Below are positions 1-64,000 of a stretch of 64,000 nt of DNA, piece by piece. A program made the translations under genes and the position numbers. The first letter of the stretch is position 1. Each line of letters starts with the position of its first letter. Source of the DNA: Paludibacter sp. (GTDB lineage: Bacteria; Bacteroidota; Bacteroidia; Bacteroidales; Paludibacteraceae). The notes beneath the pieces are model-generated. The model made no database searches, was not told the origin of the DNA, and worked only from the letters and a program-made list of their open reading frames with translations. Where the stretch lies: positions 62,001-126,000 of the forward strand of contig NZ_WASO01000002.1 in NCBI RefSeq assembly GCF_009712605.1, in the 5' to 3' direction.

Positions 1-1
1 C

Positions 2-610
2 CGTCCCCGATCTGTGATTTGCTTTGAAGGAACCACAACTGATGCGGCAACCAAAGAGCCTTTAAGAGCATTGATTGAGATAACCGATTTAAGTTCCGGA
101 CAAAAGGTGCAGACGCTTTATGCGGATGACGTTACCGGAAAGTTCTCGGTATGTTATCCGGTTGGTAAAAAATACGGACTCACGGTGTCGGCCAAACCTT
201 ATCTGTTTGAATCGTTTGAACTCGGCGACTCAGCAAAGAGTGTGAAAGTGGCGCTGCAAAAAATTGCCAAAGGCAGAAAAACGACGTTGAGAAATGTATA
301 CTTTGCCTTTAATTCCTCGCAATTGCAACCCGAATCAATGCCCGAGCTTAAACGTTTGGGGCGCTTTTTGCTCGAATATCCTTCGGTGAAAATTTTAATA
401 GAAGGGCATACTGATAATGTTGGTGCGGAGAGTTACAACATGGATCTTTCCGAAAAAAGAGCCAAAGCGGTTGTCGATTTTTTGGTTGCGGGAGGCATAG
501 CTGTCGATCGTGTCAATTTCAAAGGATATGGTGCGACACGTCCGCTTGCTACGAATGATACCGAGCAAGGTAGAGCATTGAACCGGAGGACGGAAATTGA
601 GATAGAATAG
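2..610 (+). CDS. OmpA-family protein, C-terminal part (5' end outside window)
   Basis: The reading frame is open to the left edge of the window, so this is the 3' part of a longer gene; a GTG at 14 is in frame but unlikely to be the start. The first ~90 residues look like a small beta domain (TTTDAATKEPL, carboxypeptidase-regulatory-like). Residues ~95-198 are a typical OmpA C-terminal peptidoglycan-binding domain: NVYFAFNSSQL, then ILIEGHTDNVG, LSEKRAKAVVDFL and NRRTEIEI. In this family the domain binds diaminopimelate of peptidoglycan and tethers the outer membrane. Bacteroidota homologues often have TPR/PD40 repeats upstream, which cannot be seen here. The lipoprotein gene follows after 43 bases. 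Confidence 0.9.
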   Translation, partial: RPRSVICFEGTTTDAATKEPLRALIEITDLSSGQKVQTLYADDVTGKFSVCYPVGKKYGLTVSAKPYLFESFELGDSAKSVKVALQKIAKGRKTTLRNVYFAFNSSQLQPESMPELKRLGRFLLEYPSVKILIEGHTDNVGAESYNMDLSEKRAKAVVDFLVAGGIAVDRVNFKGYGATRPLATNDTEQGRALNRRTEIEIE

Positions 611-653
611 TGAATTGTTGAAATATAAATAGTTGATAAATTAAAGAATAACC

Positions 654-1280
654 ATGTATCGTGTATTTATTTCTTTAGCTATTGTGTTGGCATTGTGCAC
701 TGGCTGTTCAAAAAAGGATCAGGTGAAGCGGGTGCATTCCAAACATACGGTTTACGAGATGTATCTTCAACGGGGAATTGGTAGCCTGAATAACTTTAAT
801 GCCACACACGATTCTTCACAATTGATTGCTGCCGGGCATTATCTTGACAGTGCATCTCATCAGAAAAATTTGCTGAATTTTATTGTGGTTCCCAGGGTTA
901 CGGTATATCTTTTGAGGGCACAACTGGATCCGGGACGTCAATATGTGGAAAGTGTTGATGCTCGTCAATTTCCACGGCCTTATTTGAAAGAGATGTACCG
1001 GCATTTTCTTGACGCGTTGAAGTACAACAAGCAACGTGATGTCGAGAATCGGGATGCAAGCATGAAGAAAGCGGTGGAATGTGTAGAGCAATATCTCTCG
1101 TCTCATCCCAAGGATAAAGACGCGATTTCGGATATGTTTTCTTTGAAGATGTATACAGAACCTTCTGAAAAGCTATTTTCGGATATGGATGAGTATGTTA
1201 AAAAATATCCTGATAGTAAATCGGTTGTGGGAGATTTGAGGAAATCGCTGAAAGCCGTTATGAAAAAAGCAAGACAATAA
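654..1280 (+). CDS. Lipoprotein of unknown function
   Basis: 208 residues. The N-terminus is a lipoprotein signal peptide (hydrophobic residues 4-14, lipobox LCTGC with Cys18), so the mature protein should be membrane-anchored in the envelope. The rest is helical and charged, with YLSSHPKDKDAISDMFSLKMY and DEYVKKYPDSKSVVGDLRKSL, which resemble degenerate TPR-like helices; no named family is recognised. It lies between the OmpA-like gene and the exonuclease gene, 16 bases before the latter, and is probably cotranscribed with both. Confidence 0.8.
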   Translation: MYRVFISLAIVLALCTGCSKKDQVKRVHSKHTVYEMYLQRGIGSLNNFNATHDSSQLIAAGHYLDSASHQKNLLNFIVVPRVTVYLLRAQLDPGRQYVESVDARQFPRPYLKEMYRHFLDALKYNKQRDVENRDASMKKAVECVEQYLSSHPKDKDAISDMFSLKMYTEPSEKLFSDMDEYVKKYPDSKSVVGDLRKSLKAVMKKARQ

Positions 1281-1296
1281 TAAAAACCTAATTATA

Positions 1297-2067
1297 ATGC
1301 AGTTAAAATTAAAGAATCCGTTGGTCATTTTCGACCTTGAAACAACAGGGATGAATATAGCTTCCGATCGGATCGTTGAAATCTCGTACCTGAAAGTTTC
1401 TCCTAATGGGAAAGAAGAGTGTAAAACTTTAAGACTAAACCCAGAGATGCCAATTCCACCTCAGTCAACGGAGATTCATGGAATTTCGGATGCCGATGTA
1501 GCCGATTGTCCAACGTTTACCGAAGTAGCTAAGAATCTGGCAAAAGACATCGAAGGATGCGATTTGGCGGGTTACAACTCCAACCGATTCGATATTCCAC
1601 TGTTGGCAGAAGAGTTTATCCGTGCCGATGTGGATATCGATTTGATGAAACGTAAGTTCATCGATGTGCAAACTATCTTCTACAAAAAGGAACCCCGAAC
1701 ACTCTCAGCCGCTTTCAAATTTTACTGTGACGGCGATTTGGAAAATGCCCACAGCGCTGAGGCCGACACACGCGCTACTTACGAAGTGCTGAAAGCCCAG
1801 CTCGATCGTTACGAAGACTTGGAAAACGATGTGAACTATCTCTCTAAATTCTCGTCGTTTAACCGTAATGCCGATTTTGCAGGGCGTATCGTACTGGACG
1901 ATAATGATGAAGAAATATTTAATTTCGGGAAATACAAGGGTCAGAAGGTGGCCGATGTTTTGAAGCGCGATCCCGGATATTACGGATGGATTTTGCAGGG
2001 TGATTTTACCCTTCATACCAAAAAGGTGATTACCAATGTGAAATTGAAAAACTTCAATAATAAATAA
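1297..2067 (+). CDS. DnaQ-like 3'-5' exonuclease (DEDDh)
   Basis: 256 residues. The Exo I motif is FDLETTG (Asp13, Glu15), Exo II is around GYNSNRFDIPLL (residues ~93-104), and Exo III is HSAEAD (His152, Asp157), so all DEDDh catalytic residues are present. This is the fold of the proofreading subunit of DNA polymerase III and of stand-alone exonucleases. A C-terminal extension (FNFGKYKGQKVADVLKRDPGYYGWIL, residues ~205-235) is a small domain often fused to such exonucleases in Bacteroidota. It may be proofreading epsilon or an accessory nuclease; the sequence alone does not decide. A terminator follows. Confidence 0.88.
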   Translation: MQLKLKNPLVIFDLETTGMNIASDRIVEISYLKVSPNGKEECKTLRLNPEMPIPPQSTEIHGISDADVADCPTFTEVAKNLAKDIEGCDLAGYNSNRFDIPLLAEEFIRADVDIDLMKRKFIDVQTIFYKKEPRTLSAAFKFYCDGDLENAHSAEADTRATYEVLKAQLDRYEDLENDVNYLSKFSSFNRNADFAGRIVLDDNDEEIFNFGKYKGQKVADVLKRDPGYYGWILQGDFTLHTKKVITNVKLKNFNNK

Positions 2068-2073
2068 GACGAT

Positions 2074-2107
2074 AAAAGCTGTGGTTGCAAAATCGCAGCT
2101 TTTTTTA
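2074..2107 (+). terminator. Intrinsic terminator after exonuclease gene
   Basis: AAAAGCTG and CAGCTTTT form a stem around a TGGTTGCAAAATCG-type loop, followed by a run of T. It lies just after the exonuclease stop codon. Confidence 0.8.
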
Positions 2108-2229
2108 TGGAGTAAAATGTTAGTTGATTAGTTGTTTTTATTTTGTGATGAATTTAATATAAAATAAATTACATTGTATTTGTCAAATTCAGTTAAATGT
2201 TTTATTTTTACAGATTAAATTAGAGAAAT

Positions 2230-2277
2230 AAAAAACATTTTATGTTGAATGTTGCCGGTGGCAGAAAATGTTTTTTT
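2230..2277 (+). other. A/T-only inverted repeat upstream of bspA-like gene
   Basis: AAAAAACATTTT and AAAATGTTTTTT pair across a ~22-base loop and end in a T run, about 40 bases before the surface-protein start. It could be a terminator or a leader structure; no promoter upstream is convincing. The rest of the 2108-2314 gap is A/T-rich with nothing else recognised. Confidence 0.35.
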
Positions 2278-2314
2278 ATATGATTTCTGAGTTATACATG
2301 TAAAAACACCACTA

Positions 2315-5300
2315 ATGAGAAAAATAGTACTCTTCTTTGTTTTAATTCTATGTAGCCTGCAAGCATGGGCTGCTACCACTTTTACCGTAGATGGAGTTAC
2401 CTACACCATTACCGATCCAACAAACAAAAAAGTAGCGATAGGCGATGGATCAAATGCGGCTATCAGTAAATCCACATCCGGAGCATTCACGATTCCATCT
2501 TCTGTTGTCTATGGTGGAGATACGTATGAGGTGAACCGAATAAACTCTTCTGCTTTTTATGGTTGCTACGGTTTAGTCTCCATTAACATTCCTTCGTCTG
2601 TTACTTCAGTTGTGGCTAATGCTTTTTTTTCCTGCACAGCCTTAACCTCCATTTTAGTCGATAGTAATAATCCGAATTATAGTAGCAATGATGGAGTGCT
2701 GTTTAATAAAACCCAGACAATGTTGATTCAGTACCCATTATACAAGGATGGAATAGGCTATGTTATACCTTCGTCTGTTACTTCGATTGAAGATGGTGCT
2801 TTTATGTATTGTTCTAGATTAACTTCTATTAATATCCCCTCTTCTGTAACCTCAATTGGAGATGATGCTTTTGCCTTTTGTGATAAAATAACAAATATTA
2901 ATATACCATCATCGGTGACGTTTATAGGTCGTCAGGCTTTTTATTATAACAAAGCTTTAGCGTCCATTTCAGTCGATAGTAATAATTTGAATTATAGTAG
3001 TAATGATGGAGTGTTGTTCAATAAAGCACAGACAATGTTGATTCAATATCCATTGAAAAAACCGGGCGTAGCCTATGATATTCCTTCATCTGTTGCTTCG
3101 ATAGGGAATGATGCTTTTAGTGGCACAGCATTGACCTCCATTAGCATCCCCCGATCTGTTACTTCAATTCTGCATGGTGCCTTTGCTAATTGCAATGCTT
3201 TAAGCTCTATTACCATTCCATCTTCTGTGACCTCGATTGAAAGTAATGCTTTTTTGGGTTGTACCACCTTAAATTCTTTGTATGTAAATAATGTTTCTCC
3301 GTCTAATATTACGTTAGGTATTTGGGTATTCTCGGGAGTTTCCACTACCAGCTGCACGCTGTATGTTCCAATCGGATCGAAAGTGCTCTATGCAGCAGCC
3401 GATCAATGGAAAGATTTTGCTATTTCGCAACGGGTTGATCTGGTGGCTCTATTTGCCACGCCAAACCCATCCTCTGGAGGAGTCGTTGTGGGTGGTGATT
3501 CATATGCCTTGGGTACGCAATGCACTGTTTCCGCAACGGCTAATAAGGGATATGCTTTTATCAACTGGACAGACAAAAACGGTACAGTTTTGTCTACTGC
3601 GACAAGTTTTGTGTTTACCTTGACACGCGATACTGCCGTTATTGCGAATTTTACGCTGAAAAAATATTCCGTTACTTTAGTCGCCTCTCCATCTACTCAG
3701 GGAGCGGTAAGCGGAGCGGGTACGTTTGACTATGGATCGAGTCGGACTGTTACAGCAACTCCCAATGATGGATATGGATTTCGGGGTTGGAAAAATAACA
3801 AAGGAATGGTACTTTCTACGGATAAGAATTTTACCTTTACCCTATTTCAGGATACAATTCTGACTGCTACTTTTGCCAAAGCATCATATGATTTTTCGGA
3901 TGCCAATGGATTGTATTATAAAATTACATCGGCCACGACTGCCTCTGTGACGTATTTTAATGGAAATGACTACAGTGGAGATATTGCAGTGCCGGCTACT
4001 ACCAGCTATCATGGAACTACCTACAATGTAACAGCCATTGGTGACAGCGCTTTTATTAATTGTAGCGGGTTAACGTCTGTTTCTCTAACGGATTCGGTAA
4101 CCTCCATTGGAAGATATGCGTTCTACAAATGTATCGGTTTATCCAGATTGACACTTCCCGATGCCATCACTACAATGGGAAGTTTCGCCCTTGCCAATTG
4201 TTCCGGTTTGACCTCGGTTACACTGCCGTCCGGTCTTAAGTCTATTTCGAATGATCTGTTTGTTAACTGTACTAAACTGACATCAATCGTTATTCCCCCA
4301 TCGGTGACTTCGATTGGGAATTTTGCTTTTTATTCCTGCTACGCCTTAACCTCTATTACCATACTTTCATCTGTTACCTCAATCAAGGATTGTGCTTTTG
4401 GTTTCTGTACCGGTTTAACCTCTTTATATGTCAGCAATATTTCTCCGTCGAATATTACATTAGGTAGTTCTGTATTTTGGAGAGTTTCCACTACCAGCTG
4501 CACGCTTTACGTTCCAACCGGTTCGAAAATGCTCTATGCTGCTGCCGATCAATGGAAAGACTTTGTCAATCTTGTTGAGGGTCGGTTAACTCCGCGGATT
4601 GACATCAGTGTATCCCAATCAAATATATGTTCAGGTAGCCCAGCTACTTTTACAGCATCATCAACGGATGGAGGTGATAGCCCGGCTTATCAATGGAAAT
4701 TAAATACAAAAAATATTCCGGGAGCAACAAACCGTATCTACACTACTACGACGCTAGCTAATAAAGATATTATCTCGTGCGATGTTTCTAGCACATTGTC
4801 TTTTTTAGTATCTAATTCGGCAACGAGTAATGCCATAACAATGACGGTCACTCCCAATGTTGCGCCTATGGTGAGCATTGCCTCTTCGGTATCCAAAATT
4901 TACCCCGGAGGATCAGTTACTTTTACTGCGACTCCAACAAATGGAGGTACAACACCTTCTTATCAGTGGTATCTCAATGGAGATGCTATTTCTGGAGCAA
5001 CAAATAGCACCTATACAAGTACAACTATTAAGGATAATGATGAGATTTACTGTGCTTTGGCCAGCAGTTTACCATGTGCCACAATACCAACGGCAACCAG
5101 TAATACTATAACAATGGAGGTAAGCAACTTTTTCACATCCGGTGGAATTTGCTATTATGTTACATCACCTTCATATCCTTATACGGCCAAGGTAGCAAAT
5201 GATGGTGAGGTTTCTTATACCGGGAATGTTGTGATACCATCTTCGGTATCTTATTGTGGTACAACATTTAGCGTTGCATCTATTGGCAATTTGGCTTTTT

Positions 5301-7483
5301 GTGGAAGTAACGATTTACTTTCGGTTACCATTCCATCGTCGATTACTACAATAGAAAACGGTGCTTTTATTGATACTAACGGTTTGACATCTATTGTTGT
5401 TGATGCTTCAAATCCAAATTATTATAGTAATAATGGTGTTTTGTTCAATAAGCAGGCAACAATATTAATTTCATGTCCGGAAGGTAAATCTGAAAGTTAC
5501 ACAATTCCTTCGGGAGTTACTATCATAGCGGATAGCGCCTTTATACAATGTGATAGATTAACATCGGTAACGTTACCTTCTTCAGTGACTACTATAGAGG
5601 ATAAAGCTTTTATGGATTGTAGCAACATTACATCAATTACATTTCCTCTTTCAATAAAGAACATAAAAAATGGAGTCTTTACTAATTGTACCGGATTGAA
5701 GGATATTCATGTTAAAAATGCATTGCCTTCTGATATAGAACTAGGTGTCAGTGTTTTTTATGGAGTATCCGGTTCCGATTGTATTTTGTATGTCCCAACG
5801 GGATCTAAATCTTTTTATCTGGATGTTTATCCATGGAATAAGTTTCAAATAGTAGAAGATGCTAACTTATTTGCAGTGTATGTCGCAACAGGTAGTGCCG
5901 GTGGAGTCGCAACGGGCGGGGGAACCTATGCATTAGGCTCATTTTGTAGTCTTAAAGCTACTCCATCTGTAGGTTACGGATTTCTGGCTTGGATGGAAAA
6001 TGATACGATAATATCTACAAATCCAAATTATAGTTTTACTGTAAGCGGAACGCATACTTTTGTTCCCTCCTTTGGTAAAATCTGTACCATTTCTTCATCT
6101 GTAAATCCGAGTTTCGGTGGAGTCGTAAACGGTGTAAGGTCTTATGTTGCTGGGCAATTGTGTTCACTTACCGCTACAGCAAGTTCTTCATACGTTTTTA
6201 CTAACTGGACGGAGGGTGGCTCTGAGGTTTCAAAAGATGCCAATTATACATTTAAAGTAGACGGGGATAGAACCTTGGTTGCTAATTTTGTTCCTCTGAA
6301 TAATACTATTTCTGCGACATCAAGTTCAACATCTAATGGAACAGTGTCAGGAGGTGCAACATATACCTACGGTTCTACCTGTGCTCTTACCGCCACCCCA
6401 AGGCAGGGGTATGTCTTTACGGGCTGGTCGGAGAGTGGGAGCGTGGTATCCACAAAGTCCAAATATACGTTTATCGTTACTTCTGCGCGTACACTGGTGG
6501 CTAATTTTGAAGCTGTTAAAGTAGTAGTAACCCAGCCTGATGGTCGTTCGGTAACCAGTTATCCCTCCTTTTTGTATGGCACAGCCACAGTAACTCCTGC
6601 TGCCGGATTTTTGTATAGTATTGATGGTAAGGGCTATCAATCAGCTAATGTGTTTAATAATTTGGCCATAGGTACTCATACTATCATGTTGAAGAGTCTT
6701 GCGGATAGCGTGGTATCGCCTCCAGTGTTTGCCTTTGTCAATGCGTCCGGGGTGGTTACGGTTCAAAATTATAAGGTACAGGCGACCAACTGTAGCTGTC
6801 GCGATACAAAAGATGGCAAAATACAGGTTACGCTGGATAAATTGTATGAATATCAGGTTCATGTTGTTGGAGCCGCTAATACATCGTATGATAAATCAAT
6901 CATATTTACAGATAAAACATTTAGTTTGTCCAATCTCCCTGCGGATACTTACACCCTGACTTTCAAAATTGATTATCTGGATAATTATGAGCAAACATTC
7001 AAGGTTGTTGTCTCTCAACCCGAAGATTTGAGTGTATTGAAAGTAAGCGCAGCCCCGAATAGTGCGCAATATTCTGTAAGCGGAGGAAGTAATTATTTCG
7101 TTGTGGTAAATGATCAAACCACTGAGAATAACGATGGCAATGTAAATATCTCTTTGCAGCCGGGCGAAAACAGGATAAAAATTTATACGGATAAGTTGTG
7201 CCAGGGAGTGTATGACGAAACGATATATAATGATGTGAACGGACAGCTTTCGCTATTCCCCAATCCTACAAAGGGTAAAATTACCATAGGAATTCCGGGA
7301 GAAGATAAGAATGTGACGGTAGATTTGTTTTCGTTGAATGGACAACTATTGCGTCAATACCATTACCAGATTCCTCAAAGCAAATTGGTCGATATGGATA
7401 TTTCGGACTTCGCAAATGGAACATATATCGTTAAAGTTAACGGCTCTGTTATTCACAGAAGCCTGAGGGTGGTTAAACAATAG
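2315..7483 (+). CDS. BspA-like leucine-rich-repeat surface protein with T9SS sorting domain
   Basis: 1722 residues. The signal peptide is residues 1-20. Three blocks of BspA-type LRR_5 repeats (IPSSVTSIGxxAFxxC) occupy roughly residues 60-360, 525-755 and 940-1180. Between and after them are divergent InlB B-like repeats (GYxFxxWT...TLVANF; ~375-525 and ~1185-1400), two Ig-like modules (YQWKLN, YQWYLNG; ~760-935) and an SprB-like region (~1400-1640). The C-terminal ~78 residues are a type A T9SS sorting domain (LFPNPTKGKITI ... ISDFANGTYIVKV). It should be secreted by the type IX system and held at the surface, probably for adhesion. The gene is a mosaic with near-identical internal DNA copies (3277-3423 and 4419-4563). 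The lipoprotein gene follows 42 bases later. Confidence 0.9.
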   Translation: MRKIVLFFVLILCSLQAWAATTFTVDGVTYTITDPTNKKVAIGDGSNAAISKSTSGAFTIPSSVVYGGDTYEVNRINSSAFYGCYGLVSINIPSSVTSVVANAFFSCTALTSILVDSNNPNYSSNDGVLFNKTQTMLIQYPLYKDGIGYVIPSSVTSIEDGAFMYCSRLTSINIPSSVTSIGDDAFAFCDKITNINIPSSVTFIGRQAFYYNKALASISVDSNNLNYSSNDGVLFNKAQTMLIQYPLKKPGVAYDIPSSVASIGNDAFSGTALTSISIPRSVTSILHGAFANCNALSSITIPSSVTSIESNAFLGCTTLNSLYVNNVSPSNITLGIWVFSGVSTTSCTLYVPIGSKVLYAAADQWKDFAISQRVDLVALFATPNPSSGGVVVGGDSYALGTQCTVSATANKGYAFINWTDKNGTVLSTATSFVFTLTRDTAVIANFTLKKYSVTLVASPSTQGAVSGAGTFDYGSSRTVTATPNDGYGFRGWKNNKGMVLSTDKNFTFTLFQDTILTATFAKASYDFSDANGLYYKITSATTASVTYFNGNDYSGDIAVPATTSYHGTTYNVTAIGDSAFINCSGLTSVSLTDSVTSIGRYAFYKCIGLSRLTLPDAITTMGSFALANCSGLTSVTLPSGLKSISNDLFVNCTKLTSIVIPPSVTSIGNFAFYSCYALTSITILSSVTSIKDCAFGFCTGLTSLYVSNISPSNITLGSSVFWRVSTTSCTLYVPTGSKMLYAAADQWKDFVNLVEGRLTPRIDISVSQSNICSGSPATFTASSTDGGDSPAYQWKLNTKNIPGATNRIYTTTTLANKDIISCDVSSTLSFLVSNSATSNAITMTVTPNVAPMVSIASSVSKIYPGGSVTFTATPTNGGTTPSYQWYLNGDAISGATNSTYTSTTIKDNDEIYCALASSLPCATIPTATSNTITMEVSNFFTSGGICYYVTSPSYPYTAKVANDGEVSYTGNVVIPSSVSYCGTTFSVASIGNLAFCGSNDLLSVTIPSSITTIENGAFIDTNGLTSIVVDASNPNYYSNNGVLFNKQATILISCPEGKSESYTIPSGVTIIADSAFIQCDRLTSVTLPSSVTTIEDKAFMDCSNITSITFPLSIKNIKNGVFTNCTGLKDIHVKNALPSDIELGVSVFYGVSGSDCILYVPTGSKSFYLDVYPWNKFQIVEDANLFAVYVATGSAGGVATGGGTYALGSFCSLKATPSVGYGFLAWMENDTIISTNPNYSFTVSGTHTFVPSFGKICTISSSVNPSFGGVVNGVRSYVAGQLCSLTATASSSYVFTNWTEGGSEVSKDANYTFKVDGDRTLVANFVPLNNTISATSSSTSNGTVSGGATYTYGSTCALTATPRQGYVFTGWSESGSVVSTKSKYTFIVTSARTLVANFEAVKVVVTQPDGRSVTSYPSFLYGTATVTPAAGFLYSIDGKGYQSANVFNNLAIGTHTIMLKSLADSVVSPPVFAFVNASGVVTVQNYKVQATNCSCRDTKDGKIQVTLDKLYEYQVHVVGAANTSYDKSIIFTDKTFSLSNLPADTYTLTFKIDYLDNYEQTFKVVVSQPEDLSVLKVSAAPNSAQYSVSGGSNYFVVVNDQTTENNDGNVNISLQPGENRIKIYTDKLCQGVYDETIYNDVNGQLSLFPNPTKGKITIGIPGEDKNVTVDLFSLNGQLLRQYHYQIPQSKLVDMDISDFANGTYIVKVNGSVIHRSLRVVKQ

Positions 7484-7525
7484 ATTCATGATGAGTACGA
7501 AATTATTAATGATAACACAAAACGC

Positions 7526-8239
7526 ATGATACATAATATAAGAATATCCAGCATTGGCAGTTTAATACTTGGCTTTATTTTGTTGAGTTGTGGTGGAGGA
7601 AGCGATGAGCCCACTCCGGTGCCGGTGCCGGCTCCGGGTCTTACGACGCTATCTTTGCCGGCTAATAATACCGCCTGCTTACAGGGTACTTCGGCAACTA
7701 CCACCACCGCTTCTGTAATTTTTTCGTGGGGAACGGCGAGTAATGCAGAGAGTTATCAATTGGTGATTAAGAATTTGAAAACGCAAATTTCGGCTGCATA
7801 TACAACTACAAAAACGGGTGATACTATTAGTTTGGCGCTCAATACCCCGTATGCATGGAGTGTGTCTGCAATAAATTCAACGGGTAAAACAACCAGTGAT
7901 AGTTGGAAATTTTACTTGTCGGGTGCCGCATCAAGCAGTTATGCTCCATTTGCAGCCGATCTTACATCTCCGGTATCGGGAGCCGTTATTAATTCAAACG
8001 GAGCGGCATCGGTCTCTGTCACGTTTTCGTGGACAGGTAGTGATCCTGACAATGATATTGCCGGTTATGCTCTTTATTTGGATAATACAAATGCATCAAC
8101 TCAGGTAATTGCGTCTCAAACGGCAACCACAGCCACACAAACGCTGACAAGTGCGAAAACGTATTATTGGAAAGTAATCGCCACAGATAAAATGGGTAAT
8201 ACTTCGGTATCAGCCATTAATTCGTTCAGAATAAACTAG
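7526..8239 (+). CDS. Lipoprotein with fibronectin-III-like domains
   Basis: 237 residues. The lipobox is FILLSC with Cys22, followed by a GGGSDEPTPVPVPAPG linker. Two Ig/FnIII-like modules follow: VIFSWGTASNAESYQLVIKN...TPYAWSVSAIN (~55-130) and VTFSWTGSDPDNDIAGYALYLD...KTYYWKVIATDKMGN (~145-235). Such modules occur in Bacteroidota surface lipoproteins. The glycine-rich stretch after Cys22 resembles a lipoprotein export signal for surface display (inference). It is probably in one transcript with the large surface protein. Confidence 0.82.
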   Translation: MIHNIRISSIGSLILGFILLSCGGGSDEPTPVPVPAPGLTTLSLPANNTACLQGTSATTTTASVIFSWGTASNAESYQLVIKNLKTQISAAYTTTKTGDTISLALNTPYAWSVSAINSTGKTTSDSWKFYLSGAASSSYAPFAADLTSPVSGAVINSNGAASVSVTFSWTGSDPDNDIAGYALYLDNTNASTQVIASQTATTATQTLTSAKTYYWKVIATDKMGNTSVSAINSFRIN

Positions 8240-8329
8240 ACAATTGTAAAAGGTGGTGTGTGATTTGATATTTTTTGTTGGTATAAAATTTCGGATTTTA
8301 TTTTTTTGTGCAGAAAAAGTTACAAATCA

Positions 8330-8361
8330 TTTGCATATTCCAAATAAAGGGCTTATCTTTG
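8330..8361 (+). promoter_or_regulatory. Promoter of the leu cluster (-33 TTTG / -7 TATCTTTG)
   Basis: TTTG at 8330-8333 and TATCTTTG at 8354-8361 are separated by 20 bases. This matches the Bacteroidota housekeeping consensus (TTTG, 19-21 bases, TAnnTTTG). Transcription would start near 8367, about 14 bases before the leader peptide start codon. Confidence 0.8.
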
Positions 8362-8380
8362 CACCCGTAAAATCAAACAA

Positions 8381-8443
8381 ATGACAACTGTCAATTCGAT
8401 ACTACTAAGCCTACTACTCTTGTGCTACAAAAAGCAGAAGTGA
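8381..8443 (+). CDS. leuL: Leucine leader peptide (attenuator)
   Basis: A 20-codon frame with ATG at 8381 and TGA at 8441, beginning MTTVNSILLSLLLL. Codons 8-14 include six leucine codons (CTA, CTA, then after Ser CTA, CTA, CTC, TTG), next to Val and Ile codons. It lies directly after a strong promoter and before a terminator that precedes leuA, the classic layout of ribosome-mediated transcription attenuation. The peptide probably has no function; its translation speed reports charged tRNA-Leu. Mostly CTA codons are used, a codon that is rare in many genomes and common in leu leaders. Confidence 0.88.
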   Translation: MTTVNSILLSLLLLCYKKQK

Positions 8444-8519
8444 GTCGGCATGTGATTATAAAAACATTATCTCAGAAAACGAAAAAGCCTTTCTCACTTT
8501 GGTGTGAGGAGGCTTTTTT
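8438..8519 (+). promoter_or_regulatory. leu attenuator: antiterminator and terminator
   Basis: The terminator stem pairs AAAAAGCC..CTCAC (8482-8497) with GTGAG..GGCTTTTT (8503-8518) and ends in a T run. AAGTGAG at 8438-8444, overlapping the leader stop codon, is exactly complementary to CTCACTT at 8493-8499, part of the terminator's left arm. A ribosome stalled at the Leu codons leaves AAGTGAG free to form the antiterminator; a ribosome reaching the stop codon covers it, so the terminator forms. The complementarity is seen; the mechanism is inferred from known attenuators. Confidence 0.8.
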
Positions 8520-8551
8520 AATAATATGACAATCAACTAACACTTCATTTT

Positions 8552-10048
8552 ATGGACAAATTATTTATTTTTGATACAACGCTTCGCGACGGCGAACAGG
8601 TACCGGGCTGCCAGTTGAACACCGTGGAAAAGATTCAGGTGGCAAAGGCGCTTGAGGGTTTGGGAGTCGATGTGATCGAAGCCGGATTTCCCATCTCCAG
8701 TCCGGGCGATTTCAACTCCGTGGTCGAGATTTCGAAAGCTGTTACCTGGCCGACCATTTGCGCGCTGACCCGTGGCGTGGAGAAAGATATTGAAGTGGCC
8801 GCAGAGGCGTTGAAATATGCTAAAAACAAACGTATTCATACAGGTATCGGAACTTCTGATTACCATATCCGCTATAAATTCAACTCCAATCAGGAAGAGA
8901 TTCTGCAACGTGCCGTAGCTGCCGTGAAATATGCAAAACGTTATGTGGAAGATGTGGAGTTTTATGCCGAAGATGCCGGTCGTACTGACAACGAATACCT
9001 GGCGCGCGTGGTGGAAGCGGTGATCAAAGCCGGTGCTACCGTGGTCAACATTCCCGATACAACAGGTTATTGCTTGCCGGTAGATTATGCGGCTAAAATC
9101 AAATATCTGTTCGAACATGTAAACGGTATTCAAAACGCGATTATATCTACTCACTGTCATAATGACCTGGGCATGGCAACGGCCAATACGTTGGCTGGTG
9201 TGATGAATGGTGCCCGTCAGGTGGAAGTTACCATCAACGGTATCGGCGAACGTGCCGGTAATACTTCGCTGGAAGAAATTGCCATGATTCTGAAGAGTCA
9301 CAAAGAGTTGCTGATAGATACCAATATCAATACGCAGAAAATTACGCCGATGAGCCGCATGATCTCGAGTCTGATGAATATGCCGGTTCAGCCTAATAAA
9401 GCCATCGTGGGACGGAATGCATTTGCTCACTCGTCGGGTATTCACCAGGATGGCGTGTTGAAGAACCGCGAAAGCTACGAAATTATCGATCCGAAAGATG
9501 TTGGACTGGATGAAAATTCTATCGTATTGACAGCCAGAAGCGGACGCGCCGCATTGAAACACCGTTTGAGCGTACTGGGCGTGGATGTTAAAGATAATCA
9601 ACGTCTGGATGAAATCTATCAGGAGTTTCTTAAATTAGCAGACCGTAAGAAAGATATCAACGATAATGACATTCTGATGCTTGCCGGTAAAGAGCGTTTG
9701 GAAAAACAACGTATCAAACTGGAATATTTACAGGTAACTTCGGGGGTTGGCATCCGTTCGGTGGCCAGTATCGGACTTAATATTGCCGGTGAACATTTTG
9801 AAGCGGCTGCAACGGGTAACGGACCTGTGGATGCCGGTATCAATGCGTTGAAGAAAATTATTAACCGCAAGATGACCTTGCATGATTTTCTTATTCAGGC
9901 AATAACAAAAGGGAGCGACGATGTTGGAAAAGTACACATGCAGGTTGAATATGAAGGCAATATGTACTATGGATTTTCGGGCAATACCGATATCGTTGCC
10001 GCTTCGGTTGAAGCATACATTGACGCAATCAATAAATTCATTCAATAA
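8552..10048 (+). CDS. leuA: 2-isopropylmalate synthase
   Basis: 498 residues, normal length for LeuA. It condenses 2-oxoisovalerate with acetyl-CoA, the first committed step of leucine synthesis. The HMGL-like TIM barrel begins [13 protein letters not shown] (the Arg-Asp catalytic motif) and carries the metal-binding HCHNDLGMA near residue 201 and [14 protein letters not shown]. The C-terminal regulatory LeuA dimer domain (~residues 370-498) includes the GNGPVDA motif found in leucine-inhibited enzymes. It is the first structural gene after the attenuator. Citramalate synthase is an alternative but less likely because of the leuC/leuD neighbours. Confidence 0.93.
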
Positions 10049-10108
10049 AACAGATAAGCCGGATGAAATACTCCGGTTTTCGGGCTCTGTTCCATTAAAA
10101 CAGGTAGT

Positions 10109-11434
10109 ATGACAACAAAGCCAAAACAAACCTTGGTGGGGCGATTCAATCAGTTTATTTTCCACGACCTCTGGCACGCGGATACAAAATTGTTGCCCAA
10201 ATACAAGGCTTTTGGCTACACAGTGATGAAAATAGGGTCGGTGACCTACGACGAGTGGGTGAAGGGCCGGTTGGTGTATCGGGCTTCGGCATTGACTTAT
10301 TTTACATTGCTTTCTATAGTGCCGGTTTTCGCGTTGTTGTTTGGCGTGGCTAAAGGCTTCGGAATGGATGCCCTGTTGACGCAATGGATGCAGGAGCATC
10401 TCGACTGGGCGGGCGATGCCCTTCCGACGATCCTTGATTTTACCAAATCATTGTTGTCTCACACGAAAGGCGAAGTGGTGGCAGGAGTTGGATTGTTGTT
10501 TTTGTTTTATTCTGTAATTCAAATGTTTGGATATATAGAAAAAGCATTGAACGATATCCGGCATGTGGAGAAACAGCGAACCTGGGTTCGGAAATTTACC
10601 GATTATCTGGCCATGATGATCCTGACTCCGGTATTTCTGATTGCTTCGTCGAGTGCGATGATCTATTTGTCGCATACATTGAAATCCGTGACCGATCAGG
10701 CCGAAATCAACTGGTTGTTCAAAGCGTTCTTTTCGTTTGTTCCTTACCTGATGAGCTGGTTTTTGTTTGCTTGCATGTACACCATTATGCCGAATGTCAG
10801 GGTTAAGGTAAAGCCGGTTATTATTGCCAGTATCATTGCCGGAACAGCTTTTCAACTCTGGCAGTTTGTTTACATCAACTTTCAGGTAGGTGTGGCTCGC
10901 TACAACGCTATTTACGGCAGTTTTGCTGCTTTGCCTCTGTTGTTGATTTTTCTGTATTACACCTGGAATATCTTTCTTCTGGGAGCCAATATCGCTTATA
11001 CCATCGAAAATATCAAACGTATTGAAATTGAACGAAGCGTAGTTTCTTTGTCGATACGGAAACAGAAGATTGCTTATCTTTTTCTGGTTCACTATATTGT
11101 AAAATGCTTTGAACGACGGGAAGATCCTCCGGTGGTGCTGACGCTTGCAAAAGCGATTAAGTTGCCAGAGCATGTGGTGCAAACGATGTTGACGAAACTG
11201 ACAGAATCAGGAATCATTCGCGAGGTGATAATACCGGATACCGATAAAACGGGCTATCAGCCGGCGTTTGCCATTCTGCAGATGACCCTCGGAATGTTGA
11301 TGGAAACCATAGAGAAAAAAATAGATGAGCACGGCTCTTTACGTGACGTGGAAATAACCAATCAGCTCGAAGAGATTCTCGACGAGTACGACACCCAGTT
11401 CTCCAAGGCCAATGTGCTGATAAAAGACCTGTAA
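10109..11434 (+). CDS. YihY/BrkB-family inner-membrane protein
   Basis: 441 residues. The N-terminal ~290 residues are the YihY/BrkB (UPF0761) domain with about six membrane segments; characteristic pieces are RASALTYFTLLSIVPVFALLFG, FLFYSVIQMFGYIEKALNDI, and YGSFAALPLLLIFLYYTWNIFLLGANIAY. The C-terminal ~130 residues are soluble and helical, and look winged-helix-like (LAKAIKLPEHVVQTMLTKLTESGII). The family's function is unsettled; it was once wrongly called RNase BN. It sits between leuA and leuC, 60 bases after leuA, with no obvious role in leucine synthesis. Confidence 0.88.
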   Translation: MTTKPKQTLVGRFNQFIFHDLWHADTKLLPKYKAFGYTVMKIGSVTYDEWVKGRLVYRASALTYFTLLSIVPVFALLFGVAKGFGMDALLTQWMQEHLDWAGDALPTILDFTKSLLSHTKGEVVAGVGLLFLFYSVIQMFGYIEKALNDIRHVEKQRTWVRKFTDYLAMMILTPVFLIASSSAMIYLSHTLKSVTDQAEINWLFKAFFSFVPYLMSWFLFACMYTIMPNVRVKVKPVIIASIIAGTAFQLWQFVYINFQVGVARYNAIYGSFAALPLLLIFLYYTWNIFLLGANIAYTIENIKRIEIERSVVSLSIRKQKIAYLFLVHYIVKCFERREDPPVVLTLAKAIKLPEHVVQTMLTKLTESGIIREVIIPDTDKTGYQPAFAILQMTLGMLMETIEKKIDEHGSLRDVEITNQLEEILDEYDTQFSKANVLIKDL

Positions 11435-11472
11435 ATAGTGATTAATGGCTAATGATTAGCGGTTAATGAACT

Positions 11473-11829
11473 ATGAAAGAGGGAGTTTTAAAGCAGAAGA
11501 GTTTTGAGTTTGCGGTTCGGATTGTGAACTTGTTCAAATATCTGAATGAAGAGAAGAAGGAGTTTTTGATGAGTAAACAGCTGCTCCGTAGCGGAACATC
11601 GGTTGGGGCAATGGTACGGGAAGCCGAACATGCCGAGAGTAAAACGGATTTTGTGCATAAATTGGCGATTGCACAAAAAGAGATTAATGAAACGATTTAT
11701 TGGTTGGAGCTATTAAAAGCAACGGCTTATTTGACCGAGCAACAGTTTGAAAGTATCAATAAAGACTCCATTGAGCTTATAAAACTGTTAACAAGCAGCA
11801 TCAAGACAACTAAATCCAGATTAAACTAA
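11473..11829 (+). CDS. Four-helix bundle protein (23S rRNA intervening-sequence protein family)
   Basis: 118 residues. Matches the family by KSFEFAVRIVNLFKYL, SKQLLRSGTSVGAMVREAEHAESKTDFVHKLAIAQKEINETIYWLELL. Members fold as pentamers of four-helix bundles and were first found in 23S rRNA intervening sequences, but many stand alone as here; their role is unknown. Its flanks (11438-11472 and 11830-11860) are repetitive ATTAA/TTAAT-rich sequence of the sort that often brackets these genes, suggesting it arrived as a small cassette inside the leu cluster (inference). Confidence 0.88.
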   Translation: MKEGVLKQKSFEFAVRIVNLFKYLNEEKKEFLMSKQLLRSGTSVGAMVREAEHAESKTDFVHKLAIAQKEINETIYWLELLKATAYLTEQQFESINKDSIELIKLLTSSIKTTKSRLN

Positions 11830-11861
11830 TCATTAACAATTAACAATTCATATTTAGTTTC

Positions 11862-13253
11862 ATGTCTAAGACTTTATTTGACAAGATTTGGGACGCGCAT
11901 GTGGTGACGGCAGTTACCGATGGTCCTACGCAGATTTATATCGACCGGCATTTTTGCCACGAAGTAACCAGCCCTCAGGCATTCGACGGCCTTCGTAAAC
12001 GCGGTCTGAAAGTATTTCGTCCGGAGAAAACAACTTTGTCTCCCGACCACAATATCCCGACGTTGAATCAGGACAAACCGATTCAGGATCCGATTTCTAA
12101 AAATCAGGTAGATACACTCTCAAAGAATGCTGCCGATTTCGGTCTTACACTCTACGGACTGGGACACGAAAAGAATGGTATTATCCACGTCATCGGACCG
12201 GAAAACGGTTTGACACAGCCGGGTATGACCATTGTTTGCGGCGATAGCCACACCTCTACTCATGGTGCTTTTGGCGCTATTGCTTTTGGTATCGGTACCA
12301 GTGAAGTGGAAATGGTGCTTGCTTCGCAATGTATTCTGCAACCGCGCCCCAAAACAATGCGGATCAACTATAACGGTAAGCTGAAACCGGGTGTGACCGC
12401 TAAAGATATTGCCCTTTATACTATCTCACAACTGACAACCGGTGGCGCAACAGGCTATTTTGTGGAATATGCCGGCGAAGCTATCCGTAACCTGTCAATG
12501 GAAGAGCGTATGACAGTTTGTAACCTGAGTATCGAAATGGGAGCCCGTGGCGGTATGATTGCCCCCGATGAAACCACTTTTGCTTACGTACAAGGTCGCG
12601 AATTTGCACCGAAAGGCGAAGCCTGGGACAAAGCGCTAGCTTACTGGAAAGCCCTGAAATCGGATGATGATGCCAAGTTCGATCGTGAAATTTCGTTCGA
12701 CGCAGCATCCATCGAACCGTGGATTACTTATGGTACTAACCCTGGTATGGGTATGGCTATCGGAGGTGCAATTCCTACTATCGATCAGATTGATGAGGCC
12801 GGCCGTATTTCGTTCGAAAAATCGTTGAACTATATGGGCTTCAAGCCAGGTGAAAAACTGGAAGGCAAACAAATCGACTATGTATTCCTTGGTAGCTGTA
12901 CCAATGGTCGTATCGAAGATTTTCGTGCTTTTGCCGCTTACGTAAAAGGCAAAAAGAAAGCCGACAATGTGATTGCATGGCTGGTGCCGGGTTCTTGGAT
13001 GGTTGAAAAGCAGATCCGCGCCGAAGGTTTGGATAAAATCCTTACTGAAGCAGGTTTTGAACTGCGTCAACCGGGATGTTCGGCTTGCCTTGCCATGAAC
13101 GAAGATAAAGTTCCTGCCGGAAAATATGCTGTATCGACCTCCAACCGTAACTTTGAAGGACGTCAGGGTCCGGGTGCACGCACTATTCTGGCCGGTCCGC
13201 TGGTAGCTGCCGCCGCCGCTGTAACCGGAAAAATTACCGATCCGAGAAATTAA
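11862..13253 (+). CDS. leuC: 3-isopropylmalate dehydratase large subunit
   Basis: 463 residues, the usual LeuC length. With LeuD it isomerises 2-isopropylmalate to 3-isopropylmalate. It belongs to the aconitase family. The [4Fe-4S] ligands lie in [13 protein letters not shown] and [13 protein letters not shown], and the substrate-binding motifs [26 protein letters not shown] and [20 protein letters not shown] are intact. Starts 32 bases after the four-helix-bundle gene. In many genomes leuC and leuD abut; here two genes separate them. Confidence 0.95.
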
Positions 13254-13283
13254 ATCTGTGTCATACGCGTTCTATAATTTTTT

Positions 13284-13712
13284 ATGAGTGCAGCATTCAA
13301 ATCGAAAGTGCCTATTCAGGTGCGTTTCAATGATGTGGATATCATCGGACATGTCTCCAATACCGTGTATCTTAACTACTACGATGCCGGTAAAATGGAT
13401 TATTTCGATCTGGTGATACCCGAAATCGATTTTAGCGGTTTGGCTGTAGTCGGAGCATCGATAAAGATTGATTATCTGAAACCGATCTTTATGCGATATA
13501 ATATCTATGTCGAAACCCGTATCTCTGTTTTAGGAAATAAGAGCTTTACAATGGAGCACTTACTGATTAATAGCGATAACGGCGATCTTCTTTCAACGTG
13601 CACTGCAGTTGTGGTCTGCTTCGACATCAAGGCACAAACCAGTTGTGTTATTCCTGACGATTGGCGCAAGCGTATCATCGAATTTGAAGGTGAGCAACTG
13701 ATAATTAAGTGA
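13284..13712 (+). CDS. Acyl-CoA thioesterase (4HBT / YbgC-like hot-dog fold)
   Basis: 142 residues. The motif VRFNDVDIIGHVSNTVYLNYYD (~residues 12-34) is the 4-hydroxybenzoyl-CoA thioesterase-type active-site segment with its catalytic Asp. The family hydrolyses acyl-CoA thioesters; the substrate cannot be told. It begins 30 bases after leuC and is probably cotranscribed. The left arm of the GxxExxY cassette starts right at its stop codon. Confidence 0.85.
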   Translation: MSAAFKSKVPIQVRFNDVDIIGHVSNTVYLNYYDAGKMDYFDLVIPEIDFSGLAVVGASIKIDYLKPIFMRYNIYVETRISVLGNKSFTMEHLLINSDNGDLLSTCTAVVVCFDIKAQTSCVIPDDWRKRIIEFEGEQLIIK

Positions 13713-14190
13713 GCACACAGATTACACGGATTGTATAGAATTACACAGATACCGATATGCTGCATGAATCACTGACAGAAGAAATAATATACTGGTTTTA
13801 TCAAGTGCATCGTAAGCTTGGTTTTGGATTTCTGGAGAAAGTTTATAAAAACGCACTTTATCTCGAATTGACAGAAGCCGGCTTGAAATGCGAAACTGAG
13901 AAACCAATCAATGTTTATTACAATGGCAAGGTTGTAGGTGTCTTTTATGCAGATATTGTGGTTGACGGTAAAGTTATTTTAGAGCTGAAGGCCGTCGAAA
14001 GTATGTGTAAGGAGCATGAATATCAGTTGATAAATTATTTAAAAGCGTGTGAATTGGAAGTGGGTTTGCTTTTGAATTTTGGTAAGAAAGCAGAGATGAA
14101 ACGACTGATTTATACCAACGATAGAAAAATAGTAAGTTAAAACGAGCATTCTGGAAATGCGGATCCGTATATTCTGTGTTTTCCGTGTGC
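13713..14190 (+). mobile_element. Inverted-repeat cassette carrying a GxxExxY gene
   Basis: The left arm starts GCACACAGATTACACGGATT at 13713; the right arm ends TTTTCCGTGTGC at 14190. The reverse complement of the right arm (GCACACGGAAAACACAGAAT) is clearly related to the left. The cassette holds only the GxxExxY gene. Closely similar arms form gene-free inverted repeats at 14804-14878, 14981-15053 and 51557-51684. No transposase lies inside. That it is mobile is inference. Confidence 0.6.
13757..14140 (+). CDS. GxxExxY protein
   Basis: 127 residues. The defining motif is GFLEKVY (Gly24, Glu27, Tyr30). It is followed by a PD-(D/E)XK-like core: YADIVVDGKVILELKAVE with an Asp then E-L-K, and LINYLKACELEVGLLLNFG. 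The family is widespread as solitary small genes embedded in repeats; a nuclease-like fold is predicted but no function is established. It interrupts the leu cluster between the thioesterase and leuD and is bracketed by inverted repeats. A second member is at 46543-46917. Confidence 0.9.
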   Translation: MLHESLTEEIIYWFYQVHRKLGFGFLEKVYKNALYLELTEAGLKCETEKPINVYYNGKVVGVFYADIVVDGKVILELKAVESMCKEHEYQLINYLKACELEVGLLLNFGKKAEMKRLIYTNDRKIVS

Positions 14191-14204
14191 GAAAAAAATA
14201 AAAA

Positions 14205-14792
14205 ATGGAAAAATTTCAAACCATCACATCTTCTTGTGTTCCACTTCCTATTGAGAATGTGGATACCGACCAGATCATCCCGGCACGCTTCCTGAAAGCG
14301 ACTACCCGTGAAGGTTTTGGCGATAATCTTTTTGCCGACTGGCGTTACGATAAAGCCGGTCAGCCTATCAGTTCTTTTGTGTTGAACAACCCGACTTATG
14401 CCGGTCAGGTGTTGGTTGGCGGTAAAAACTTCGGCAGCGGTTCCAGTCGAGAACATGCTGCGTGGGCTATTGCCGGGTACGGTTTCAAAGTGGTTGTATC
14501 GAGCTTTTTTGCCGATATTTTCAAAGGGAATGCACTCAATAACGGTGTTCTTCCGGTAGTAGTATCGGAGAAATTCCTTACCGATCTTTTTGCCTCCATT
14601 AATGCGGATGCTAAAACAACGGTTACTGTTGATCTCGCTGCACAAACTATCACCAACAATGCGAATGGTGCAGTAGAATCATTTGATATTAATTCTTACA
14701 AAAAAGAATGTTTGCTGAACGGTCTGGACGATATCGACTATCTGTTGAGCAAAAAGGATAAGATTGAAGCCTGGGAAGCCGCTTCAATTTGA
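14205..14792 (+). CDS. leuD: 3-isopropylmalate dehydratase small subunit
   Basis: 195 residues, normal for LeuD. It supplies the swivelling domain that completes the active site of LeuC. Motifs: [17 protein letters not shown] near the N-terminus and [43 protein letters not shown]. The start is 15 bases after the GxxExxY cassette's right end. leuB, the next pathway gene, is not in this window. Confidence 0.95.
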
Positions 14793-14803
14793 TGATAATC
14801 TGA

Positions 14804-14878
14804 GCACACGGAAGACACAGAAGAAACGGAAACCACCGAATGATTGGTAATCCGTTCACTCTGTGTTTTCCGTGTGTT
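14804..14878. repeat. Gene-free inverted repeat, GCACACGGAA family (copy 1)
   Basis: GCACACGGAAGACACAGAAG on the left pairs with CTCTGTGTTTTCCGTGTGT on the right, across CGGAA..TCCG inner pairs. It lies just after leuD and may also act as a transcription-ending hairpin. Same family as the arms of the cassette at 13713-14190. Confidence 0.75.
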
Positions 14879-14980
14879 TATATTTTGCAGTTTTGTTTGC
14901 TGAGATAGGCAATTATTTCGATTAACAGAAAGAATGGTTTCGAATAGGCTTTAATCTCGGCTTATTTTAGACGTTTTTTA

Positions 14981-15053
14981 GCACACGGAAGACACAGAAA
15001 AAACGGAAAATACCGATTGTCGGTAATCCGTACAATCCGTGTTTTCCGTGTGC
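14981..15053. repeat. Gene-free inverted repeat, GCACACGGAA family (copy 2)
   Basis: The ends are exact inverted repeats (GCACACGGAA ... TTCCGTGTGC), with further pairing through ACAC/GTGT and CCGA/TCGG. About 75 bases long, 100 bases from copy 1 and near-identical to it at the ends, between convergent leuD and the DUF4136 gene. Confidence 0.78.
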
Positions 15054-15071
15054 TTTCTTTTTAGTGAAAGA

Positions 15072-15671
15072 TTATTTCTTCGCCGGTTTTACCGGAAACT
15101 TCTTAAACAATACCGCACTTGCCTTTGTGATCTCTTCAGGACTTTTTAGCGTCAATGTTTTCGGGCTCATTTCAGCACTGACGGCTGCCGAGTAAAGTAA
15201 CATCTTGTTTTGAACCGCAACGATGTTAATCACCCAAATGCCTTCTTTGTAAATGCGTGTCGAAGTGTATCCTGTATAAGGACGACGGAATACGTATGGA
15301 TGATACATCCCAAAGCGTCCATAATAATAATCGGGGTAGAGGTTGGTAGTAATGTCGGCATTACGTTCGACAAACAGACTGAAGCTGATTTTTAGATCCG
15401 AGGCTGGATCTTCGGCATAACCACGAGCTGTCATCTCACTTCGGATGCCATTCGCCAGATTATTATACTCCTCTTCCGAAAGTACGGCTTTCCCCTTCTG
15501 CGGCATTCGCATTGCTTCTGAAAACGGTGCAATGTAGAATGTACGATACGTTGCAATCTCGGTTTTGTTTAGTACTGCGCTGTGTTCCAGTTTGTAGGTA
15601 CTTGCACAGCTACTGAGCGCGACTGTGACGGCAATAAAGAATGAAAATAATGCGATCTTTTTCATATCCAT
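15072..15671 (-). CDS. DUF4136 lipoprotein
   Basis: 199 residues. Lipoprotein signal ends ALSSC (Cys22; Cys20 if translation starts at the second Met, 15665, which gives the more usual MKK start). The DUF4136-like pattern is YRTFYIAPFSEAMRMP, IRSEMTARGYAEDPASDLKISFSLFVER and IYKEGIWVINIVAVQNKMLLYSAAVSAEM. Function unknown; such proteins are envelope lipoproteins. It is transcribed alone, convergent with leuD. A TTTACATT/AATGTAAA inverted repeat lies 18 bases upstream of the start (15689-15708). Confidence 0.82.
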   Translation of the reverse strand: MDMKKIALFSFFIAVTVALSSCASTYKLEHSAVLNKTEIATYRTFYIAPFSEAMRMPQKGKAVLSEEEYNNLANGIRSEMTARGYAEDPASDLKISFSLFVERNADITTNLYPDYYYGRFGMYHPYVFRRPYTGYTSTRIYKEGIWVINIVAVQNKMLLYSAAVSAEMSPKTLTLKSPEEITKASAVLFKKFPVKPAKK

Positions 15672-16071
15672 GTAAGTTTGATGGTGATTTTACATTTACG
15701 AATGTAAAAATAACGGTTGGTTTGTTATATTAGTCTTTGTTTTGTAATGTTTTAGCACAATTTAATAGCAGAAAGGGTCTGACTTGCATTTATTAAGTAT
15801 AAGTTGAGGCATCAAAAGTGTTTCTATTAAAAGAGTTGCGATTGTCTAAGCTTAATTCTGAGTTCGTCTAATTGGTTTGCGAAGAATCATTTGCAGGATC
15901 AACGCTGTTGGACGATTGTGGCGGAACGTAAATCTGTTTTTTGACATAAATCCAATGGAGACAAGGTTTTTTCGTTGGAAATAAGCTAATTAAATACTAC
16001 CTTCGTCCGGTTTCTTTTCTAAAAAAGAACCATTTATGCCGTTTTTTTACAAGATCTAATACAACACAACC
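15672..16071. other. 400-base divergent intergenic region
   Basis: It separates the minus-strand DUF4136 gene from the plus-strand GH9 gene. It contains the inverted repeat TTTACATT-TACG-AATGTAAA at 15689-15708, a possible operator, and a -7-like TACCTTCG at 15998-16005 with TTGG 19 bases earlier, a plausible weak promoter for the GH9 gene. No small gene is seen. Confidence 0.4.
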
Positions 16072-18558
16072 ATGAAAAAAGCCATCTTATTGTTTTTTTT
16101 GAGCGTTTTTATCAGCTCGGCAGGCTACTCCCAAAGCCTCAAGATTAATAGCGATCAATATTTTGAGATGCCGGGACTTAATGTAATGGTGTTTTACGAT
16201 ATTTATCCAGAAGGGCATCAGGGAGCTATCGGAATTATCCAGAATGGAACCCGCGTAGCCACCAACGGAGACCTGCGGCTTGAGCCCACTCCGGGGCAGT
16301 GGCAACCGATTCCCGCAAGTGGCAAGAGAGAAGTATTTCCTGACAAAAACGAAATTAGCATCAAATGTACCTACCCGGACGAAAGCCGTAATCGCAAAGG
16401 CTTTAATCCTGTGATATATCCCGATTTGAATTTTAGTTACAATGTAAGAGTTATTGGCGAAGGTAAGAAATTTCGTATCATTGTCGATTTGGAGAAACCT
16501 CTGCCAAAGGAGTGGATTGGTAAAGTAGGCTTTAACCTAGAACTGTTTCCGGGTAATCTGTTTGGTAAGGCTTGGTATGTGGATGGCAAATCGGGTATTT
16601 TTGCCAGACAACCGGTCAGCCCTATGCGCCAGGATAATGACGGAGCTTGGCAGGCATCGCCTATGGCCTCCGGCAAAAAACTGACTATAGCTCCGGATGC
16701 TCCTGATCAAACGATGGTAATCACAAGTCTCAAATCGGATATTCAACTACTCGATGGTAGGTTTTACCACAATAACGGATGGTACGTGGTGCGGTCGGAA
16801 GTGCCTGAAGGTGCCGTTAAAAATGCAGTAGAATGGGTGGTCGAGCCGAATGTTGTTCCCAATTTCAAACAAAAACCGGTGGTTCATATCAGCCAAATCG
16901 GTTATTTGCCAGACCAACGGAAGGTCTCCAATGTCGAACTTGATGCTTCGGAAACCCAGATCAAGAAAGTTTCTTTGATTCGTCTTGCCGAAGATGGAAA
17001 GCCAGAAGTTGCAAAGTCGGCTTTGCCGGTAAAATGGGGTAAATATCTCCGGTTCAACTATTATCAGTTCGACTTCTCGGATGTTAAGAAACCGGGAATG
17101 TATCAATTACAGTACGATAATTATACTACCGAGCCTTTTAAAATTGATAATGATGTGTATCAACGCGGCGTGTGGCAACCTACTCTGGAGTATTTCTATC
17201 CGGTACAGATGTGTCACATGCGGGTGAACGAAGGTTACCGGGTATGGCATGGGCTTTGCCATATGGACGATGCCTTGATGGCTCCTACCGATACCAATCA
17301 CTACGACGGTTACATGCAGGGTCACTCTACGCTGACCCGTTTCAAACCTTACGAACAGGTGCCGGGTTTGAACATCGGCGGATGGCACGATGCCGGAGAC
17401 TATGATCTACGTGTGGAATCACAGGCTGGTGCCGTACATAGCCTCGCTTTGTTGTACGAAGAATTTGGACTGAAATGGGATCAGACTACCATTGACGAGA
17501 CAAACAAAGTGGTCGAGATTCACCGTCCCGATGGGAAACCGGACGTTCTGCAACAAATCGAACATGGCGTTTTAACGATTCTGGGAGGTTATGAAAACCT
17601 CGGACGGCTTTATCGCGGCATAATTGATCACGAATTGAGGCAATATGTTTTGTTGGGTGACGGTTCAACGATGACAGACGGTTTGAAATACAACCCGAAA
17701 CTTTCTAAAACCGAGAAAACAGGGACAGAATCGGGCTCGAGCGACGATCGTTGGGTATTTACCGAAGAAAATCCGGGCAGGGAATTGTCCACTATTCCGG
17801 GACTGGCTGCTGCTGCTCGTGTTTTAAGGGGTTATAACGATACATTGTCAGGCAAATGTCTAAAAGCCGCTCTTGAACTGTATGCTAAAAATAATACCGC
17901 CTCTGATAGTCGTGGTTGGGGCATCGCGTTCAACAAGGTAAATGCTGCCTGCGAATTGTATCTTACGACTAACGATTCCAAATATTTGAATGATATTTAT
18001 GCTGCTAAAGAAACGCTCTCGAAAAACCTGTTCTCTTCCGCAACTTATATTTCCAGAGTGTGGAACAGCTTGAAGAATGAGGAATTTAAGAGTGCTTTGT
18101 TACCGGCTTATCAACGTTTGAACGATCAGGTACAAAGTCAGAATAAACAGAATCCGTTTGGCGTTCCTTATCACATTGCCATTTGGGGAGATGGGTGGTC
18201 GATTGAACAGGCTGGTGTTCAACAATATTTTCTGCATAAGAACTTTCCGAATATTTTTTCTTCTGATCTGATTTTTAATTCACTTGATTTTGTGTTGGGC
18301 AACCATTTCGGCGAAAATACTTCGTCGTTCGTATCGGGTGTTGGTGCCCGTTCGGTGACTACGGCATATGGCCCAAATAGGGGTGACTGGTCGTCTGTTC
18401 CGGGCGGAGTAGTATCGGGTACGGGCATTATTCGTCCTGATTTCCCGGAGCTGAAAGTATGGCCGTTTATGTGGCAACAGACCGAGTATGTGATTGGTGC
18501 TGAGACTACCAATTTTATGTTTTTGGTATTGGCTGCAGAAAAACTAAAAGGGAAATAA
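16072..18558 (+). CDS. Glycoside hydrolase family 9 (endoglucanase-like)
   Basis: 828 residues. Signal peptide 1-20 (ends AGYSQ). Residues ~21-270 form an extra beta-rich N-terminal domain. Residues ~275-365 are the CelD_N Ig-like domain typical of GH9 (VHISQIGYLPDQRKV). The catalytic (alpha/alpha)6 barrel follows: GGWHDAGDYDLR near residue 437 carries the catalytic Asp pair, and WQQTEYVIG near residue 803 has the acid Glu. GH9 enzymes cleave beta-1,4-glucans or related glycans by inversion; the specificity is not evident. It is followed after 47 bases by a second secreted protein, so the two probably work on one glycan. No SusC/SusD pair is present. Confidence 0.9.
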   Translation: MKKAILLFFLSVFISSAGYSQSLKINSDQYFEMPGLNVMVFYDIYPEGHQGAIGIIQNGTRVATNGDLRLEPTPGQWQPIPASGKREVFPDKNEISIKCTYPDESRNRKGFNPVIYPDLNFSYNVRVIGEGKKFRIIVDLEKPLPKEWIGKVGFNLELFPGNLFGKAWYVDGKSGIFARQPVSPMRQDNDGAWQASPMASGKKLTIAPDAPDQTMVITSLKSDIQLLDGRFYHNNGWYVVRSEVPEGAVKNAVEWVVEPNVVPNFKQKPVVHISQIGYLPDQRKVSNVELDASETQIKKVSLIRLAEDGKPEVAKSALPVKWGKYLRFNYYQFDFSDVKKPGMYQLQYDNYTTEPFKIDNDVYQRGVWQPTLEYFYPVQMCHMRVNEGYRVWHGLCHMDDALMAPTDTNHYDGYMQGHSTLTRFKPYEQVPGLNIGGWHDAGDYDLRVESQAGAVHSLALLYEEFGLKWDQTTIDETNKVVEIHRPDGKPDVLQQIEHGVLTILGGYENLGRLYRGIIDHELRQYVLLGDGSTMTDGLKYNPKLSKTEKTGTESGSSDDRWVFTEENPGRELSTIPGLAAAARVLRGYNDTLSGKCLKAALELYAKNNTASDSRGWGIAFNKVNAACELYLTTNDSKYLNDIYAAKETLSKNLFSSATYISRVWNSLKNEEFKSALLPAYQRLNDQVQSQNKQNPFGVPYHIAIWGDGWSIEQAGVQQYFLHKNFPNIFSSDLIFNSLDFVLGNHFGENTSSFVSGVGARSVTTAYGPNRGDWSSVPGGVVSGTGIIRPDFPELKVWPFMWQQTEYVIGAETTNFMFLVLAAEKLKGK

Positions 18559-18605
18559 TGCCCAATATCAGATAGATAGCTTTAACCTTTAATCTTATAA
18601 TCACT

Positions 18606-20480
18606 ATGAAAAGAACAGTTCTGTTTTCTGTTTTGCCATTTTTGTTTTTGATGGGTGTCAAGGCAGGTAACTACAAGAATTTTCGCGTGACGACTTACGT
18701 CATTGTTCAGGATGTGAATAAAATGGGCGATGAAAAGAAGCTGGAAGCGGAATGGAATGAGTTCACAAAGAGCGTAAAGCCCTATAAAATCTATCTCGAG
18801 ACTTTCCGTGACATGAATTTTGTGGACGAAAAGGCACTTCAGACTGCGATCAAATTTTTCAAAAGTAAAGGTGTTGAAGTAGAAGGTGGAATTACTTTCA
18901 ACTCGCGGGGTTCGGTGACCGGACGTTGGGAGACATTCTGCTACAGCAATCCGGAAACGAGAGTGCTTATCAGGAAGATTTCAGAGATTGCTGCCAAATA
19001 CTTTGACGAAATCTTGTTGGACGACTTTTATTTCACCAACTGCAAGTGTAAGCTTTGTGTTGCGGCAAAGGGCGAGCAGAGTTGGGCTAAATTCAGAACA
19101 GCGTTGCTCGATCAATCGGCTAAAGAACTGATTGTAGATCCGGTTCATGCCATAAATCCCAAGTGCAAGGTGATCGTGAAGTTCCCCAACTGGTACGAGC
19201 ATTTTCAGGGACTCGGTTTCGATCTTGAAAAGATGCCTCATATTTTCGATGGTGTCTATACCGGCGACGAAACCCGTGACCCGAAAGGCGAGCAGCATTT
19301 ACAGCCTTACGAAAGTTTTTCAATTTATCGGTACTTCAACAACCTGCGTCCCGGCTACAACTTTGGCGGATGGGTCGATAATGGAGCCAGTTACCTCGAT
19401 ATGTTTGCGGAACAATTGTGGATGACCCTGTTTGCTAAAACGCCTGAAATCACCATGTGGAACTATGGCGCAATGAAGGGAACTATTCGGGACACTCCGC
19501 GTCCGTGGAGCAAGTATAAAACGTCATTCGACTACGAAGATATGAAAGCGGAATCTGCTGCACGTGGAGTTACCCGGCTTACGTATGGTCGCGTTGCCGA
19601 TTACGCCTTTGAAAAAGCAGATAAAATTTTGGGAAAACTGGGAACGCCGAAAGGCATTAAGTCTTACAAACCGTTCCATTCAGTAGGCGAGGATTTTCTT
19701 CAGAATTACATGGGTATGATAGGCGTTCCGGTGGAGATTGTGCCCGCATTTCCCGAAAATAATGAGCTTGTGTTGCTGACCGAAACTGCTTCTAAAGATC
19801 CCGATATTGTAGCTAAAATCAACAAGCATTTGCTCAACGGAGGGGAAGTGGTGGTCACTTCGGGCTTTTATCATGCCATGCAGGGCAAGGGCATTGAAAA
19901 TATTTGTGAGATGGTTTACACAGATCGCAAAGCTGATATTGATACTATCATCGTACCGGGCGGTTGGTGGAGAAAGCCGTATAAGACTGCGGTAACCATT
20001 AAAATACCGCAAATGACTTATATGACCAACGACTCATGGGAAGAGATTTCGACCCTGAGTTATGGTAACGGGTGGCCATTGCTACAGCGAAATTACTATG
20101 GAGCCGCCAATTTTTTCGTGTGGGTGATTCCTGAAAATTTCAGTCATTTATATGCTTTGCCCGATGCAGTGCTGAATAGTCTGCGTAATTTTATGGACAA
20201 CGAAATCGGGCTACACATCGAAGGCCCGTCTCAGGTAGCACTATTCCCATACGACAATGGTACTTTTGTGGTAGAGTCGTTCCGCGACGAACCAGTGACT
20301 ATTAACGTAGTAACCCGCAAGTCAAAAAGCATAAAAGATCTCGATAGCGGAGAGGTGATTAAAGGAGCCAATTCGCAGGGCGATCGGGTGCTAGGACGGA
20401 AGAATTATGAAGTGACAAAGTACAGCGTTGTTGTACAGCCGCACTCTTTCCGCGGATTTTCTGTTGATACGACCAACTAA
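18606..20480 (+). CDS. Secreted putative glycoside hydrolase-like (TIM-barrel) protein, unclassified
   Basis: 624 residues. Signal peptide 1-21 (FLMGVKAG). The first ~330 residues look like a TIM barrel: YKIYLETFRDMNF, VEVEGGITFNSRG, FDEILLDDFYFTNCKCKLC (two acidic residues followed by a CxCxxC cysteine cluster), and PEITMWNYGAMKG. Residues ~350-480 resemble a Rossmann-type domain as in beta-galactosidase trimerisation domains (VGEDFLQNYMGMIGVPVEIVPAFPENNELVLLTE). The end is a beta domain. I recognise no CAZy family; function as a glycosidase is inferred from the fold impression and the GH9 gene beside it. Confidence 0.65.
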   Translation: MKRTVLFSVLPFLFLMGVKAGNYKNFRVTTYVIVQDVNKMGDEKKLEAEWNEFTKSVKPYKIYLETFRDMNFVDEKALQTAIKFFKSKGVEVEGGITFNSRGSVTGRWETFCYSNPETRVLIRKISEIAAKYFDEILLDDFYFTNCKCKLCVAAKGEQSWAKFRTALLDQSAKELIVDPVHAINPKCKVIVKFPNWYEHFQGLGFDLEKMPHIFDGVYTGDETRDPKGEQHLQPYESFSIYRYFNNLRPGYNFGGWVDNGASYLDMFAEQLWMTLFAKTPEITMWNYGAMKGTIRDTPRPWSKYKTSFDYEDMKAESAARGVTRLTYGRVADYAFEKADKILGKLGTPKGIKSYKPFHSVGEDFLQNYMGMIGVPVEIVPAFPENNELVLLTETASKDPDIVAKINKHLLNGGEVVVTSGFYHAMQGKGIENICEMVYTDRKADIDTIIVPGGWWRKPYKTAVTIKIPQMTYMTNDSWEEISTLSYGNGWPLLQRNYYGAANFFVWVIPENFSHLYALPDAVLNSLRNFMDNEIGLHIEGPSQVALFPYDNGTFVVESFRDEPVTINVVTRKSKSIKDLDSGEVIKGANSQGDRVLGRKNYEVTKYSVVVQPHSFRGFSVDTTN

Positions 20481-20515
20481 CACGGACAGTGAACGATTCT
20501 GAATCAGTTCAGTAA

Positions 20516-20554
20516 CGACAAAGGGCAGGCATACACGCTGCCCTTTGTCGTTTT
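20516..20554 (+). terminator. Intrinsic terminator of the GH9 unit
   Basis: CGACAAAGGGCAG and CTGCCCTTTGTCG form a perfect 13-base-pair stem around an 8-9-base loop, followed by TTTT. Confidence 0.92.
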
Positions 20555-20626
20555 AGAATGTGTGGTTTCAAAAGTCGATAATTAATAGATATTATATCGA
20601 TTAAGTGTATATAAGTCTCCATTGCA

Positions 20627-20743
20627 GACCTCTCCTCCCAACCTCCTCCCCCAAGGGGAGGAGGAGCAAGGCAGTGAAATGTTTAGAATTCAATTCATTT
20701 AGCAGATTTCCCCTCTCTTCGGGAAAGGGGCAGGGGAGAGGTC
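20627..20743. repeat. GC-rich dispersed inverted repeat
   Basis: Begins GACCTCTCCTCCC and ends GGGGAGAGGTC, with inner hairpins CCTCCCCC/GGGGAGG and CCCCTCTC..GGGGAGAGG. The composition is quite unlike the A/T-rich surroundings. This CCTCCCC/GGGGAGG type is common in Bacteroidota intergenic DNA. It fills most of the gap between the GH9 unit and the exporter genes. Confidence 0.75.
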
Positions 20744-20864
20744 AAATGCGAAAAATAAGAAATGAATTAATCGGTATAATGCATAATTTTTGAAAAAAAA
20801 CAGGAGATTGGTGTAAGTTTTTTTGATTATTGCGTCTAATATGATAAAGCATTTGAAACTCAAA

Positions 20865-20894
20865 TTTGACGTTTGATAAATTTATATACCTTTG
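20865..20894 (+). promoter_or_regulatory. Promoter of DUF5687/ABC unit
   Basis: TTTG at 20865-20868 and TACCTTTG at 20887-20894 with 18 bases between. The start codon is only 17 bases after the -7 element, so the leader is very short. Confidence 0.7.
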
Positions 20895-20910
20895 TTGTGT
20901 TAAAAAATAA

Positions 20911-22392
20911 ATGAATATGATTTTGTTAGAGTTAGTAAAGCATGAGTGGCAGAAAGGAATTCGTTCGTCAGGATTCTATAAAAATGTTGCTGTGAGTATT
21001 TTCCTGGGGGTGTTTTCACTCTATATGGGAGGATTGTTATTCTTTATGGGCTTTTCTCTAAATAAAATATTAGAGGAAGTGCCGGGAGGAACTCCGATGG
21101 AACTGTTCAATGGAGCTATGCTTTACCTGCTACTCACAGGCTTGTTGCTGCGCTTCATGATGCAACAATTGGGTACGGTCAACCTCAATTCGTATCAGGT
21201 GTTGCCGGTTAACCGCTCCCTGCTGATCAATTTTCTGTTGCTAAAACCACTGGTTAGTCTTGCAAATTATGTGCTGCTGTTAGTGGTAATTCCTTTTGCG
21301 ATTCGTTCGATGGCAGCTTATTATACAGGAGGAGTAGCACTGCGGTTTGTGGTGGCATTCGAACTGATGGTTTGGTGCAATTCTCTGTTGGCATCATTTC
21401 TGAAACGACGGTTCGGTTCGGGATTATTGTCATTCATATTGGTGCTGGTGGCTTTCGGTGCGATCTTTTTACTTGAATATCTGCATGTTTTCTCCTTGTT
21501 TGCAATTTCCAGGGCTCTTTTCGGTTTTATAGTGATGAATCCTATCGGATTGCTGATTCCGTTAGGAGCTGTTGTCGTTGCTTTTTTGCTCAATAAATGG
21601 TTTTTTGCACAAAATTTCTATCCTGAAAAATTCAATAGCAAGTTGCAAAATTCGCGCACGGCAACCGCCGATCTGTCGTTTCTCGATCGCTTCGGGGTTA
21701 TCGGAGAGTTAATATCCGTCCAGATAAAATTGATGTTGCGGCACAAAAGGACACGTACCTTGTTATTCTTGTCAGCGTTTTTCCTTTTATACGGCCTAAT
21801 GTTTTATACGAATGAACATTACGGCGATGGCATGATTTTTTTCTGTTCCATGTTTATGACCGGCATCCTGATGTTTATTTACGGGCAATGGTCGATTAGT
21901 TGGGACAGTGCCCATTTTGATAGCATTCTGACAAAGAATATTCCGGCACGGACATATATCCTTTCCAACTATTACCTGATGCTGGCGTTCAATGTTATTT
22001 GTTTTATTCTGACTACGCCCTATTTCTTGTTCGGCACCAAGATTATTTATATGCACCTGACGGCATTTCTGTTCAATACAGGATGTAACATCATTTTCCT
22101 CTTGTTCTTTGCTACGTTCAACAACAAGCGGGTTGACTTGTCTCGTTCGTCGGCCATGAATTATCAGGGGACTACCTATAAAAGTTTTCTTATTGTTTTA
22201 CCCATCATGTTTTTCCCCATATTGTGGGTCAATGTATTGTCGTGGCTGACATCTCTGTCGGTTGCAATGTGGTCACTGGCAGCCATGGGTTTGGTCGGCC
22301 TCATTTTTAGAAAGCCATTGCTCAACCTTTGTGTAAAGCAGTTTAATAGCCGTAAATACATTATTGCGCAGGGATTTCGCGAGGTAGAATAG
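20911..22392 (+). CDS. DUF5687 ABC-exporter membrane subunit
   Basis: 493 residues with about 12 hydrophobic membrane segments. The N-terminus LLELVKHEWQKGIRSSGFYKN and LNSYQVLPVNRSLLINFLLLKPLVSLANYVLLL are typical of DUF5687, Bacteroidota permeases paired with an ABC ATPase. MKHKRTRTLLFL-like and FNNKRVDLSRSSAMNYQGTTYKSFL loops are also conserved in the family. The ATPase gene follows after 46 bases. Substrate unknown. Confidence 0.85.
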   Translation: MNMILLELVKHEWQKGIRSSGFYKNVAVSIFLGVFSLYMGGLLFFMGFSLNKILEEVPGGTPMELFNGAMLYLLLTGLLLRFMMQQLGTVNLNSYQVLPVNRSLLINFLLLKPLVSLANYVLLLVVIPFAIRSMAAYYTGGVALRFVVAFELMVWCNSLLASFLKRRFGSGLLSFILVLVAFGAIFLLEYLHVFSLFAISRALFGFIVMNPIGLLIPLGAVVVAFLLNKWFFAQNFYPEKFNSKLQNSRTATADLSFLDRFGVIGELISVQIKLMLRHKRTRTLLFLSAFFLLYGLMFYTNEHYGDGMIFFCSMFMTGILMFIYGQWSISWDSAHFDSILTKNIPARTYILSNYYLMLAFNVICFILTTPYFLFGTKIIYMHLTAFLFNTGCNIIFLLFFATFNNKRVDLSRSSAMNYQGTTYKSFLIVLPIMFFPILWVNVLSWLTSLSVAMWSLAAMGLVGLIFRKPLLNLCVKQFNSRKYIIAQGFREVE

Positions 22393-22438
22393 AGGCATTT
22401 ACATTCTTTCAACCTTAAACTTTTAACTTACAACTCAT

Positions 22439-23134
22439 ATGATACAAGTTTCCAATCTTAAGAAAGCATACAACGGAGTAACCGTTTTGAATATTCCGGC
22501 ATTGAACATCCCCAAAGGCGAAAGTTTCGGACTGGTAGGCAATAATGGGGCAGGGAAGACCACTTTTTTCCGTCTTATTCTTGATTTGATAGAAGCCAAC
22601 GATGGAGAAGTCCAAATCGACGGACAGAAAGTTGCCCGCAACGAAAGCTGGAAACCGTTTACCGGTTCATTTCTCGATGAGGGCTTTTTGATTGATTTCC
22701 TCACGCCCGGCGAATATTTCAAGTTTGTCGGCAAACTCTACAATAAATCGGAGGGTGATATAGCTTTGTTTCTCGAGTCGATGGAAGAGTTCTTCAATGG
22801 CGAGATCAATGGCAGTAAAAAAATGATTCGTGAATTTTCGAAAGGGAATCAGAAAAAGATTGGCATTGCAGCAGCGCTTCTTGGTGATCCTCAAATTTTG
22901 ATTCTGGACGAACCCTTCACTGCGCTCGATCCATCCTCGCAAATACGCCTGAAACGCCTACTGAACGATCTGCAAACCCGTTTGGGAATAACCATGCTCA
23001 TCTCCAGTCACGATTTGAACCATGTTACCGAAGTCTGTAAGCGAATTGTAGTGCTAGAAAAAGGCGATGTGGTGAAAGATATTGCCACTGGCGAAGATAC
23101 CCTCAAAGAGCTCGAAAGCTATTTTGCGGTATAA
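22439..23134 (+). CDS. ABC transporter ATP-binding protein
   Basis: 231 residues, single ABC domain. Walker A is GNNGAGKTTFF (~35-45), the signature is FSKGNQKKIGIAAAL in place of LSGGQ, Walker B is ILILDEPFTALDP, and the switch His is in ISSHDLNHV. This is the CcmA/DrrA-like exporter type that partners a separate permease, here the DUF5687 protein upstream. Confidence 0.92.
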   Translation: MIQVSNLKKAYNGVTVLNIPALNIPKGESFGLVGNNGAGKTTFFRLILDLIEANDGEVQIDGQKVARNESWKPFTGSFLDEGFLIDFLTPGEYFKFVGKLYNKSEGDIALFLESMEEFFNGEINGSKKMIREFSKGNQKKIGIAAALLGDPQILILDEPFTALDPSSQIRLKRLLNDLQTRLGITMLISSHDLNHVTEVCKRIVVLEKGDVVKDIATGEDTLKELESYFAV

Positions 23135-23142
23135 CTACTGAT

Positions 23143-23166
23143 AGGGCGACCCTGTGGTCGCCCTTT
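23143..23166. terminator. Bidirectional terminator between ABC unit and DUF1573 genes
   Basis: AGGGCGACC and GGTCGCCCT make a perfect 9-base-pair stem with a CTGT loop, followed by TTATT; it sits between two convergent units. Confidence 0.8.
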
Positions 23167-23177
23167 ATTCTCGATTT

Positions 23178-24266
23178 CTATCGTATCGTTTCCCAGCTGA
23201 CGGGCAGTTGAAGATCCGTTGTTGCCGGAGAATTGGTCATCAGGTTGACGTTTTCTATTTTTTGTCCGATAGAAGTGCCGGTTCTGACGGAGAAGCTAAT
23301 AGTCGCGGTTTGTCCCACCGCAATGCCTTGCTGTGGTAATTGGGCTGTGATGCAGTTGCAGTCAGAAAAAATCTTGCGGATAATCAACGGCGACTTACCC
23401 GTATTGCGTATTTCGAACTTTCCTTTTACAGTTTCCCCACATTTTATTTTGCCAAGACTTACTTGCTTTGTCAGCAGAGCGGCAACTGGAGTAGCTACTT
23501 TTTGAGCAGGAGTCAGTTTAGAAAAATCTTCCGAAATAAAACCTGTGATGGTCAATACGTTATTTTTGGAGCTCGCTACATCATTATTCCCGACCAATAC
23601 TACCTTATCACTTCTAAATCCCCATTCGTTTATCAGAGAAGTATTGCAAGAAAATTGAATGCTGCCTTTTTGACCGGGAGAAAGCGTTTTCGGCTGTACG
23701 GAAGCTGTAATATGTTTGGGTAAGTTACCGATAGAAAGCGTTATCGAAGAATCAGATGTGTTCAGTACCGGTATTGACATCACCTTCTTTTCTCCTTTGT
23801 GCATCTCTCCGAGAGGTATGATGGTCGATTTTAATTTTACCTTTCCGAAAGCTATCGGAAAAGCTTGTGCCTGCGACAGGGGTTGGGCAATAACTGTTCC
23901 GTGAATGGAAAGCTGCACAATGCTTTCCGTTGAATTGTTGTTAACGGTGATTGTCTTGGTGAATGTTTCTGGCCGGCCTGTGGCCGAATAGGTGACGGTG
24001 ATTTTTCCTTTGGCTCTGGGAGCTATGGGCTGTTTTGTCCAACTGGGTGTAGTGCAACCGCACGAAGCAGTGACTTGTTGGATCACCAGTGGCGCTTTGC
24101 CGGTATTAGTGAAAACAAAGTCGTGTGTCACCTTTCCGGTTTCTTCCTTTATGTTGCCAAAATCAAATCCTCTTGATACAAATGAAATGACAGGCTTCTC
24201 TCTGTATTGAGAAAAGCCTGTCATTGCGATGCACAAGAATAAACTGAAGAGTAAACTCCTGAACAT
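23178..24266 (-). CDS. DUF1573 protein, three-domain
   Basis: 362 residues. Signal peptide 1-19. Three successive DUF1573/ASPM-SPD-2-Hydin-like Ig modules can be seen: residues ~25-130 with DFGNIKEETGKVTHDFVFTN and SCGCTTPSW, ~140-235, and ~260-360 with KCGETVKGKFEIRNTGKSPLIIRKIFSDCNCI. Secreted/periplasmic; function unknown in this family. Its first module is nearly the same as the whole of the gene 10 bases upstream, so the pair arose by tandem duplication, with later addition or loss of modules. Confidence 0.87.
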   Translation of the reverse strand: MFRSLLFSLFLCIAMTGFSQYREKPVISFVSRGFDFGNIKEETGKVTHDFVFTNTGKAPLVIQQVTASCGCTTPSWTKQPIAPRAKGKITVTYSATGRPETFTKTITVNNNSTESIVQLSIHGTVIAQPLSQAQAFPIAFGKVKLKSTIIPLGEMHKGEKKVMSIPVLNTSDSSITLSIGNLPKHITASVQPKTLSPGQKGSIQFSCNTSLINEWGFRSDKVVLVGNNDVASSKNNVLTITGFISEDFSKLTPAQKVATPVAALLTKQVSLGKIKCGETVKGKFEIRNTGKSPLIIRKIFSDCNCITAQLPQQGIAVGQTATISFSVRTGTSIGQKIENVNLMTNSPATTDLQLPVSWETIR

Positions 24267-24276
24267 TGAATTAGTA

Positions 24277-24690
24277 TTATTTCGTTGCTGTAACCTGAGC
24301 TGTAGCTTTCGGGGTAACCTGTCCTTTAATAGTTAAGATTACAGGATTTTCAGCCGAATTGTTGGTTACTGTTATGCTTTTCTGGAATGAACCAGGACGA
24401 CCAGCTGCCGAATAGGTGACAGTGATGGTCCCTTTTGCACCCGGAGCAATCGGTTCTTTCGTCCATGAAGGAGTGGTACAACCACAGGAAGCTGTTACCT
24501 GTTGAATTACTAATGGCGCTTTTCCTGTATTTGAGAACGTAAATTCGTGAGTGATTTTGCCGGCTTCTTCTTTTACAGTACCAAAGTCATAGCTTTTTTC
24601 TGCAAATGATAAAACAGGTTTTGGACCGTCTTGTGCAAAACAAAAGGCTGTAAAGCAAAGCAATAAAGCAAAGAAAGATAATCTTTTCAT
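24277..24690 (-). CDS. DUF1573 protein, single-domain
   Basis: 137 residues. Signal peptide 1-19 (CFTAFCFAQD). One DUF1573 module with DFGTVKEEAGKITHEFTFSNTG and SCGCTTPSWTKEPIAPG. It is the first gene of a two-gene unit and shares long identical stretches with the downstream gene. Abundant single-module DUF1573 proteins are common secreted proteins of Bacteroidota; function unknown. Confidence 0.88.
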   Translation of the reverse strand: MKRLSFFALLLCFTAFCFAQDGPKPVLSFAEKSYDFGTVKEEAGKITHEFTFSNTGKAPLVIQQVTASCGCTTPSWTKEPIAPGAKGTITVTYSAAGRPGSFQKSITVTNNSAENPVILTIKGQVTPKATAQVTATK

Positions 24691-24786
24691 GTCGATGATG
24701 GTTTAATTTTTATAGTGTAATAGATTCTTCTCAAATTGATTTTTCTTAAAGCGCACTCGTTTGATAATAAGCATCAAAGAGTAACG

Positions 24787-24794
24787 CAAAGTTA
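24787..24794 (-). promoter_or_regulatory. -7 element upstream of DUF1573 genes
   Basis: On the minus strand this reads TAACTTTG, an exact TAnnTTTG match about 100 bases before the start codon. No TTTG is seen at the expected -33 distance. Confidence 0.5.
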
Positions 24795-24890
24795 TGAAAA
24801 AAGACAAATTTTGATTTCCCACGAATCATAAAAAATATTTATTTCCATGAATGCAATTCGTCAGGCGTTTGTAAAGAGATGATTATAAAA

Positions 24891-24923
24891 CAAAAAGACC
24901 CGAAACGAGTTGCGTCCGGGTCT
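24891..24923 (-). terminator. Terminator of the nuo operon
   Basis: AGACCCG and CGGGTCT pair; on the minus strand the stem is followed by TTTTTG. It lies 22 bases after the nuoN stop codon. Confidence 0.85.
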
Positions 24924-24945
24924 CCTGTATGAATTATTTATGCGA

Positions 24946-26349
24946 TCAGAATCTGCAAAGAGAGTCGATATATTGATAAATTGGGGTAACAAAGCCAATT
25001 GCAATCAGACCGATAAGGCAAATGTAAAGGGCTGTTGTTAACTGACGGTTTCTGTTGAGAGGAGCCAGGTGGGCTTCATTGTCATCGATAAACATGTATT
25101 TCACAACGCGCAAATAGTTGTAAAGTGACAATACCAGATTCACCCCGGCAAATCCTAACAAAACGTACAAGCCGCTTTTCATTCCGGCAGTCAACAGGAA
25201 TAATTTACCAAAGAACCCGGCAATAGGAGGAACACCTGCCAACGAGAAGAGTGCAACAGCCATTATCAAGGCATAGAAAGGATTCGATTTGTAAAGTCCC
25301 TTGAATGATTGAAGCGATTCAGAACCGGTAGAGTCTGCTACTGCGCTGATAACACCGAATGCAGCGATATTGCTTAATAAGTAGATCAGAACGAAATACA
25401 CTACCGAGGCAGAACCGATTGTTGAGGCGGCGGTAATACCCACCAAAACAAACCCGACCTGAGCAATGGATGAAAAGGCAAGGAATCGTTTTGCGTTTTG
25501 CTGACGTAGCGCAAAGAGATTACCAACCGTCATACTGAGAATGGAAACAATGCTGATACCCAACAACCAGGCTTCTTTCAAACCTCCGAAGAGTGAATAG
25601 AGAACTGTAAGGAAAACGAAAATAACAGATCCTTTACTGATAACCGACAGGAAGTTGGTTACAGCGATAGGAGAGCCTTCGTAAACATCGGCAGTCCATA
25701 AGTGGAAAGGTACGATAGACATTTTGAATGCAAATCCGGCAAGGATAAATGCAAAGGCAAACAATGTCAGCACATTCGGATGCAGGTTGGCAATTACAGA
25801 TGCGAAAGAAAGATTTCCTACAGCTCCGTAAAGCAACGAAATACCGAACAACATAATACCTGTTGAGAATGCGGAAGACAAGATCAACTTGATACCGGCT
25901 TCAGAAGAGCGTTGTTCTTTAAGGTTGAAGTTCGACATGGCAGCAATAGGAATTGTCGACATTTCGAGTCCCAGATAAAGCATCAGGATATGTCCGCTTG
26001 AAAGCATTACATATACACCGAAAATACTACTGAGCATCAATAGGTAGAATTCTAAACGGTATTTTGACTGCTCAAGCCATGCATATGAGGTAAGAGAGAT
26101 CAACAGCAAACCAAGATTGATGATGTTTTTTTGTAAAACAATCAAACCGTTAGTGCGGAAGAAATCTGAAAAATAGCTGCCTTCACTCAATGGTAACCAA
26201 CCGGCGATAAAGTTAAGCAACAGAAGCACGTTCATTGTGTTTAGGAAACACTTTACGTTCGTGTCAAAACCACGCAGCGACATTATAAAAATTGCCAGAA
26301 TGAGTGCTGCAAGGATAATCTCGAACCGAAACATCAAAACTATATCCAT
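24946..26349 (-). CDS. nuoN: NADH-quinone oxidoreductase subunit N
   Basis: 467 residues, ~14 membrane segments. An antiporter-like proton-pumping subunit of the complex I membrane arm, with the conserved helix region MLYLGLEMSTIPIAAM (Glu) and FKMSIVPFHLWTADVYEGSPIAV (Lys). Last gene of the eleven-gene operon, 48 bases after nuoM. Confidence 0.95.
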   Translation of the reverse strand: MDIVLMFRFEIILAALILAIFIMSLRGFDTNVKCFLNTMNVLLLLNFIAGWLPLSEGSYFSDFFRTNGLIVLQKNIINLGLLLISLTSYAWLEQSKYRLEFYLLMLSSIFGVYVMLSSGHILMLYLGLEMSTIPIAAMSNFNLKEQRSSEAGIKLILSSAFSTGIMLFGISLLYGAVGNLSFASVIANLHPNVLTLFAFAFILAGFAFKMSIVPFHLWTADVYEGSPIAVTNFLSVISKGSVIFVFLTVLYSLFGGLKEAWLLGISIVSILSMTVGNLFALRQQNAKRFLAFSSIAQVGFVLVGITAASTIGSASVVYFVLIYLLSNIAAFGVISAVADSTGSESLQSFKGLYKSNPFYALIMAVALFSLAGVPPIAGFFGKLFLLTAGMKSGLYVLLGFAGVNLVLSLYNYLRVVKYMFIDDNEAHLAPLNRNRQLTTALYICLIGLIAIGFVTPIYQYIDSLCRF

Positions 26350-26397
26350 GTATCTTTAATTTACTGTATTACAATTTCAGTTATATTATGGCAGATC

Positions 26398-27891
26398 TTA
26401 TTTGCCTACCACGGCGATAAAACGACTTACGATTGAAGTTGTATCTGCATCGATCAGGTGAATGAAAAGGAATGGCGCCAAACCGATGATTAAAATACCA
26501 AGTGTCAACAGGACTGCTGCCGAACGTTCGCTCCAGGTAGCGTCTTTGAATTTGAGGTATTCTTTATTGGTAACAGTTCCCCAAATTGCAAAGCCAACTG
26601 CACGAAGAATATAAACGGCAGTTACAACGATAGAAGCACAAGCTAAAATTGTTGCAACCCGGTAGAATACTCCGGTACGTTCCCATGAACCTACAAACAC
26701 TGTCATTTCAGAAACGAATCCACTGAAGCCCGGAAGACCGAGTGAACATAACCCTGAAATAATGAATGCAGAGCCAATAAATGGCATTTGTTTCAGCATA
26801 CCACCCAGTTCGTCTGCCTGACGAGTGTGAGCTCTGTCATAAATCATACCGATGCTGGCGAAGAAGAGGGCTGTCATGATACCGTGTGATACCATTTGCA
26901 TTACCGCTCCGGTAACCGCCGCTTTTGTCAACATGGCAATACCAAGAATAACAAACCCGCAGTGACTAACGGATGAGTATGCGTTCATATACTTGAGGTC
27001 TTTTTGCATCATGGTAGCAAAAGCACCGTAAATAATTGCAATGGATGCTGTGATGATGAAGATCCAGGAAAGTTCCTGAGCTGCATCAGGCAAAAGGTAA
27101 GTCGCAACACGCAAGCAACCATAACCACCGAGTTTCATTGAAATACCGGCGAGGAACATCGAGGCTGCTGTAGGAGCCGAAGAGTGACCGTCAGGTGCCC
27201 AGGTGTGGAACGGGAACATGGCTGTAAATACTCCGAAACCGGTAAAGAGCAACACATAAAGGATACGTTGTGTCTCGATTGGAATGTGCATTTTAGCGAT
27301 TTCCTGAAAATCCCATGTCTGTGCACCGGTGAAGTAGAACAAGCCTAAGATACCGATGAAAACAAGAGCAGAACCGAACATCAGCATCAAAGCCAGTTTC
27401 ATTGCGCTGTAATCTTTACGTCCGCTTCCCCATACGCCGATCAACAAATATTTTGGTATTACGGCAAGTTCCAGGAAGAAGAACATTACAAACAGGTTGG
27501 TAGAAATAAAGAAACCATAGGCACTTAAACTGAGCAATAAGATCAGGAAGAAGAACTCTTTCACCTGTTTGCCAATTTTCCACGAAACCAAAATCCCTGC
27601 AACCACCACCATGGCAGTCATCAGAATCATCACCAGAGAAATTCCGTCAACGGCTGCGCTGAAATAGATTTGCAACGGAGCAAACCATTCGTAACTGCTT
27701 TCAAGCAACATTTGCCCGGTTTCACCTGCATTGCGGAGGCTTACATAATAAGCGGTAATGCCAATTGCTAAAAATAACTGTACAATACTTCCCGAAAGCG
27801 CTGTCCATCTGACAACCTTATCCTTCTTTGCAACCAGAATGCCCAGGGCTGTAATGACGGGGAAAACGAGTAATAATGATAGAATATCCAT
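26398..27891 (-). CDS. nuoM: NADH-quinone oxidoreductase subunit M
   Basis: 497 residues, ~14 membrane segments. Antiporter-like subunit with MFFFLELAVIPKYLLIGVWG (Glu), AMFPFHTWAPDGHSSAPTAASMFLAG and YMNAYSSVSHCGFVILGIA. Six bases separate it from nuoL. Confidence 0.95.
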   Translation of the reverse strand: MDILSLLLVFPVITALGILVAKKDKVVRWTALSGSIVQLFLAIGITAYYVSLRNAGETGQMLLESSYEWFAPLQIYFSAAVDGISLVMILMTAMVVVAGILVSWKIGKQVKEFFFLILLLSLSAYGFFISTNLFVMFFFLELAVIPKYLLIGVWGSGRKDYSAMKLALMLMFGSALVFIGILGLFYFTGAQTWDFQEIAKMHIPIETQRILYVLLFTGFGVFTAMFPFHTWAPDGHSSAPTAASMFLAGISMKLGGYGCLRVATYLLPDAAQELSWIFIITASIAIIYGAFATMMQKDLKYMNAYSSVSHCGFVILGIAMLTKAAVTGAVMQMVSHGIMTALFFASIGMIYDRAHTRQADELGGMLKQMPFIGSAFIISGLCSLGLPGFSGFVSEMTVFVGSWERTGVFYRVATILACASIVVTAVYILRAVGFAIWGTVTNKEYLKFKDATWSERSAAVLLTLGILIIGLAPFLFIHLIDADTTSIVSRFIAVVGK

Positions 27892-27897
27892 TGGGTA

Positions 27898-29838
27898 TTA
27901 CATGAATTTGAGGATTAATAAAGCGGCAAGCAATAACACTCCTCCGAGGAAGAACATGGTGTAAGATTGCAAGCGGCCGGATTGCATCGGTTTGATAGCT
28001 CTTGACGTAGCAACTGTAGCTTCGGCAGAACCATTGATGAAAAGGCCATTCACTACAGTACGGTCGAACCATGCAGCAGGACGTCCTACTAAGTTGAACA
28101 ATACCTTTTTGGTAATGAACAGATATATTTCATCAATATAGAACTTGTTATAAGAAGCTTTGTACAATGCATTGATAGAAGATGCGATTTTATCCGGTAC
28201 ATCATTCTTTTTAGCATACAACAGGTAAGCAATGCCAATACCGATCAACCCGAATGCTACAGGAGCAATGGAGAAAGTCAAATGGAATGGAAGCTCCATT
28301 GCTTTGCCGTCTGCACTTACAAACGAACCGAAAGGAATCCAACCTGCGAGTGCAGCACCTACAGCCAGAATAATCAAAGGAATATTCATTGCCCAGGTAT
28401 GACCTTCGTGATTGTGGCTGTGTTCGGGAACCGGATTGTACCAGAATATGCGGAAGTACAAACGGAACATATAATAAGCAGTCAAACCGCTGGTAAATAA
28501 ACCAACATAGAAAATTGCCGGATGGCTATGGAAAGCGGCTGCCAAAATAGCTTCTTTACTGAAGAACCCGGAGAGACCCGGAACCCCTGCAATTGCCAAA
28601 CATGCAATAAGGAATGTTATGTGAGTGATGGGAAGTGATTTCCGCAGACCACCCATGTCTTTCATTTCGTTGCTGTGAACCGCATGGATTACTGCACCGG
28701 CACCAAGGAATAACAGAGCTTTGAAGAATGCATGAGTAAAGAGGTGGAACATTGAACCGGTGAAACCTTCGCTGTTTTCAGCGCCCCAGCCGGCAACTCC
28801 AAGACCAAACATCATGTATGCAATTTGGGAAATGGTAGAGTAGGCGAGTACCCGTTTAATATCGGTTTGTGTACATGCTATTAAAGCTGCAAACAGAGCA
28901 GTAAATGCTCCGATGTATGCAATAATCAATAAAGCATCAGGTGCTGAAATAGCAAATACAGGGAAAAGGCGGGCAACTAAGAATACACCGGCTACAACCA
29001 TCGTAGCAGCGTGGATCAAGGCCGAAACAGGAGTAGGACCTTCCATAGCATCGGGTAACCAGATGTGCAACGGGAACATGGCCGATTTACCGGCACCACC
29101 CATAAATACGAGTAACAGAGCCCATGACAGAGCCGACATACCCATAAAGCTGGTAGCTGTGAAGTTTGCCAGATAAGGAGAACCTGCCTGAGTCAAACGT
29201 TCAATGATGGTAAAGAAGTCGAGTGATTTTGTATTGTAGCTCAACATCAGGATCCCGATGAGGAAACCAAGGTCAGCAAAACGTGTAACGATGAACGCTT
29301 TCTTGGCAGCTGCAATAGCCGATGGTTTTGTAAAGAAGAACCCAATCAGCAGGAAGGACGAAACACCTACCAACTCCCAGAAGATATACATCTGGAAAAT
29401 ATTTACAGCAATAACCAAACCCAGCATTGAGAAAGAGAACAACGACAGGTAAGCATAATATCTTTCAAAGTATTCCTCACCTTTCATGTAGCCGAGACTG
29501 TAGATGTGAACCATTGAAGAAACGATGGTGATCACAAGCAGCATCATGACAGAGATAGGATCGAGAACAATACCCAGATCAATCGAGAGATTTTCAGTGA
29601 ATTTCAACCATTGGAATTGCAGGGCAATGTGTTTTTCATGCACACCACCTACCAAACCGAAATCGAAGAAATAACCGGCAGCAACGTATATAGCAAGAAT
29701 AGCAGTTGTTACCAATGACGCACAGCCAATCAGACCAGAGACCCGGTTGCTGAGTCGATTACCGAACAGACCCAAAACAATAAAGCTGAGTGCCGGTAAG
29801 ATTACAATTAAAAGTGCAGATAATTCGTAGCTATTCAT
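27898..29838 (-). CDS. nuoL: NADH-quinone oxidoreductase subunit L
   Basis: 646 residues, with the long C-terminal lateral helix expected of NuoL. Antiporter-like core: MYIFWELVGVSSFLLIGFFF, SAMFPLHIWLPDAMEGPTPVSALIHAATMV, and VLAYSTISQIAYMMFGLG. Outermost pump of the membrane arm. Starts 4 bases after nuoK. Confidence 0.96.
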   Translation of the reverse strand: MNSYELSALLIVILPALSFIVLGLFGNRLSNRVSGLIGCASLVTTAILAIYVAAGYFFDFGLVGGVHEKHIALQFQWLKFTENLSIDLGIVLDPISVMMLLVITIVSSMVHIYSLGYMKGEEYFERYYAYLSLFSFSMLGLVIAVNIFQMYIFWELVGVSSFLLIGFFFTKPSAIAAAKKAFIVTRFADLGFLIGILMLSYNTKSLDFFTIIERLTQAGSPYLANFTATSFMGMSALSWALLLVFMGGAGKSAMFPLHIWLPDAMEGPTPVSALIHAATMVVAGVFLVARLFPVFAISAPDALLIIAYIGAFTALFAALIACTQTDIKRVLAYSTISQIAYMMFGLGVAGWGAENSEGFTGSMFHLFTHAFFKALLFLGAGAVIHAVHSNEMKDMGGLRKSLPITHITFLIACLAIAGVPGLSGFFSKEAILAAAFHSHPAIFYVGLFTSGLTAYYMFRLYFRIFWYNPVPEHSHNHEGHTWAMNIPLIILAVGAALAGWIPFGSFVSADGKAMELPFHLTFSIAPVAFGLIGIGIAYLLYAKKNDVPDKIASSINALYKASYNKFYIDEIYLFITKKVLFNLVGRPAAWFDRTVVNGLFINGSAEATVATSRAIKPMQSGRLQSYTMFFLGGVLLLAALLILKFM

Positions 29839-29841
29839 AGT

Positions 29842-30156
29842 TTAGTATTTCATTGTTGTGGTATCTTCAATATCAATGGTCTTGAATCGACGATACAGAT
29901 TAATGATAATAGCAATGGAAATAGATACTTCTGCCGCAGCAACCACAATGATGAACATGGTGAAAAAGACACCTTCCAATTGATGCGGAAAAAGATACTT
30001 GTTAAAGGCGATGAAATTAATATTCACGCTGTTGAGTATTAGTTCCACCGACATAAGCATCGTAATCAGGTTACGACGGGAGAAAAAGCCGTAGACGCCC
30101 AAAAAGAAGAGCGTGGAACTTAATATTAAAATGTGCGATAAGGGGACTTGTTCCAT
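29842..30156 (-). CDS. nuoK: NADH-quinone oxidoreductase subunit K
   Basis: 104 residues, three membrane helices. Motifs MLMSVELILNSVNINFIAF and FTMFIIVVAAAEVSISIAI hold the two conserved membrane Glu residues of the proton channel. Confidence 0.95.
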   Translation of the reverse strand: MEQVPLSHILILSSTLFFLGVYGFFSRRNLITMLMSVELILNSVNINFIAFNKYLFPHQLEGVFFTMFIIVVAAAEVSISIAIIINLYRRFKTIDIEDTTTMKY

Positions 30157-30204
30157 ATCTTTATATATTTACTCGATAATAGGTTTATTAATCAGCCTTT
30201 GAAA

Positions 30205-30729
30205 TTATTTTTCCGTTTCCTGGCTCTTTTTAATGGCAATCACAATGGCTCCGACCAAAGCTGCAAGCAACAGGATGTTGATTACTTCAAACGGGAAAAC
30301 ATAGCCATATTCGCTATAGTTCAACATTTGTAAACCGATGTTGTGAACGTTAGGCTCAACAGGAGTGACGCCAACAGCAGGTTTGAATACAAATTGAGAA
30401 ACAACCCAGGTGGTAAAGCCTAACCCGGCTACAGCCAAAGTTCCCGAAAGTAGTTTTTTGCTTACTTTGGCTTTGGGCAGTTTCTGACCGGAATGGTGTG
30501 TAAGGAAAATAGAGAAAATAATCAAAACTATGATCCCGCCTACATAAATAATGATCTGTAGAGCACCGATGAAATCAACATCCCAAAGGAAATAGAGACC
30601 GGCAACAAAGGTCAACGATAACAACAGGCTGATAGCAGCTCTGAAAATCTTGCGGCTGAACACGGTCAGCGCTCCGAAAACAACCACTAAGGTTGCCAGG
30701 ATATAGAATATAATTGTCGATGCACTCAT
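30205..30729 (-). CDS. nuoJ: NADH-quinone oxidoreductase subunit J
   Basis: 174 residues, five membrane helices. Typical pieces are AISLLLSLTFVAGLYFLWDVDFIGALQIIIYVGGIIVLIIF. Its start overlaps the end of nuoI by one base, so translation is probably coupled. Confidence 0.94.
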   Translation of the reverse strand: MSASTIIFYILATLVVVFGALTVFSRKIFRAAISLLLSLTFVAGLYFLWDVDFIGALQIIIYVGGIIVLIIFSIFLTHHSGQKLPKAKVSKKLLSGTLAVAGLGFTTWVVSQFVFKPAVGVTPVEPNVHNIGLQMLNYSEYGYVFPFEVINILLLAALVGAIVIAIKKSQETEK

Positions 30730-31232
30730 TATTCTTGTACTTTAGCAGTTACTTTTGGTTTTTCTTTCAGTTTTGATCCCGGCTGGTTAAGTATCTTTGT
30801 CAGAGTACTACGATCAAAACAACTTAATTCGTATGAATTGGTCATTTTGATGGCATCTTGCGGGCAAGCATCAATACACTGTTTGCAGAAAGTACACATT
30901 TCCAGGTGGTATACCCACTTGTCGAGCACTTTTTTCTTTTTGCCATCTTCCGTTTCCACCTGTTTCGAAATGATCTGGATGGAATTGTTGGGACATGCCA
31001 GCTGACAAAGCGTACAAGCAGTACACTTGTGTTCGTTATTTTCGTCGTGAATCAAAATCACTTCTCCGGCAAATTCATCAGCCACACTTGGATTATTACG
31101 GTTGTCCGGATAATTTTCGGTGATGATAGATTTCCAGGGAGTAACGAAATACTTTAGGGTCAGCAAAAGTCCGTTTGCAAGCGATACAAACGCAAATGCG
31201 ACCTCTTTCAAATAGTTATATAGTGCTTTCAC
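30729..31232 (-). CDS. nuoI: NADH-quinone oxidoreductase subunit I (2x[4Fe-4S])
   Basis: 167 residues, GTG start. Two ferredoxin-type motifs: CTACTLCQLACP and CTFCKQCIDACP (CxxCxxCxxxCP), binding clusters N6a and N6b that carry electrons toward N2. Peripheral arm subunit. With no nuoEFG in the operon, this protein is the outermost electron carrier encoded here. Confidence 0.95.
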   Translation of the reverse strand: MKALYNYLKEVAFAFVSLANGLLLTLKYFVTPWKSIITENYPDNRNNPSVADEFAGEVILIHDENNEHKCTACTLCQLACPNNSIQIISKQVETEDGKKKKVLDKWVYHLEMCTFCKQCIDACPQDAIKMTNSYELSCFDRSTLTKILNQPGSKLKEKPKVTAKVQE

Positions 31233-31275
31233 TCTTTTATTAATTACGAATTAATGACTATCGAATGACTCACGA

Positions 31276-32418
31276 TTAAAAATGTAATCCCAGCACAACG
31301 AGTAGTGCAATGATTACCAGATTCACAATACTCAATGGTAACAGGTATTTCCATTCGAGTTTCAACAACTGGTCAATTCTCAAACGGGGGAATGTCCAGC
31401 GGAACCACATCATAAAGAAGATGATCAGGAACAATTTACCGAAGAACCAAACCAAAGGCCATGCCAGAGAAACCCATGAAATCCATGCAGGCCATGTTTC
31501 CATAAATTTCAGTGCCATAATATCATTGAAGGTATGTGCCCAGGCAAAATCGAACGGAAGGTAGAACGGTTGCCAACCTCCAAGGAAGAGGGTAGATGCC
31601 ACCATTGATACCACGCCCATGTTGATGTATTCGTTAAGGTAGAAAATACCGAACTGCATACCGGAATACTCGGTGTGATAACCTGCGGTCAATTCAGATT
31701 CAGCTTCTGCTAAGTCGAACGGAGCACGGTTACATTCAGCTGTACTTGCAATGATGTAAATTATGAATGCAAAGAAAGCGGGAAGGTGTCCTTTCAAAAT
31801 CCACCATCCGTTTGCCTGCGATTCGATGATGCCTCCAGTATTCAGTGTACCAGCCAAAGCTACAATGGCTACAATAGATAAACCTGCAGACAGCTCGTAA
31901 CTTACGATCTGAGCACCACTACGCATAGCACCCATCAGGGCGTATTTATTATTACTTGACCATCCGGCCATTAATATACCGATTACCCCCATTGATGAAA
32001 TGGCAGTAACAAAGAGAACTCCGATATTGGTATTCCATAAAACCAACCCGGGACCCCATGAAATAGGAGCCAAAGCCAGTAATGAAACACACAGAGAAAG
32101 AACAGGAGCAACCACAAATAATAATTTATCAGCTCTGGTTGGAGTAAAGCATTCTTTCAGCAAAAGTTTGATGATGTCGGCAAACAACTGGCAAACCCCG
32201 TGCCAACCTACCCGGTTTGGTCCGTGGCGTAACTGCATGTGTCCTGCAACTTTACGTTCCATGTACACCATGATGATAACGCAGACTAACAGTGCCACTA
32301 CGGCAGCAACTGAGGCGACTACCAACTCGATGATAAATACCAGCCAGGGCGCCATGCAACTCGAGAGTAACTGGTGAATCCAGGCCAAAACATCCGAAAA
32401 TTGTATCATTGAAATCAT
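31276..32418 (-). CDS. nuoH: NADH-quinone oxidoreductase subunit H
   Basis: 380 residues, about eight membrane helices. NuoH forms the quinone chamber with B and D. Motifs: VYMERKVAGHMQLRHGPNRVGWHGVCQLFADIIKLLLKE and AECNRAPFDLAEAESELTAGYHTEYSGMQFG. A second Met three codons in is an alternative start. Confidence 0.96.
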   Translation of the reverse strand: MISMIQFSDVLAWIHQLLSSCMAPWLVFIIELVVASVAAVVALLVCVIIMVYMERKVAGHMQLRHGPNRVGWHGVCQLFADIIKLLLKECFTPTRADKLLFVVAPVLSLCVSLLALAPISWGPGLVLWNTNIGVLFVTAISSMGVIGILMAGWSSNNKYALMGAMRSGAQIVSYELSAGLSIVAIVALAGTLNTGGIIESQANGWWILKGHLPAFFAFIIYIIASTAECNRAPFDLAEAESELTAGYHTEYSGMQFGIFYLNEYINMGVVSMVASTLFLGGWQPFYLPFDFAWAHTFNDIMALKFMETWPAWISWVSLAWPLVWFFGKLFLIIFFMMWFRWTFPRLRIDQLLKLEWKYLLPLSIVNLVIIALLVVLGLHF

Positions 32419-32428
32419 ATCTCTGTTT

Positions 32429-33553
32429 TTATCTGTCCATGTCAGGGATTACCAAATCTATTGTTGCCATGTTTGCCATAAGGTCGGCAATCTTCATACC
32501 TACGGAAATCGGTTTTACAGCTCCGAGGTTTGAATAACACGGGGTACGGAATTTCATACGATAAGGTTTTGCTCCTCCATCGCTCACAATGTAAACTCCT
32601 AATTCACCACGGGCGGATTCAACACGTTGATAGTATTCGCCAGCCGGTAATTTCAGAACACCTTTCAATTTTGTTCTGTATTCGCCGGTAGGCATGTTGT
32701 CAAGCAACTGTTCGATGATGTGAATCGATTGATTCATCTCTTCCATACGAACAACGTAACGAGCCCAGTTGTCGCAGCCGTAATCGATTACTTCTTTGAA
32801 ATCAAGCTTTTCGTATCCATCATAAGGATAGAGTTTACGAATATCGCAGCTAAGACCAGAAGCACGTGCGGTTGGTCCTGTACATCCCAAAGAAATGGCT
32901 TGTTCTTTAGACAGAATACCGATGCCTTGTGTACGGTGTTGGAAAATAAAGTTACCGGTAATCAGCTGGTCGTATTCTTTGCGGTAGTCTTTGATGCTTT
33001 TGATCAATTCCTTGAGTTTAGGAACAAAATCGGGTCGAATATCGTTCATTACACCTCCGGGTATGATATAGCTCATCGTAAGGCGGTTGCCTGTATTTTG
33101 TTCGAATAATTCGAGGATACGTTCCCGGTCACGGAAGGCCAAAAAGAATGGGGTTACCGCACCGATATCCATTGCGCAGGAACCCCACCATAATTCGTGA
33201 GATGTCAGACGCTGCAACTCATCCATTATAATACGGATGGCTTTTGCACGGGCAGGAACTTCTATTTGAGCCGCTTTTTCAATAGCCAATGCACAAAGAT
33301 GGTTATTGATGTGAGCCGAAAGGTAATCCATACGGCTTGTCAAAAAAATGGATTGCTTGTATCCAAGCGATTCAGTCATTTTTTCGATGCCTCTGTGGAT
33401 ATATCCGAGGTGGGGAAGAACGTCTTTGATGATTTCACCGTCTAACGTGGCTTCAACACGCAACACACCGTGGGTGGCAGGGTGCTGAGGGCCAATATTG
33501 ACCACAAATTCTTCGGTTTTCAGCTCTGATGGGGTTACTATTGGATTTTCCAT
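32429..33553 (-). CDS. nuoD: NADH-quinone oxidoreductase subunit D
   Basis: 374 residues, the 49-kDa quinone-site subunit related to hydrogenase large subunits. Motifs: NIGPQHPATHGVLRVEATLDGE, PHLGYIHRGIEKMTE, and GELGVYIVSDGGAKPYRMKFRTPC. It is separate from nuoC here, while Bacteroides species often have a fused nuoCD. Confidence 0.96.
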   Translation of the reverse strand: MENPIVTPSELKTEEFVVNIGPQHPATHGVLRVEATLDGEIIKDVLPHLGYIHRGIEKMTESLGYKQSIFLTSRMDYLSAHINNHLCALAIEKAAQIEVPARAKAIRIIMDELQRLTSHELWWGSCAMDIGAVTPFFLAFRDRERILELFEQNTGNRLTMSYIIPGGVMNDIRPDFVPKLKELIKSIKDYRKEYDQLITGNFIFQHRTQGIGILSKEQAISLGCTGPTARASGLSCDIRKLYPYDGYEKLDFKEVIDYGCDNWARYVVRMEEMNQSIHIIEQLLDNMPTGEYRTKLKGVLKLPAGEYYQRVESARGELGVYIVSDGGAKPYRMKFRTPCYSNLGAVKPISVGMKIADLMANMATIDLVIPDMDR

Positions 33554-33559
33554 TCTATT

Positions 33560-34015
33560 TTACAAGGAAATAATTTTATCGTCTTGATAATCTTTACGGA
33601 GAGGATAACCTACCCATTCTTCAGTCAAGAAGATACGGCGAAGGTTCGGGTGATTGGTGAAACGGATGCCAAACATGTCATAGATTTCATCTTCATACAG
33701 GTCGGCAGCCTCCCATAGTGAATAAACCGATTCAATCACCGGATTTTCACGATCTTCCAGCACTACTTTTACCATCATGTCGTGGTGGTAGTAGGTAGAA
33801 GATAAGTGATATACCATTTCTAATTCGGGATTGCGGTCTACTGCTGTCTCGCAAAACAGGAAGTTAAACTTTGTTTCGGGAGCATCACGTAATTGTTTCA
33901 TTACAGGGATCAGTTCCTCTTTTGTAATAAACAATACCGGAAAATCAAATGTCTCATCAACTTTCGAATTCGGGAAAGTTTGTTCGAGATAATGTTTCAG
34001 TTCCTCTTTTATCAT
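33560..34015 (-). CDS. nuoC: NADH-quinone oxidoreductase subunit C
   Basis: 151 residues, the 30-kDa subunit. The family signature is [44 protein letters not shown]. It overlaps nuoB by four bases (ATGA), suggesting translational coupling. Confidence 0.95.
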
Positions 34016-34569
34016 TTGTCTTCTTCCTTTTTCTTTTTGGGTTTTTGAATAACGTAAGCTTTTGATTTGCGGATCTTTTCCTGCAAGGTCATCATGCCGT
34101 GAATCAACGATTCGGGACGGGGAGGACAGCCTGGAATATATACGTCAACAGGGACGATTTGATCCACACCTCTCAAAACAGCATACGAGTTGTAATAGAA
34201 CGGGCCGCCGGAAACAGCGCAGGCACCCATTGCAATCACATATTTCGGATCAGGCATCTGGTCGTACAGACGTTTGAGTACCGGAGCCATTTTGTAGGTA
34301 ATAGTACCTGCTACCACAATCACATCACACTGACGCGGGCTGGCACGCATTACTTCAAAACCGAATCGCGACCAGTCGTATTTAGCAGATACGGTGCTCA
34401 TCAGTTCAATAGCACAACAACTTGTACCGAACGATAAAGGCCATGGTGAGTTACTACGTCCCCAGTTGGCAATTTTATCGATGGTAGTAACGATGAAATT
34501 TGTTCTTCCAAATTCATCTTTGTATAAGTCCCCGTCAAATTCAGGGATATATTCTTTTTTTACATCCAT
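34012..34569 (-). CDS. nuoB: NADH-quinone oxidoreductase subunit B
   Basis: 185 residues. Carries the N2 [4Fe-4S] cluster next to the quinone; ligands lie in [25 protein letters not shown] and [14 protein letters not shown]-terminal [10 protein letters not shown] tail is extra. Overlaps nuoA by ten bases. Confidence 0.96.
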
Positions 34570-34910
34570 GAGAGTGCTTTCTTTTTATATGCGTACAAAA
34601 GTCCAATGAAAAGGAAACCCGTGAAAAGGAGAATTTCGATGAAGGCAACCATGCCCAATTCCCTTACAACTGTAGCCCAGGGGAATAAGAACACAATTTC
34701 CACGTCGAACACTAAAAATAACAATGCGTAGAGATAATAGCCAATATTAAATTGAACCCATGTCAAGCCTTTGGTTTCAATTCCACACTCATAAGGTTCT
34801 CCCTTTTGAGGATTGGTGGAAGAAATACCGAATATTTTTCCGATATAAATCATTATAACAGCCATGGCTATTGCAATGATTAGCAGAGCGATAAGTGATG
34901 CGCTTCCCAT
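34560..34910 (-). CDS. nuoA: NADH-quinone oxidoreductase subunit A
   Basis: 116 residues, three membrane helices. Signature [16 protein letters not shown] with the conserved quinone-loop Cys, and [13 protein letters not shown]. First gene of the operon; order nuoABCDHIJKLMN with no E, F or G. Confidence 0.95.
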
Positions 34911-34936
34911 AAATCAATAATTATAGTTTTAGAGCG

Positions 34937-34944
34937 CAAAGGTA
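34937..34944 (-). promoter_or_regulatory. -7 element of the nuo operon
   Basis: On the minus strand TACCTTTG, an exact TAnnTTTG, 27 bases before the nuoA start. The -33 region lacks a clear TTTG. Confidence 0.6.
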
Positions 34945-35228
34945 ATAATTTATACTATTATTTACTATCTATTTGAGGAAGAAATAAGTGTGAATTTTAC
35001 ATCATGCTTGTAAAACATTGTTTTTTACAGAAATACCCCTCTGTATATTGATTCTGTTGTGTGATTTATTTGTGTTTTTTTAATAACATGCCATTGAAAT
35101 GTAGGGGGATGCAAAAAATAAAATAGCAAATTAGTTTGACAAGAGCGGATAAGTCGGCGTGGAATGCCCGGTATAGATACAATGTGGTTGAAATTGTAGT
35201 ATATTTATTCCGAAACTTTGAATTAAAA

Positions 35229-35259
35229 TTTGGAATATTCGCTAAAAAAACCTATTTTG
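35229..35259 (+). promoter_or_regulatory. Promoter of START-like gene
   Basis: TTTG at 35229-35232, 20 bases, then TATTTTG at 35253-35259 (one base short of TAnnTTTG). A TTG start codon at 35230 would lie inside the -33 element, so the ATG at 35284 is preferred. Confidence 0.6.
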
Positions 35260-35283
35260 CAGCCGAATAAACAATTACAGGTT

Positions 35284-35667
35284 ATGACCAAAGAAAAATT
35301 TCAAATTGAATATGTTTTTCAAAATATCTCCTTCAATGTGCTGTGGAATAGTATCAGTACACCGATGGGGCTTGCTGACTGGTTTGCTGATAAGGTAGAC
35401 GTTGATGGCCGGCTCTATACCTTTACGTGGGGAGATCATGGTCAACAGGCAGAACTTGTGCTACTACACGGAGGCTCGTTTATTCGATTTCACTGGCTTG
35501 AGGACGAGAGCGAAAAGACCTATTTTGAGCTAAAGATAAGTGTGGATGAATTAACGTCTGCCGTGGCCCTTGTTATTACTGATTTTGCAGAACCGGATGA
35601 AAAGCGTGATGCCATCCTATTGTGGAATAAACAAATAGAAGATCTTAAACGGAGTGCCGGAATTTGA
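35284..35667 (+). CDS. START-like/SRPBCC domain protein
   Basis: 127 residues from the ATG at 35284. The helix-grip pattern is EYVFQNISFNVLWNSISTPMGLADWFADKVDVDG, GSFIRFHWLEDE, and YFELKISVDELT, like AHSA1/START-like proteins of Bacteroidota. Such proteins bind hydrophobic ligands; the ligand is unknown. Single gene, convergent with hisH and separated from it by a short terminator. Confidence 0.85.
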   Translation: MTKEKFQIEYVFQNISFNVLWNSISTPMGLADWFADKVDVDGRLYTFTWGDHGQQAELVLLHGGSFIRFHWLEDESEKTYFELKISVDELTSAVALVITDFAEPDEKRDAILLWNKQIEDLKRSAGI

Positions 35668-35680
35668 CGTTCCGTTTTTG
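35658..35680 (+). terminator. Short terminator after START-like gene
   Basis: CGGAA and TTCCG pair around TTTGACG, followed by TTTTTG. The stem is only five base pairs and overlaps the stop codon region. Confidence 0.55.
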
Positions 35681-35681
35681 T

Positions 35682-36266
35682 TTACAGGTTTAGGAAATTT
35701 TCTAAAATCTTTTGGCCTATATCACCTGATTTTTCGGGGTGAAACTGCACCGCATAAAAATTATCTTTCTGTAGAGCGGCACTATATTCCAGTCCATATG
35801 TTGTTGTAGCAATCGTATTCGCTCCATAAGCGGCATAATATCCATGAACAAAGTAAACATAGCTGTGTTCCGGAATGTTTGCAAAAATCGGAGATTTCAG
35901 TCCCGAGATGTCGTTCCATCCTATTTGAGGTACTTTCCCTGCGCTTGCGGGGAATTTTTTTACCTTTTGGGGAATTAATCCCAAACAATCAACATCATTT
36001 TCTTCTGAATGAGAGCATAGTAGTTGCATTCCAAGACAAATGCCAAGAGTTGGCTGTTGCAGGGAGCAGATCACTTTGTCAAGCCCCTTTTCTTTTAGGT
36101 AAAGCATGGCCGAAGATGCTTCTCCCACGCCGGGAAAAATTACCTTGTCGGCAGCTTTTATTACTTGTGGATCGTCACTGACGGTTGCGTTGATTCCGAT
36201 ACGCTCCAGCGCAAATATTACAGATCGGATATTTCCGGCGTTGTATTTGATAATGACTACGTTCAT
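35682..36266 (-). CDS. hisH: Imidazole glycerol phosphate synthase, glutaminase subunit
   Basis: 194 residues from the Met at 36266 (MNVVIIKYNAGN); an upstream in-frame ATG at 36284 adds six residues. Class I glutamine amidotransferase: nucleophile Cys in LGICLGMQL, and QFHPEKSG with the catalytic His and Glu. It makes ammonia for HisF in histidine/purine-intermediate synthesis. hisF and other his genes are not in the window, so hisH is isolated here. No histidine-rich leader peptide is seen upstream. Confidence 0.92.
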   Translation of the reverse strand: MNVVIIKYNAGNIRSVIFALERIGINATVSDDPQVIKAADKVIFPGVGEASSAMLYLKEKGLDKVICSLQQPTLGICLGMQLLCSHSEENDVDCLGLIPQKVKKFPASAGKVPQIGWNDISGLKSPIFANIPEHSYVYFVHGYYAAYGANTIATTTYGLEYSAALQKDNFYAVQFHPEKSGDIGQKILENFLNL

Positions 36267-36316
36267 AAGTGTGGTTTCTTTCAAAAAAGTGGAGTGATGT
36301 CAAGTGAATTATCCCT

Positions 36317-36358
36317 GTTTAAAAAGAATTTGCCGGGGTTTTCACAAACACCGGCAAA
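36317..36358 (-). terminator. Terminator between ECF unit and hisH
   Basis: TTTGCCGG and CCGGCAAA pair exactly, with further GTTT/AAAC pairing; on the minus strand the stem runs into TTCTTTTT. It ends the DUF4252 unit. A TACTTTTG (-7 match, minus strand, 36355-36362) overlaps its base and could start hisH transcription. Confidence 0.75.
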
Positions 36359-36417
36359 AGTAATCAATTTTCAGGTAAAAAGATGAAAAAGTGAATGTCA
36401 AGTTGTATGCTCTGTTG

Positions 36418-36888
36418 TTATTTTGCTATTTTTTCTAAATCTTCGTGAGTCAGGTTTCCTTTCATTACAATCAAACTCATTTCGGAATCGTTTTTCACTA
36501 TTATCAGCAGGTGAGAAACACCTTTGCTGTCGGTGAAGCCATAAACGGTCGATTGATCTGATTTGTTTCTTGTCTCCATCATTTGCTCGTAACTGCCTCT
36601 TTTGAGAAGGTTGTTTAGATCTTTCTGGAAACTTGCTTTTGCCTGACTGTTATTTGTTGTGTTGAGAGTCAGTATCTTCATGCTTTTTATTCTGCCCAAA
36701 ACCTCTTTGGTGTCTTTGTCGATGTTGCTGCCACCTAACCATTGAGTGAGGTTGAATAGTCCTTTGCTGATAGATACGTACTCGAAACTTTTGTTTGTTG
36801 AATATTTTTCAATTAGTTTGTCGACGGTTTGTGCTTTCAGTCCTGCAACGGAAAGAACAATCATCAAGAGAATCAGTTTAGTTTTCAT
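36418..36888 (-). CDS. DUF4252 protein
   Basis: 156 residues. Signal peptide 1-19 (SVAGLKAQ). DUF4252 pattern: YSTNKSFEYVSISKGLFNLTQWLG, IKSMKILTL, and YGFTDSKGVSHLLIIVKNDSEMSLIVMKGNLT. Third gene of the sigma/anti-sigma unit, overlapping the anti-sigma gene by 11 bases. DUF4252 proteins are commonly encoded with ECF sigma factors in Bacteroidota; function unknown. Confidence 0.87.
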   Translation of the reverse strand: MKTKLILLMIVLSVAGLKAQTVDKLIEKYSTNKSFEYVSISKGLFNLTQWLGGSNIDKDTKEVLGRIKSMKILTLNTTNNSQAKASFQKDLNNLLKRGSYEQMMETRNKSDQSTVYGFTDSKGVSHLLIIVKNDSEMSLIVMKGNLTHEDLEKIAK

Positions 36889-37423
36889 TATGCTTAATTG
36901 CGTTGTTAGTGTTCAGAGTATCGGTTGTTGAGTCGTGTTTGCTGAAAATTTGCATTACGCTCAGCTGTTTGCCAACCCTCCCGATTTGTTGAACATGCGA
37001 TACGCTGTTGTTGAATTTTCCTGTAACTAAATGCAATTTCTCGGCTGCAATCATTAGTGCTTTCTCAGGATCATTTACCCTTTTGCCATTGACAATCATG
37101 TAATTGTTTTGGCGTTCGATGTAGTAGATAGATCCCATGGCCAGTATGACACAGGCTGCTGCCGCTGAACTCCATACAGAAATATGATAAACCAGTCCGT
37201 GGTGTTTTCTGCGTGGTGTGACCTTTTGTTTGAAATCTTCGTCAAATGCAGAATCTGGCAAGGTTTCGGCTTCCAATCCGGCAAAGCATTCAAACAAAGG
37301 TTTGTATTGCTTTAGGTCTTCTGCGATTTCTGTTTGTGCAAAATATTGTTGGAGTACGCTTTCTTCGGCAAGAGAAGTGTCTCCTTCAAAATATTTCTGC
37401 AATAATTCTTTTATGTTATCCAT
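36878..37423 (-). CDS. Putative membrane anti-sigma factor
   Basis: 181 residues. N-terminal cytoplasmic helical part (YFEGDTSLAEESVLQQYFAQTEIAEDLKQYKPLF), one membrane segment at ~77-98 (VWSSAAAACVILAMGSIYYI) and a periplasmic tail. It lies between the ECF sigma gene and the DUF4252 gene, 25 bases after sigma, so an anti-sigma role is inferred from position and topology rather than from a recognised domain. Confidence 0.7.
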   Translation of the reverse strand: MDNIKELLQKYFEGDTSLAEESVLQQYFAQTEIAEDLKQYKPLFECFAGLEAETLPDSAFDEDFKQKVTPRRKHHGLVYHISVWSSAAAACVILAMGSIYYIERQNNYMIVNGKRVNDPEKALMIAAEKLHLVTGKFNNSVSHVQQIGRVGKQLSVMQIFSKHDSTTDTLNTNNAIKHNEN

Positions 37424-37448
37424 GACAATCGATGATTGACTGTTTGTT

Positions 37449-37946
37449 TTACTTTCCTAAAAATGACTTCCGGATGCTTTGGCGAGCTCTCGACAGGTAA
37501 ACTTTGATGGCATTTTCAGTCATTCCTGTAATTGCTGCTATTTCATCCATTTCCAGTCCTTCCACATCACGAAGGTGAATTACAATTCTTTGTTGCTCCG
37601 GAAGTTCGCTGATAAGTTGTTTTATATTCTTTACAAGATCTTTTTGTTCGGTCTGTTCGTAAGGAGAAGGTTCGGAAGAGAAACTTTCATCGTTATCTAT
37701 CAGATCACTGAACTGAACCCTGTTGCGGGATCTTATTCTGTCAATACAATGGTTTCTTGCAATTTGTAACGTGAGCGCCGTAATGTTTTCTGCTTTTTCG
37801 AGCTCTTTACGCGACGACCACAGCTTTAAATAAATATCCTGCACCGCATCTTCTGCTTCGTTTGTATTGTTGAGCAGTGCTTTTGCTAATCGGTAGATTT
37901 TGTTCTTTAGCGGCAGGATTTTTATTTCGAATTGCTGTAAATCCAT
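37449..37946 (-). CDS. ECF RNA polymerase sigma factor
   Basis: 165 residues from the ATG at 37946 (a TTG two codons earlier is possible). Region 2: NEAEDAVQDIYLKLWSSRKEL and IARNHCIDRIRSRNR; region 4: LPEQQRIVIHLRDVEGLEMDEIAAITGMTENAIKVYLSRARQSIRK. Sigma-70 family of extracytoplasmic function type. First gene of a three-gene unit and probably autoregulated. Confidence 0.93.
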   Translation of the reverse strand: MDLQQFEIKILPLKNKIYRLAKALLNNTNEAEDAVQDIYLKLWSSRKELEKAENITALTLQIARNHCIDRIRSRNRVQFSDLIDNDESFSSEPSPYEQTEQKDLVKNIKQLISELPEQQRIVIHLRDVEGLEMDEIAAITGMTENAIKVYLSRARQSIRKSFLGK

Positions 37947-38023
37947 GTACAAAATAGAAGACGATTGAATCGTATAAAAGGTTACGTTGGTTATGTTATT
38001 TTAACATATCAATAAGCGGAATG

Positions 38024-38053
38024 TTTATTGGCCCGTAAAATTAGCTATATTTG
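38024..38053 (+). promoter_or_regulatory. Promoter of S1/P1 nuclease gene
   Basis: TATATTTG at 38046-38053 is an exact -7 match; TTTA at 38024-38027 stands at about the -33 position. The start codon follows 18 bases after the -7 element. Confidence 0.6.
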
Positions 38054-38070
38054 AACAAAAATTTTTAGCG

Positions 38071-38850
38071 ATGAAAAAAAATATAACTATTTGTTTTTTA
38101 GTGGGGTTGTTTTTTGTGCCTCAGGCAGCGTGGGGATGGGGATTGATTGGCCATCGTGTTATAGGTGAATTGGCCCAGAAAAAAATGAGTCCGATAGCAC
38201 GAAAGAATGTCGATGCGGTATTGAAACATGCAAGTGTGGCGATGGTTGCCAATTGGGGTGATTTTGTCAGAAGTGATGAAAAATACAATGGTCAGGAAGT
38301 ATGGCATTATAAGGATATTGCAGCAAATATGAACCGTGAAGATTTTAATAAAGAAGCTGTAACCAAAAATAATGGTGAGCTTATCTTTCGGGTTCAGGAA
38401 CTGATTGCAAAATTGAAAAAAGATCCGAATAATGAAGAAAACCTGAAAATGTTGATTCATTTGATCGGTGATATGCATATGCCTTTGCATATGGGACGCC
38501 CTGATGATAAAGGGGGAAACTCTGTTCGCTTGACATGGCAGGGGCGCAACATATCTATTCATGCTTTGTGGGACGAAGCTTTAATTGAGTTTCAAAAACT
38601 GAGCTACACGGAATATGCCGATCATCTGTTCAGAACTCATGTGGTGAAGGTCAACCCGTTTCAACCTGATTCTGTTCTGAATTGGGCGTGGGGAACATAT
38701 CAAACTGCTCAAAAAGTTTATGATTCTGCTCCGGAAGCCGAAAATCAGTATAAGTATAATTACAAATACATTGGGCTTGTAGAGGATCGTCTGGCATTGG
38801 CTGGCGCTCATCTTGCCAGTGTGTTGAATTATATTTACGGAAATAAATAA
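38071..38850 (+). CDS. S1/P1-type zinc nuclease
   Basis: 259 residues. Signal peptide ends at AAWG, leaving a mature N-terminal Trp (WGLIGHRVIGELA), as needed for the trinuclear zinc site. Other zinc ligands lie in ANWGDFVR, WHYKD, LIHLIGDMHMPLHMG and HALWDEALI. The family degrades single-stranded nucleic acids and has 3'-nucleotidase activity; periplasmic or secreted. Convergent with the UspA-like gene, seven bases apart. Confidence 0.92.
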   Translation: MKKNITICFLVGLFFVPQAAWGWGLIGHRVIGELAQKKMSPIARKNVDAVLKHASVAMVANWGDFVRSDEKYNGQEVWHYKDIAANMNREDFNKEAVTKNNGELIFRVQELIAKLKKDPNNEENLKMLIHLIGDMHMPLHMGRPDDKGGNSVRLTWQGRNISIHALWDEALIEFQKLSYTEYADHLFRTHVVKVNPFQPDSVLNWAWGTYQTAQKVYDSAPEAENQYKYNYKYIGLVEDRLALAGAHLASVLNYIYGNK

Positions 38851-38857
38851 CCGGATT

Positions 38858-39637
38858 CTAATCACACAGGACATAGAGATCCGGACGTGGATTGAGAACC
38901 ATTACCGGAACCGCGGAGGCTTTAATAATTTTACGTTCGGGCGGACCGAAAAACATGTCGTCTAATCCGTATTCTCTTGATGATGTGATGATAATCACGT
39001 CTGCATCCCCATTACTGGCTCGTAAAGATGCTTCAAGTTGTACTTTGAAGCTGTCTTTATGAGCCTGTTTTATTTCACATGGGACGCCAAGTTTCTCAAA
39101 GAGGCTTTGAATCTGATTGACACTCCTTTTCGCTTTCGAACCGTAGTCTTTTGCTTTTAGTAATGTTATTGAACTGTTGCAGAAACGCGCAAGTTTGGAA
39201 GCAAAAATGCCTTTTTCTTTTTCTTCGGTCAAAAAGCCAACCGGAACCAATACTCTGTAGAATGTAACCGATGTAATCTCGGCCTTGACAAAAAAATACG
39301 GAATCCGTAATGGCTTACAGTTGTTAAGGTGATGCTGGATATCCTTTGAAGAGGCTTTTGAGGAAAGTTCGATAATTAAAAAAGCAGCTTCGATTTTCGT
39401 CAGAGATTCGTGTAGAGTTGAGATGCCGGCAGTGCGGATAAAGCTTTGCGCGGTACAATCGCCTTCTTGCATCCATAATTGGTGCCGCTCTTTGATTTGT
39501 AGTTCTTCGGTTGTGTTTGCTGCAAAACTTAAGAAACAAATTTCTTTCTGAAATCCTTCGGAAAGTATCTTTGCGAGTTGTATGGCTTTTTGAGGCAGAT
39601 GATTGCTGTCTGAATATATGGTGATATAGTCGCGCAT
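38858..39637 (-). CDS. Universal-stress-protein-like protein
   Basis: 259 residues, apparently two Usp-like halves. The second half has FYRVLVPVGFLTEEKEKGIFASKLARFCNSSITLLKAKDYGSKAKRSVNQIQ and ends DADVIIITSSREYGLDDMFFGPPERKIIKASAVPVMVLNP, a UspA-like core. The ATP-binding GxxG(9)GS motif is not clear. Cytoplasmic; stress-related role is only by family. It follows the EamA transporter gene by 12 bases. Confidence 0.75.
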   Translation of the reverse strand: MRDYITIYSDSNHLPQKAIQLAKILSEGFQKEICFLSFAANTTEELQIKERHQLWMQEGDCTAQSFIRTAGISTLHESLTKIEAAFLIIELSSKASSKDIQHHLNNCKPLRIPYFFVKAEITSVTFYRVLVPVGFLTEEKEKGIFASKLARFCNSSITLLKAKDYGSKAKRSVNQIQSLFEKLGVPCEIKQAHKDSFKVQLEASLRASNGDADVIIITSSREYGLDDMFFGPPERKIIKASAVPVMVLNPRPDLYVLCD

Positions 39638-39649
39638 GATTTGCTATTC

Positions 39650-40543
39650 TTATAAAGGTTTCATAAAGAGCAGAACGCAACCTCCCACACTCACGAAAGC
39701 ACCGATAATCTGATAAATGGATATTCTTTCTTTGAACATGATGGCTGACGGAATAATGATAAAAATCGGAACCAGTCCCATGAGTGTGGCAGCCACTCCC
39801 GCCTCGGTGTGCTGAATGGCGAATAAGGAGAGCGCCACTCCCACAACCGGCCCGAAAAACGAACCGATAAGCACAGAACGTATTCCCGAACTATCTTTGG
39901 ATGCACTGCGTATGGTATTCCATTTTTTTAGAAACGTCACTAAAAGGAAAAAGCATAAGCCACCCGTGAATGCCCGGATCTGGGTTGCTGCCATGGCATC
40001 GTAATTGCCAATGCCTTTCTTGCTTGCAATAAGCCCGACTGCCTGTCCGACTGCTCCGCCCAAAGCAAATAAAAAGCCTTTAAATGGGACTTTAAAATTC
40101 AGTTTTTCGCCTTTTTCTTTTCCCAGCATGGCAATGACGATTCCCAGTACAGTGACGCTGATACCTGTAACCTGAAGTAAGTGCAGATGTTCACCCAATA
40201 AAACGAATCCGATCAGAGCAGTAATCGGAGGAGCTAGCGTCATTACTAATTGTGCCATCCGCGATCCGATTTGTGTATAGGAATAAAAGAGGCAGAGGTC
40301 TCCCAAAAAGAAGCCGATGAATCCGGATAGCGAGAGCCAGAACCATTGTTCGGCAGTGGCGTCGAGAGGCAGGAACATACCTCTGGTGATCAAGGTTCCA
40401 AACCCCAGCAGTACGATGGCCATTGCCAGACGGATGATGTTGACGGCGAGCGAACCGATACGGTTACCTGCTTTTTCAAAAAACAAAGCGCTGAATGTCC
40501 AGCATACAGCAACTCCAATAGCGGAAATTTCTCCTGTTTGCAC
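39650..40543 (-). CDS. EamA/DMT-family transporter
   Basis: 297 residues from a GTG at 40543 (MQTGEISAIGVAVCWTFSALFFEKAG); the frame is open further upstream to 40615 but a -7 element lies in that stretch. Ten membrane segments in two EamA repeats: FFLGDLCLFYSYTQIGSRMAQLVMTLAPPITALIGFVLLGE and ALSLFAIQHTEAGVAATLMGLVPIFIIIPSAIMFKERISIYQIIGAFVSVGGCVLLF. Drug/metabolite transporter superfamily; substrate unknown. Confidence 0.88.
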   Translation of the reverse strand: MQTGEISAIGVAVCWTFSALFFEKAGNRIGSLAVNIIRLAMAIVLLGFGTLITRGMFLPLDATAEQWFWLSLSGFIGFFLGDLCLFYSYTQIGSRMAQLVMTLAPPITALIGFVLLGEHLHLLQVTGISVTVLGIVIAMLGKEKGEKLNFKVPFKGFLFALGGAVGQAVGLIASKKGIGNYDAMAATQIRAFTGGLCFFLLVTFLKKWNTIRSASKDSSGIRSVLIGSFFGPVVGVALSLFAIQHTEAGVAATLMGLVPIFIIIPSAIMFKERISIYQIIGAFVSVGGCVLLFMKPL

Positions 40544-40564
40544 TTGAAATGATTTATTAAAATG

Positions 40565-40572
40565 CAAAATTA
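40565..40572 (-). promoter_or_regulatory. -7 element of EamA gene
   Basis: TAATTTTG on the minus strand, an exact TAnnTTTG, 22 bases before the GTG at 40543. It supports the shorter start. Confidence 0.6.
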
Positions 40573-40662
40573 CATGATAATTCTCACATACTAAAAAAGG
40601 GATGCGAAGTTCCAAAATGGTGAGGCTGCAACTTGAAATCCTGCAAGCCGGAATCGGCTACA

Positions 40663-40694
40663 TTTGCCGATATTGACTTTAAATTCTACCTTTG
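40663..40694 (+). promoter_or_regulatory. Promoter of PolB-type exonuclease gene
   Basis: TTTG at 40663-40666 and TACCTTTG at 40687-40694, 20 bases apart: a perfect consensus. Transcription would start near 40701. Confidence 0.82.
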
Positions 40695-40714
40695 TCTTGC
40701 CAATACGCCTTAAA

Positions 40715-41452
40715 ATGAAGAATATAAACAAAGACAGAATCGTTTTTCTTGATATCGAAACCGTTCCTCAAACGATTGATTACAGGCAATTGCCCGGCAG
40801 GCTTCCCGAATTATGGGAAGAAAAGGCCGAAACTTTAAAGAAAAGAATGCCTGACAGATATCCTGACGATGCAGACGCGCAGTATGTGTTTGCCAATGGA
40901 GCAGGCATCTTTGCCGAGTTTGGTAAAATCGTGTGTATTTCCGCAGGTTTTATTTATCGAAAAAACGGGAAAGATTTTTTTAGGGTCAAATCATTTTATG
41001 GTGACGACGAAGCGAAACTGCTCATTGAATTTTGTGCTATGCTCGAGCTTTTTGGCCGTCCTCAGGAGATAAATTTATGCGGGCATAATATTAAAGAGTT
41101 TGATGTGCCTTATATTTGCCGTAGATTGTTGGTGAATGGTCTGCCAATTCCGGATGTGCTTGATGTGGCATCTAAAAAACCCTGGGAAGTCCCGTTTTTG
41201 GATACGCTGGAAATGTGGAAATTCGGAGATTATAAGAATTTCACGTCGTTGAACCTGCTAACGGCTATTTTTAATATTCCGACTCCGAAGGATGATATAA
41301 ACGGAAGTCAGGTGGCTCAGGTTTACTATGAAGAAAGAGATGTGGAGCGTATATCTGTCTATTGTCAGAAAGATGTTGTGGCTACAGCCCAATTGTGGTT
41401 GCGCCTGAATGGTTTTCCCCTGATAGATGAAGATTGTATCGAACATGTGTGA
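40715..41452 (+). CDS. Predicted 3'-5' exonuclease (DNA_pol_B_exo2 family)
   Basis: 245 residues from the ATG at 40715; the longer frame would start inside the -33 promoter element. Exo I: RIVFLDIETVPQ; Exo II: INLCGHNIKEFDVPYICRRLL; Exo III: VYCQKDVVATAQLWLR (YxxxD type). This matches the family related to the exonuclease domain of PolB, proposed to act in DNA repair. It overlaps the next gene slightly if that gene starts at 41434. Confidence 0.88.
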   Translation: MKNINKDRIVFLDIETVPQTIDYRQLPGRLPELWEEKAETLKKRMPDRYPDDADAQYVFANGAGIFAEFGKIVCISAGFIYRKNGKDFFRVKSFYGDDEAKLLIEFCAMLELFGRPQEINLCGHNIKEFDVPYICRRLLVNGLPIPDVLDVASKKPWEVPFLDTLEMWKFGDYKNFTSLNLLTAIFNIPTPKDDINGSQVAQVYYEERDVERISVYCQKDVVATAQLWLRLNGFPLIDEDCIEHV

Positions 41453-42876
41453 CAGTTGTTTTATATAGTATAAATCGGAATAAGCACAAAATTAGACTCT
41501 TGCTACATTCAAAAACTACATATCGGATTTTCCTCTTGCTTATAGCCGGACTGTTCTGTCTTTCAGGTTGTAAAACATGGAAAAAACCTCCTCCGGCCAA
41601 GACTCTCCTTGACCGTATCATTGAGCGTGACACTCTTAATGCCGTAATGTTGTACGGTTCCACTTCCTATTTTATCTACAAAGAACAACCGATGGGCTAT
41701 GATTACGATCTCTGCTCGAATCTGGCTGATTCATTGGGTGTTAATCTGCACGTTGTTGTTGCGAAGAATATGCACGATGCATTTCGGCTTCTGCAATCCG
41801 GTAAGGCTGATGTAGTGGCTTCCCCTGTTTATAAAACTCCATCGACACGGAAATTTTTATTTACGGATGTTACCGAACAAAGCAAGCAGGTATTAGTACA
41901 GCACAATGGTGATGAGTTGATAAATGATGTTACCGAGCTTATCGGAAAAGAGGTGTATGTGAAGGAGGATTCCCGTTATTCTGCAAGATTGTATAATCTG
42001 AATCTTGAGTTAGGTGGTGGAATTATCATTAAAGAAGTAGGTGATTCCATCAGTATGGATCAGCTGATTGGGATGGTATCCGATGGAAAGATAAGGTTTA
42101 CCGTTGCATCCAATACCATTGCGGAGATGAGCAAGAAAAATATGTCGGGCATTGATATTCATGTTGATGTGAGTTTTTTACAAAGAGCATCATGGATTAC
42201 CGCTCCCGGAGACAATTCTTTGTTCAATAAGATTAATCAATGGTATGCTACTGCTCAGGATATGAACATTGTAAGCGCTATTTCGGATAAATATTTCTTT
42301 GAAAATAAATTTTTTGTAGCTAACTATATAAAAATTCCCAAAGGTGCCATTTCTCCGTACGACCATTTGTTTAAAAAGTTTGCGAAACAGTTGGGGTGGA
42401 AGTGGCAGATGCTTGCGGCACAAGCGTATCTCGAGTCGAATTTCGATCCTCAATGTGTTGCATGGTCCGGAGCTTCGGGATTGATGCAGCTAATGCCAAA
42501 TACGGCACGACATTACGGGGTGGATCGTGCGCAGATTTTTGATCCGGCAAAGAATCTGGAAGCAGCAGTGCAGTATATCAAAATGCTGAACATGATGTTT
42601 CATGATATTGAGAATAAGGAAGAACGTATAAAGTTTATTCTGGCCTCCTATCATTCAGGTCCCAGTCACGTTTTGGATGCGATGGCACTGGCAAAGAAAT
42701 ATGGCAAGAATAACCATTCCTGGCAGGGTAATGTGGAGAAATTTCTGAAGCTCAAGTCTCAATCACAGTATTATAACGACGAAGTGTGCCAATACGGCTA
42801 TTTTAATGCGTCACAAACCGTCCGTTATGTTTCGGATGTGATGAATCGTTATGAAAAGTACCTCAAAAGGAGATAA
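41434..42876 (+). CDS. MltF-like membrane-bound lytic murein transglycosylase
   Basis: Lipoprotein signal with lipobox CLSGC. The start is uncertain: 41434 gives 480 residues and a long pre-signal tail (Cys46); a TTG at 41500 gives a normal 24-residue signal. Residues ~60-305 are a periplasmic solute-binding (SBP_bac_3) domain (MGYDYDLCSNLADSLGV, GKADVVASPVYKT). The C-terminal SLT domain has catalytic Glu in LAAQAYLESNFDP, then SGASGLMQLMPNTARHYGV and ASYHSGPSHVLDAM. MltF enzymes cleave peptidoglycan with formation of 1,6-anhydro ends. Confidence 0.9.
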   Translation: MYRTCVTVVLYSINRNKHKIRLLLHSKTTYRIFLLLIAGLFCLSGCKTWKKPPPAKTLLDRIIERDTLNAVMLYGSTSYFIYKEQPMGYDYDLCSNLADSLGVNLHVVVAKNMHDAFRLLQSGKADVVASPVYKTPSTRKFLFTDVTEQSKQVLVQHNGDELINDVTELIGKEVYVKEDSRYSARLYNLNLELGGGIIIKEVGDSISMDQLIGMVSDGKIRFTVASNTIAEMSKKNMSGIDIHVDVSFLQRASWITAPGDNSLFNKINQWYATAQDMNIVSAISDKYFFENKFFVANYIKIPKGAISPYDHLFKKFAKQLGWKWQMLAAQAYLESNFDPQCVAWSGASGLMQLMPNTARHYGVDRAQIFDPAKNLEAAVQYIKMLNMMFHDIENKEERIKFILASYHSGPSHVLDAMALAKKYGKNNHSWQGNVEKFLKLKSQSQYYNDEVCQYGYFNASQTVRYVSDVMNRYEKYLKRR

Positions 42877-43255
42877 AAGCCTCGGTTTGATTTTGCCACC
42901 TCCGTTTTGCCTGCACTAAACTGCCGTTGTTGCGTTGTTTTCCTGCAAGAATGAATTGTTGATAGACTGACAAGCTGTCAGGATTGAACAATGAAATTGT
43001 ACGCTGGAAGGAAAATTTGACATTGATAGAAAAACGCAATAAATCTTCAATAAATGCATGATTCTTCTTTTGCTACTCTGTAATCCTCTGAAAATAAAAC
43101 TAAATTCAAAAATTTTGGTGGAGAATTTTAGCTGATAGGTTCGTCTTTGGCACGCAATGTGTAATTAGAGACAACGTGCTTTGCAGCGTTTGCGGCAATG
43201 CCAATAAATAAAACCTACAAAATTATTTGTTTAATCATTTAAAATAGTTGATGTT
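42877..43255. other. Intergenic region before groES
   Basis: 379 bases. It must hold the groE promoter, but no convincing TTTG/TAnnTTTG pair and no CIRCE element were found. A small CTGACA-AGC-TGTCAG hairpin is seen at about 42968-42982. Nothing else recognised. Confidence 0.4.
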
Positions 43256-43525
43256 ATGACAATCAAACCATTAGCAGACAGAGTGCTGATTCAACCGGCT
43301 GCTGCCGAAGAAAAAACGGCAAGTGGTATTATTATTCCCGATTCTGCAAAAGAAAAACCTTTGAAAGGTGAAGTTAAAGCAGTAGGTCAGGGTACAAAAG
43401 ACGAAGAAATGATCGTTAAAGTAGGCGATCAGGTTCTTTATGGCAAATATGCAGGTACTGAACTGGAACTGGATGGCGTGAAATACCTCATCATGCGTCA
43501 GTCCGATATTTTGGCTGTTATCTAA
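43256..43525 (+). CDS. groES: Co-chaperonin GroES
   Basis: 89 residues. Signature [38 protein letters not shown], then [30 protein letters not shown]. It caps GroEL during ATP-driven folding. First of the two-gene groE unit, 61 bases before groEL. Confidence 0.97.
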
Positions 43526-43571
43526 TCAGCCCGGTTGCATAAAAGAAACTCTTTTATTTGTAAACATCTAA

Positions 43572-45221
<1,650 letters not shown>

Positions 45222-45245
45222 TTCTTGTTCATCATAACCTTAATG

Positions 45246-45281
45246 AAAAAGGGATTGTCTCAGAGCGAGGCAATCCCTTTT
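45246..45281. terminator. Terminator after groEL (works on both strands)
   Basis: AAAAAGGGATTG and CAATCCCTTTT pair around TCTCAGAGCGAGG. Runs of A on the left and T on the right let it end both groE and meaB transcripts. Confidence 0.85.
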
Positions 45282-45373
45282 ACTTTGTATATCACAGTTA
45301 TCTGTAGGTGGGTTATTGTTAGAGATGCATGCAATGCGTCTTTACGTTTGGAAGCCGGCCTTTCTATGCTGTT

Positions 45374-46465
45374 TTATTTCCCGAAATAGCTATCCAGTAA
45401 TTCTTTTGCGGCAATAAACGAACTGATTTTATTGTCCACGACTTTCTGTTCGTATTCTGTTAGCAAAGCATCGATTTTTTCGTTGTTGTAAAAGTGCGAT
45501 TTCAGCTGGTCGTTAATCGACTCGTACATCCAATATTTCGACTGGCGGAGACGCTTGTGGTCAAAATAGCCTGATTCTTTCACGAATGCTATATACTCGG
45601 TAATCATCTCCCATACGCCGTCGATATTGATGCCGTTTAGTGCGGAGCAAGTCAATACCTTGGGCGACCATCCCGATTCGGGCAACGGAAAGAGATGGAG
45701 TGCGCTGGTGAGTTGTGCTTTGGTCAGGTTGACACGGTCCACATTGGTGCCATCGGCTTTGTTGATGGTGATACCGTCGGCCATTTCCATAATGCCTCGT
45801 TTGATTCCCTGAAGTTCATCACCCGTTCCGGCAACCTGCAGGAATAGGAAGAAATCGACCATGGAGTGCACTGCGGTTTCCGATTGCCCTACGCCGACTG
45901 TCTCCACAAAAATGGTATCGAATCCTGCCGCTTCGCAAAGCATGATTGTTTCGCGTGTTTTGCGAGCTACGCCACCCAATGAACCTGCGGAGGGTGAAGG
46001 GCGGATAAAAGCATTAGGATGGCTGGAGAGCTGTTCCATGCGTGTCTTATCGCCCAGAATACTCCCTTTGCTGCGTTCACTACTTGGGTCGATGGCAAGG
46101 ACTGCCAAACGATGGTCGTCATTGACCAGGTACATCCCCATTGCTTCGATAAAGGTGCTTTTGCCTGCTCCGGGAACTCCGGTGATGCCAAGACGAATTG
46201 ATTTGCCGGTATGAGGAAGGCATTTTTCTATCACTTCCTGAGCAATGACCTGGTGTTCGGGTTTCAGGCTTTCAAGTAGTGTTACTGCCTGACTCAGAAT
46301 TGTACGGTTGCCTTTGAGAATTCCTTCTGTATATTCGGCAGCCGTATAGGTTTGTTTCTTTTTCCGTTTCTGAAGATAAGGGTTGACGGTGGGCGGCTGT
46401 TCGATGCCGCTGTTGACGGTCAAACCTGAATAGCAGTCGTCGTTTTCAATATGATGTTGATCCAT
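45374..46465 (-). CDS. meaB: Methylmalonyl-CoA mutase-associated GTPase
   Basis: 363 residues from the Met at 46465; a GTG nine codons earlier lies inside a repeat arm and is rejected. G3E-type GTPase: Walker A GVPGAGKST, AIDPSSERSKGSILGDKTRM, FVETVGVGQSE and the NKADG motif. It guards and loads adenosylcobalamin on methylmalonyl-CoA mutase, part of the succinate-propionate route. The mutase genes are not in the window. Confidence 0.93.
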   Translation of the reverse strand: MDQHHIENDDCYSGLTVNSGIEQPPTVNPYLQKRKKKQTYTAAEYTEGILKGNRTILSQAVTLLESLKPEHQVIAQEVIEKCLPHTGKSIRLGITGVPGAGKSTFIEAMGMYLVNDDHRLAVLAIDPSSERSKGSILGDKTRMEQLSSHPNAFIRPSPSAGSLGGVARKTRETIMLCEAAGFDTIFVETVGVGQSETAVHSMVDFFLFLQVAGTGDELQGIKRGIMEMADGITINKADGTNVDRVNLTKAQLTSALHLFPLPESGWSPKVLTCSALNGINIDGVWEMITEYIAFVKESGYFDHKRLRQSKYWMYESINDQLKSHFYNNEKIDALLTEYEQKVVDNKISSFIAAKELLDSYFGK

Positions 46466-46478
46466 AGAAATTACTTTT

Positions 46479-47086
46479 GACACGAATTGCACGAATTGTC
46501 ACCAATGCAATCTGTAATGTATCAGGTGTGAATAATAAACTTTTATAATGCGACTCTTTTGTGGCTGAGACTATCTTCTCCGAAGTTTACTAAAAGTCCG
46601 AGTTTCAGTTTGCTTGCTGCCAGATAATTCAATGTTTGTTTGATATGTGCAGATGATAATGCTTCGATCGCTTTTACCTCCAGAATGATTCTGTCCATTA
46701 AAATGAAATCAGTAATGTAATAGTGGGGTAGAAGGATATTTTTATATCGGATCTCAAATTTCTTTTCTCTTTCAAAATAGATTTGACGATTGGTGAATTC
46801 TATTTCTAAAGCATCCTTATATACAACCTCATTGAATCCTTTCCCCAAAGCACTATGAACCTCCATGCAGGCTCCGATGATATTGTAAGCTTCGTCTTTG
46901 TAGATGATATCCGTCATATTCTGAATATTAGACACGAATTGCACAAATTGTCATCAATGTAATCGGTAATGTATCAGGCGTGAATAATAGATTAGATGTG
47001 CATGACACTAATCTGTACAAAATATAAAGCCACAACTTCCACAAATTAATCACAGATTATTTGTGTTCATTCGTGCAATTCGTGTC
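46479..47086 (-). mobile_element. Inverted-repeat cassette carrying a second GxxExxY gene
   Basis: The ends are perfect 18-base inverted repeats: GACACGAATTGCACGAAT at 46479 and its complement ending at 47086. A third related copy, direct to the left end and ~89% identical over 63 bases, lies at 46931-46993, so the gene is also bracketed by direct repeats. The cassette is ~608 bases, contains only the GxxExxY gene, and sits between meaB and rpsA, touching the meaB start. No target-site duplication was established. Confidence 0.7.
46543..46917 (-). CDS. GxxExxY protein
   Basis: 124 residues from the Met at 46917; a GTG nine codons upstream lies in the repeat arm and is rejected. Motif GFNEVVY (Gly27, Glu30, Tyr33), then YYITDFILMDRIILEVKAIE (nuclease-like D...EVK) and LNYLAASKLKLGLLVNFG. 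Family function is unknown. It shares the family and the boxed-in setting with the gene at 13757, but their repeat arms differ in sequence. Confidence 0.9.
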   Translation of the reverse strand: MTDIIYKDEAYNIIGACMEVHSALGKGFNEVVYKDALEIEFTNRQIYFEREKKFEIRYKNILLPHYYITDFILMDRIILEVKAIEALSSAHIKQTLNYLAASKLKLGLLVNFGEDSLSHKRVAL

Positions 47087-47108
47087 TTTATTTGCTTGCA
47101 AAGTTAAT

Positions 47109-47140
47109 GAAAAAAGCCGCCCGAAAATCGGACGGCTTTT
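47109..47140 (-). terminator. Terminator of rpsA
   Basis: AAAAGCCG..CGA pairs with TCG..CGGCTTTT; on the minus strand a run of T follows. It lies 23 bases after the rpsA stop codon, between that gene and the GxxExxY cassette. Confidence 0.85.
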
Positions 47141-47162
47141 GATATTTGACCTTAAAAAAGAA

Positions 47163-49112
47163 TTATTCAGCAGCAGCTTCTGCGTCTTTATCTTTTTTAG
47201 CAGCACGTTTAGCTTTAGCTTCAGCGGCAGCAGCTTTTTGATGAGCTTCTGTCTTTTCTGCTTCTGAAAGTTGATCTTTCAAATCAGCCAATGATTGAAT
47301 GTCACCTAAAGTGGTTTTTTCATACGATTGGTTTGTGATAGTTTCTTCAACTTTCTTTGCTCTTTTAGGGCTGTTTTCTTTCTTTTCGGTAGAAATGCCC
47401 GATGCAGCTTTTTGTTCGTCTTCGTGGATGCGGCTGTGAGAAAGAATAATTCTCTTAGCATCTTTGTTGAATTCGATCACTTTGAACTGAAGTTTTTCGT
47501 CCAGTTTAGCCTGTGTGCCGTCTTCTTTTACCAGGTGTTTAGGAGTAGCGAAACCTTCAACACCGTAAGGCAATGCAATTACAGCGCCTTTGTCAAGAAC
47601 TTCAACGATTGTACCTTCGTGGATGCTGTCAACGGTAAAGATTGTTTCGAATACATCCCATGGGTTTTCTTCGAGTTGTTTGTGGCCGAGGCTCAAACGA
47701 CGGTTGTCTTTATCGATTTCGAGAACAACTACTTCGAGGTTAGCACCGATCTGAGTAAATTCTGACGGGTGTTTGATTTTGCGGGTCCAAGACAGGTCGC
47801 TGATGTGGATCAGGCCGTCAACGCCTTCTTCGATTTCAACAAATACACCGAAGTTGGTGAAGTTGCGAACGCGAGCGGTGTGTTTAGAACCAACTGCATA
47901 TTTGGTTTCGATGTTTTCCCAAGGATCTTGTTTGAGTTGTTTGATACCCAAAGACATTTTGCGTTCGTCGCGATCCAGAGTCAGGATAACAGCTTCTACT
48001 TCGTCGCCTACTTTCAGGAAGTCCTGAGCGCTACGCAGGTGTTGGCTCCATGACATTTCAGAAACGTGGATCAAACCTTCTACGCCCGGCAATACTTCAA
48101 CGAATGCACCGTAGTCAGCTACAACAACCACTTTGCCGTTTACTTTGTCACCAACTTTGAGGTTAGTATCCAAAGCATCCCATGGGTGCGGAGTAAGTTG
48201 TTTCAAGCCGAGAGCGATACGTTTCTTTTCGTTGTCGAAATCGATGATTACAACGTTCAGTTTCTGATCCAGCTGAACCACTTCTTCCGGGTGAGCTACG
48301 CGGCCCCAAGAAAGGTCTGTGATGTGGATAAGACCGTCAACGCCACCGAGGTCGATGAATACACCGTAGTTGGTGATGTTCTTAACGGTTCCTTCAAGAA
48401 CTTGTCCTTTTTCGAGTTTGGAGATAATTTCTTTCTTCTGTTGTTCGAGTTCAGCTTCGATAAGAGCTTTGTGCGATACAACAACGTTTTTGAATTCGTG
48501 GTTGATTTTAACAACCTTGAATTCCATAGTTTTGCCAACGAATACATCGTAGTCGCGGATAGGTTTCACGTCGATCTGAGAACCCGGCAAGAAAGCTTCG
48601 ATGCCGAATACGTCTACGATCATACCACCCTTTGTGCGGCATTTTACAAAACCCTTGATTGTTTCGTCGTTTTCGAGGGCTGCGTTTACGCGATCCCAAG
48701 AGCGAGAAGTGCGAGCTTGTTTGTGAGACAACAAAAGCTGACCTTTTTTGTCTTCCTGGTTTTCGATGTAAACTTCTACAATGTCACCAACTTTGAGGTC
48801 AGGATTGTAGCGGAATTCGTTCAACGGAATGATACCGTCTGATTTGAAGCCGATGTTAACTACGACTTCGCGTTTGTTCATTGAGATAACAGTACCGTCA
48901 ACAACTTCTTTTTCTTTTACAGTGTTGAGGGTAGCGTCATACTGTTGGGTAAGGGCAGTGCGATCTTCGATAAGATTGTCGCCTTTTTCATAAGCATCCC
49001 AGTCGAAATCTTCGGTAGGAGTGGTTTTTGGTGCGGGAGCCACGGTGGCTGTAGCTTCTTCAGCTGCGGGAGTTTTTACATCTTCCACGATGTTTTCGTT
49101 TTGTTCTGACAT
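47163..49112 (-). CDS. rpsA: 30S ribosomal protein S1
   Basis: 649 residues. An acidic, low-complexity N-terminus is followed by six S1 RNA-binding domains from about residue 60; typical pieces are KEVVDGTVISMNKREVVVNIGFKSDGIIPLNEF, LEGTVKNITNYGVFIDLGGVDGLIHITDLSWGRVAHPEEVV and ARVRNFTNFGVFVEIEEGVDGLIHISDLSW. The C-terminus is a long Lys/Ala/Glu tail (EAKAKRAAKKDKDAEAAAE). S1 binds mRNA on the 30S subunit; Bacteroidota lack classic Shine-Dalgarno use, which makes S1 important (established). Confidence 0.96.
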   Translation of the reverse strand: MSEQNENIVEDVKTPAAEEATATVAPAPKTTPTEDFDWDAYEKGDNLIEDRTALTQQYDATLNTVKEKEVVDGTVISMNKREVVVNIGFKSDGIIPLNEFRYNPDLKVGDIVEVYIENQEDKKGQLLLSHKQARTSRSWDRVNAALENDETIKGFVKCRTKGGMIVDVFGIEAFLPGSQIDVKPIRDYDVFVGKTMEFKVVKINHEFKNVVVSHKALIEAELEQQKKEIISKLEKGQVLEGTVKNITNYGVFIDLGGVDGLIHITDLSWGRVAHPEEVVQLDQKLNVVIIDFDNEKKRIALGLKQLTPHPWDALDTNLKVGDKVNGKVVVVADYGAFVEVLPGVEGLIHVSEMSWSQHLRSAQDFLKVGDEVEAVILTLDRDERKMSLGIKQLKQDPWENIETKYAVGSKHTARVRNFTNFGVFVEIEEGVDGLIHISDLSWTRKIKHPSEFTQIGANLEVVVLEIDKDNRRLSLGHKQLEENPWDVFETIFTVDSIHEGTIVEVLDKGAVIALPYGVEGFATPKHLVKEDGTQAKLDEKLQFKVIEFNKDAKRIILSHSRIHEDEQKAASGISTEKKENSPKRAKKVEETITNQSYEKTTLGDIQSLADLKDQLSEAEKTEAHQKAAAAEAKAKRAAKKDKDAEAAAE

Positions 49113-49165
49113 AACTAATTTTTGACGTTAATAGGGTTAGACTTTATGTTGTCTTAAAAGCGCGG

Positions 49166-49196
49166 CAAAGGTACGATATTTTTCTTGTTTTGCAAA
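49166..49196 (-). promoter_or_regulatory. rpsA promoter
   Basis: On the minus strand TTTG (49193-49196), 19 bases, TACCTTTG (49166-49173): full consensus. It leaves a ~48-base leader before rpsA. Confidence 0.8.
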
Positions 49197-49269
49197 ACAT
49201 AAAAAGTTTTTGAGAGATAGATAGTTGCAAGGTCGAAATTCTTAAATTTGCAGACGTAGGAATTCCAGG

Positions 49270-49345
49270 TTTCAAATTCCAAAATTCCATTTGGACGCTA
49301 ATTATACCTTTGAAATCTTGGAGCCATGAAATTTTGAAATTTGAC
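49270..49345. repeat. Inverted repeat before B3/B4 gene
   Basis: TTTCAAATTCCAAAATTCCAT at ~49271 is the imperfect inverse of ATGAAATTTTGAAATTTGACC ending at ~49345. It abuts the next start codon. Same general type as the repeat at 55749-55856. Confidence 0.55.
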
Positions 49346-49349
49346 CGAT

Positions 49350-50009
49350 ATGCTTACAATAACCATTGATGAAAAAGTAAAAACAGCCTGTCCGGGTCTG
49401 ACCTTAGGCCTGATTTATTGCGAGGTGACCAATTCCGAACATAGCGAGGGTTTATGGAACGAAATCGCAGAAGCTGATCGCGAATTCAAAGCAAAGTATA
49501 AGATCGAACAGATCAATAAAATTCCGGCCATCAGGGCAACCCGCGACGCGTATAAAGCTTTGGGTAAAGATCCGAATCGTTACCGGCCGTCTGCGGAAGC
49601 GTTGTGTCGGAGGATTTTGCGCGACTTGCCCATATATCAAATTAATACGCTGGTCGATCTGATTAATCTGGTTTCTATTCGTACTGGTTATTCCATCGGA
49701 GGCTTTGATGCCGACAAGATTCAGGGCAACCTGTTGCTCACTGCCGGTACTGCTGATGACGAGTTCGAGGGTATCGGTCGGGGAGTGCTCAATATCGAAG
49801 GACTACCGGTGTACAAGGATGCGGTCGGGGGTATCGGGACGCCTACCAGTGATCATGAGCGAACCAAACTCTCGCTGGAGTCAAACCATCTGTTGATGAT
49901 TATCAATGGCTATTCTGGTATTGCTGGTGTTCGCGAGGCAGTGGACTGGTCGGTGGAGTTGTTGCAAAAATATGCCGGCGCAATATCAATCGAGACGAAA
50001 ATCATGTAG
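49350..50009 (+). CDS. B3/B4 (PheT-like) tRNA-binding-domain protein
   Basis: 219 residues from the ATG at 49350. Stand-alone B3/B4 domain as found in the phenylalanyl-tRNA synthetase beta chain: NKIPAIRATRDAYKALGKDPNRYRPSAEALCRRIL, and LVDLINLVSIRTGYSIGGFD. Homologues are proposed to edit or bind aminoacyl-tRNA, but this is unproven. First of three plus-strand genes (B3/B4, CBM48, AlkD-like). Confidence 0.9.
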   Translation: MLTITIDEKVKTACPGLTLGLIYCEVTNSEHSEGLWNEIAEADREFKAKYKIEQINKIPAIRATRDAYKALGKDPNRYRPSAEALCRRILRDLPIYQINTLVDLINLVSIRTGYSIGGFDADKIQGNLLLTAGTADDEFEGIGRGVLNIEGLPVYKDAVGGIGTPTSDHERTKLSLESNHLLMIINGYSGIAGVREAVDWSVELLQKYAGAISIETKIM

Positions 50010-50060
50010 CTTTGTGTTGTAAATGGCTTGATTGTCAGAGAACCAATTAATTTTTACTCC

Positions 50061-50822
50061 ATGAAAAAGTTTGTTTTGTTTTTAAGCTGTTTTGCCTTCT
50101 GCTTTTTGTACAACCAGATGGTAAATGCGCAGACGACGGTGGTTCGTTTTATGGTGGAACTTCCCGGACAGGGAATCTCTCAGGACTCGGCGGTGTATCT
50201 TGCCGGTAGCTTCAACGGCTGGAATCCGCAGGATGAAAATTATCGCATGAAACGGGTGGATGCCCGTCATTACTCACTCGATGTGCCTTGTTTTGCCGAC
50301 AAAAATTACGAGTATAAATACACGCTCGGTGGCTGGAAACATGTGGAGAAAACCCCAGAAAACAAAGAAATCGATAATCGTAAATTTACGTCTACGAAGA
50401 AACTGAAGATTAAAGATTCGGTGGCCGCATGGAATGTGCCGGCGCCTAAAAAAGAGGCGCAACAAAATCCGCTTTCGGGCATGCTTACGCAGGATCAGAT
50501 AGATAAGATGATGCAACTTAAAGATTCTGTCACGAAGGGTCTTGCTCCGATTATTCCTCAATTATTGGGAGTTTTGCAAAAAGTCAATACCAATCTGCTG
50601 GCCGATAAGCCTGATATTGACCTGAGCAAGCAATATAATGCCGAAGCTATGAAAATTGTTTCGCAGGTGCTTGAATCGGTTACCGGTACGTTGATGCAGG
50701 TGATGAATGTACTGACTCCGGAGCAAAAACAGAAGCTCCGCGATGCAATGAAGAATTCTACCAATCCTGGCGATCTGATCAATATGATAACGAATTCGAA
50801 GCCGACACCAGCTGATAAATAG
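50061..50822 (+). CDS. Secreted protein with glycogen-binding (CBM48-like) domain
   Basis: 253 residues from the Met at 50061, which begins a clear signal peptide (MKKFVLFLSCFAFCFLYNQMVNAQ); an upstream in-frame ATG at 50028 is less suitable. Residues ~25-115 resemble CBM48/AMPK-type glycogen-binding domains: VYLAGSFNGWNPQDENYRMKRVD and DKNYEYKYTLGGWKHVE. The rest is helical (LTQDQIDKMMQLKDSVTKGLAPIIPQLLGVLQKV, VLTPEQKQKLRDAM), not recognised. Six bases before the AlkD-like gene. Confidence 0.8.
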   Translation: MKKFVLFLSCFAFCFLYNQMVNAQTTVVRFMVELPGQGISQDSAVYLAGSFNGWNPQDENYRMKRVDARHYSLDVPCFADKNYEYKYTLGGWKHVEKTPENKEIDNRKFTSTKKLKIKDSVAAWNVPAPKKEAQQNPLSGMLTQDQIDKMMQLKDSVTKGLAPIIPQLLGVLQKVNTNLLADKPDIDLSKQYNAEAMKIVSQVLESVTGTLMQVMNVLTPEQKQKLRDAMKNSTNPGDLINMITNSKPTPADK

Positions 50823-50828
50823 TCCGTT

Positions 50829-51548
50829 ATGACAAGTAAAGAACTGATTGCCGATATTCGCGCTTATTGCGAGGCTCATGCCGATGAGGCGTTGGTAAAA
50901 AAGTATAGCCGCTACTTCAAAGGTGAGTACAATGCTTACGGGCTTACCCAACTGTTGCTCGAAGATAAGGTGCGTCAATTGCAGGAAGATAAGTGTGTGT
51001 CGCTTGAACTAATGCTGGAGGCTGCTCCCGAACTGATTGCCGCCCCGAAATATGAAGAGGCATCATTTGTGTTCCGGATGCTCGATATTAATAAAAAACA
51101 GTACAACCGCGAGGTGTTCGACCGGATAGCTGCCTTTTATGGCGTTGGTATTCGAAACTGGGCACATGCTGATGTGTTGGGAATGATGATTTTGCCCGTT
51201 TTTCTCGAAAAAGGGATTGTTACACCCGATGACTTCCGTCCGTGGCTCTCGGCTGAGAATCCCTTCCAGCGGAGATCTGTGCCGGTTACCTTTATTAAGC
51301 ATATCAAAAAGCATCACGAGGCAATCGAACCTTTCTTTGCTTTTCTGGAACCGTTGATGAGTGATCCTATCCGGGAGGTGCATCAGGGAATCGGGTGGTA
51401 CCTGCGTGAGGCGTGGAAACTGGCTCCCGAACCTACCGAAGCATTTTTGCTGAAATGGAAGGAGACGGCTGCGCGCCTTATTTTCCAGTATGCCTGCGAA
51501 AAGATGACGAAGGAGAAAAAAGAACTTTTCCGTCGAAGCAAGAAATAG
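50829..51548 (+). CDS. AlkD-like DNA alkylation repair / HEAT-like protein
   Basis: 239 residues of HEAT-like helices. Family-like parts: YSRYFKGEYNAYGLTQLLLEDKV, LIAAPKYEEASFVFRMLDI, NWAHADVLGMMILPVFL and VHQGIGWYLREAWKLAPEPTEAFLLKWKE. AlkD glycosylases excise bulky alkylated bases, but many family members are uncharacterised. A hairpin terminator inside a repeat follows. Confidence 0.85.
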   Translation: MTSKELIADIRAYCEAHADEALVKKYSRYFKGEYNAYGLTQLLLEDKVRQLQEDKCVSLELMLEAAPELIAAPKYEEASFVFRMLDINKKQYNREVFDRIAAFYGVGIRNWAHADVLGMMILPVFLEKGIVTPDDFRPWLSAENPFQRRSVPVTFIKHIKKHHEAIEPFFAFLEPLMSDPIREVHQGIGWYLREAWKLAPEPTEAFLLKWKETAARLIFQYACEKMTKEKKELFRRSKK

Positions 51549-51556
51549 AGTGTGTC

Positions 51557-51735
51557 GCACACGGAAGACACAGTCAATACGGAATTACACGAAAAAAGTC
51601 AGGGCTTCACTTTATGCGAGGCTCTGACTTTTTTTGGGCGATAAGATTCCGTGATGTTCTGTTTTGTCCGTGTCTTCCGTGTGCAATGGAACAAAAGCGA
51701 TGATATTCTGTTTTATCCGTGTCGTCCGTGTGCTA
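51557..51735. repeat. GCACACGGAA-family inverted repeat with inner terminator
   Basis: Left arm GCACACGGAAGACACAG at 51557; right arm GTCTTCCGTGTGC ending 51684; a second right-arm-like copy TCCGTGTCGTCCGTGTGC ends at 51735. Same family as 14804-14878 and 14981-15053. It lies between convergent AlkD-like and YigZ genes and has no gene inside. Confidence 0.75.
51592..51635 (+). terminator. Terminator inside the repeat
   Basis: AAAAAAGTCAG..GC pairs with GC..CTGACTTTTTTT around a central loop, with a T run on the plus strand and an A run on the other side, so it could serve both convergent genes. Confidence 0.8.
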
Positions 51736-51737
51736 AC

Positions 51738-52337
51738 TTAATCACGTTCCACCACCCGAAGCGACTCTGTTTTCTCCAGTTTTCCCATAAACATCGGATA
51801 GATGGCTTGTCGTACCGATAGTTTCATGCGGCAGGTCATATCGAACTGCTGTTCGGTGACGGTGGTGTCGGTCTCTTTTAGTAGCGACATCACATCGTTC
51901 ATGGTGAGGTAGTCGAACTCTATTTCGAGGGCGATCATCACCTCCTGTACCGTGATTTCATTATTGGCGATGGCATCGGCTGCCGCGGCCTTGTAGGCGG
52001 TAATCAGTCCGCCGGTACCCAACAGGATGCCACCGAAGTAACGCACCACGATTATCAGAATGTTGGTAAGGTTGGTCGAGTGTATCTGTCCGAGGATGGG
52101 GCGGCCGGCAGTGCCTGAAGGTTCGCCGTCGTCGTTGGCGCGGAACTCCGTGCGGTCGGCTCCCAGCACGTAGGCGTAGCACACGTGGCGTGCATCGTAA
52201 TACTCCTTGCGGAAAGATGCCACAATGCTTTTTACCTCCTCCGCATCGGTTACAGGGATGGCGAATGAGAGAAATTTACTTCCCTTTTCTTTGTAAATGC
52301 CTTCGGAACGGCGCGCTATGGTAAAAAAACTATCCAA
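51738..52337 (-). CDS. YigZ/IMPACT family protein
   Basis: 199 residues; TTG start at 52337, the only usable start after an in-frame stop codon. The UPF0029 N-terminal domain carries ARHVCYAYVLG, NDDGEPSGTAGRPILGQI and VVRYFGGILLGTGGLITAY. Role in bacteria is unknown; the eukaryotic relative IMPACT acts in translation stress control. 18 bases after the RAYT gene. Confidence 0.92.
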   Translation of the reverse strand: MDSFFTIARRSEGIYKEKGSKFLSFAIPVTDAEEVKSIVASFRKEYYDARHVCYAYVLGADRTEFRANDDGEPSGTAGRPILGQIHSTNLTNILIIVVRYFGGILLGTGGLITAYKAAAADAIANNEITVQEVMIALEIEFDYLTMNDVMSLLKETDTTVTEQQFDMTCRMKLSVRQAIYPMFMGKLEKTESLRVVERD

Positions 52338-52355
52338 ATGTGCGGTTGTCGTTTA

Positions 52356-53066
52356 TTATTGTTCGTCGTTAAATTTATCGCCTTCCCATTTTGCCGGATT
52401 GTCGATGATATAGGTTGATATCCGGACATCATCCTGCCAATCGCGAATAATATGGTCGTAATAATTGCGTTGCCATAATTTGTCATCGAATCGTCTCCAT
52501 CCGTTGTTTTTTACCCCACGGATGTATTCGTTGGTGGTCATCGTTTTGAACCAATCCATTACATCGCCGATTGTCGCCCCGTATTTTTTGTTATGTATGC
52601 CGTATCGGTCATCCGTTTCGCGATATGGCATTGTTTCGTGATGCCGGTTTTCGTGATGCGGGATTATTTCGGGACGCCCACGTAGGGGCGCCCCTACGTG
52701 GGCGTCTCCATATGCAACGTGGGTGTCCGTGTCCATTTCCGTTATATCCGTCCCCATTTCCATCATGTGGATATCGGTTGACGGAACATTATCCATTTCC
52801 AAAATTTCAATAATACAATGCATGTGATTGGGCATTACCACCATTTCACGGCAACGTTTATCGGGAAATTTGTTTTCGATTTCGCGATACCATTTTTCAA
52901 TCATGCGCCCGGCATCGTTCAATATCATTTCTCCATTGACCACCTTTCCGAACAAATGCAATCGATTCTGAACCACAATGGTCAAAAAATACAAACCCGC
53001 ACGGGCATAATCGTACCCTTGCAAACGTATGTTTTTGCGTCGGTGTTTTTCGTCGTGTAGGGTCAT
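52356..53066 (-). CDS. REP-associated tyrosine transposase (RAYT, Y1_Tnp)
   Basis: 236 residues. The HUH motif is NHMHCII (His81, His83) and the catalytic Tyr is in LWQRNYYDHIIRDWQDD (Tyr202/203). The N-terminus RLQGYDYARAGLYFLTIVVQNRLHLFG is typical of RAYT/TnpA-REP proteins, which act on palindromic repeats and are usually single-copy domesticated genes. Residues ~93-160 are an unusual low-complexity insert (MEMGTDITEMDTDTHV) containing residues 121-131 encoded by a perfect palindrome. No TnpB is nearby. Confidence 0.9.
   Translation of the reverse strand: MTLHDEKHRRKNIRLQGYDYARAGLYFLTIVVQNRLHLFGKVVNGEMILNDAGRMIEKWYREIENKFPDKRCREMVVMPNHMHCIIEILEMDNVPSTDIHMMEMGTDITEMDTDTHVAYGDAHVGAPLRGRPEIIPHHENRHHETMPYRETDDRYGIHNKKYGATIGDVMDWFKTMTTNEYIRGVKNNGWRRFDDKLWQRNYYDHIIRDWQDDVRISTYIIDNPAKWEGDKFNDEQ
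52673..52706. repeat. Perfect 34-base palindrome within RAYT gene
   Basis: The left half is GACGCCCACGTAGGGGC and the right half is its exact complement. It is translated in frame as part of DAHVGAPLRGRPE. The core GTAGGGGCGCCCCTAC is GC-rich and unlike the rest of the gene. Confidence 0.92.
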
Positions 53067-53103
53067 GGGTGACGTGTTATGGTAAAAGATGGTCAGTCGG
53101 TTA

Positions 53104-53165
53104 GAACGCGAATGACGCGAATTTCCACAAATTTAATTTGCGTTTATTTGTGAGGATTAGCGTTC
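53104..53165. repeat. Inverted repeat upstream of RAYT gene
   Basis: GAACGCGAATGACGCGAATT on the left and GGATTAGCGTTC on the right, with CACAAAT/ATTTGTG inner pairing. 62 bases, 38 bases from the RAYT start. Confidence 0.6.
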
Positions 53166-53304
53166 TTCGGTTGGTTCATTCTATATGATTTGCAAAGGTA
53201 GGGATTTTCTGTTTTATGCCAGTGCTCGTATTTGTAGGTTAGATAATTGTTTTTGAGGGTGTCGTGTTTTTGTGAATTTATGCTCGTTTCAAATCAAAAA
53301 AGAG

Positions 53305-53312
53305 TACATTTG
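53305..53312 (+). promoter_or_regulatory. -7 element of DUF4836 gene
   Basis: TACATTTG, exact TAnnTTTG, 52 bases before the ATG at 53364. It makes the longer in-frame start at 53247 unlikely. Confidence 0.6.
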
Positions 53313-53363
53313 CAGCCAAAATCGGAAAAGTTACGGATTTGTGTTATCTCTCCTAAAATCTTT

Positions 53364-54896
53364 ATGACGATGAGACCTCTTTTTTCTGCCGGTGTGCGTC
53401 AAATGACTGCATTATTGCTGCTTACTACAGCCCTTGTAATCTCTTCCTGTTCCAAAAAGGAATATCCCGACAATCTTACGTTTATCCCCAAAGAGAGCTC
53501 TTTGGTGGCTTGCATCGACCTGAAAGCGTTGGCCGAAAAAGCCGATATGAAAGAGTTGAAGAAGTCGGCAACGTTCAAGTCGCTCAGTCAGGAGGTATTT
53601 TCCGATCAACCGGCTCTAAAAGCAATCCTGGACGATCCTTCTAAAAGCGGAGTAAAATTCAAACAGGTTTTCATGTTCCTTACCGGTACGAAAAATGTGG
53701 GCGTTACCCTCGAACTGGACGATGCCTCTGATTTCGAATCGATGCTGAAAAAACTTGCCGAACAGGCGGGTCTTGCGCTGGATGTGAAGAAAGAGTCGGA
53801 TTGCAACTACGTAACGATGCCTCAGAATGACAGTACTCTGTTGGTATGGGACAAACATAAGGCGTTGCTGGTAGCCAATACTCCAAAGGATCAGGCGATA
53901 AAAATATTTACTACTCCTAAAGAGGCGAGCATTGTGACGGTGAAAGATTTTGCCGATGCTTACAAACAAAAGAAAGACCTTTTCCTCTGGACAAAAAACG
54001 ACAGCGCATCGAGCAGTCTTGGTGCATTGTTGCAATTGCCGGTGATGGCGGCCGAGACCGAATTGATGAAAGGTACTTTTACGCATGTCAATCTCGAATT
54101 TAAAGACGGTGAAGTGGTTTGTACGTCGGAAACTACTCCGCTTGAACTGGCAAAGAAACTGGATGCCAGGTATATCAGCGCTCATCCCGACGATAATATT
54201 CTGCGTTACTTTCCGAAAACTGCTTTCCTGATGGGACGTGTGGCACTCAATATGCCGGCTATTGCACAATATTTTTCGACAAGTAAGGATAGCAAAGCAT
54301 TTGCCAATGCCGATAACCTTAGGGTGATTAACTCCCTCAACGGTGATATGGTGTTCTCGGTGTTTAATTTTGCCAATGGCGTGCTCCCTGTTCCTCAGTT
54401 GGCTGTCGCTGCTACGGTGAAAGACAAATCGCTCTACGATTATATTCTCAAACAATTGCCGGCAATGGTTCAAAAGAAGAATACCGGTGCCTACCTGACG
54501 CTGACGCTCGATCCGTATGTGTTTTATTTGGCACAGAAGGGCAATTTGCTGATGGTAGCCAATAGCGAAGATGCCATTAAATCGTTTGCAGAAGGTAAAC
54601 CGCAGCCGGTAAGCTTGCTGGATGCTTCTCCGGTAGCCAATATCAAGGGCTGTCCCGGTGTGTTTTATCTCAACCTCGATCCCGATAATTACCCGCAGGC
54701 TATCATGAGTTTGCTCGATACGTTTGGCGGTGGTGCCGGTTCGAAATTCAAAACGATGCTTTTCCTGAAAGATTTGCAGGGAACGTATGATCCGAATACG
54801 GCGCAGGGTAAAGTGGTGCTTAGACTGAAAGAAAGTAATAAAAACAGTCTGGCGGTGATCCTGCAGAAAGCCGACGAACTGGTGGTGGCAAGATAA
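53364..54896 (+). CDS. DUF4836 lipoprotein
   Basis: 510 residues from the ATG at 53364. Lipoprotein signal with VISSC (Cys29). DUF4836 pattern: FIPKESSLVACIDLKALAEKADM, GVTLELDDASDFESMLKKL, FLWTKNDSASSSL, and LNGDMVFSVFNFANG. An envelope lipoprotein of Bacteroidota with unknown function. Followed after 200 bases by the ABC pair. Confidence 0.88.
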   Translation: MTMRPLFSAGVRQMTALLLLTTALVISSCSKKEYPDNLTFIPKESSLVACIDLKALAEKADMKELKKSATFKSLSQEVFSDQPALKAILDDPSKSGVKFKQVFMFLTGTKNVGVTLELDDASDFESMLKKLAEQAGLALDVKKESDCNYVTMPQNDSTLLVWDKHKALLVANTPKDQAIKIFTTPKEASIVTVKDFADAYKQKKDLFLWTKNDSASSSLGALLQLPVMAAETELMKGTFTHVNLEFKDGEVVCTSETTPLELAKKLDARYISAHPDDNILRYFPKTAFLMGRVALNMPAIAQYFSTSKDSKAFANADNLRVINSLNGDMVFSVFNFANGVLPVPQLAVAATVKDKSLYDYILKQLPAMVQKKNTGAYLTLTLDPYVFYLAQKGNLLMVANSEDAIKSFAEGKPQPVSLLDASPVANIKGCPGVFYLNLDPDNYPQAIMSLLDTFGGGAGSKFKTMLFLKDLQGTYDPNTAQGKVVLRLKESNKNSLAVILQKADELVVAR

Positions 54897-55096
54897 TATA
54901 TTCGAATTTCAGTAAACATTAAGAAGTTAAGAAATATAGAGTTGCCTTAGGGTTGAAGTTCTTTTGTGTTCTTTGTGGTTAACCCGATTTTCTTGTGAAA
55001 TCAAGAGAACATCGAGTGATATAAAGAGCTGCTTAATAATCTTCATGCCTTAATGGTAAAAAATAGTGCTTCATTTTTAATTATTCATTATACAAA

Positions 55097-55741
55097 GTGC
55101 AAACAATAGAAATACACGACATTGTTCCTGATCCTATTGCCGACATTGCATCCAAATCGTCGGAAGTGTGGTTTAAGGATCATTCGTTTACACGCGGCAA
55201 ACACTACCTGATCACCGCCGAATCGGGTACCGGAAAATCTTCGTTTTTCGACTTCCTGTACGGACGTCGCCACGATTTTCAGGGCTCTATTACCTTCGAC
55301 GGAGCATCGCTTCATTCATTCAAAGTGCGCGACTGGAATAAGGTTCGCCAGCACAATATCAGTCTGGTTTTTCAGGGTTTCCGTCTTTTTCCGGAGCTTA
55401 CTGTTTGGGAAAATCTTCAGTTGAAGAATCACCAAACCGGCTATCTCTCCGATCAAAAGATGATGCAGATGCTCGAAACCCTTGGAATTCCGGAAAAGAA
55501 GGATATTCCGCTCCGGTTTATCTCTTACGGACAACAACAACGTGTGGCCATTATTCGTGCCATGTGCCAGCCTTTCGATTTCCTTTTGCTTGACGAGCCG
55601 TTTAGTCACCTCGATGAAGTAAACCAACGCACTATCTGCAATATGGTGAGTGCCGAACTGAAAGAACGCGGTGCAAGTCTTATGCTCTGCTCTCTCGGTG
55701 ATCCCTATTTCTTTGAATACGACGAAAAACTGAATATGTAA
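55097..55741 (+). CDS. LolD/MacB-like ABC transporter ATP-binding protein
   Basis: 214 residues, GTG start. Walker A AESGTGKSSFF; Q-loop LVFQGFRLF; Walker B FDFLLLDEPFSHLD. The signature loop reads FISYGQQQRVAIIRAM, not LSGGQ, and the switch region has LCSLGDPYF where a His is usual, so the hydrolysis site is divergent. It pairs with the FtsX-like permease 117 bases downstream. Such pairs extract lipoproteins or export peptides. Confidence 0.87.
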   Translation: MQTIEIHDIVPDPIADIASKSSEVWFKDHSFTRGKHYLITAESGTGKSSFFDFLYGRRHDFQGSITFDGASLHSFKVRDWNKVRQHNISLVFQGFRLFPELTVWENLQLKNHQTGYLSDQKMMQMLETLGIPEKKDIPLRFISYGQQQRVAIIRAMCQPFDFLLLDEPFSHLDEVNQRTICNMVSAELKERGASLMLCSLGDPYFFEYDEKLNM

Positions 55742-55748
55742 AATCAAT

Positions 55749-55856
55749 ATGATTTGAGAATGTGAAGATTTGAGGATGTGAAAATTTAGATTGAATCAAT
55801 TCGTTGCTTCATTTGTAATCCTCAAATTTCTAAATTCCCAAATCCCCAAATCAGGA
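55749..55856. repeat. Inverted repeat between ABC ATPase and permease genes
   Basis: GATTTGAGAATGTGAAGATT and GAGGATGTGAAAATTTAGA on the left are the imperfect inverse of AATCCTCAAATTTCTAAATT and CCCAAATCCCCAAATC on the right. 108 bases; it fills the gap between two genes that should be cotranscribed. Confidence 0.65.
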
Positions 55857-55858
55857 TT

Positions 55859-57046
55859 ATGTTACTCTGGAAATTATTACGCAAAAATATTGTGGCAGGG
55901 CAATTGGCCGGTTATGTTGCCGCCACGCTGCTGGGGCTTACTATCGTGTTGCTCTCCCTGCAATTTTATAACGATCTGCAACCGGTATTCAGTGCCAAGG
56001 AGGGCGTTTTTGCCCGTGACTACTTGGTCGTTAGTAAGAAAGTTTCTCTTCTGAAAACGCTGAAGATCAGTTCTACCGAGTTTTCGAAAAATGAAATGGC
56101 GGAAGTGCAGTCGCAGCCTTTTGTGAAACGGATGGCCGGATTCACCGCGGCAACATTCCGCGTGTATGCTTCTACAGCTATTTCGGGAAAGGTGGCAAAT
56201 TTCGGTACAATGCTCTTCTTTGAATCTGTGCCCGATACTTTTCTGGACATCAACTCTACGGACTGGAGATGGAGCCGGAATGCCAATTTTATCCCAATCA
56301 TCATTCCCCGTTCGTATCTGACGCTTTACAATTTTGGATTTGCTCCCAGTCAGGGATTGCCGCAGTTATCTGAAAAAACTATCGGTTTGTTAAATATGAA
56401 TATAGAGCTGTCGGGTAACGGCAAAGATGCTGTTTTTCAAAGCCGGATAGTTGGATTTACAGACCGGATCAATTCCATTTTGGTACCTCAGGAATTCATG
56501 GATTGGGCCAATGCTCAGTTTGGAACGGGCAGCGCACAACCTTCCCGTGTAATTATCGAGCCACATAATGTTACCGATCCGAAACTGGGCGAGTATTTCG
56601 CATCTCATCAGTATGAAATAGCCAACGATAAGGCATCGGCAGGGCAGGCATCGTCTTTTTTGCGTACCCTTATTCTTATTGTGATGGGGGTGGGGATTAT
56701 TATTACCCTGCTGGCTCTTGGGTTAATGCTGCTGAGTATCAACTTGCTCATTCAGAAGAATCATACCAAAATAGAAAATCTCTCGCTGATGGGCTTCTCG
56801 ACCGAGAAAATAGCGAAGCCTTATCAATATCTGGTGGTGATTCTCAATGTGGTGATTTTGCTGATAGCATTGGTGTTGGTGAATTACTTCAGGGGACAAT
56901 ATACCGCCAGTTTCAATACCAGTATTCATATCGATGATGGTAATCTGGCCTGGAATTATATTCTGTGGGGCGTTTATATTGTCGTCGCTCTCTCGGCCAT
57001 CAACATCGGCTGGATTTATATGAAGGTAAAAGAAATCAGAAAATAA
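55859..57046 (+). CDS. FtsX/MacB-like ABC transporter permease
   Basis: 395 residues. N-terminal membrane helix (QLAGYVAATLLGLTIVLLSL), a large periplasmic domain (~45-265) and three C-terminal helices: FLRTLILIVMGVGIIITLLALGLMLLSINLLI, YLVVILNVVILLIALVLVNYF, and WNYILWGVYIVVALSAINIGWIYMKV. The KIENLSLMGFSTEKIAKPYQ loop is typical of FtsX-like permeases. Partner of the upstream ATPase. Confidence 0.87.
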   Translation: MLLWKLLRKNIVAGQLAGYVAATLLGLTIVLLSLQFYNDLQPVFSAKEGVFARDYLVVSKKVSLLKTLKISSTEFSKNEMAEVQSQPFVKRMAGFTAATFRVYASTAISGKVANFGTMLFFESVPDTFLDINSTDWRWSRNANFIPIIIPRSYLTLYNFGFAPSQGLPQLSEKTIGLLNMNIELSGNGKDAVFQSRIVGFTDRINSILVPQEFMDWANAQFGTGSAQPSRVIIEPHNVTDPKLGEYFASHQYEIANDKASAGQASSFLRTLILIVMGVGIIITLLALGLMLLSINLLIQKNHTKIENLSLMGFSTEKIAKPYQYLVVILNVVILLIALVLVNYFRGQYTASFNTSIHIDDGNLAWNYILWGVYIVVALSAINIGWIYMKVKEIRK

Positions 57047-57053
57047 AAACAAA

Positions 57054-57100
57054 GCATCCCGGCTTAAAGATCGCTTGATCCGAAAGCCGGGATGTTTTTT
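57054..57100. terminator. Terminator between permease and WG-repeat gene
   Basis: CATCCCGGCTT and AAGCCGGGATG make a perfect stem followed by TTTTTT on the plus strand. The T run overlaps the stop codon of the convergent WG gene. Confidence 0.92.
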
Positions 57101-58709
57101 AGTGACTCCAGTATTCTAAACCATTTGTATTGATATATCCTTTTGTGTCGTCTTGTGTTCTAACGAGTGCCAGACCATTTTTGAAATCCGATACCCATTT
57201 GTATTTACAGGAAATGGTTAGTCGTCCTTTTTTGTTGATAAACCCTGCAAGTCCGTCCGCTTCGACCCATGCCATTCCTTCCGAAAACTGCCCGATAAAC
57301 TGATAATTGCAAGGTGTTATTTCTCGGCCTGTGATGTCGATTAAACCAAATTTGCCATCGCGTTTTACTCGTGCTAACCCGTTAATGAGAGGCTCGATTG
57401 CGTCGTATATGCAAGGGGCAATCTCAGTGCCGTTGAAGTCGATTATGCCCCATTGCCCGTTTAATTTGAAACAGGCCATAAAACTGGTGAATTTTCTCAC
57501 TGCGTCATACATACATGATACAATTTCTTGTTCATGTGTGTCGAAAATGCCCCAAAATCCCTCGGAATAGACGCCAATCAATCCCTCGCAAATTGATTTG
57601 ACGGCTTCGTATCTGCAAGGAACTATTATCTTCCCTTTTCGGTTGATGCATCCAACTTTCCCATTTATGGAGATTTCGGCGATGTTGTCTGAAAAGTGGC
57701 CTATGTAGTCAAACTTGCATGCAATCACTACGTCTCCCTTCGTATTTACTGCTCCCCAGTGAAAATCAGTCTGAACAATGGCTAATCCATCGTAAAACTG
57801 CCCGATTGTATCGTATTTGTACGGAATTATTTCATTTCCATCGATATCGGTATATCCCCAGTATCCGTCTTTTTGGCATCTGGCCATTTGGTTAATAAAC
57901 TGGTCGATAAATTGAAAAGAGCAAGTAACGGTTTCTTTTCCTGACGCATCCAAGTATCCCCATTTCCCGTTTCTTTTAACGCGGGCAATATTGTTGGCAA
58001 GCGATTCAATTTCAAAATACCTGCAGGTACGCTTGTCTTTACAAACAAGCTCAATTAAGCTCCAATCTTTATCTATTTTGACCTTTAGCAAATTTTTCTC
58101 GAATTTTTCAATATCGTTGTACCTGCAGGTAATTAATTCACATCCGGTGTAATCAACTACACCCCATTTTCTATTTGCCTTAATACTAAATAAGCCGTTG
58201 CCAAGATATTTAATGTTCTCGTGTGCGCATACTAAAATTTCTTCTCCAAAGTTGTTTATAGCGCCCCATTTGCCGTTTAGTTCCACTTCGGCGTATCCGT
58301 CTGTGAAGTTACCGATATAATCATACTTGCAGCTTGTAAGCCTTTTCCCTGTTTTGGTGGCTAATCCGTATTTGTTGTTTTGTTTGAGAATTATTTTGCC
58401 ATCGTTCAACCGTTCTATAGAATCATATCTGCATGGGTAAATTTCTTTGCCTGTATAGTCTATGAGCCCCCATTTTTGATTTGCTTTAATTGTTGCGTTG
58501 CCGCACCAGAATAGGCAGGCTTCCTCATAAACACATGGAATGATGACTTTTTGTATCGTATTGCAATAGCCCCATTTGTCTCCTTTTTTGTAAGGAATTA
58601 AAAGATTGTCGGTCGCAACTCCTGTCGGTTTAAATTTTCGTATAGTCCATTTATTCAGCCTTATTGCCTGAGGTCTGCCAAGTCTTATTTCTGGTTTGCC
58701 GGTAACCAT
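57099..58709 (-). CDS. WG-repeat protein A
   Basis: 536 residues made of 15 WG repeats of ~34-35 residues (KWGLIDYTGKEIYPCRYDSI and variants), with (I/V)xC(R/K)YD turns. No signal peptide or membrane segment, so it is probably cytoplasmic. A ~45-residue N-terminal extension precedes LLIPYKKGDKWGY. Repeats 10, 14 and 15 have lost the Trp (KVG, LAG, TKG). WG-repeat domains are thought to form beta folds for protein binding; function unknown. It follows the small W-Y-D-W-G peptide gene and is a full-length paralogue of the protein at 59715. Confidence 0.9.
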   Translation of the reverse strand: MVTGKPEIRLGRPQAIRLNKWTIRKFKPTGVATDNLLIPYKKGDKWGYCNTIQKVIIPCVYEEACLFWCGNATIKANQKWGLIDYTGKEIYPCRYDSIERLNDGKIILKQNNKYGLATKTGKRLTSCKYDYIGNFTDGYAEVELNGKWGAINNFGEEILVCAHENIKYLGNGLFSIKANRKWGVVDYTGCELITCRYNDIEKFEKNLLKVKIDKDWSLIELVCKDKRTCRYFEIESLANNIARVKRNGKWGYLDASGKETVTCSFQFIDQFINQMARCQKDGYWGYTDIDGNEIIPYKYDTIGQFYDGLAIVQTDFHWGAVNTKGDVVIACKFDYIGHFSDNIAEISINGKVGCINRKGKIIVPCRYEAVKSICEGLIGVYSEGFWGIFDTHEQEIVSCMYDAVRKFTSFMACFKLNGQWGIIDFNGTEIAPCIYDAIEPLINGLARVKRDGKFGLIDITGREITPCNYQFIGQFSEGMAWVEADGLAGFINKKGRLTISCKYKWVSDFKNGLALVRTQDDTKGYINTNGLEYWSH

Positions 58710-59130
58710 AATGAGATTTTGATTGATTGACTCTTTAGATAATGGTAAGAGATATGTGTACAGCTAAAATTCTGTAAATGATAGAAGTTTAGTTGAAAGT
58801 TGAAGGAGCTTGGAGTTCTCCTTCTTTCGATTGCCCGATCTTAAAATGTTTTACAGTATTGTGGGGTCCGCATAACGGATTGTGTATGCTCTCCAATGGG
58901 AATTTATATATGGAGAAGACGTTTCTCTATGCCTTCTCCCGACGCTAAAAGGAGTTTCATCAGGATGTTCAGGGATGGGTGTGTCATGTTGTGCAATAGT
59001 GTTTGTTTCGTGTTGGCTTAAGCGCTGACTGATGATCTGGTAGGGAATGAATGTGATGCGGGTTATCTATTTCGGAAAACAAAAAAGCCGGATAACTGTC
59101 TTATAGTGCGATAGAATTGGTTTTTTAGGT
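58710..59130. other. Gap between small peptide A and WG gene A
   Basis: 421 bases without a convincing gene on either strand. It would be transcribed if peptide and WG gene form one unit. A GGAG.. / ..CTCC rich stretch (AAGGAGCTTGGAGTTCTCCTTC near 58803-58825) can fold as a hairpin. Confidence 0.4.
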
Positions 59131-59328
59131 TTAACCCCAGTCATACCAAACGACACTACTGCTTACAACAGTGATTGTTATAGGCGCTTTCTCTCTATTG
59201 TCAGGCAGAGTGGTGGTCACAATCATTCTCTCGTTGTTACTGTCTTGTTGGGGCGGAAGAATTTGCTTGCGGGTAGTAGATAGTCTTCCTGTTACAGTCC
59301 TTGTGTGGTGCAAAGTTCTTGTTCTCAT
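59131..59328 (-). CDS. Small peptide A, C-terminus W-Y-D-W-G
   Basis: 65 residues, beginning MRTRTLHHTRTV and ending SSSVVWYDWG. No signal peptide; very basic first half. The same features (TLH[HY] near the start, SSVV, final W-[YF]-D-W-G) are in the peptide at 61590-61796, and both precede a WG-repeat gene, which is the main reason to believe it. An out-of-frame overlapping frame (59237-59443) is considered a shadow. It resembles a RiPP precursor in size and shape, but no modifying enzyme is in the window. Function unknown. Confidence 0.6.
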   Translation of the reverse strand: MRTRTLHHTRTVTGRLSTTRKQILPPQQDSNNERMIVTTTLPDNREKAPITITVVSSSVVWYDWG

Positions 59329-59714
59329 GTTTTGTTTGTTGAAGGTTCTTGTTGGAGAAAATCATTGGCAGAAAGAGTTTCAGATACATCACGTATTTCA
59401 GAAAAACTGCAATCGGCATTGCGCTTAAAATACAGAGAGTCACAGTGGAGGATCAGTTGCACATTGCAAATATAATCCCGAAAAGAATGAATTGATTTTT
59501 ATGGTGGGTTAAATCGGATCATGATTTGGTTAAATGGTGTAAATGCTAAGTAGTTAAAATAAGAATTGTTATGCCGGTTTATTCTAATATTTAGTCTCTT
59601 ATATGGAATAAATATCGGGTTGTATTTTCTGAATAATGAATCATTGACTAATGATTTCTTTGAATTGTTATAACAGACTCTTTTGAACCGATAGGTTTTT
59701 ATTGAGTTGAAAAA
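59329..59714. other. Region upstream of small peptide A
   Basis: 386 bases between the WG protein B stop and peptide A. It holds the peptide A promoter element and leader; the leader ends AACAAACAAAAC just before the start codon, like AACAAACTAAAC ahead of peptide B. No other gene is seen. Confidence 0.45.
59467..59474 (-). promoter_or_regulatory. -7 element upstream of small peptide A
   Basis: TATATTTG on the minus strand, exact -7 match, 139 bases before the peptide start. No clear -33 TTTG. The layout equals that upstream of peptide B. Confidence 0.5.
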
Positions 59715-61325
59715 TTAGTCCTCCCAATATGTGGAGCCGTTACTATGTACGAATCCGATTGTGTTATTGTCAAGACCCGCGATGGCAAGGTTATCTTCGA
59801 ACTCCCAGACCCATTTATACTTGCAGGGTATTGTTTCCTGACCGCCTTTGTTAATGAATCCTGATTTTGAATTTGCCTCTACCCAAGCCAACCCGTTTGA
59901 GAATTTTCCGATATGTTTATATTTGCATCTGACGATTTCCTCTCCTCTGGTATTGATTAATCCGGCAAGAGATTTGTTGTATACGCGGGCCACTTCATCG
60001 TGAGGTTCTTCAATCTTATCATACCTGCACGGTACAATCTCTCTTCCTGTGTAATCAATAATGCCCCATTTTCCTCTGATTTTTACGAGAATCATCGTGT
60101 CATTGAATCGTGCAATTGCATCATAAACGGTGGATGTTAAGGAGAGACCGGCTGGATTTATCAGGTTCCAGTAGCCATTTAGATGTACCCCGTAAGTGTT
60201 TTTGCAGATTGACTTAATGGATTCATATCCTGAAAATAGCATTACTCTAAAGTTTTTATTGATAACGCCTAGTCTGTCATTAACGGCAATTTCTGCTTTT
60301 CCGTTAGAGAAATTGCCAATAAAAGAGTATTGAAACGGAGCTTTTATTTCGCCAAAATTGTTAATGATGCCCCAACGATTGTTTTTGCAAACTCCGGCTA
60401 AATGCTCATGAAAATCATTGACCATATCATATTTGCAGGTAATGACTTCGAGACCGGCTGTGTCGACAAATCCCCATTGGCCGTTATGTAAACAGCGTGC
60501 CAGTCCGTCAGAGAAATCTCCTATTTGCTTGTATATACACGGTACGGCGATCGCTCCGGTTTTGTCAATATATCCCCATTTCCCATTGATTTTGACTTTG
60601 CATAAACCGTTGTTTATGCTTTCCATGACCGTGTAATGACAGGGAACGATTTCTGTCCCATCGGAATCAATAATGCCCCATCTCCGATTGTCACTAACCC
60701 GAAATAATGAACTGCCAAAAATATCGATGCTATTAAATCTGCTAGGGGTGATTTCATGACCGGAACTGTCAACCAATGCCCAGAGTTTATTTGTGCAAGC
60801 GGCAAAATACCCATTCCCGAAATTCTTTAGATTACGATATCTGACAGGCAAAACTTCTTTACCAGAGATAGAAAGAATTCCTCTTTTGTCGTCGTTTTCC
60901 ACTTCGGCATATCCATTGTGAAATTTGCTGATAAAATCATATTTACATGGAATAATTTCCATTCCAAATATATCTGTTAAGCCCCATTTGCCTCCTTGTT
61001 TTACAGATAAAATCGTTTCGGTATTCACATCAATAGCATCGTAATGACAGTTTATCAGTTCATTGCCATTATTAGTAATTATGCCCCATTTGTTATTCTT
61101 TGATACGAAGGCAATTCCGTTTTTGAATTTCCGAACAGCGTCATATTTACATGGAATAATTAATCTCTTTTGAAGGTTGGAGAACCCCCACTTAGTCCCT
61201 TTTCTGTAAGGAATTAATATGTTTTCGGCTTGTAGGTCAAAATCCGAATTGAAAAGAGTGGGTCTGAGGGGTAGTCTGACGACAGAACGTCTGTTGTACG
61301 AGGAAAGGATGCTATTTTCTTCCAT
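59715..61325 (-). CDS. WG-repeat protein B
   Basis: 536 residues, 15 WG repeats in the same order and register as protein A (KWGIITNNGNEL, KWGLTDIFGMEI, RWGIIDSDGTEI, KWGYIDKTGAIA, KWGIIDYTGREI). Repeats 10, 14 and 15 are degenerate in both proteins, so this is a whole-gene duplication followed by strong divergence. The N-terminal segment leads to NILIPYRKGTKWGF, matching protein A. Probably cytoplasmic. Follows peptide B by 264 bases. Confidence 0.9.
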   Translation of the reverse strand: MEENSILSSYNRRSVVRLPLRPTLFNSDFDLQAENILIPYRKGTKWGFSNLQKRLIIPCKYDAVRKFKNGIAFVSKNNKWGIITNNGNELINCHYDAIDVNTETILSVKQGGKWGLTDIFGMEIIPCKYDFISKFHNGYAEVENDDKRGILSISGKEVLPVRYRNLKNFGNGYFAACTNKLWALVDSSGHEITPSRFNSIDIFGSSLFRVSDNRRWGIIDSDGTEIVPCHYTVMESINNGLCKVKINGKWGYIDKTGAIAVPCIYKQIGDFSDGLARCLHNGQWGFVDTAGLEVITCKYDMVNDFHEHLAGVCKNNRWGIINNFGEIKAPFQYSFIGNFSNGKAEIAVNDRLGVINKNFRVMLFSGYESIKSICKNTYGVHLNGYWNLINPAGLSLTSTVYDAIARFNDTMILVKIRGKWGIIDYTGREIVPCRYDKIEEPHDEVARVYNKSLAGLINTRGEEIVRCKYKHIGKFSNGLAWVEANSKSGFINKGGQETIPCKYKWVWEFEDNLAIAGLDNNTIGFVHSNGSTYWED

Positions 61326-61589
61326 ACTGTTCAGGTATTAGGGTTCGTAATCAACAAAATTTGACAGATGAAACAATTTGAATGTAATGGATGGTGAAAA
61401 TATTGTTTGTATAAGTATCAATTATACAATTGTTTACGTTGTGTTGTATTTGTGGTTTGAGGGTGACGCGTCGCCTGCCCATCATATAAACTATAATAGG
61501 AATAGTCTGATCTGCAACATTATTGCTGCATACATCAGTAAAAATAGAAAATGAGAAGCTACAAAATCAGAAAAGTTCTCTTTAGAAGA

Positions 61590-61796
61590 TTACCCCCAAT
61601 CGAACCAGGGAGTGTGTGGCTTTTTTAAAACGACCGAAGAATAAATGGTTGACTCAATGATGAAAGAGCCGACATCGTTTCTGCTTATTGGTGTAGCAGG
61701 TTGGTTGTTTTGTGATGAGTTTTTTCCAGTATTATTCAACCTCTCTTGTGCGCTCAACGCGTTTGGCTTCCTGTAATGTAATGTGTCTTTTTTCAT
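61590..61796 (-). CDS. Small peptide B, C-terminus W-F-D-W-G
   Basis: 68 residues, beginning MKKDTLHYRKPNALS and ending SSVVLKKPHTPWFDWG. Polar, Asn/Gln-rich middle (NNTGKNSSQNNQPATP); no signal peptide. Homologous in plan to peptide A: TLH[HY], SSVV and the final W-[YF]-D-W-G. First gene after a promoter on the minus strand and followed by WG protein B. Precursor-peptide-like, function unknown. Confidence 0.62.
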   Translation of the reverse strand: MKKDTLHYRKPNALSAQERLNNTGKNSSQNNQPATPISRNDVGSFIIESTIYSSVVLKKPHTPWFDWG

Positions 61797-61948
61797 ACAG
61801 TCTTGAGGTTTAGTTTGTTAGAATATCAGTTGTAATAACAAGTGCTTCAAAAAGAATATGCAATGCTTTCAGTAATAGTAAAATTTCCCTATGAGTCGTA
61901 AGTAATATTACGGTGATGTGAAAATAATTATGTAGAATTATACTTTCA

Positions 61949-61956
61949 CAAATATA
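61949..61956 (-). promoter_or_regulatory. -7 element upstream of small peptide B
   Basis: TATATTTG on the minus strand, exact match, 153 bases before the peptide start. No TTTG at the usual distance. Confidence 0.5.
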
Positions 61957-62313
61957 GTATTACAAATGAAAAATAGATTTTAATTGAGGTGAAATTAACG
62001 TGATTTAACGTTAATTAAATTCAAATATATAATGTTGAATTCAGGTAGTATTTGGATGTAATTTGTAAAATATTAGATACATATGATATTTCATTCCGAC
62101 TTGTTTATGGTTAAATAATGTTTTCTTAATAATTTCTTATTGGAAATTATAATTGAATTTTTATGTAGTGAATGGTACTTGCATTTTGTTTTGATGGGGA
62201 TATGAAAATATGGTGGTTAATTAAATGTTATGTTGGTTTTTATCTCTAATTTTGGTGTTGAGGCTATTTATTTCTGAAATGTTATTGTAAATATTTGTTT
62301 AGATTAAAAATTG

Positions 62314-62321
62314 TATATTTG
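62314..62321 (+). promoter_or_regulatory. -7 element of AraC-type gene
   Basis: TATATTTG, exact TAnnTTTG, 72 bases before the start. A TTTG at 62294-62297 is only 16 bases upstream, short of the usual spacing. Confidence 0.5.
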
Positions 62322-62392
62322 CGGTCGCAAAATGCTCACAAGTATCCTTTGGTCTTTACTTAAAGAAAGGTTATAACACAAAAAGCTGTCAG

Positions 62393-63526
62393 ATGGATAG
62401 TTCTATTACTTTATATGTAAATACGACCCTGATTATAAGTTGTTTGGTGTTTGCTATCGTTTTTTTTGCCTTTCCTTTACCTCCTAATTTGAAAGGATTA
62501 AAGAGTTATAAGGTTTCCCTCCGTACTTTAGGTGCCGCTTATTTTCTATTTGCCTTTTTGGTTTTAATATCAGAAGCCATTGACGAACCGGAAGTGGATT
62601 TGTTATCAGTGATAAATTTGAATATCTCATCGCTGCAAGCTATTTTATTTACCATGGCATTGGTCATTTTGCTTAATCCTGCCAAAGTGACCAGAAAATA
62701 TCTGCTTAAACATGTGAGCCCGATAATCGCTTTTGATCTTGTTTATACTTTGGTTGCTCTGCGTTGGGGAAATCCGGAGATTAGTAATTTAGATGCTTTA
62801 GTGAAACTTAGCCTGATACCGCCAATCGTTATCAGAGAGTGTTTTTGGCTGTTTTTTGTGATTCAGCTTGGGTATTTGACAACAATATTCATTCGTGAAG
62901 TGAAGAATTATGATAAGGCGTTAGATGATTATTTTTCTGATGGTTATAAGATACATATCCGGTGGGTATCTATCTGTTATTATTCGGCCTTGTCATTGGG
63001 GATATTTGGTGTGTTTATGATGTGTCTATTCTCTTTTGTGTGGGAAATTGTCTTTACGTTGTGTTGTGTTGTATATTATGTGGGATTTGGTGCCTGCTAT
63101 ATTCAATATCCCAGAACCTTTATAAAGATAGAGCCTGTCATTTCACCCGTTATTCCGATACCTGAAGTTCACCTGAAAGTCAATAATCGTTTTTCGTGGA
63201 CAGAGCTTAAGAGTAAAGTATTGAAAGAAAAATATTATACCCGTATGGGGGTAAATATTGAAGATATGGCTCAATATTTGAAGGTGGGTCGAACGACGCT
63301 GTCCGGTTTTATCAATAAAGAAGAAGGTGTTAATTTTAATTCATGGATTCGCCGGCTTCGTATCGATGAGGCTATTCGTTTGTTACAGGAAAATCCTGAA
63401 TATTCCTTGAGTCAGATATCTGAAATGGTAGGTTATAGTGAACCTTCAAATTTTAGTCGTCAATTTAAGACTGAGACCGGTATTTCTCCTTCCGAATGGT
63501 GTCAGCAAAAGCGTATTCTTGCATAA
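62393..63526 (+). CDS. Membrane-bound AraC-family regulator
   Basis: 377 residues. The first ~260 residues hold about seven membrane segments (LIISCLVFAIVFFAFPL, LGAAYFLFAFLVLISEAI, AILFTMALVILLNP, FWLFFVIQLGYLTTIFI, ALSLGIFGVFMMCLFSFVWEIVF, CCVVYYVGFGACYI). The last ~95 are an AraC DNA-binding domain: VNIEDMAQYLKVGRTTLSGFINKEEGVNFNSWIRRLRIDEAIRLLQENPEYSLSQISEMVGYSEPSNFSRQFKTETGISPSEW. The plan suggests direct membrane sensing with DNA binding. It is divergent from the peptide/WG genes, making them candidate targets (inference). Confidence 0.9.
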   Translation: MDSSITLYVNTTLIISCLVFAIVFFAFPLPPNLKGLKSYKVSLRTLGAAYFLFAFLVLISEAIDEPEVDLLSVINLNISSLQAILFTMALVILLNPAKVTRKYLLKHVSPIIAFDLVYTLVALRWGNPEISNLDALVKLSLIPPIVIRECFWLFFVIQLGYLTTIFIREVKNYDKALDDYFSDGYKIHIRWVSICYYSALSLGIFGVFMMCLFSFVWEIVFTLCCVVYYVGFGACYIQYPRTFIKIEPVISPVIPIPEVHLKVNNRFSWTELKSKVLKEKYYTRMGVNIEDMAQYLKVGRTTLSGFINKEEGVNFNSWIRRLRIDEAIRLLQENPEYSLSQISEMVGYSEPSNFSRQFKTETGISPSEWCQQKRILA

Positions 63527-63632
63527 AGAAGGTTCGGGTAATTGTGTTCTGAATTTTACCATTTGACCGTTGTTTTGTCAAATCGTACGCTATTTTGTAT
63601 GAATTGATAAGTCCGGGATCGGTAATAACCTC

Positions 63633-63811
63633 TAATTTTGCAACACCAAAAGCAATCATCATACATCCAATTACATTTTGGTTTTACTTTTTGATATATA
63701 ATTGCCGTGAGGCAAACGTTCATTAATATTCCAAATCTAGAGAGAAAAATAATGAGTTAATTGGAGTATGAGACAATCTTCAACTGTCAAAGTTGGAGAT
63801 TGTTTTTTTTT
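63633..63811 (+). ncRNA. Candidate small RNA
   Basis: An exact -7 element TAATTTTG (63633-63640) is followed by a TTGCC-GTGA-GGCAA hairpin (63702-63715) and a strong terminator (63773-63811). No convincing coding frame lies between. It would give a transcript of about 165 bases. No -33 element and no known RNA family recognised. Confidence 0.4.
63773..63811 (+). terminator. Strong intrinsic terminator
   Basis: CAATCTTCAACT and AGTTGGAGATTG pair (11-12 base pairs) with a short loop, followed by a nine-base T run on the plus strand only. Confidence 0.88.
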
Positions 63812-63833
63812 GAGGGGTACGGAAAGTATAGAA

Positions 63834-64000
63834 TTATTTTTTTAAGCAGATGCCGCTTAACATGCGTCCTGAATGGATTCCCTGACGGCGTGCCGAAAAG
63901 AAAAGGTCAGGTTCGTTGAACGTGCAGTGAGGCGATACTTCAATATTGGATACTCCAGCCGCTTCCAGTTGTTTTTGCACTGCCAGTCGAATGTTGAATA
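63834..64000 (-). CDS. pgeF: Peptidoglycan editing factor / YfiH-type laccase domain, C-terminal part
   Basis: The last 54 codons are present, with the 5' part beyond the window. The translated end contains SPHCTFNEPDLFFSARRQGIHSGRMLSGICLKK, matching the C-terminal CT(F/Y)..p..FFSyRR...tGRm pattern of the YfiH/PgeF (DUF152) family; the Cys and the earlier His are copper/zinc site residues. These enzymes remove L-Ser wrongly built into peptidoglycan precursors in E. coli or act as purine nucleoside phosphorylases. Stop codon at 63834-63836. Confidence 0.85.
   Translation of the reverse strand, partial: FNIRLAVQKQLEAAGVSNIEVSPHCTFNEPDLFFSARRQGIHSGRMLSGICLKK

Follow-up and report, generated by a model that had tools for sequence, protein, structure and literature searches.

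WG-repeat proteins (Pfam PF14903, WG_beta_rep) are present in many bacteria, and a literature search found no paper on the function of the family. The two proteins described here, WG_A and WG_B, are clear members and are encoded in a 64 000-nucleotide stretch of a Paludibacter genome (the window), each downstream of a gene for a small protein ending in W-[FY]-D-W-G. Unlike these cassettes, the 100 PF14903 loci inspected outside the genus (26 with short flanks and 74 of 77 others, some of them cut by contig ends) contain no W-x-D-W-G peptide frame. Arrest leader peptides of the TnaC type resemble the cassettes in having a short frame in the leader, constrained Trp-containing residues before the stop and a long spacer. 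They differ in that the peptides here are longer (65–68 residues), the downstream gene does not belong to amino-acid metabolism and no terminator or supported RNA structure was found in the spacer. At four further loci (L106, L107, L137 and L141), cytosolic WG proteins that begin with an S-[IL]-x-[IV]-T-[NE]-K-L-L tail are encoded near PLD-like genes. They share with the window proteins the lack of an evident signal peptide and a short N-terminal arm before LIPYRK, but the window arms do not match the tail and no small peptide partner was found at those loci.

The cassettes are read from the minus strand in the order pepB, WG_B, pepA, WG_A, with an TATATTTG promoter element before each cassette. 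The frames, lengths and order that we re-read agree with the earlier note, which had described two parallel cassettes of a WG protein and a peptide ending in W-[YF]-D-W-G. The features are as follows.

62393–63526, plus strand: AraC-type regulator, divergent (HTH_18, E 8e-20).
61995–62010, minus strand: direct repeat CGTTAA(N4)CGTTAA upstream of the cassette B promoter (from sequence).
61949–61956, minus strand: TATATTTG, presumed -7 promoter element of cassette B (from sequence and position).
61590–61796, minus strand: pepB, small protein of 68 residues ending in PWFDWG (dN/dS).
61326–61589, minus strand: spacer between pepB and WG_B, 264 nt.
59715–61325, minus strand: WG_B, WG-repeat protein of 536 residues (PF14903, E 8e-107).
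59467–59474, minus strand: TATATTTG, presumed -7 promoter element of cassette A (from sequence and position).
59434–59454, minus strand: GATCCTCCACTGTGACTCTCT, block in the 5' leader conserved in cassette A and in the only cassette of G006.
59131–59328, minus strand: pepA, small protein of 65 residues ending in VWYDWG (dN/dS).
58710–59130, minus strand: spacer between pepA and WG_A, 421 nt.
57099–58709, minus strand: WG_A, WG-repeat protein of 536 residues (PF14903, E 4e-108; AlphaFold2).
57041–57094, no strand assigned: hairpin CATCCCGGCTT..AAGCCGGGATG and then a T-rich run, after WG_A (by eye).

WG_A and WG_B are 39.7% identical over residues 31–534 of both, in equal register. Both pass the curated PF14903 cut-off (353 and 349 bits versus 25.6), with 14 and 13 WG_beta_rep stretches. 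The W/G anchors recur once per 34 residues from residue 46 onwards, and 14 full repeat units could be cut from each protein (70 units from five proteins). A fifteenth, near residues 522–524, is degenerate and truncated by the C-terminus, and in this form the 536 residues, 15 repeats and common register claimed earlier hold. The start LIPYRKGxKWG is common to both proteins and to many aligned relatives. WG_A is modelled by AlphaFold2 (mean pLDDT 89.4) as a beta-repeat scaffold that is locally beta-propeller-like, with residues 1–34 disordered and the remainder predicted confidently as beta repeats. More distant WG proteins occur in 28 plasmid records (all below 60% identity), and three WG loci were seen on viral contigs.

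The small proteins have a basic N-terminal part (net charge +4 to +6 in residues 1–25), followed by a polar middle that varies and an aromatic C-terminal tail that is conserved; by eye they are hydrophilic. Their frames are retained in four of eight genomes of the genus, in seven copies without a frameshift. The dN/dS values lie between 0.07 and 0.29 in five of six ortholog comparisons and reach 0.54 in the sixth (0.075–0.24 for pepA; 0.23, 0.29 and 0.54 for pepB). Relative to G000, pepA differs at 13 (G005) and 28 (G002) of 195 nt and pepB at 28 and 33 of 204 nt, respectively, while the spacers of the same genomes are 78–79% (A) and 65% (B) identical; the coding DNA has thus diverged less than the spacers. 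The sequence W-x-D-W-G-stop is invariant in all seven peptides. In the last segment, two of 17 residues (A) and three of 16 (B) vary, and five and four further codons, respectively, have changed synonymously, the tail being kept at the amino-acid level despite codon variation. Protein-level constraint on the N-terminal part is not clearly indicated: pepA varies there at one of 18 residues, three of 18 codons and four of 54 nucleotides, pepB at five of 18 residues, and the A and G006 peptides have five of 18 residues in common. Judged by these comparisons, pepA and pepB are real genes under purifying selection. The earlier note had named an unconserved peptide frame in relatives that keep the WG genes as the finding that would speak against it; the frame is instead conserved, with no frameshift, low dN/dS and an invariant end, and the earlier proposal therefore came through this check. 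The peptides match no PHROGs family, pepA has no match among phages, and the pair represents a case of missed genes, in that they are conserved, shorter than 70 codons and without a match in Pfam or PHROGs.

All seven peptide copies, in four genomes, sit upstream of a WG gene. A W-x-D-W-G pattern followed by TRR occurs ten times in the eight genomes of the genus; seven of these matches are the peptides described here, and the other three have TGG where the stop would be, leaving W-x-D-W-G-stop confined to the seven peptides. Across the same genomes no peptide is found without an A/B-type WG gene, nor the reverse. The duplication of the whole cassette, as claimed earlier, is confirmed, and the cassette is moreover conserved in four of the eight genomes; the duplication predates the species split. 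The relationships of the two genes match each other: in G006 the peptide is 34% identical to pepA but does not match pepB at E 1e-3, and its WG neighbour has 53% identity to WG_A and 39% to WG_B. No relative was found in 358 genomes of the family, 393 of the order or 395 of the phylum. The proposed pairing of peptide and WG protein is borne out within the genus by constant order, co-duplication and mutual presence, but the recurrence of W-x-D-W-G peptides ahead of WG genes elsewhere, which the earlier note had proposed as a check, was found neither in these genomes nor at the 100 loci. The pairing is real and lineage-specific, belonging to a small group of related Bacteroidota; as it is restricted to one subclade, there is no independent recurrence.

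The element TATATTTG, which we take to be a -7 element of the Bacteroidota type (consensus TAnnTTTG), is, with its complement, the sole 8-mer common to all seven upstream regions. In cassettes B and A of the window it precedes the peptide ATG by 160 and 146 nt, respectively; for cassette B it is at -161 in G005 and at -131 in G002, and across all copies its distance to the peptide start is 131–161 nt. No TAnnTTTG occurs inside any of the seven spacers, so the WG gene probably uses the peptide promoter, and we infer from this arrangement that the two genes are co-transcribed. The untranslated spacers are long (262–452 nt in all copies), which is unusual for a simple operon. The leader block GATCCTCCACTGTGACTCTCT occurs once in each of four of the eight genomes (with up to two mismatches permitted); a leader RNA structure has a covariation term of +1.12, with both-sided change in two of 30 pairs (four sequences). 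The hairpin CATCCCGGCTT..AAGCCGGGATG with its T-rich run is the probable terminator of WG_A, and was not flagged by the terminator scan with its loop limit of 8.

We favour, with a probability of roughly 0.36, a lineage-specific two-gene module in which the small protein acts in trans as a dedicated partner of the WG protein. Each cassette would be transcribed from its own TATATTTG promoter and would encode a small soluble protein, followed by a WG protein of 15 repeats that is cytosolic. Through its aromatic C-terminal end the small protein would dock onto this scaffold, and with its basic part it would contact something else, which would make it a two-headed adaptor or regulator of the scaffold. 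Physical binding and the adaptor role are inferred. The binding, immunity or chaperone role of the WG protein on which the earlier note speculated is likewise no more than a candidate, since the single docking attempt in silico gave no signal. An AlphaFold2 model of a read-through peptide–WG fusion, a weak test owing to its shallow alignment and artificial linker, gave no docking (peptide pLDDT 24–38 in blocks of ten, tail included). MAFFT aligned the A/S peptide tails, which are beta-hairpin-like, to the last WG repeat; capping of a WG hairpin by the tail was nonetheless rejected, since an HMM of the 70 repeats aligns to no tail. Four of the seven peptides score against this HMM at -1.6 to -3.1 bits, over residues 18–26 (21–25 in pepB), and shuffles of the body with the tail kept reach these scores in 13, 15, 23 and 47 of 300 cases. 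An N-terminal docking tail of the S-[IL]-x-[IV]-T-[NE]-K-L-L type was likewise rejected for the WG proteins, the six window-type arms scoring no better than shuffles (72–159 of 300). An HMM of eight such tails gave no score for five of the seven peptides, and the scores of the others were reached by 176 and 28 of 300 shuffles.

The main rival is a cis-acting leader peptide, whose translation and stalling at W-[FY]-D-W-G-stop would control the downstream WG gene. It would account for a peptide that is the first frame after the promoter, for invariant residues which, Met1 aside, sit directly before the stop, for the 262–452 nt ahead of the WG start, and for two Trp codons within the last five upstream of proteins that contain 14–15 Trp. 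The A spacer with the peptide tail also folds better than shuffles (z -2.35, with two of 100 equally good), and 301 of 456 spacer columns are invariant in three genomes. The corresponding B fold, however, is at chance level (z -0.40), and the consensus folds lend no support, with covariation terms of +0.25 (A; both-sided change in six of 76 pairs) and +3.12 (B; two of 43 pairs), from three sequences each, too few to count against the reading. An attenuator stem in the A spacer, in which the W-G-stop codons pair with a UAACCC further downstream, was rejected because this UAACCC is altered in G005 and G002. Scans for loops of up to 8 in the cassettes of the window, of G005 and of G006 found no terminator-like site on the coding strand, and the cassettes have no Rfam match. 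We consider this reading unlikely.

The two genes might instead be co-expressed without a physical link, the small protein having its own task, for which its basic part might, for example, bind nucleic acids or membranes. The basic N-terminus and the fusion model without docking would fit, as would the distant WG-repeat genes that manage without a peptide on contig 6 of G000 and contig 24 of G006. Co-duplication, fixed order and the absence of either gene alone in the eight genomes argue the other way, and we regard mere co-expression as unlikely too.

A toxin–antitoxin or toxin–immunity pair, which a small and a larger frame, duplicated and lineage-specific, might recall, is very unlikely: PADLOC matches none of the four cassette proteins, no match to a known toxin or antitoxin family was found, the hydrophilic peptides hit nothing in Pfam and a single NCBIfam model at E 0.19, and the cassettes keep the same flanking genes in four genomes (in G002 on two contigs). 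The three flanking genes tested encode an AraC-type regulator, an ABC ATPase and an ABC permease. That the peptides are precursors of a RiPP or a pheromone whose core is W-[FY]-D-W-G, like the toxin reading without positive evidence, is also very unlikely despite a leader-like N-terminal part, a conserved aromatic C-terminus and an adjacent ABC transporter (55097–57046), since no modification enzyme is encoded in the cassettes or by the three flanking genes tested and the permease, present in all eight genomes including the four without the cassette, is not linked to it.

If the partner reading is true, WG-repeat proteins would gain their first known ligand in the W-[FY]-D-W-G hook; under stalling, the hook would be a new nascent-chain arrest motif controlling WG genes. 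That the cassettes are a new kind of two-gene module, in which a dedicated two-headed small protein with such a hook operates, or is sensed by, the WG scaffold, or that the motif causes arrest, is a tentative proposal that we rate as somewhat unlikely. A conserved partner gene with an invariant end, exclusive to the cassettes, would offer a handle on what the scaffold does or binds.

The AraC-type protein, with an N-terminal half that is hydrophobic by eye, is a candidate regulator of the cassettes. In G005 and in G002 an orthologue adjoins cassette B, but none is present next to the single G006 cassette. The CGTTAA repeat upstream of the B promoter is a possible regulator site; its second half is retained in G005 and G002, and its first half is degenerate in both. 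Paralogues of the AraC-type gene, with no peptide or WG gene, lie between gltX- and pfkA-like genes (by eye) at L175, L176 and L178, and at L177 an extra gene pair intervenes.

Cassettes A and B lie on the minus strand in the gene order and with the product lengths that the earlier note had proposed, as borne out by the reading frames.

61796-61590, minus strand: pepB, small protein (68 aa), preceded by a promoter and then a leader
264 nt, minus strand: untranslated spacer from pepB to WG_B
61325-59715, minus strand: WG_B, WG-repeat protein (536 aa)
59328-59131, minus strand: pepA, small protein (65 aa), preceded by its own promoter and then a leader
421 nt, minus strand: untranslated spacer from pepA to WG_A
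58709-57099, minus strand: WG_A, WG-repeat protein (536 aa)
57094-57041: hairpin with a T-rich run 3' of WG_A, common to the convergent ABC permease gene

Membership in PF14903 is strong for WG_A and WG_B. The peptides match no family in Pfam, PADLOC or PHROGs, and pepA gave the sole NCBIfam match of the two (E = 0.19). No signal peptide is evident by eye in the peptides or WG proteins. The bin from 60000 on (60000-64000), spanning an AraC-type gene and a long region upstream of cassette B, has a G+C of 0.358 versus 0.42 for the whole window.

Cassettes are present in four of eight same-genus genomes: both A and B in the window's genome (G000), G005 and G002 (with WG_A of G002 broken across two contigs) and a single one in G006. 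The other four (G001, of 78% completeness, G003, G004 and G007) contain the ABC permease, with no peptide and no WG_A match at E = 1e-3. The peptide frame is conserved in the relatives that keep the WG genes, and its reading as a gene stands: all seven frames are intact, of constant length per type (198 nt for A and G006, 207 nt for B), and substitutions are non-random, with pairwise dN/dS of 0.075, 0.166 and 0.239 for pepA and 0.234, 0.289 and 0.536 for pepB. Third-position excess gave p = 0.0016, 0.0027, 0.008 and 0.051 in four non-independent comparisons. The columns invariant across peptides are Met1 and the terminal W, D, W and G; codons at this end vary (TTC/TTT, TAT/TAC, GAT/GAC, GGG/GGA/GGT), so that conservation is at the amino-acid and not the nucleotide level. 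The peptides are basic in their N-terminal part (net charge +4 to +6 over residues 1-25), variable in the middle and conserved in the C-terminal tail. Amino-acid-variable sites in these parts number 1/18, 9/29 and 2/17 in the A trio and 5/18, 11/33 and 3/16 in the B trio, and identity between A and G006 is 5/18, 5/26 and 11/20. Judged from these alignments, the tail is the only part clearly held as protein; 4/54 nucleotides vary in the A N-terminal part, so protein and nucleotide constraint are indistinguishable there.

The proposal that the whole cassette was duplicated is upheld, with a peptide and a WG gene in both copies and WG_A and WG_B 39.7% identical without offset. Since orthologues are 87% (WG_A) and 81% (WG_B) identical between G000 and G005, the duplication is older than the divergence of these species. 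In G006 the WG protein is 53% identical to WG_A and 39% to WG_B, and the peptide matches pepA (34%) with no pepB match at E = 1e-3, so that peptide and WG gene travelled together.

W-x-D-W-G followed by TRR occurs ten times in the eight genus genomes; three matches read TGG, all inside one long adhesin-like frame, leaving the seven peptides alone as W-x-D-W-G-stop matches, in agreement with a peptide-WG pairing. Wide recurrence beside WG genes, which the note had also envisaged, was not found beyond the genus. W-[FY]-D-W-G plus TRR gave one extra match in 358 family genomes, overlapping (by eye) an alanine-racemase-like frame. The window's two peptides aside, the best E values of a peptide profile were 0.028 in 393 order genomes (ten leftovers, judged on the match table alone) and 0.011 in 395 phylum genomes, where the three inspected of eight leftovers (L179, L181 and L185) overlap larger or unrelated frames. 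Frames of 20-140 codons that end in W-x-D-W-G occur only within the genus among 136 fetched loci (L015-L150; 111 outside the genus, 100 of these fetched for a WG gene), some of them with short flanks or truncated at contig ends and one set taken from the best 80 of 104 matches; the looser rule of ending in WG fits five frames outside it. WG-repeat genes of another type stand without a peptide on contig 6 of G000 and contig 24 of G006. With pattern, profile and locus scans confining it to the genus, the pairing is real and lineage-specific. One table of modelled repeat families that lack a known structure includes the WG family (PMC8078820), and one putative WG repeat-containing lipoprotein is named among genes linked to RsmA (PMC8855297). 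A search for 'WG repeat' gave nothing on the family's function among the matches listed, judged by titles and abstract starts, and 'WFDWG' and 'WYDWG' returned unrelated papers only, by title; on these literature searches the pairing is undescribed.

The AlphaFold2 model of WG_A (21 sequences; mean pLDDT 89.4, pTM 0.73) has residues 1-34 disordered and the remainder in beta repeats. Foldseek against the PDB matched WD40 and other beta-propeller proteins with E down to 1e-12; query TM-scores were 0.17-0.29 among the 50 matches listed, so the modelled similarity is only local. A PDB sequence search found no related chain at E = 0.01. Because pepB and WG_B share a frame, a read-through fusion could be modelled; in it the peptide stayed disordered, with blocks of ten residues at pLDDT 24-38, and no docking was seen, a weak negative.

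We tentatively favor, at a probability of about 0.36, a peptide that would act in trans as a small adaptor or regulator serving the WG scaffold alone. The main rival, a cis-acting leader peptide, is unlikely. In its favor are invariant residues that directly adjoin the stop, a long spacer, and an A spacer that G005 and G002 share with G000 at 78-79% identity and whose fold is better than that of shuffled sequences; against it, and on few sequences, scans of the window, G005 and G006 cassettes (loops of up to 8) found no coding-strand terminator-like site, and covariation gave no support. That the peptide functions independently and merely shares regulation with the WG gene is likewise doubtful. 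A toxin-antitoxin pair is very improbable, and a RiPP hardly to be expected.

All seven upstream regions share a single 8-mer, the promoter element TATATTTG, at -131 to -161 relative to the ATG. TAnnTTTG, the Bacteroidota-type -7 consensus, is absent from all seven spacers, which were scanned for this type only; expression of the WG gene thus probably relies on the promoter of the peptide. In cassette A and the G006 cassette the promoter is followed by a common leader block, GATCCYCCACTGYGANNCTCT (59434-59454), which occurs once in each of four genomes and at no other site in the eight (≤2 mismatches). Identity between A and G006 is 0.70 at -160 to -100 and 0.46-0.48 farther upstream; conservation of GATCCYCCACTGYGANNCTCT exceeds that of sequence upstream of the promoter. 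The divergent AraC-type gene (62393-63526) may control the cassette; in G005 and G002 an orthologue adjoins cassette B, and the single G006 cassette has none next to it. Away from the cassettes, the four genomes that carry them have paralogues (45-49% identity) with no peptide or WG gene, flanked by gltX-like and pfkA-like genes. This AraC family with hydrophobic N-terminal halves (62393-63526 and L175-L178) is found only in the four cassette-bearing genomes of the eight. In G002 an extra gene pair (1170 and 308 aa; L177:8613-13048) lies between the paralogue and the gltX-like gene, and is missing at the equivalent place in the other three.

Some WG proteins of other Bacteroidota carry a separate N-terminal tail, S-[IL]-x-[IV]-T-[NE]-K-L-L, and lie near a PLD-like protein (L106:3983-6669, L107:632-3220, L137:5989-8968, L141:5989-10028). 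The PLD-like protein (PLDc_2 and DnaJ by Pfam in L106 and L107; identified by N-terminal sequence likeness alone in L137 and L141) adjoins the WG protein except in L141, where two minus-strand frames intervene. Tailed WG proteins also lie downstream of an uncharacterised gene (288-303 aa) in L081 (563-3740) and L102 (4367-7011), and a response-regulator receiver protein at 4367-4852 of L102 begins with this tail as well; the tail looks like a portable docking signal. Directly after the PLD-DnaJ and WG pair of L107 lies an FRG-domain protein (L107:3266-4180; PF08867, E = 3e-17).
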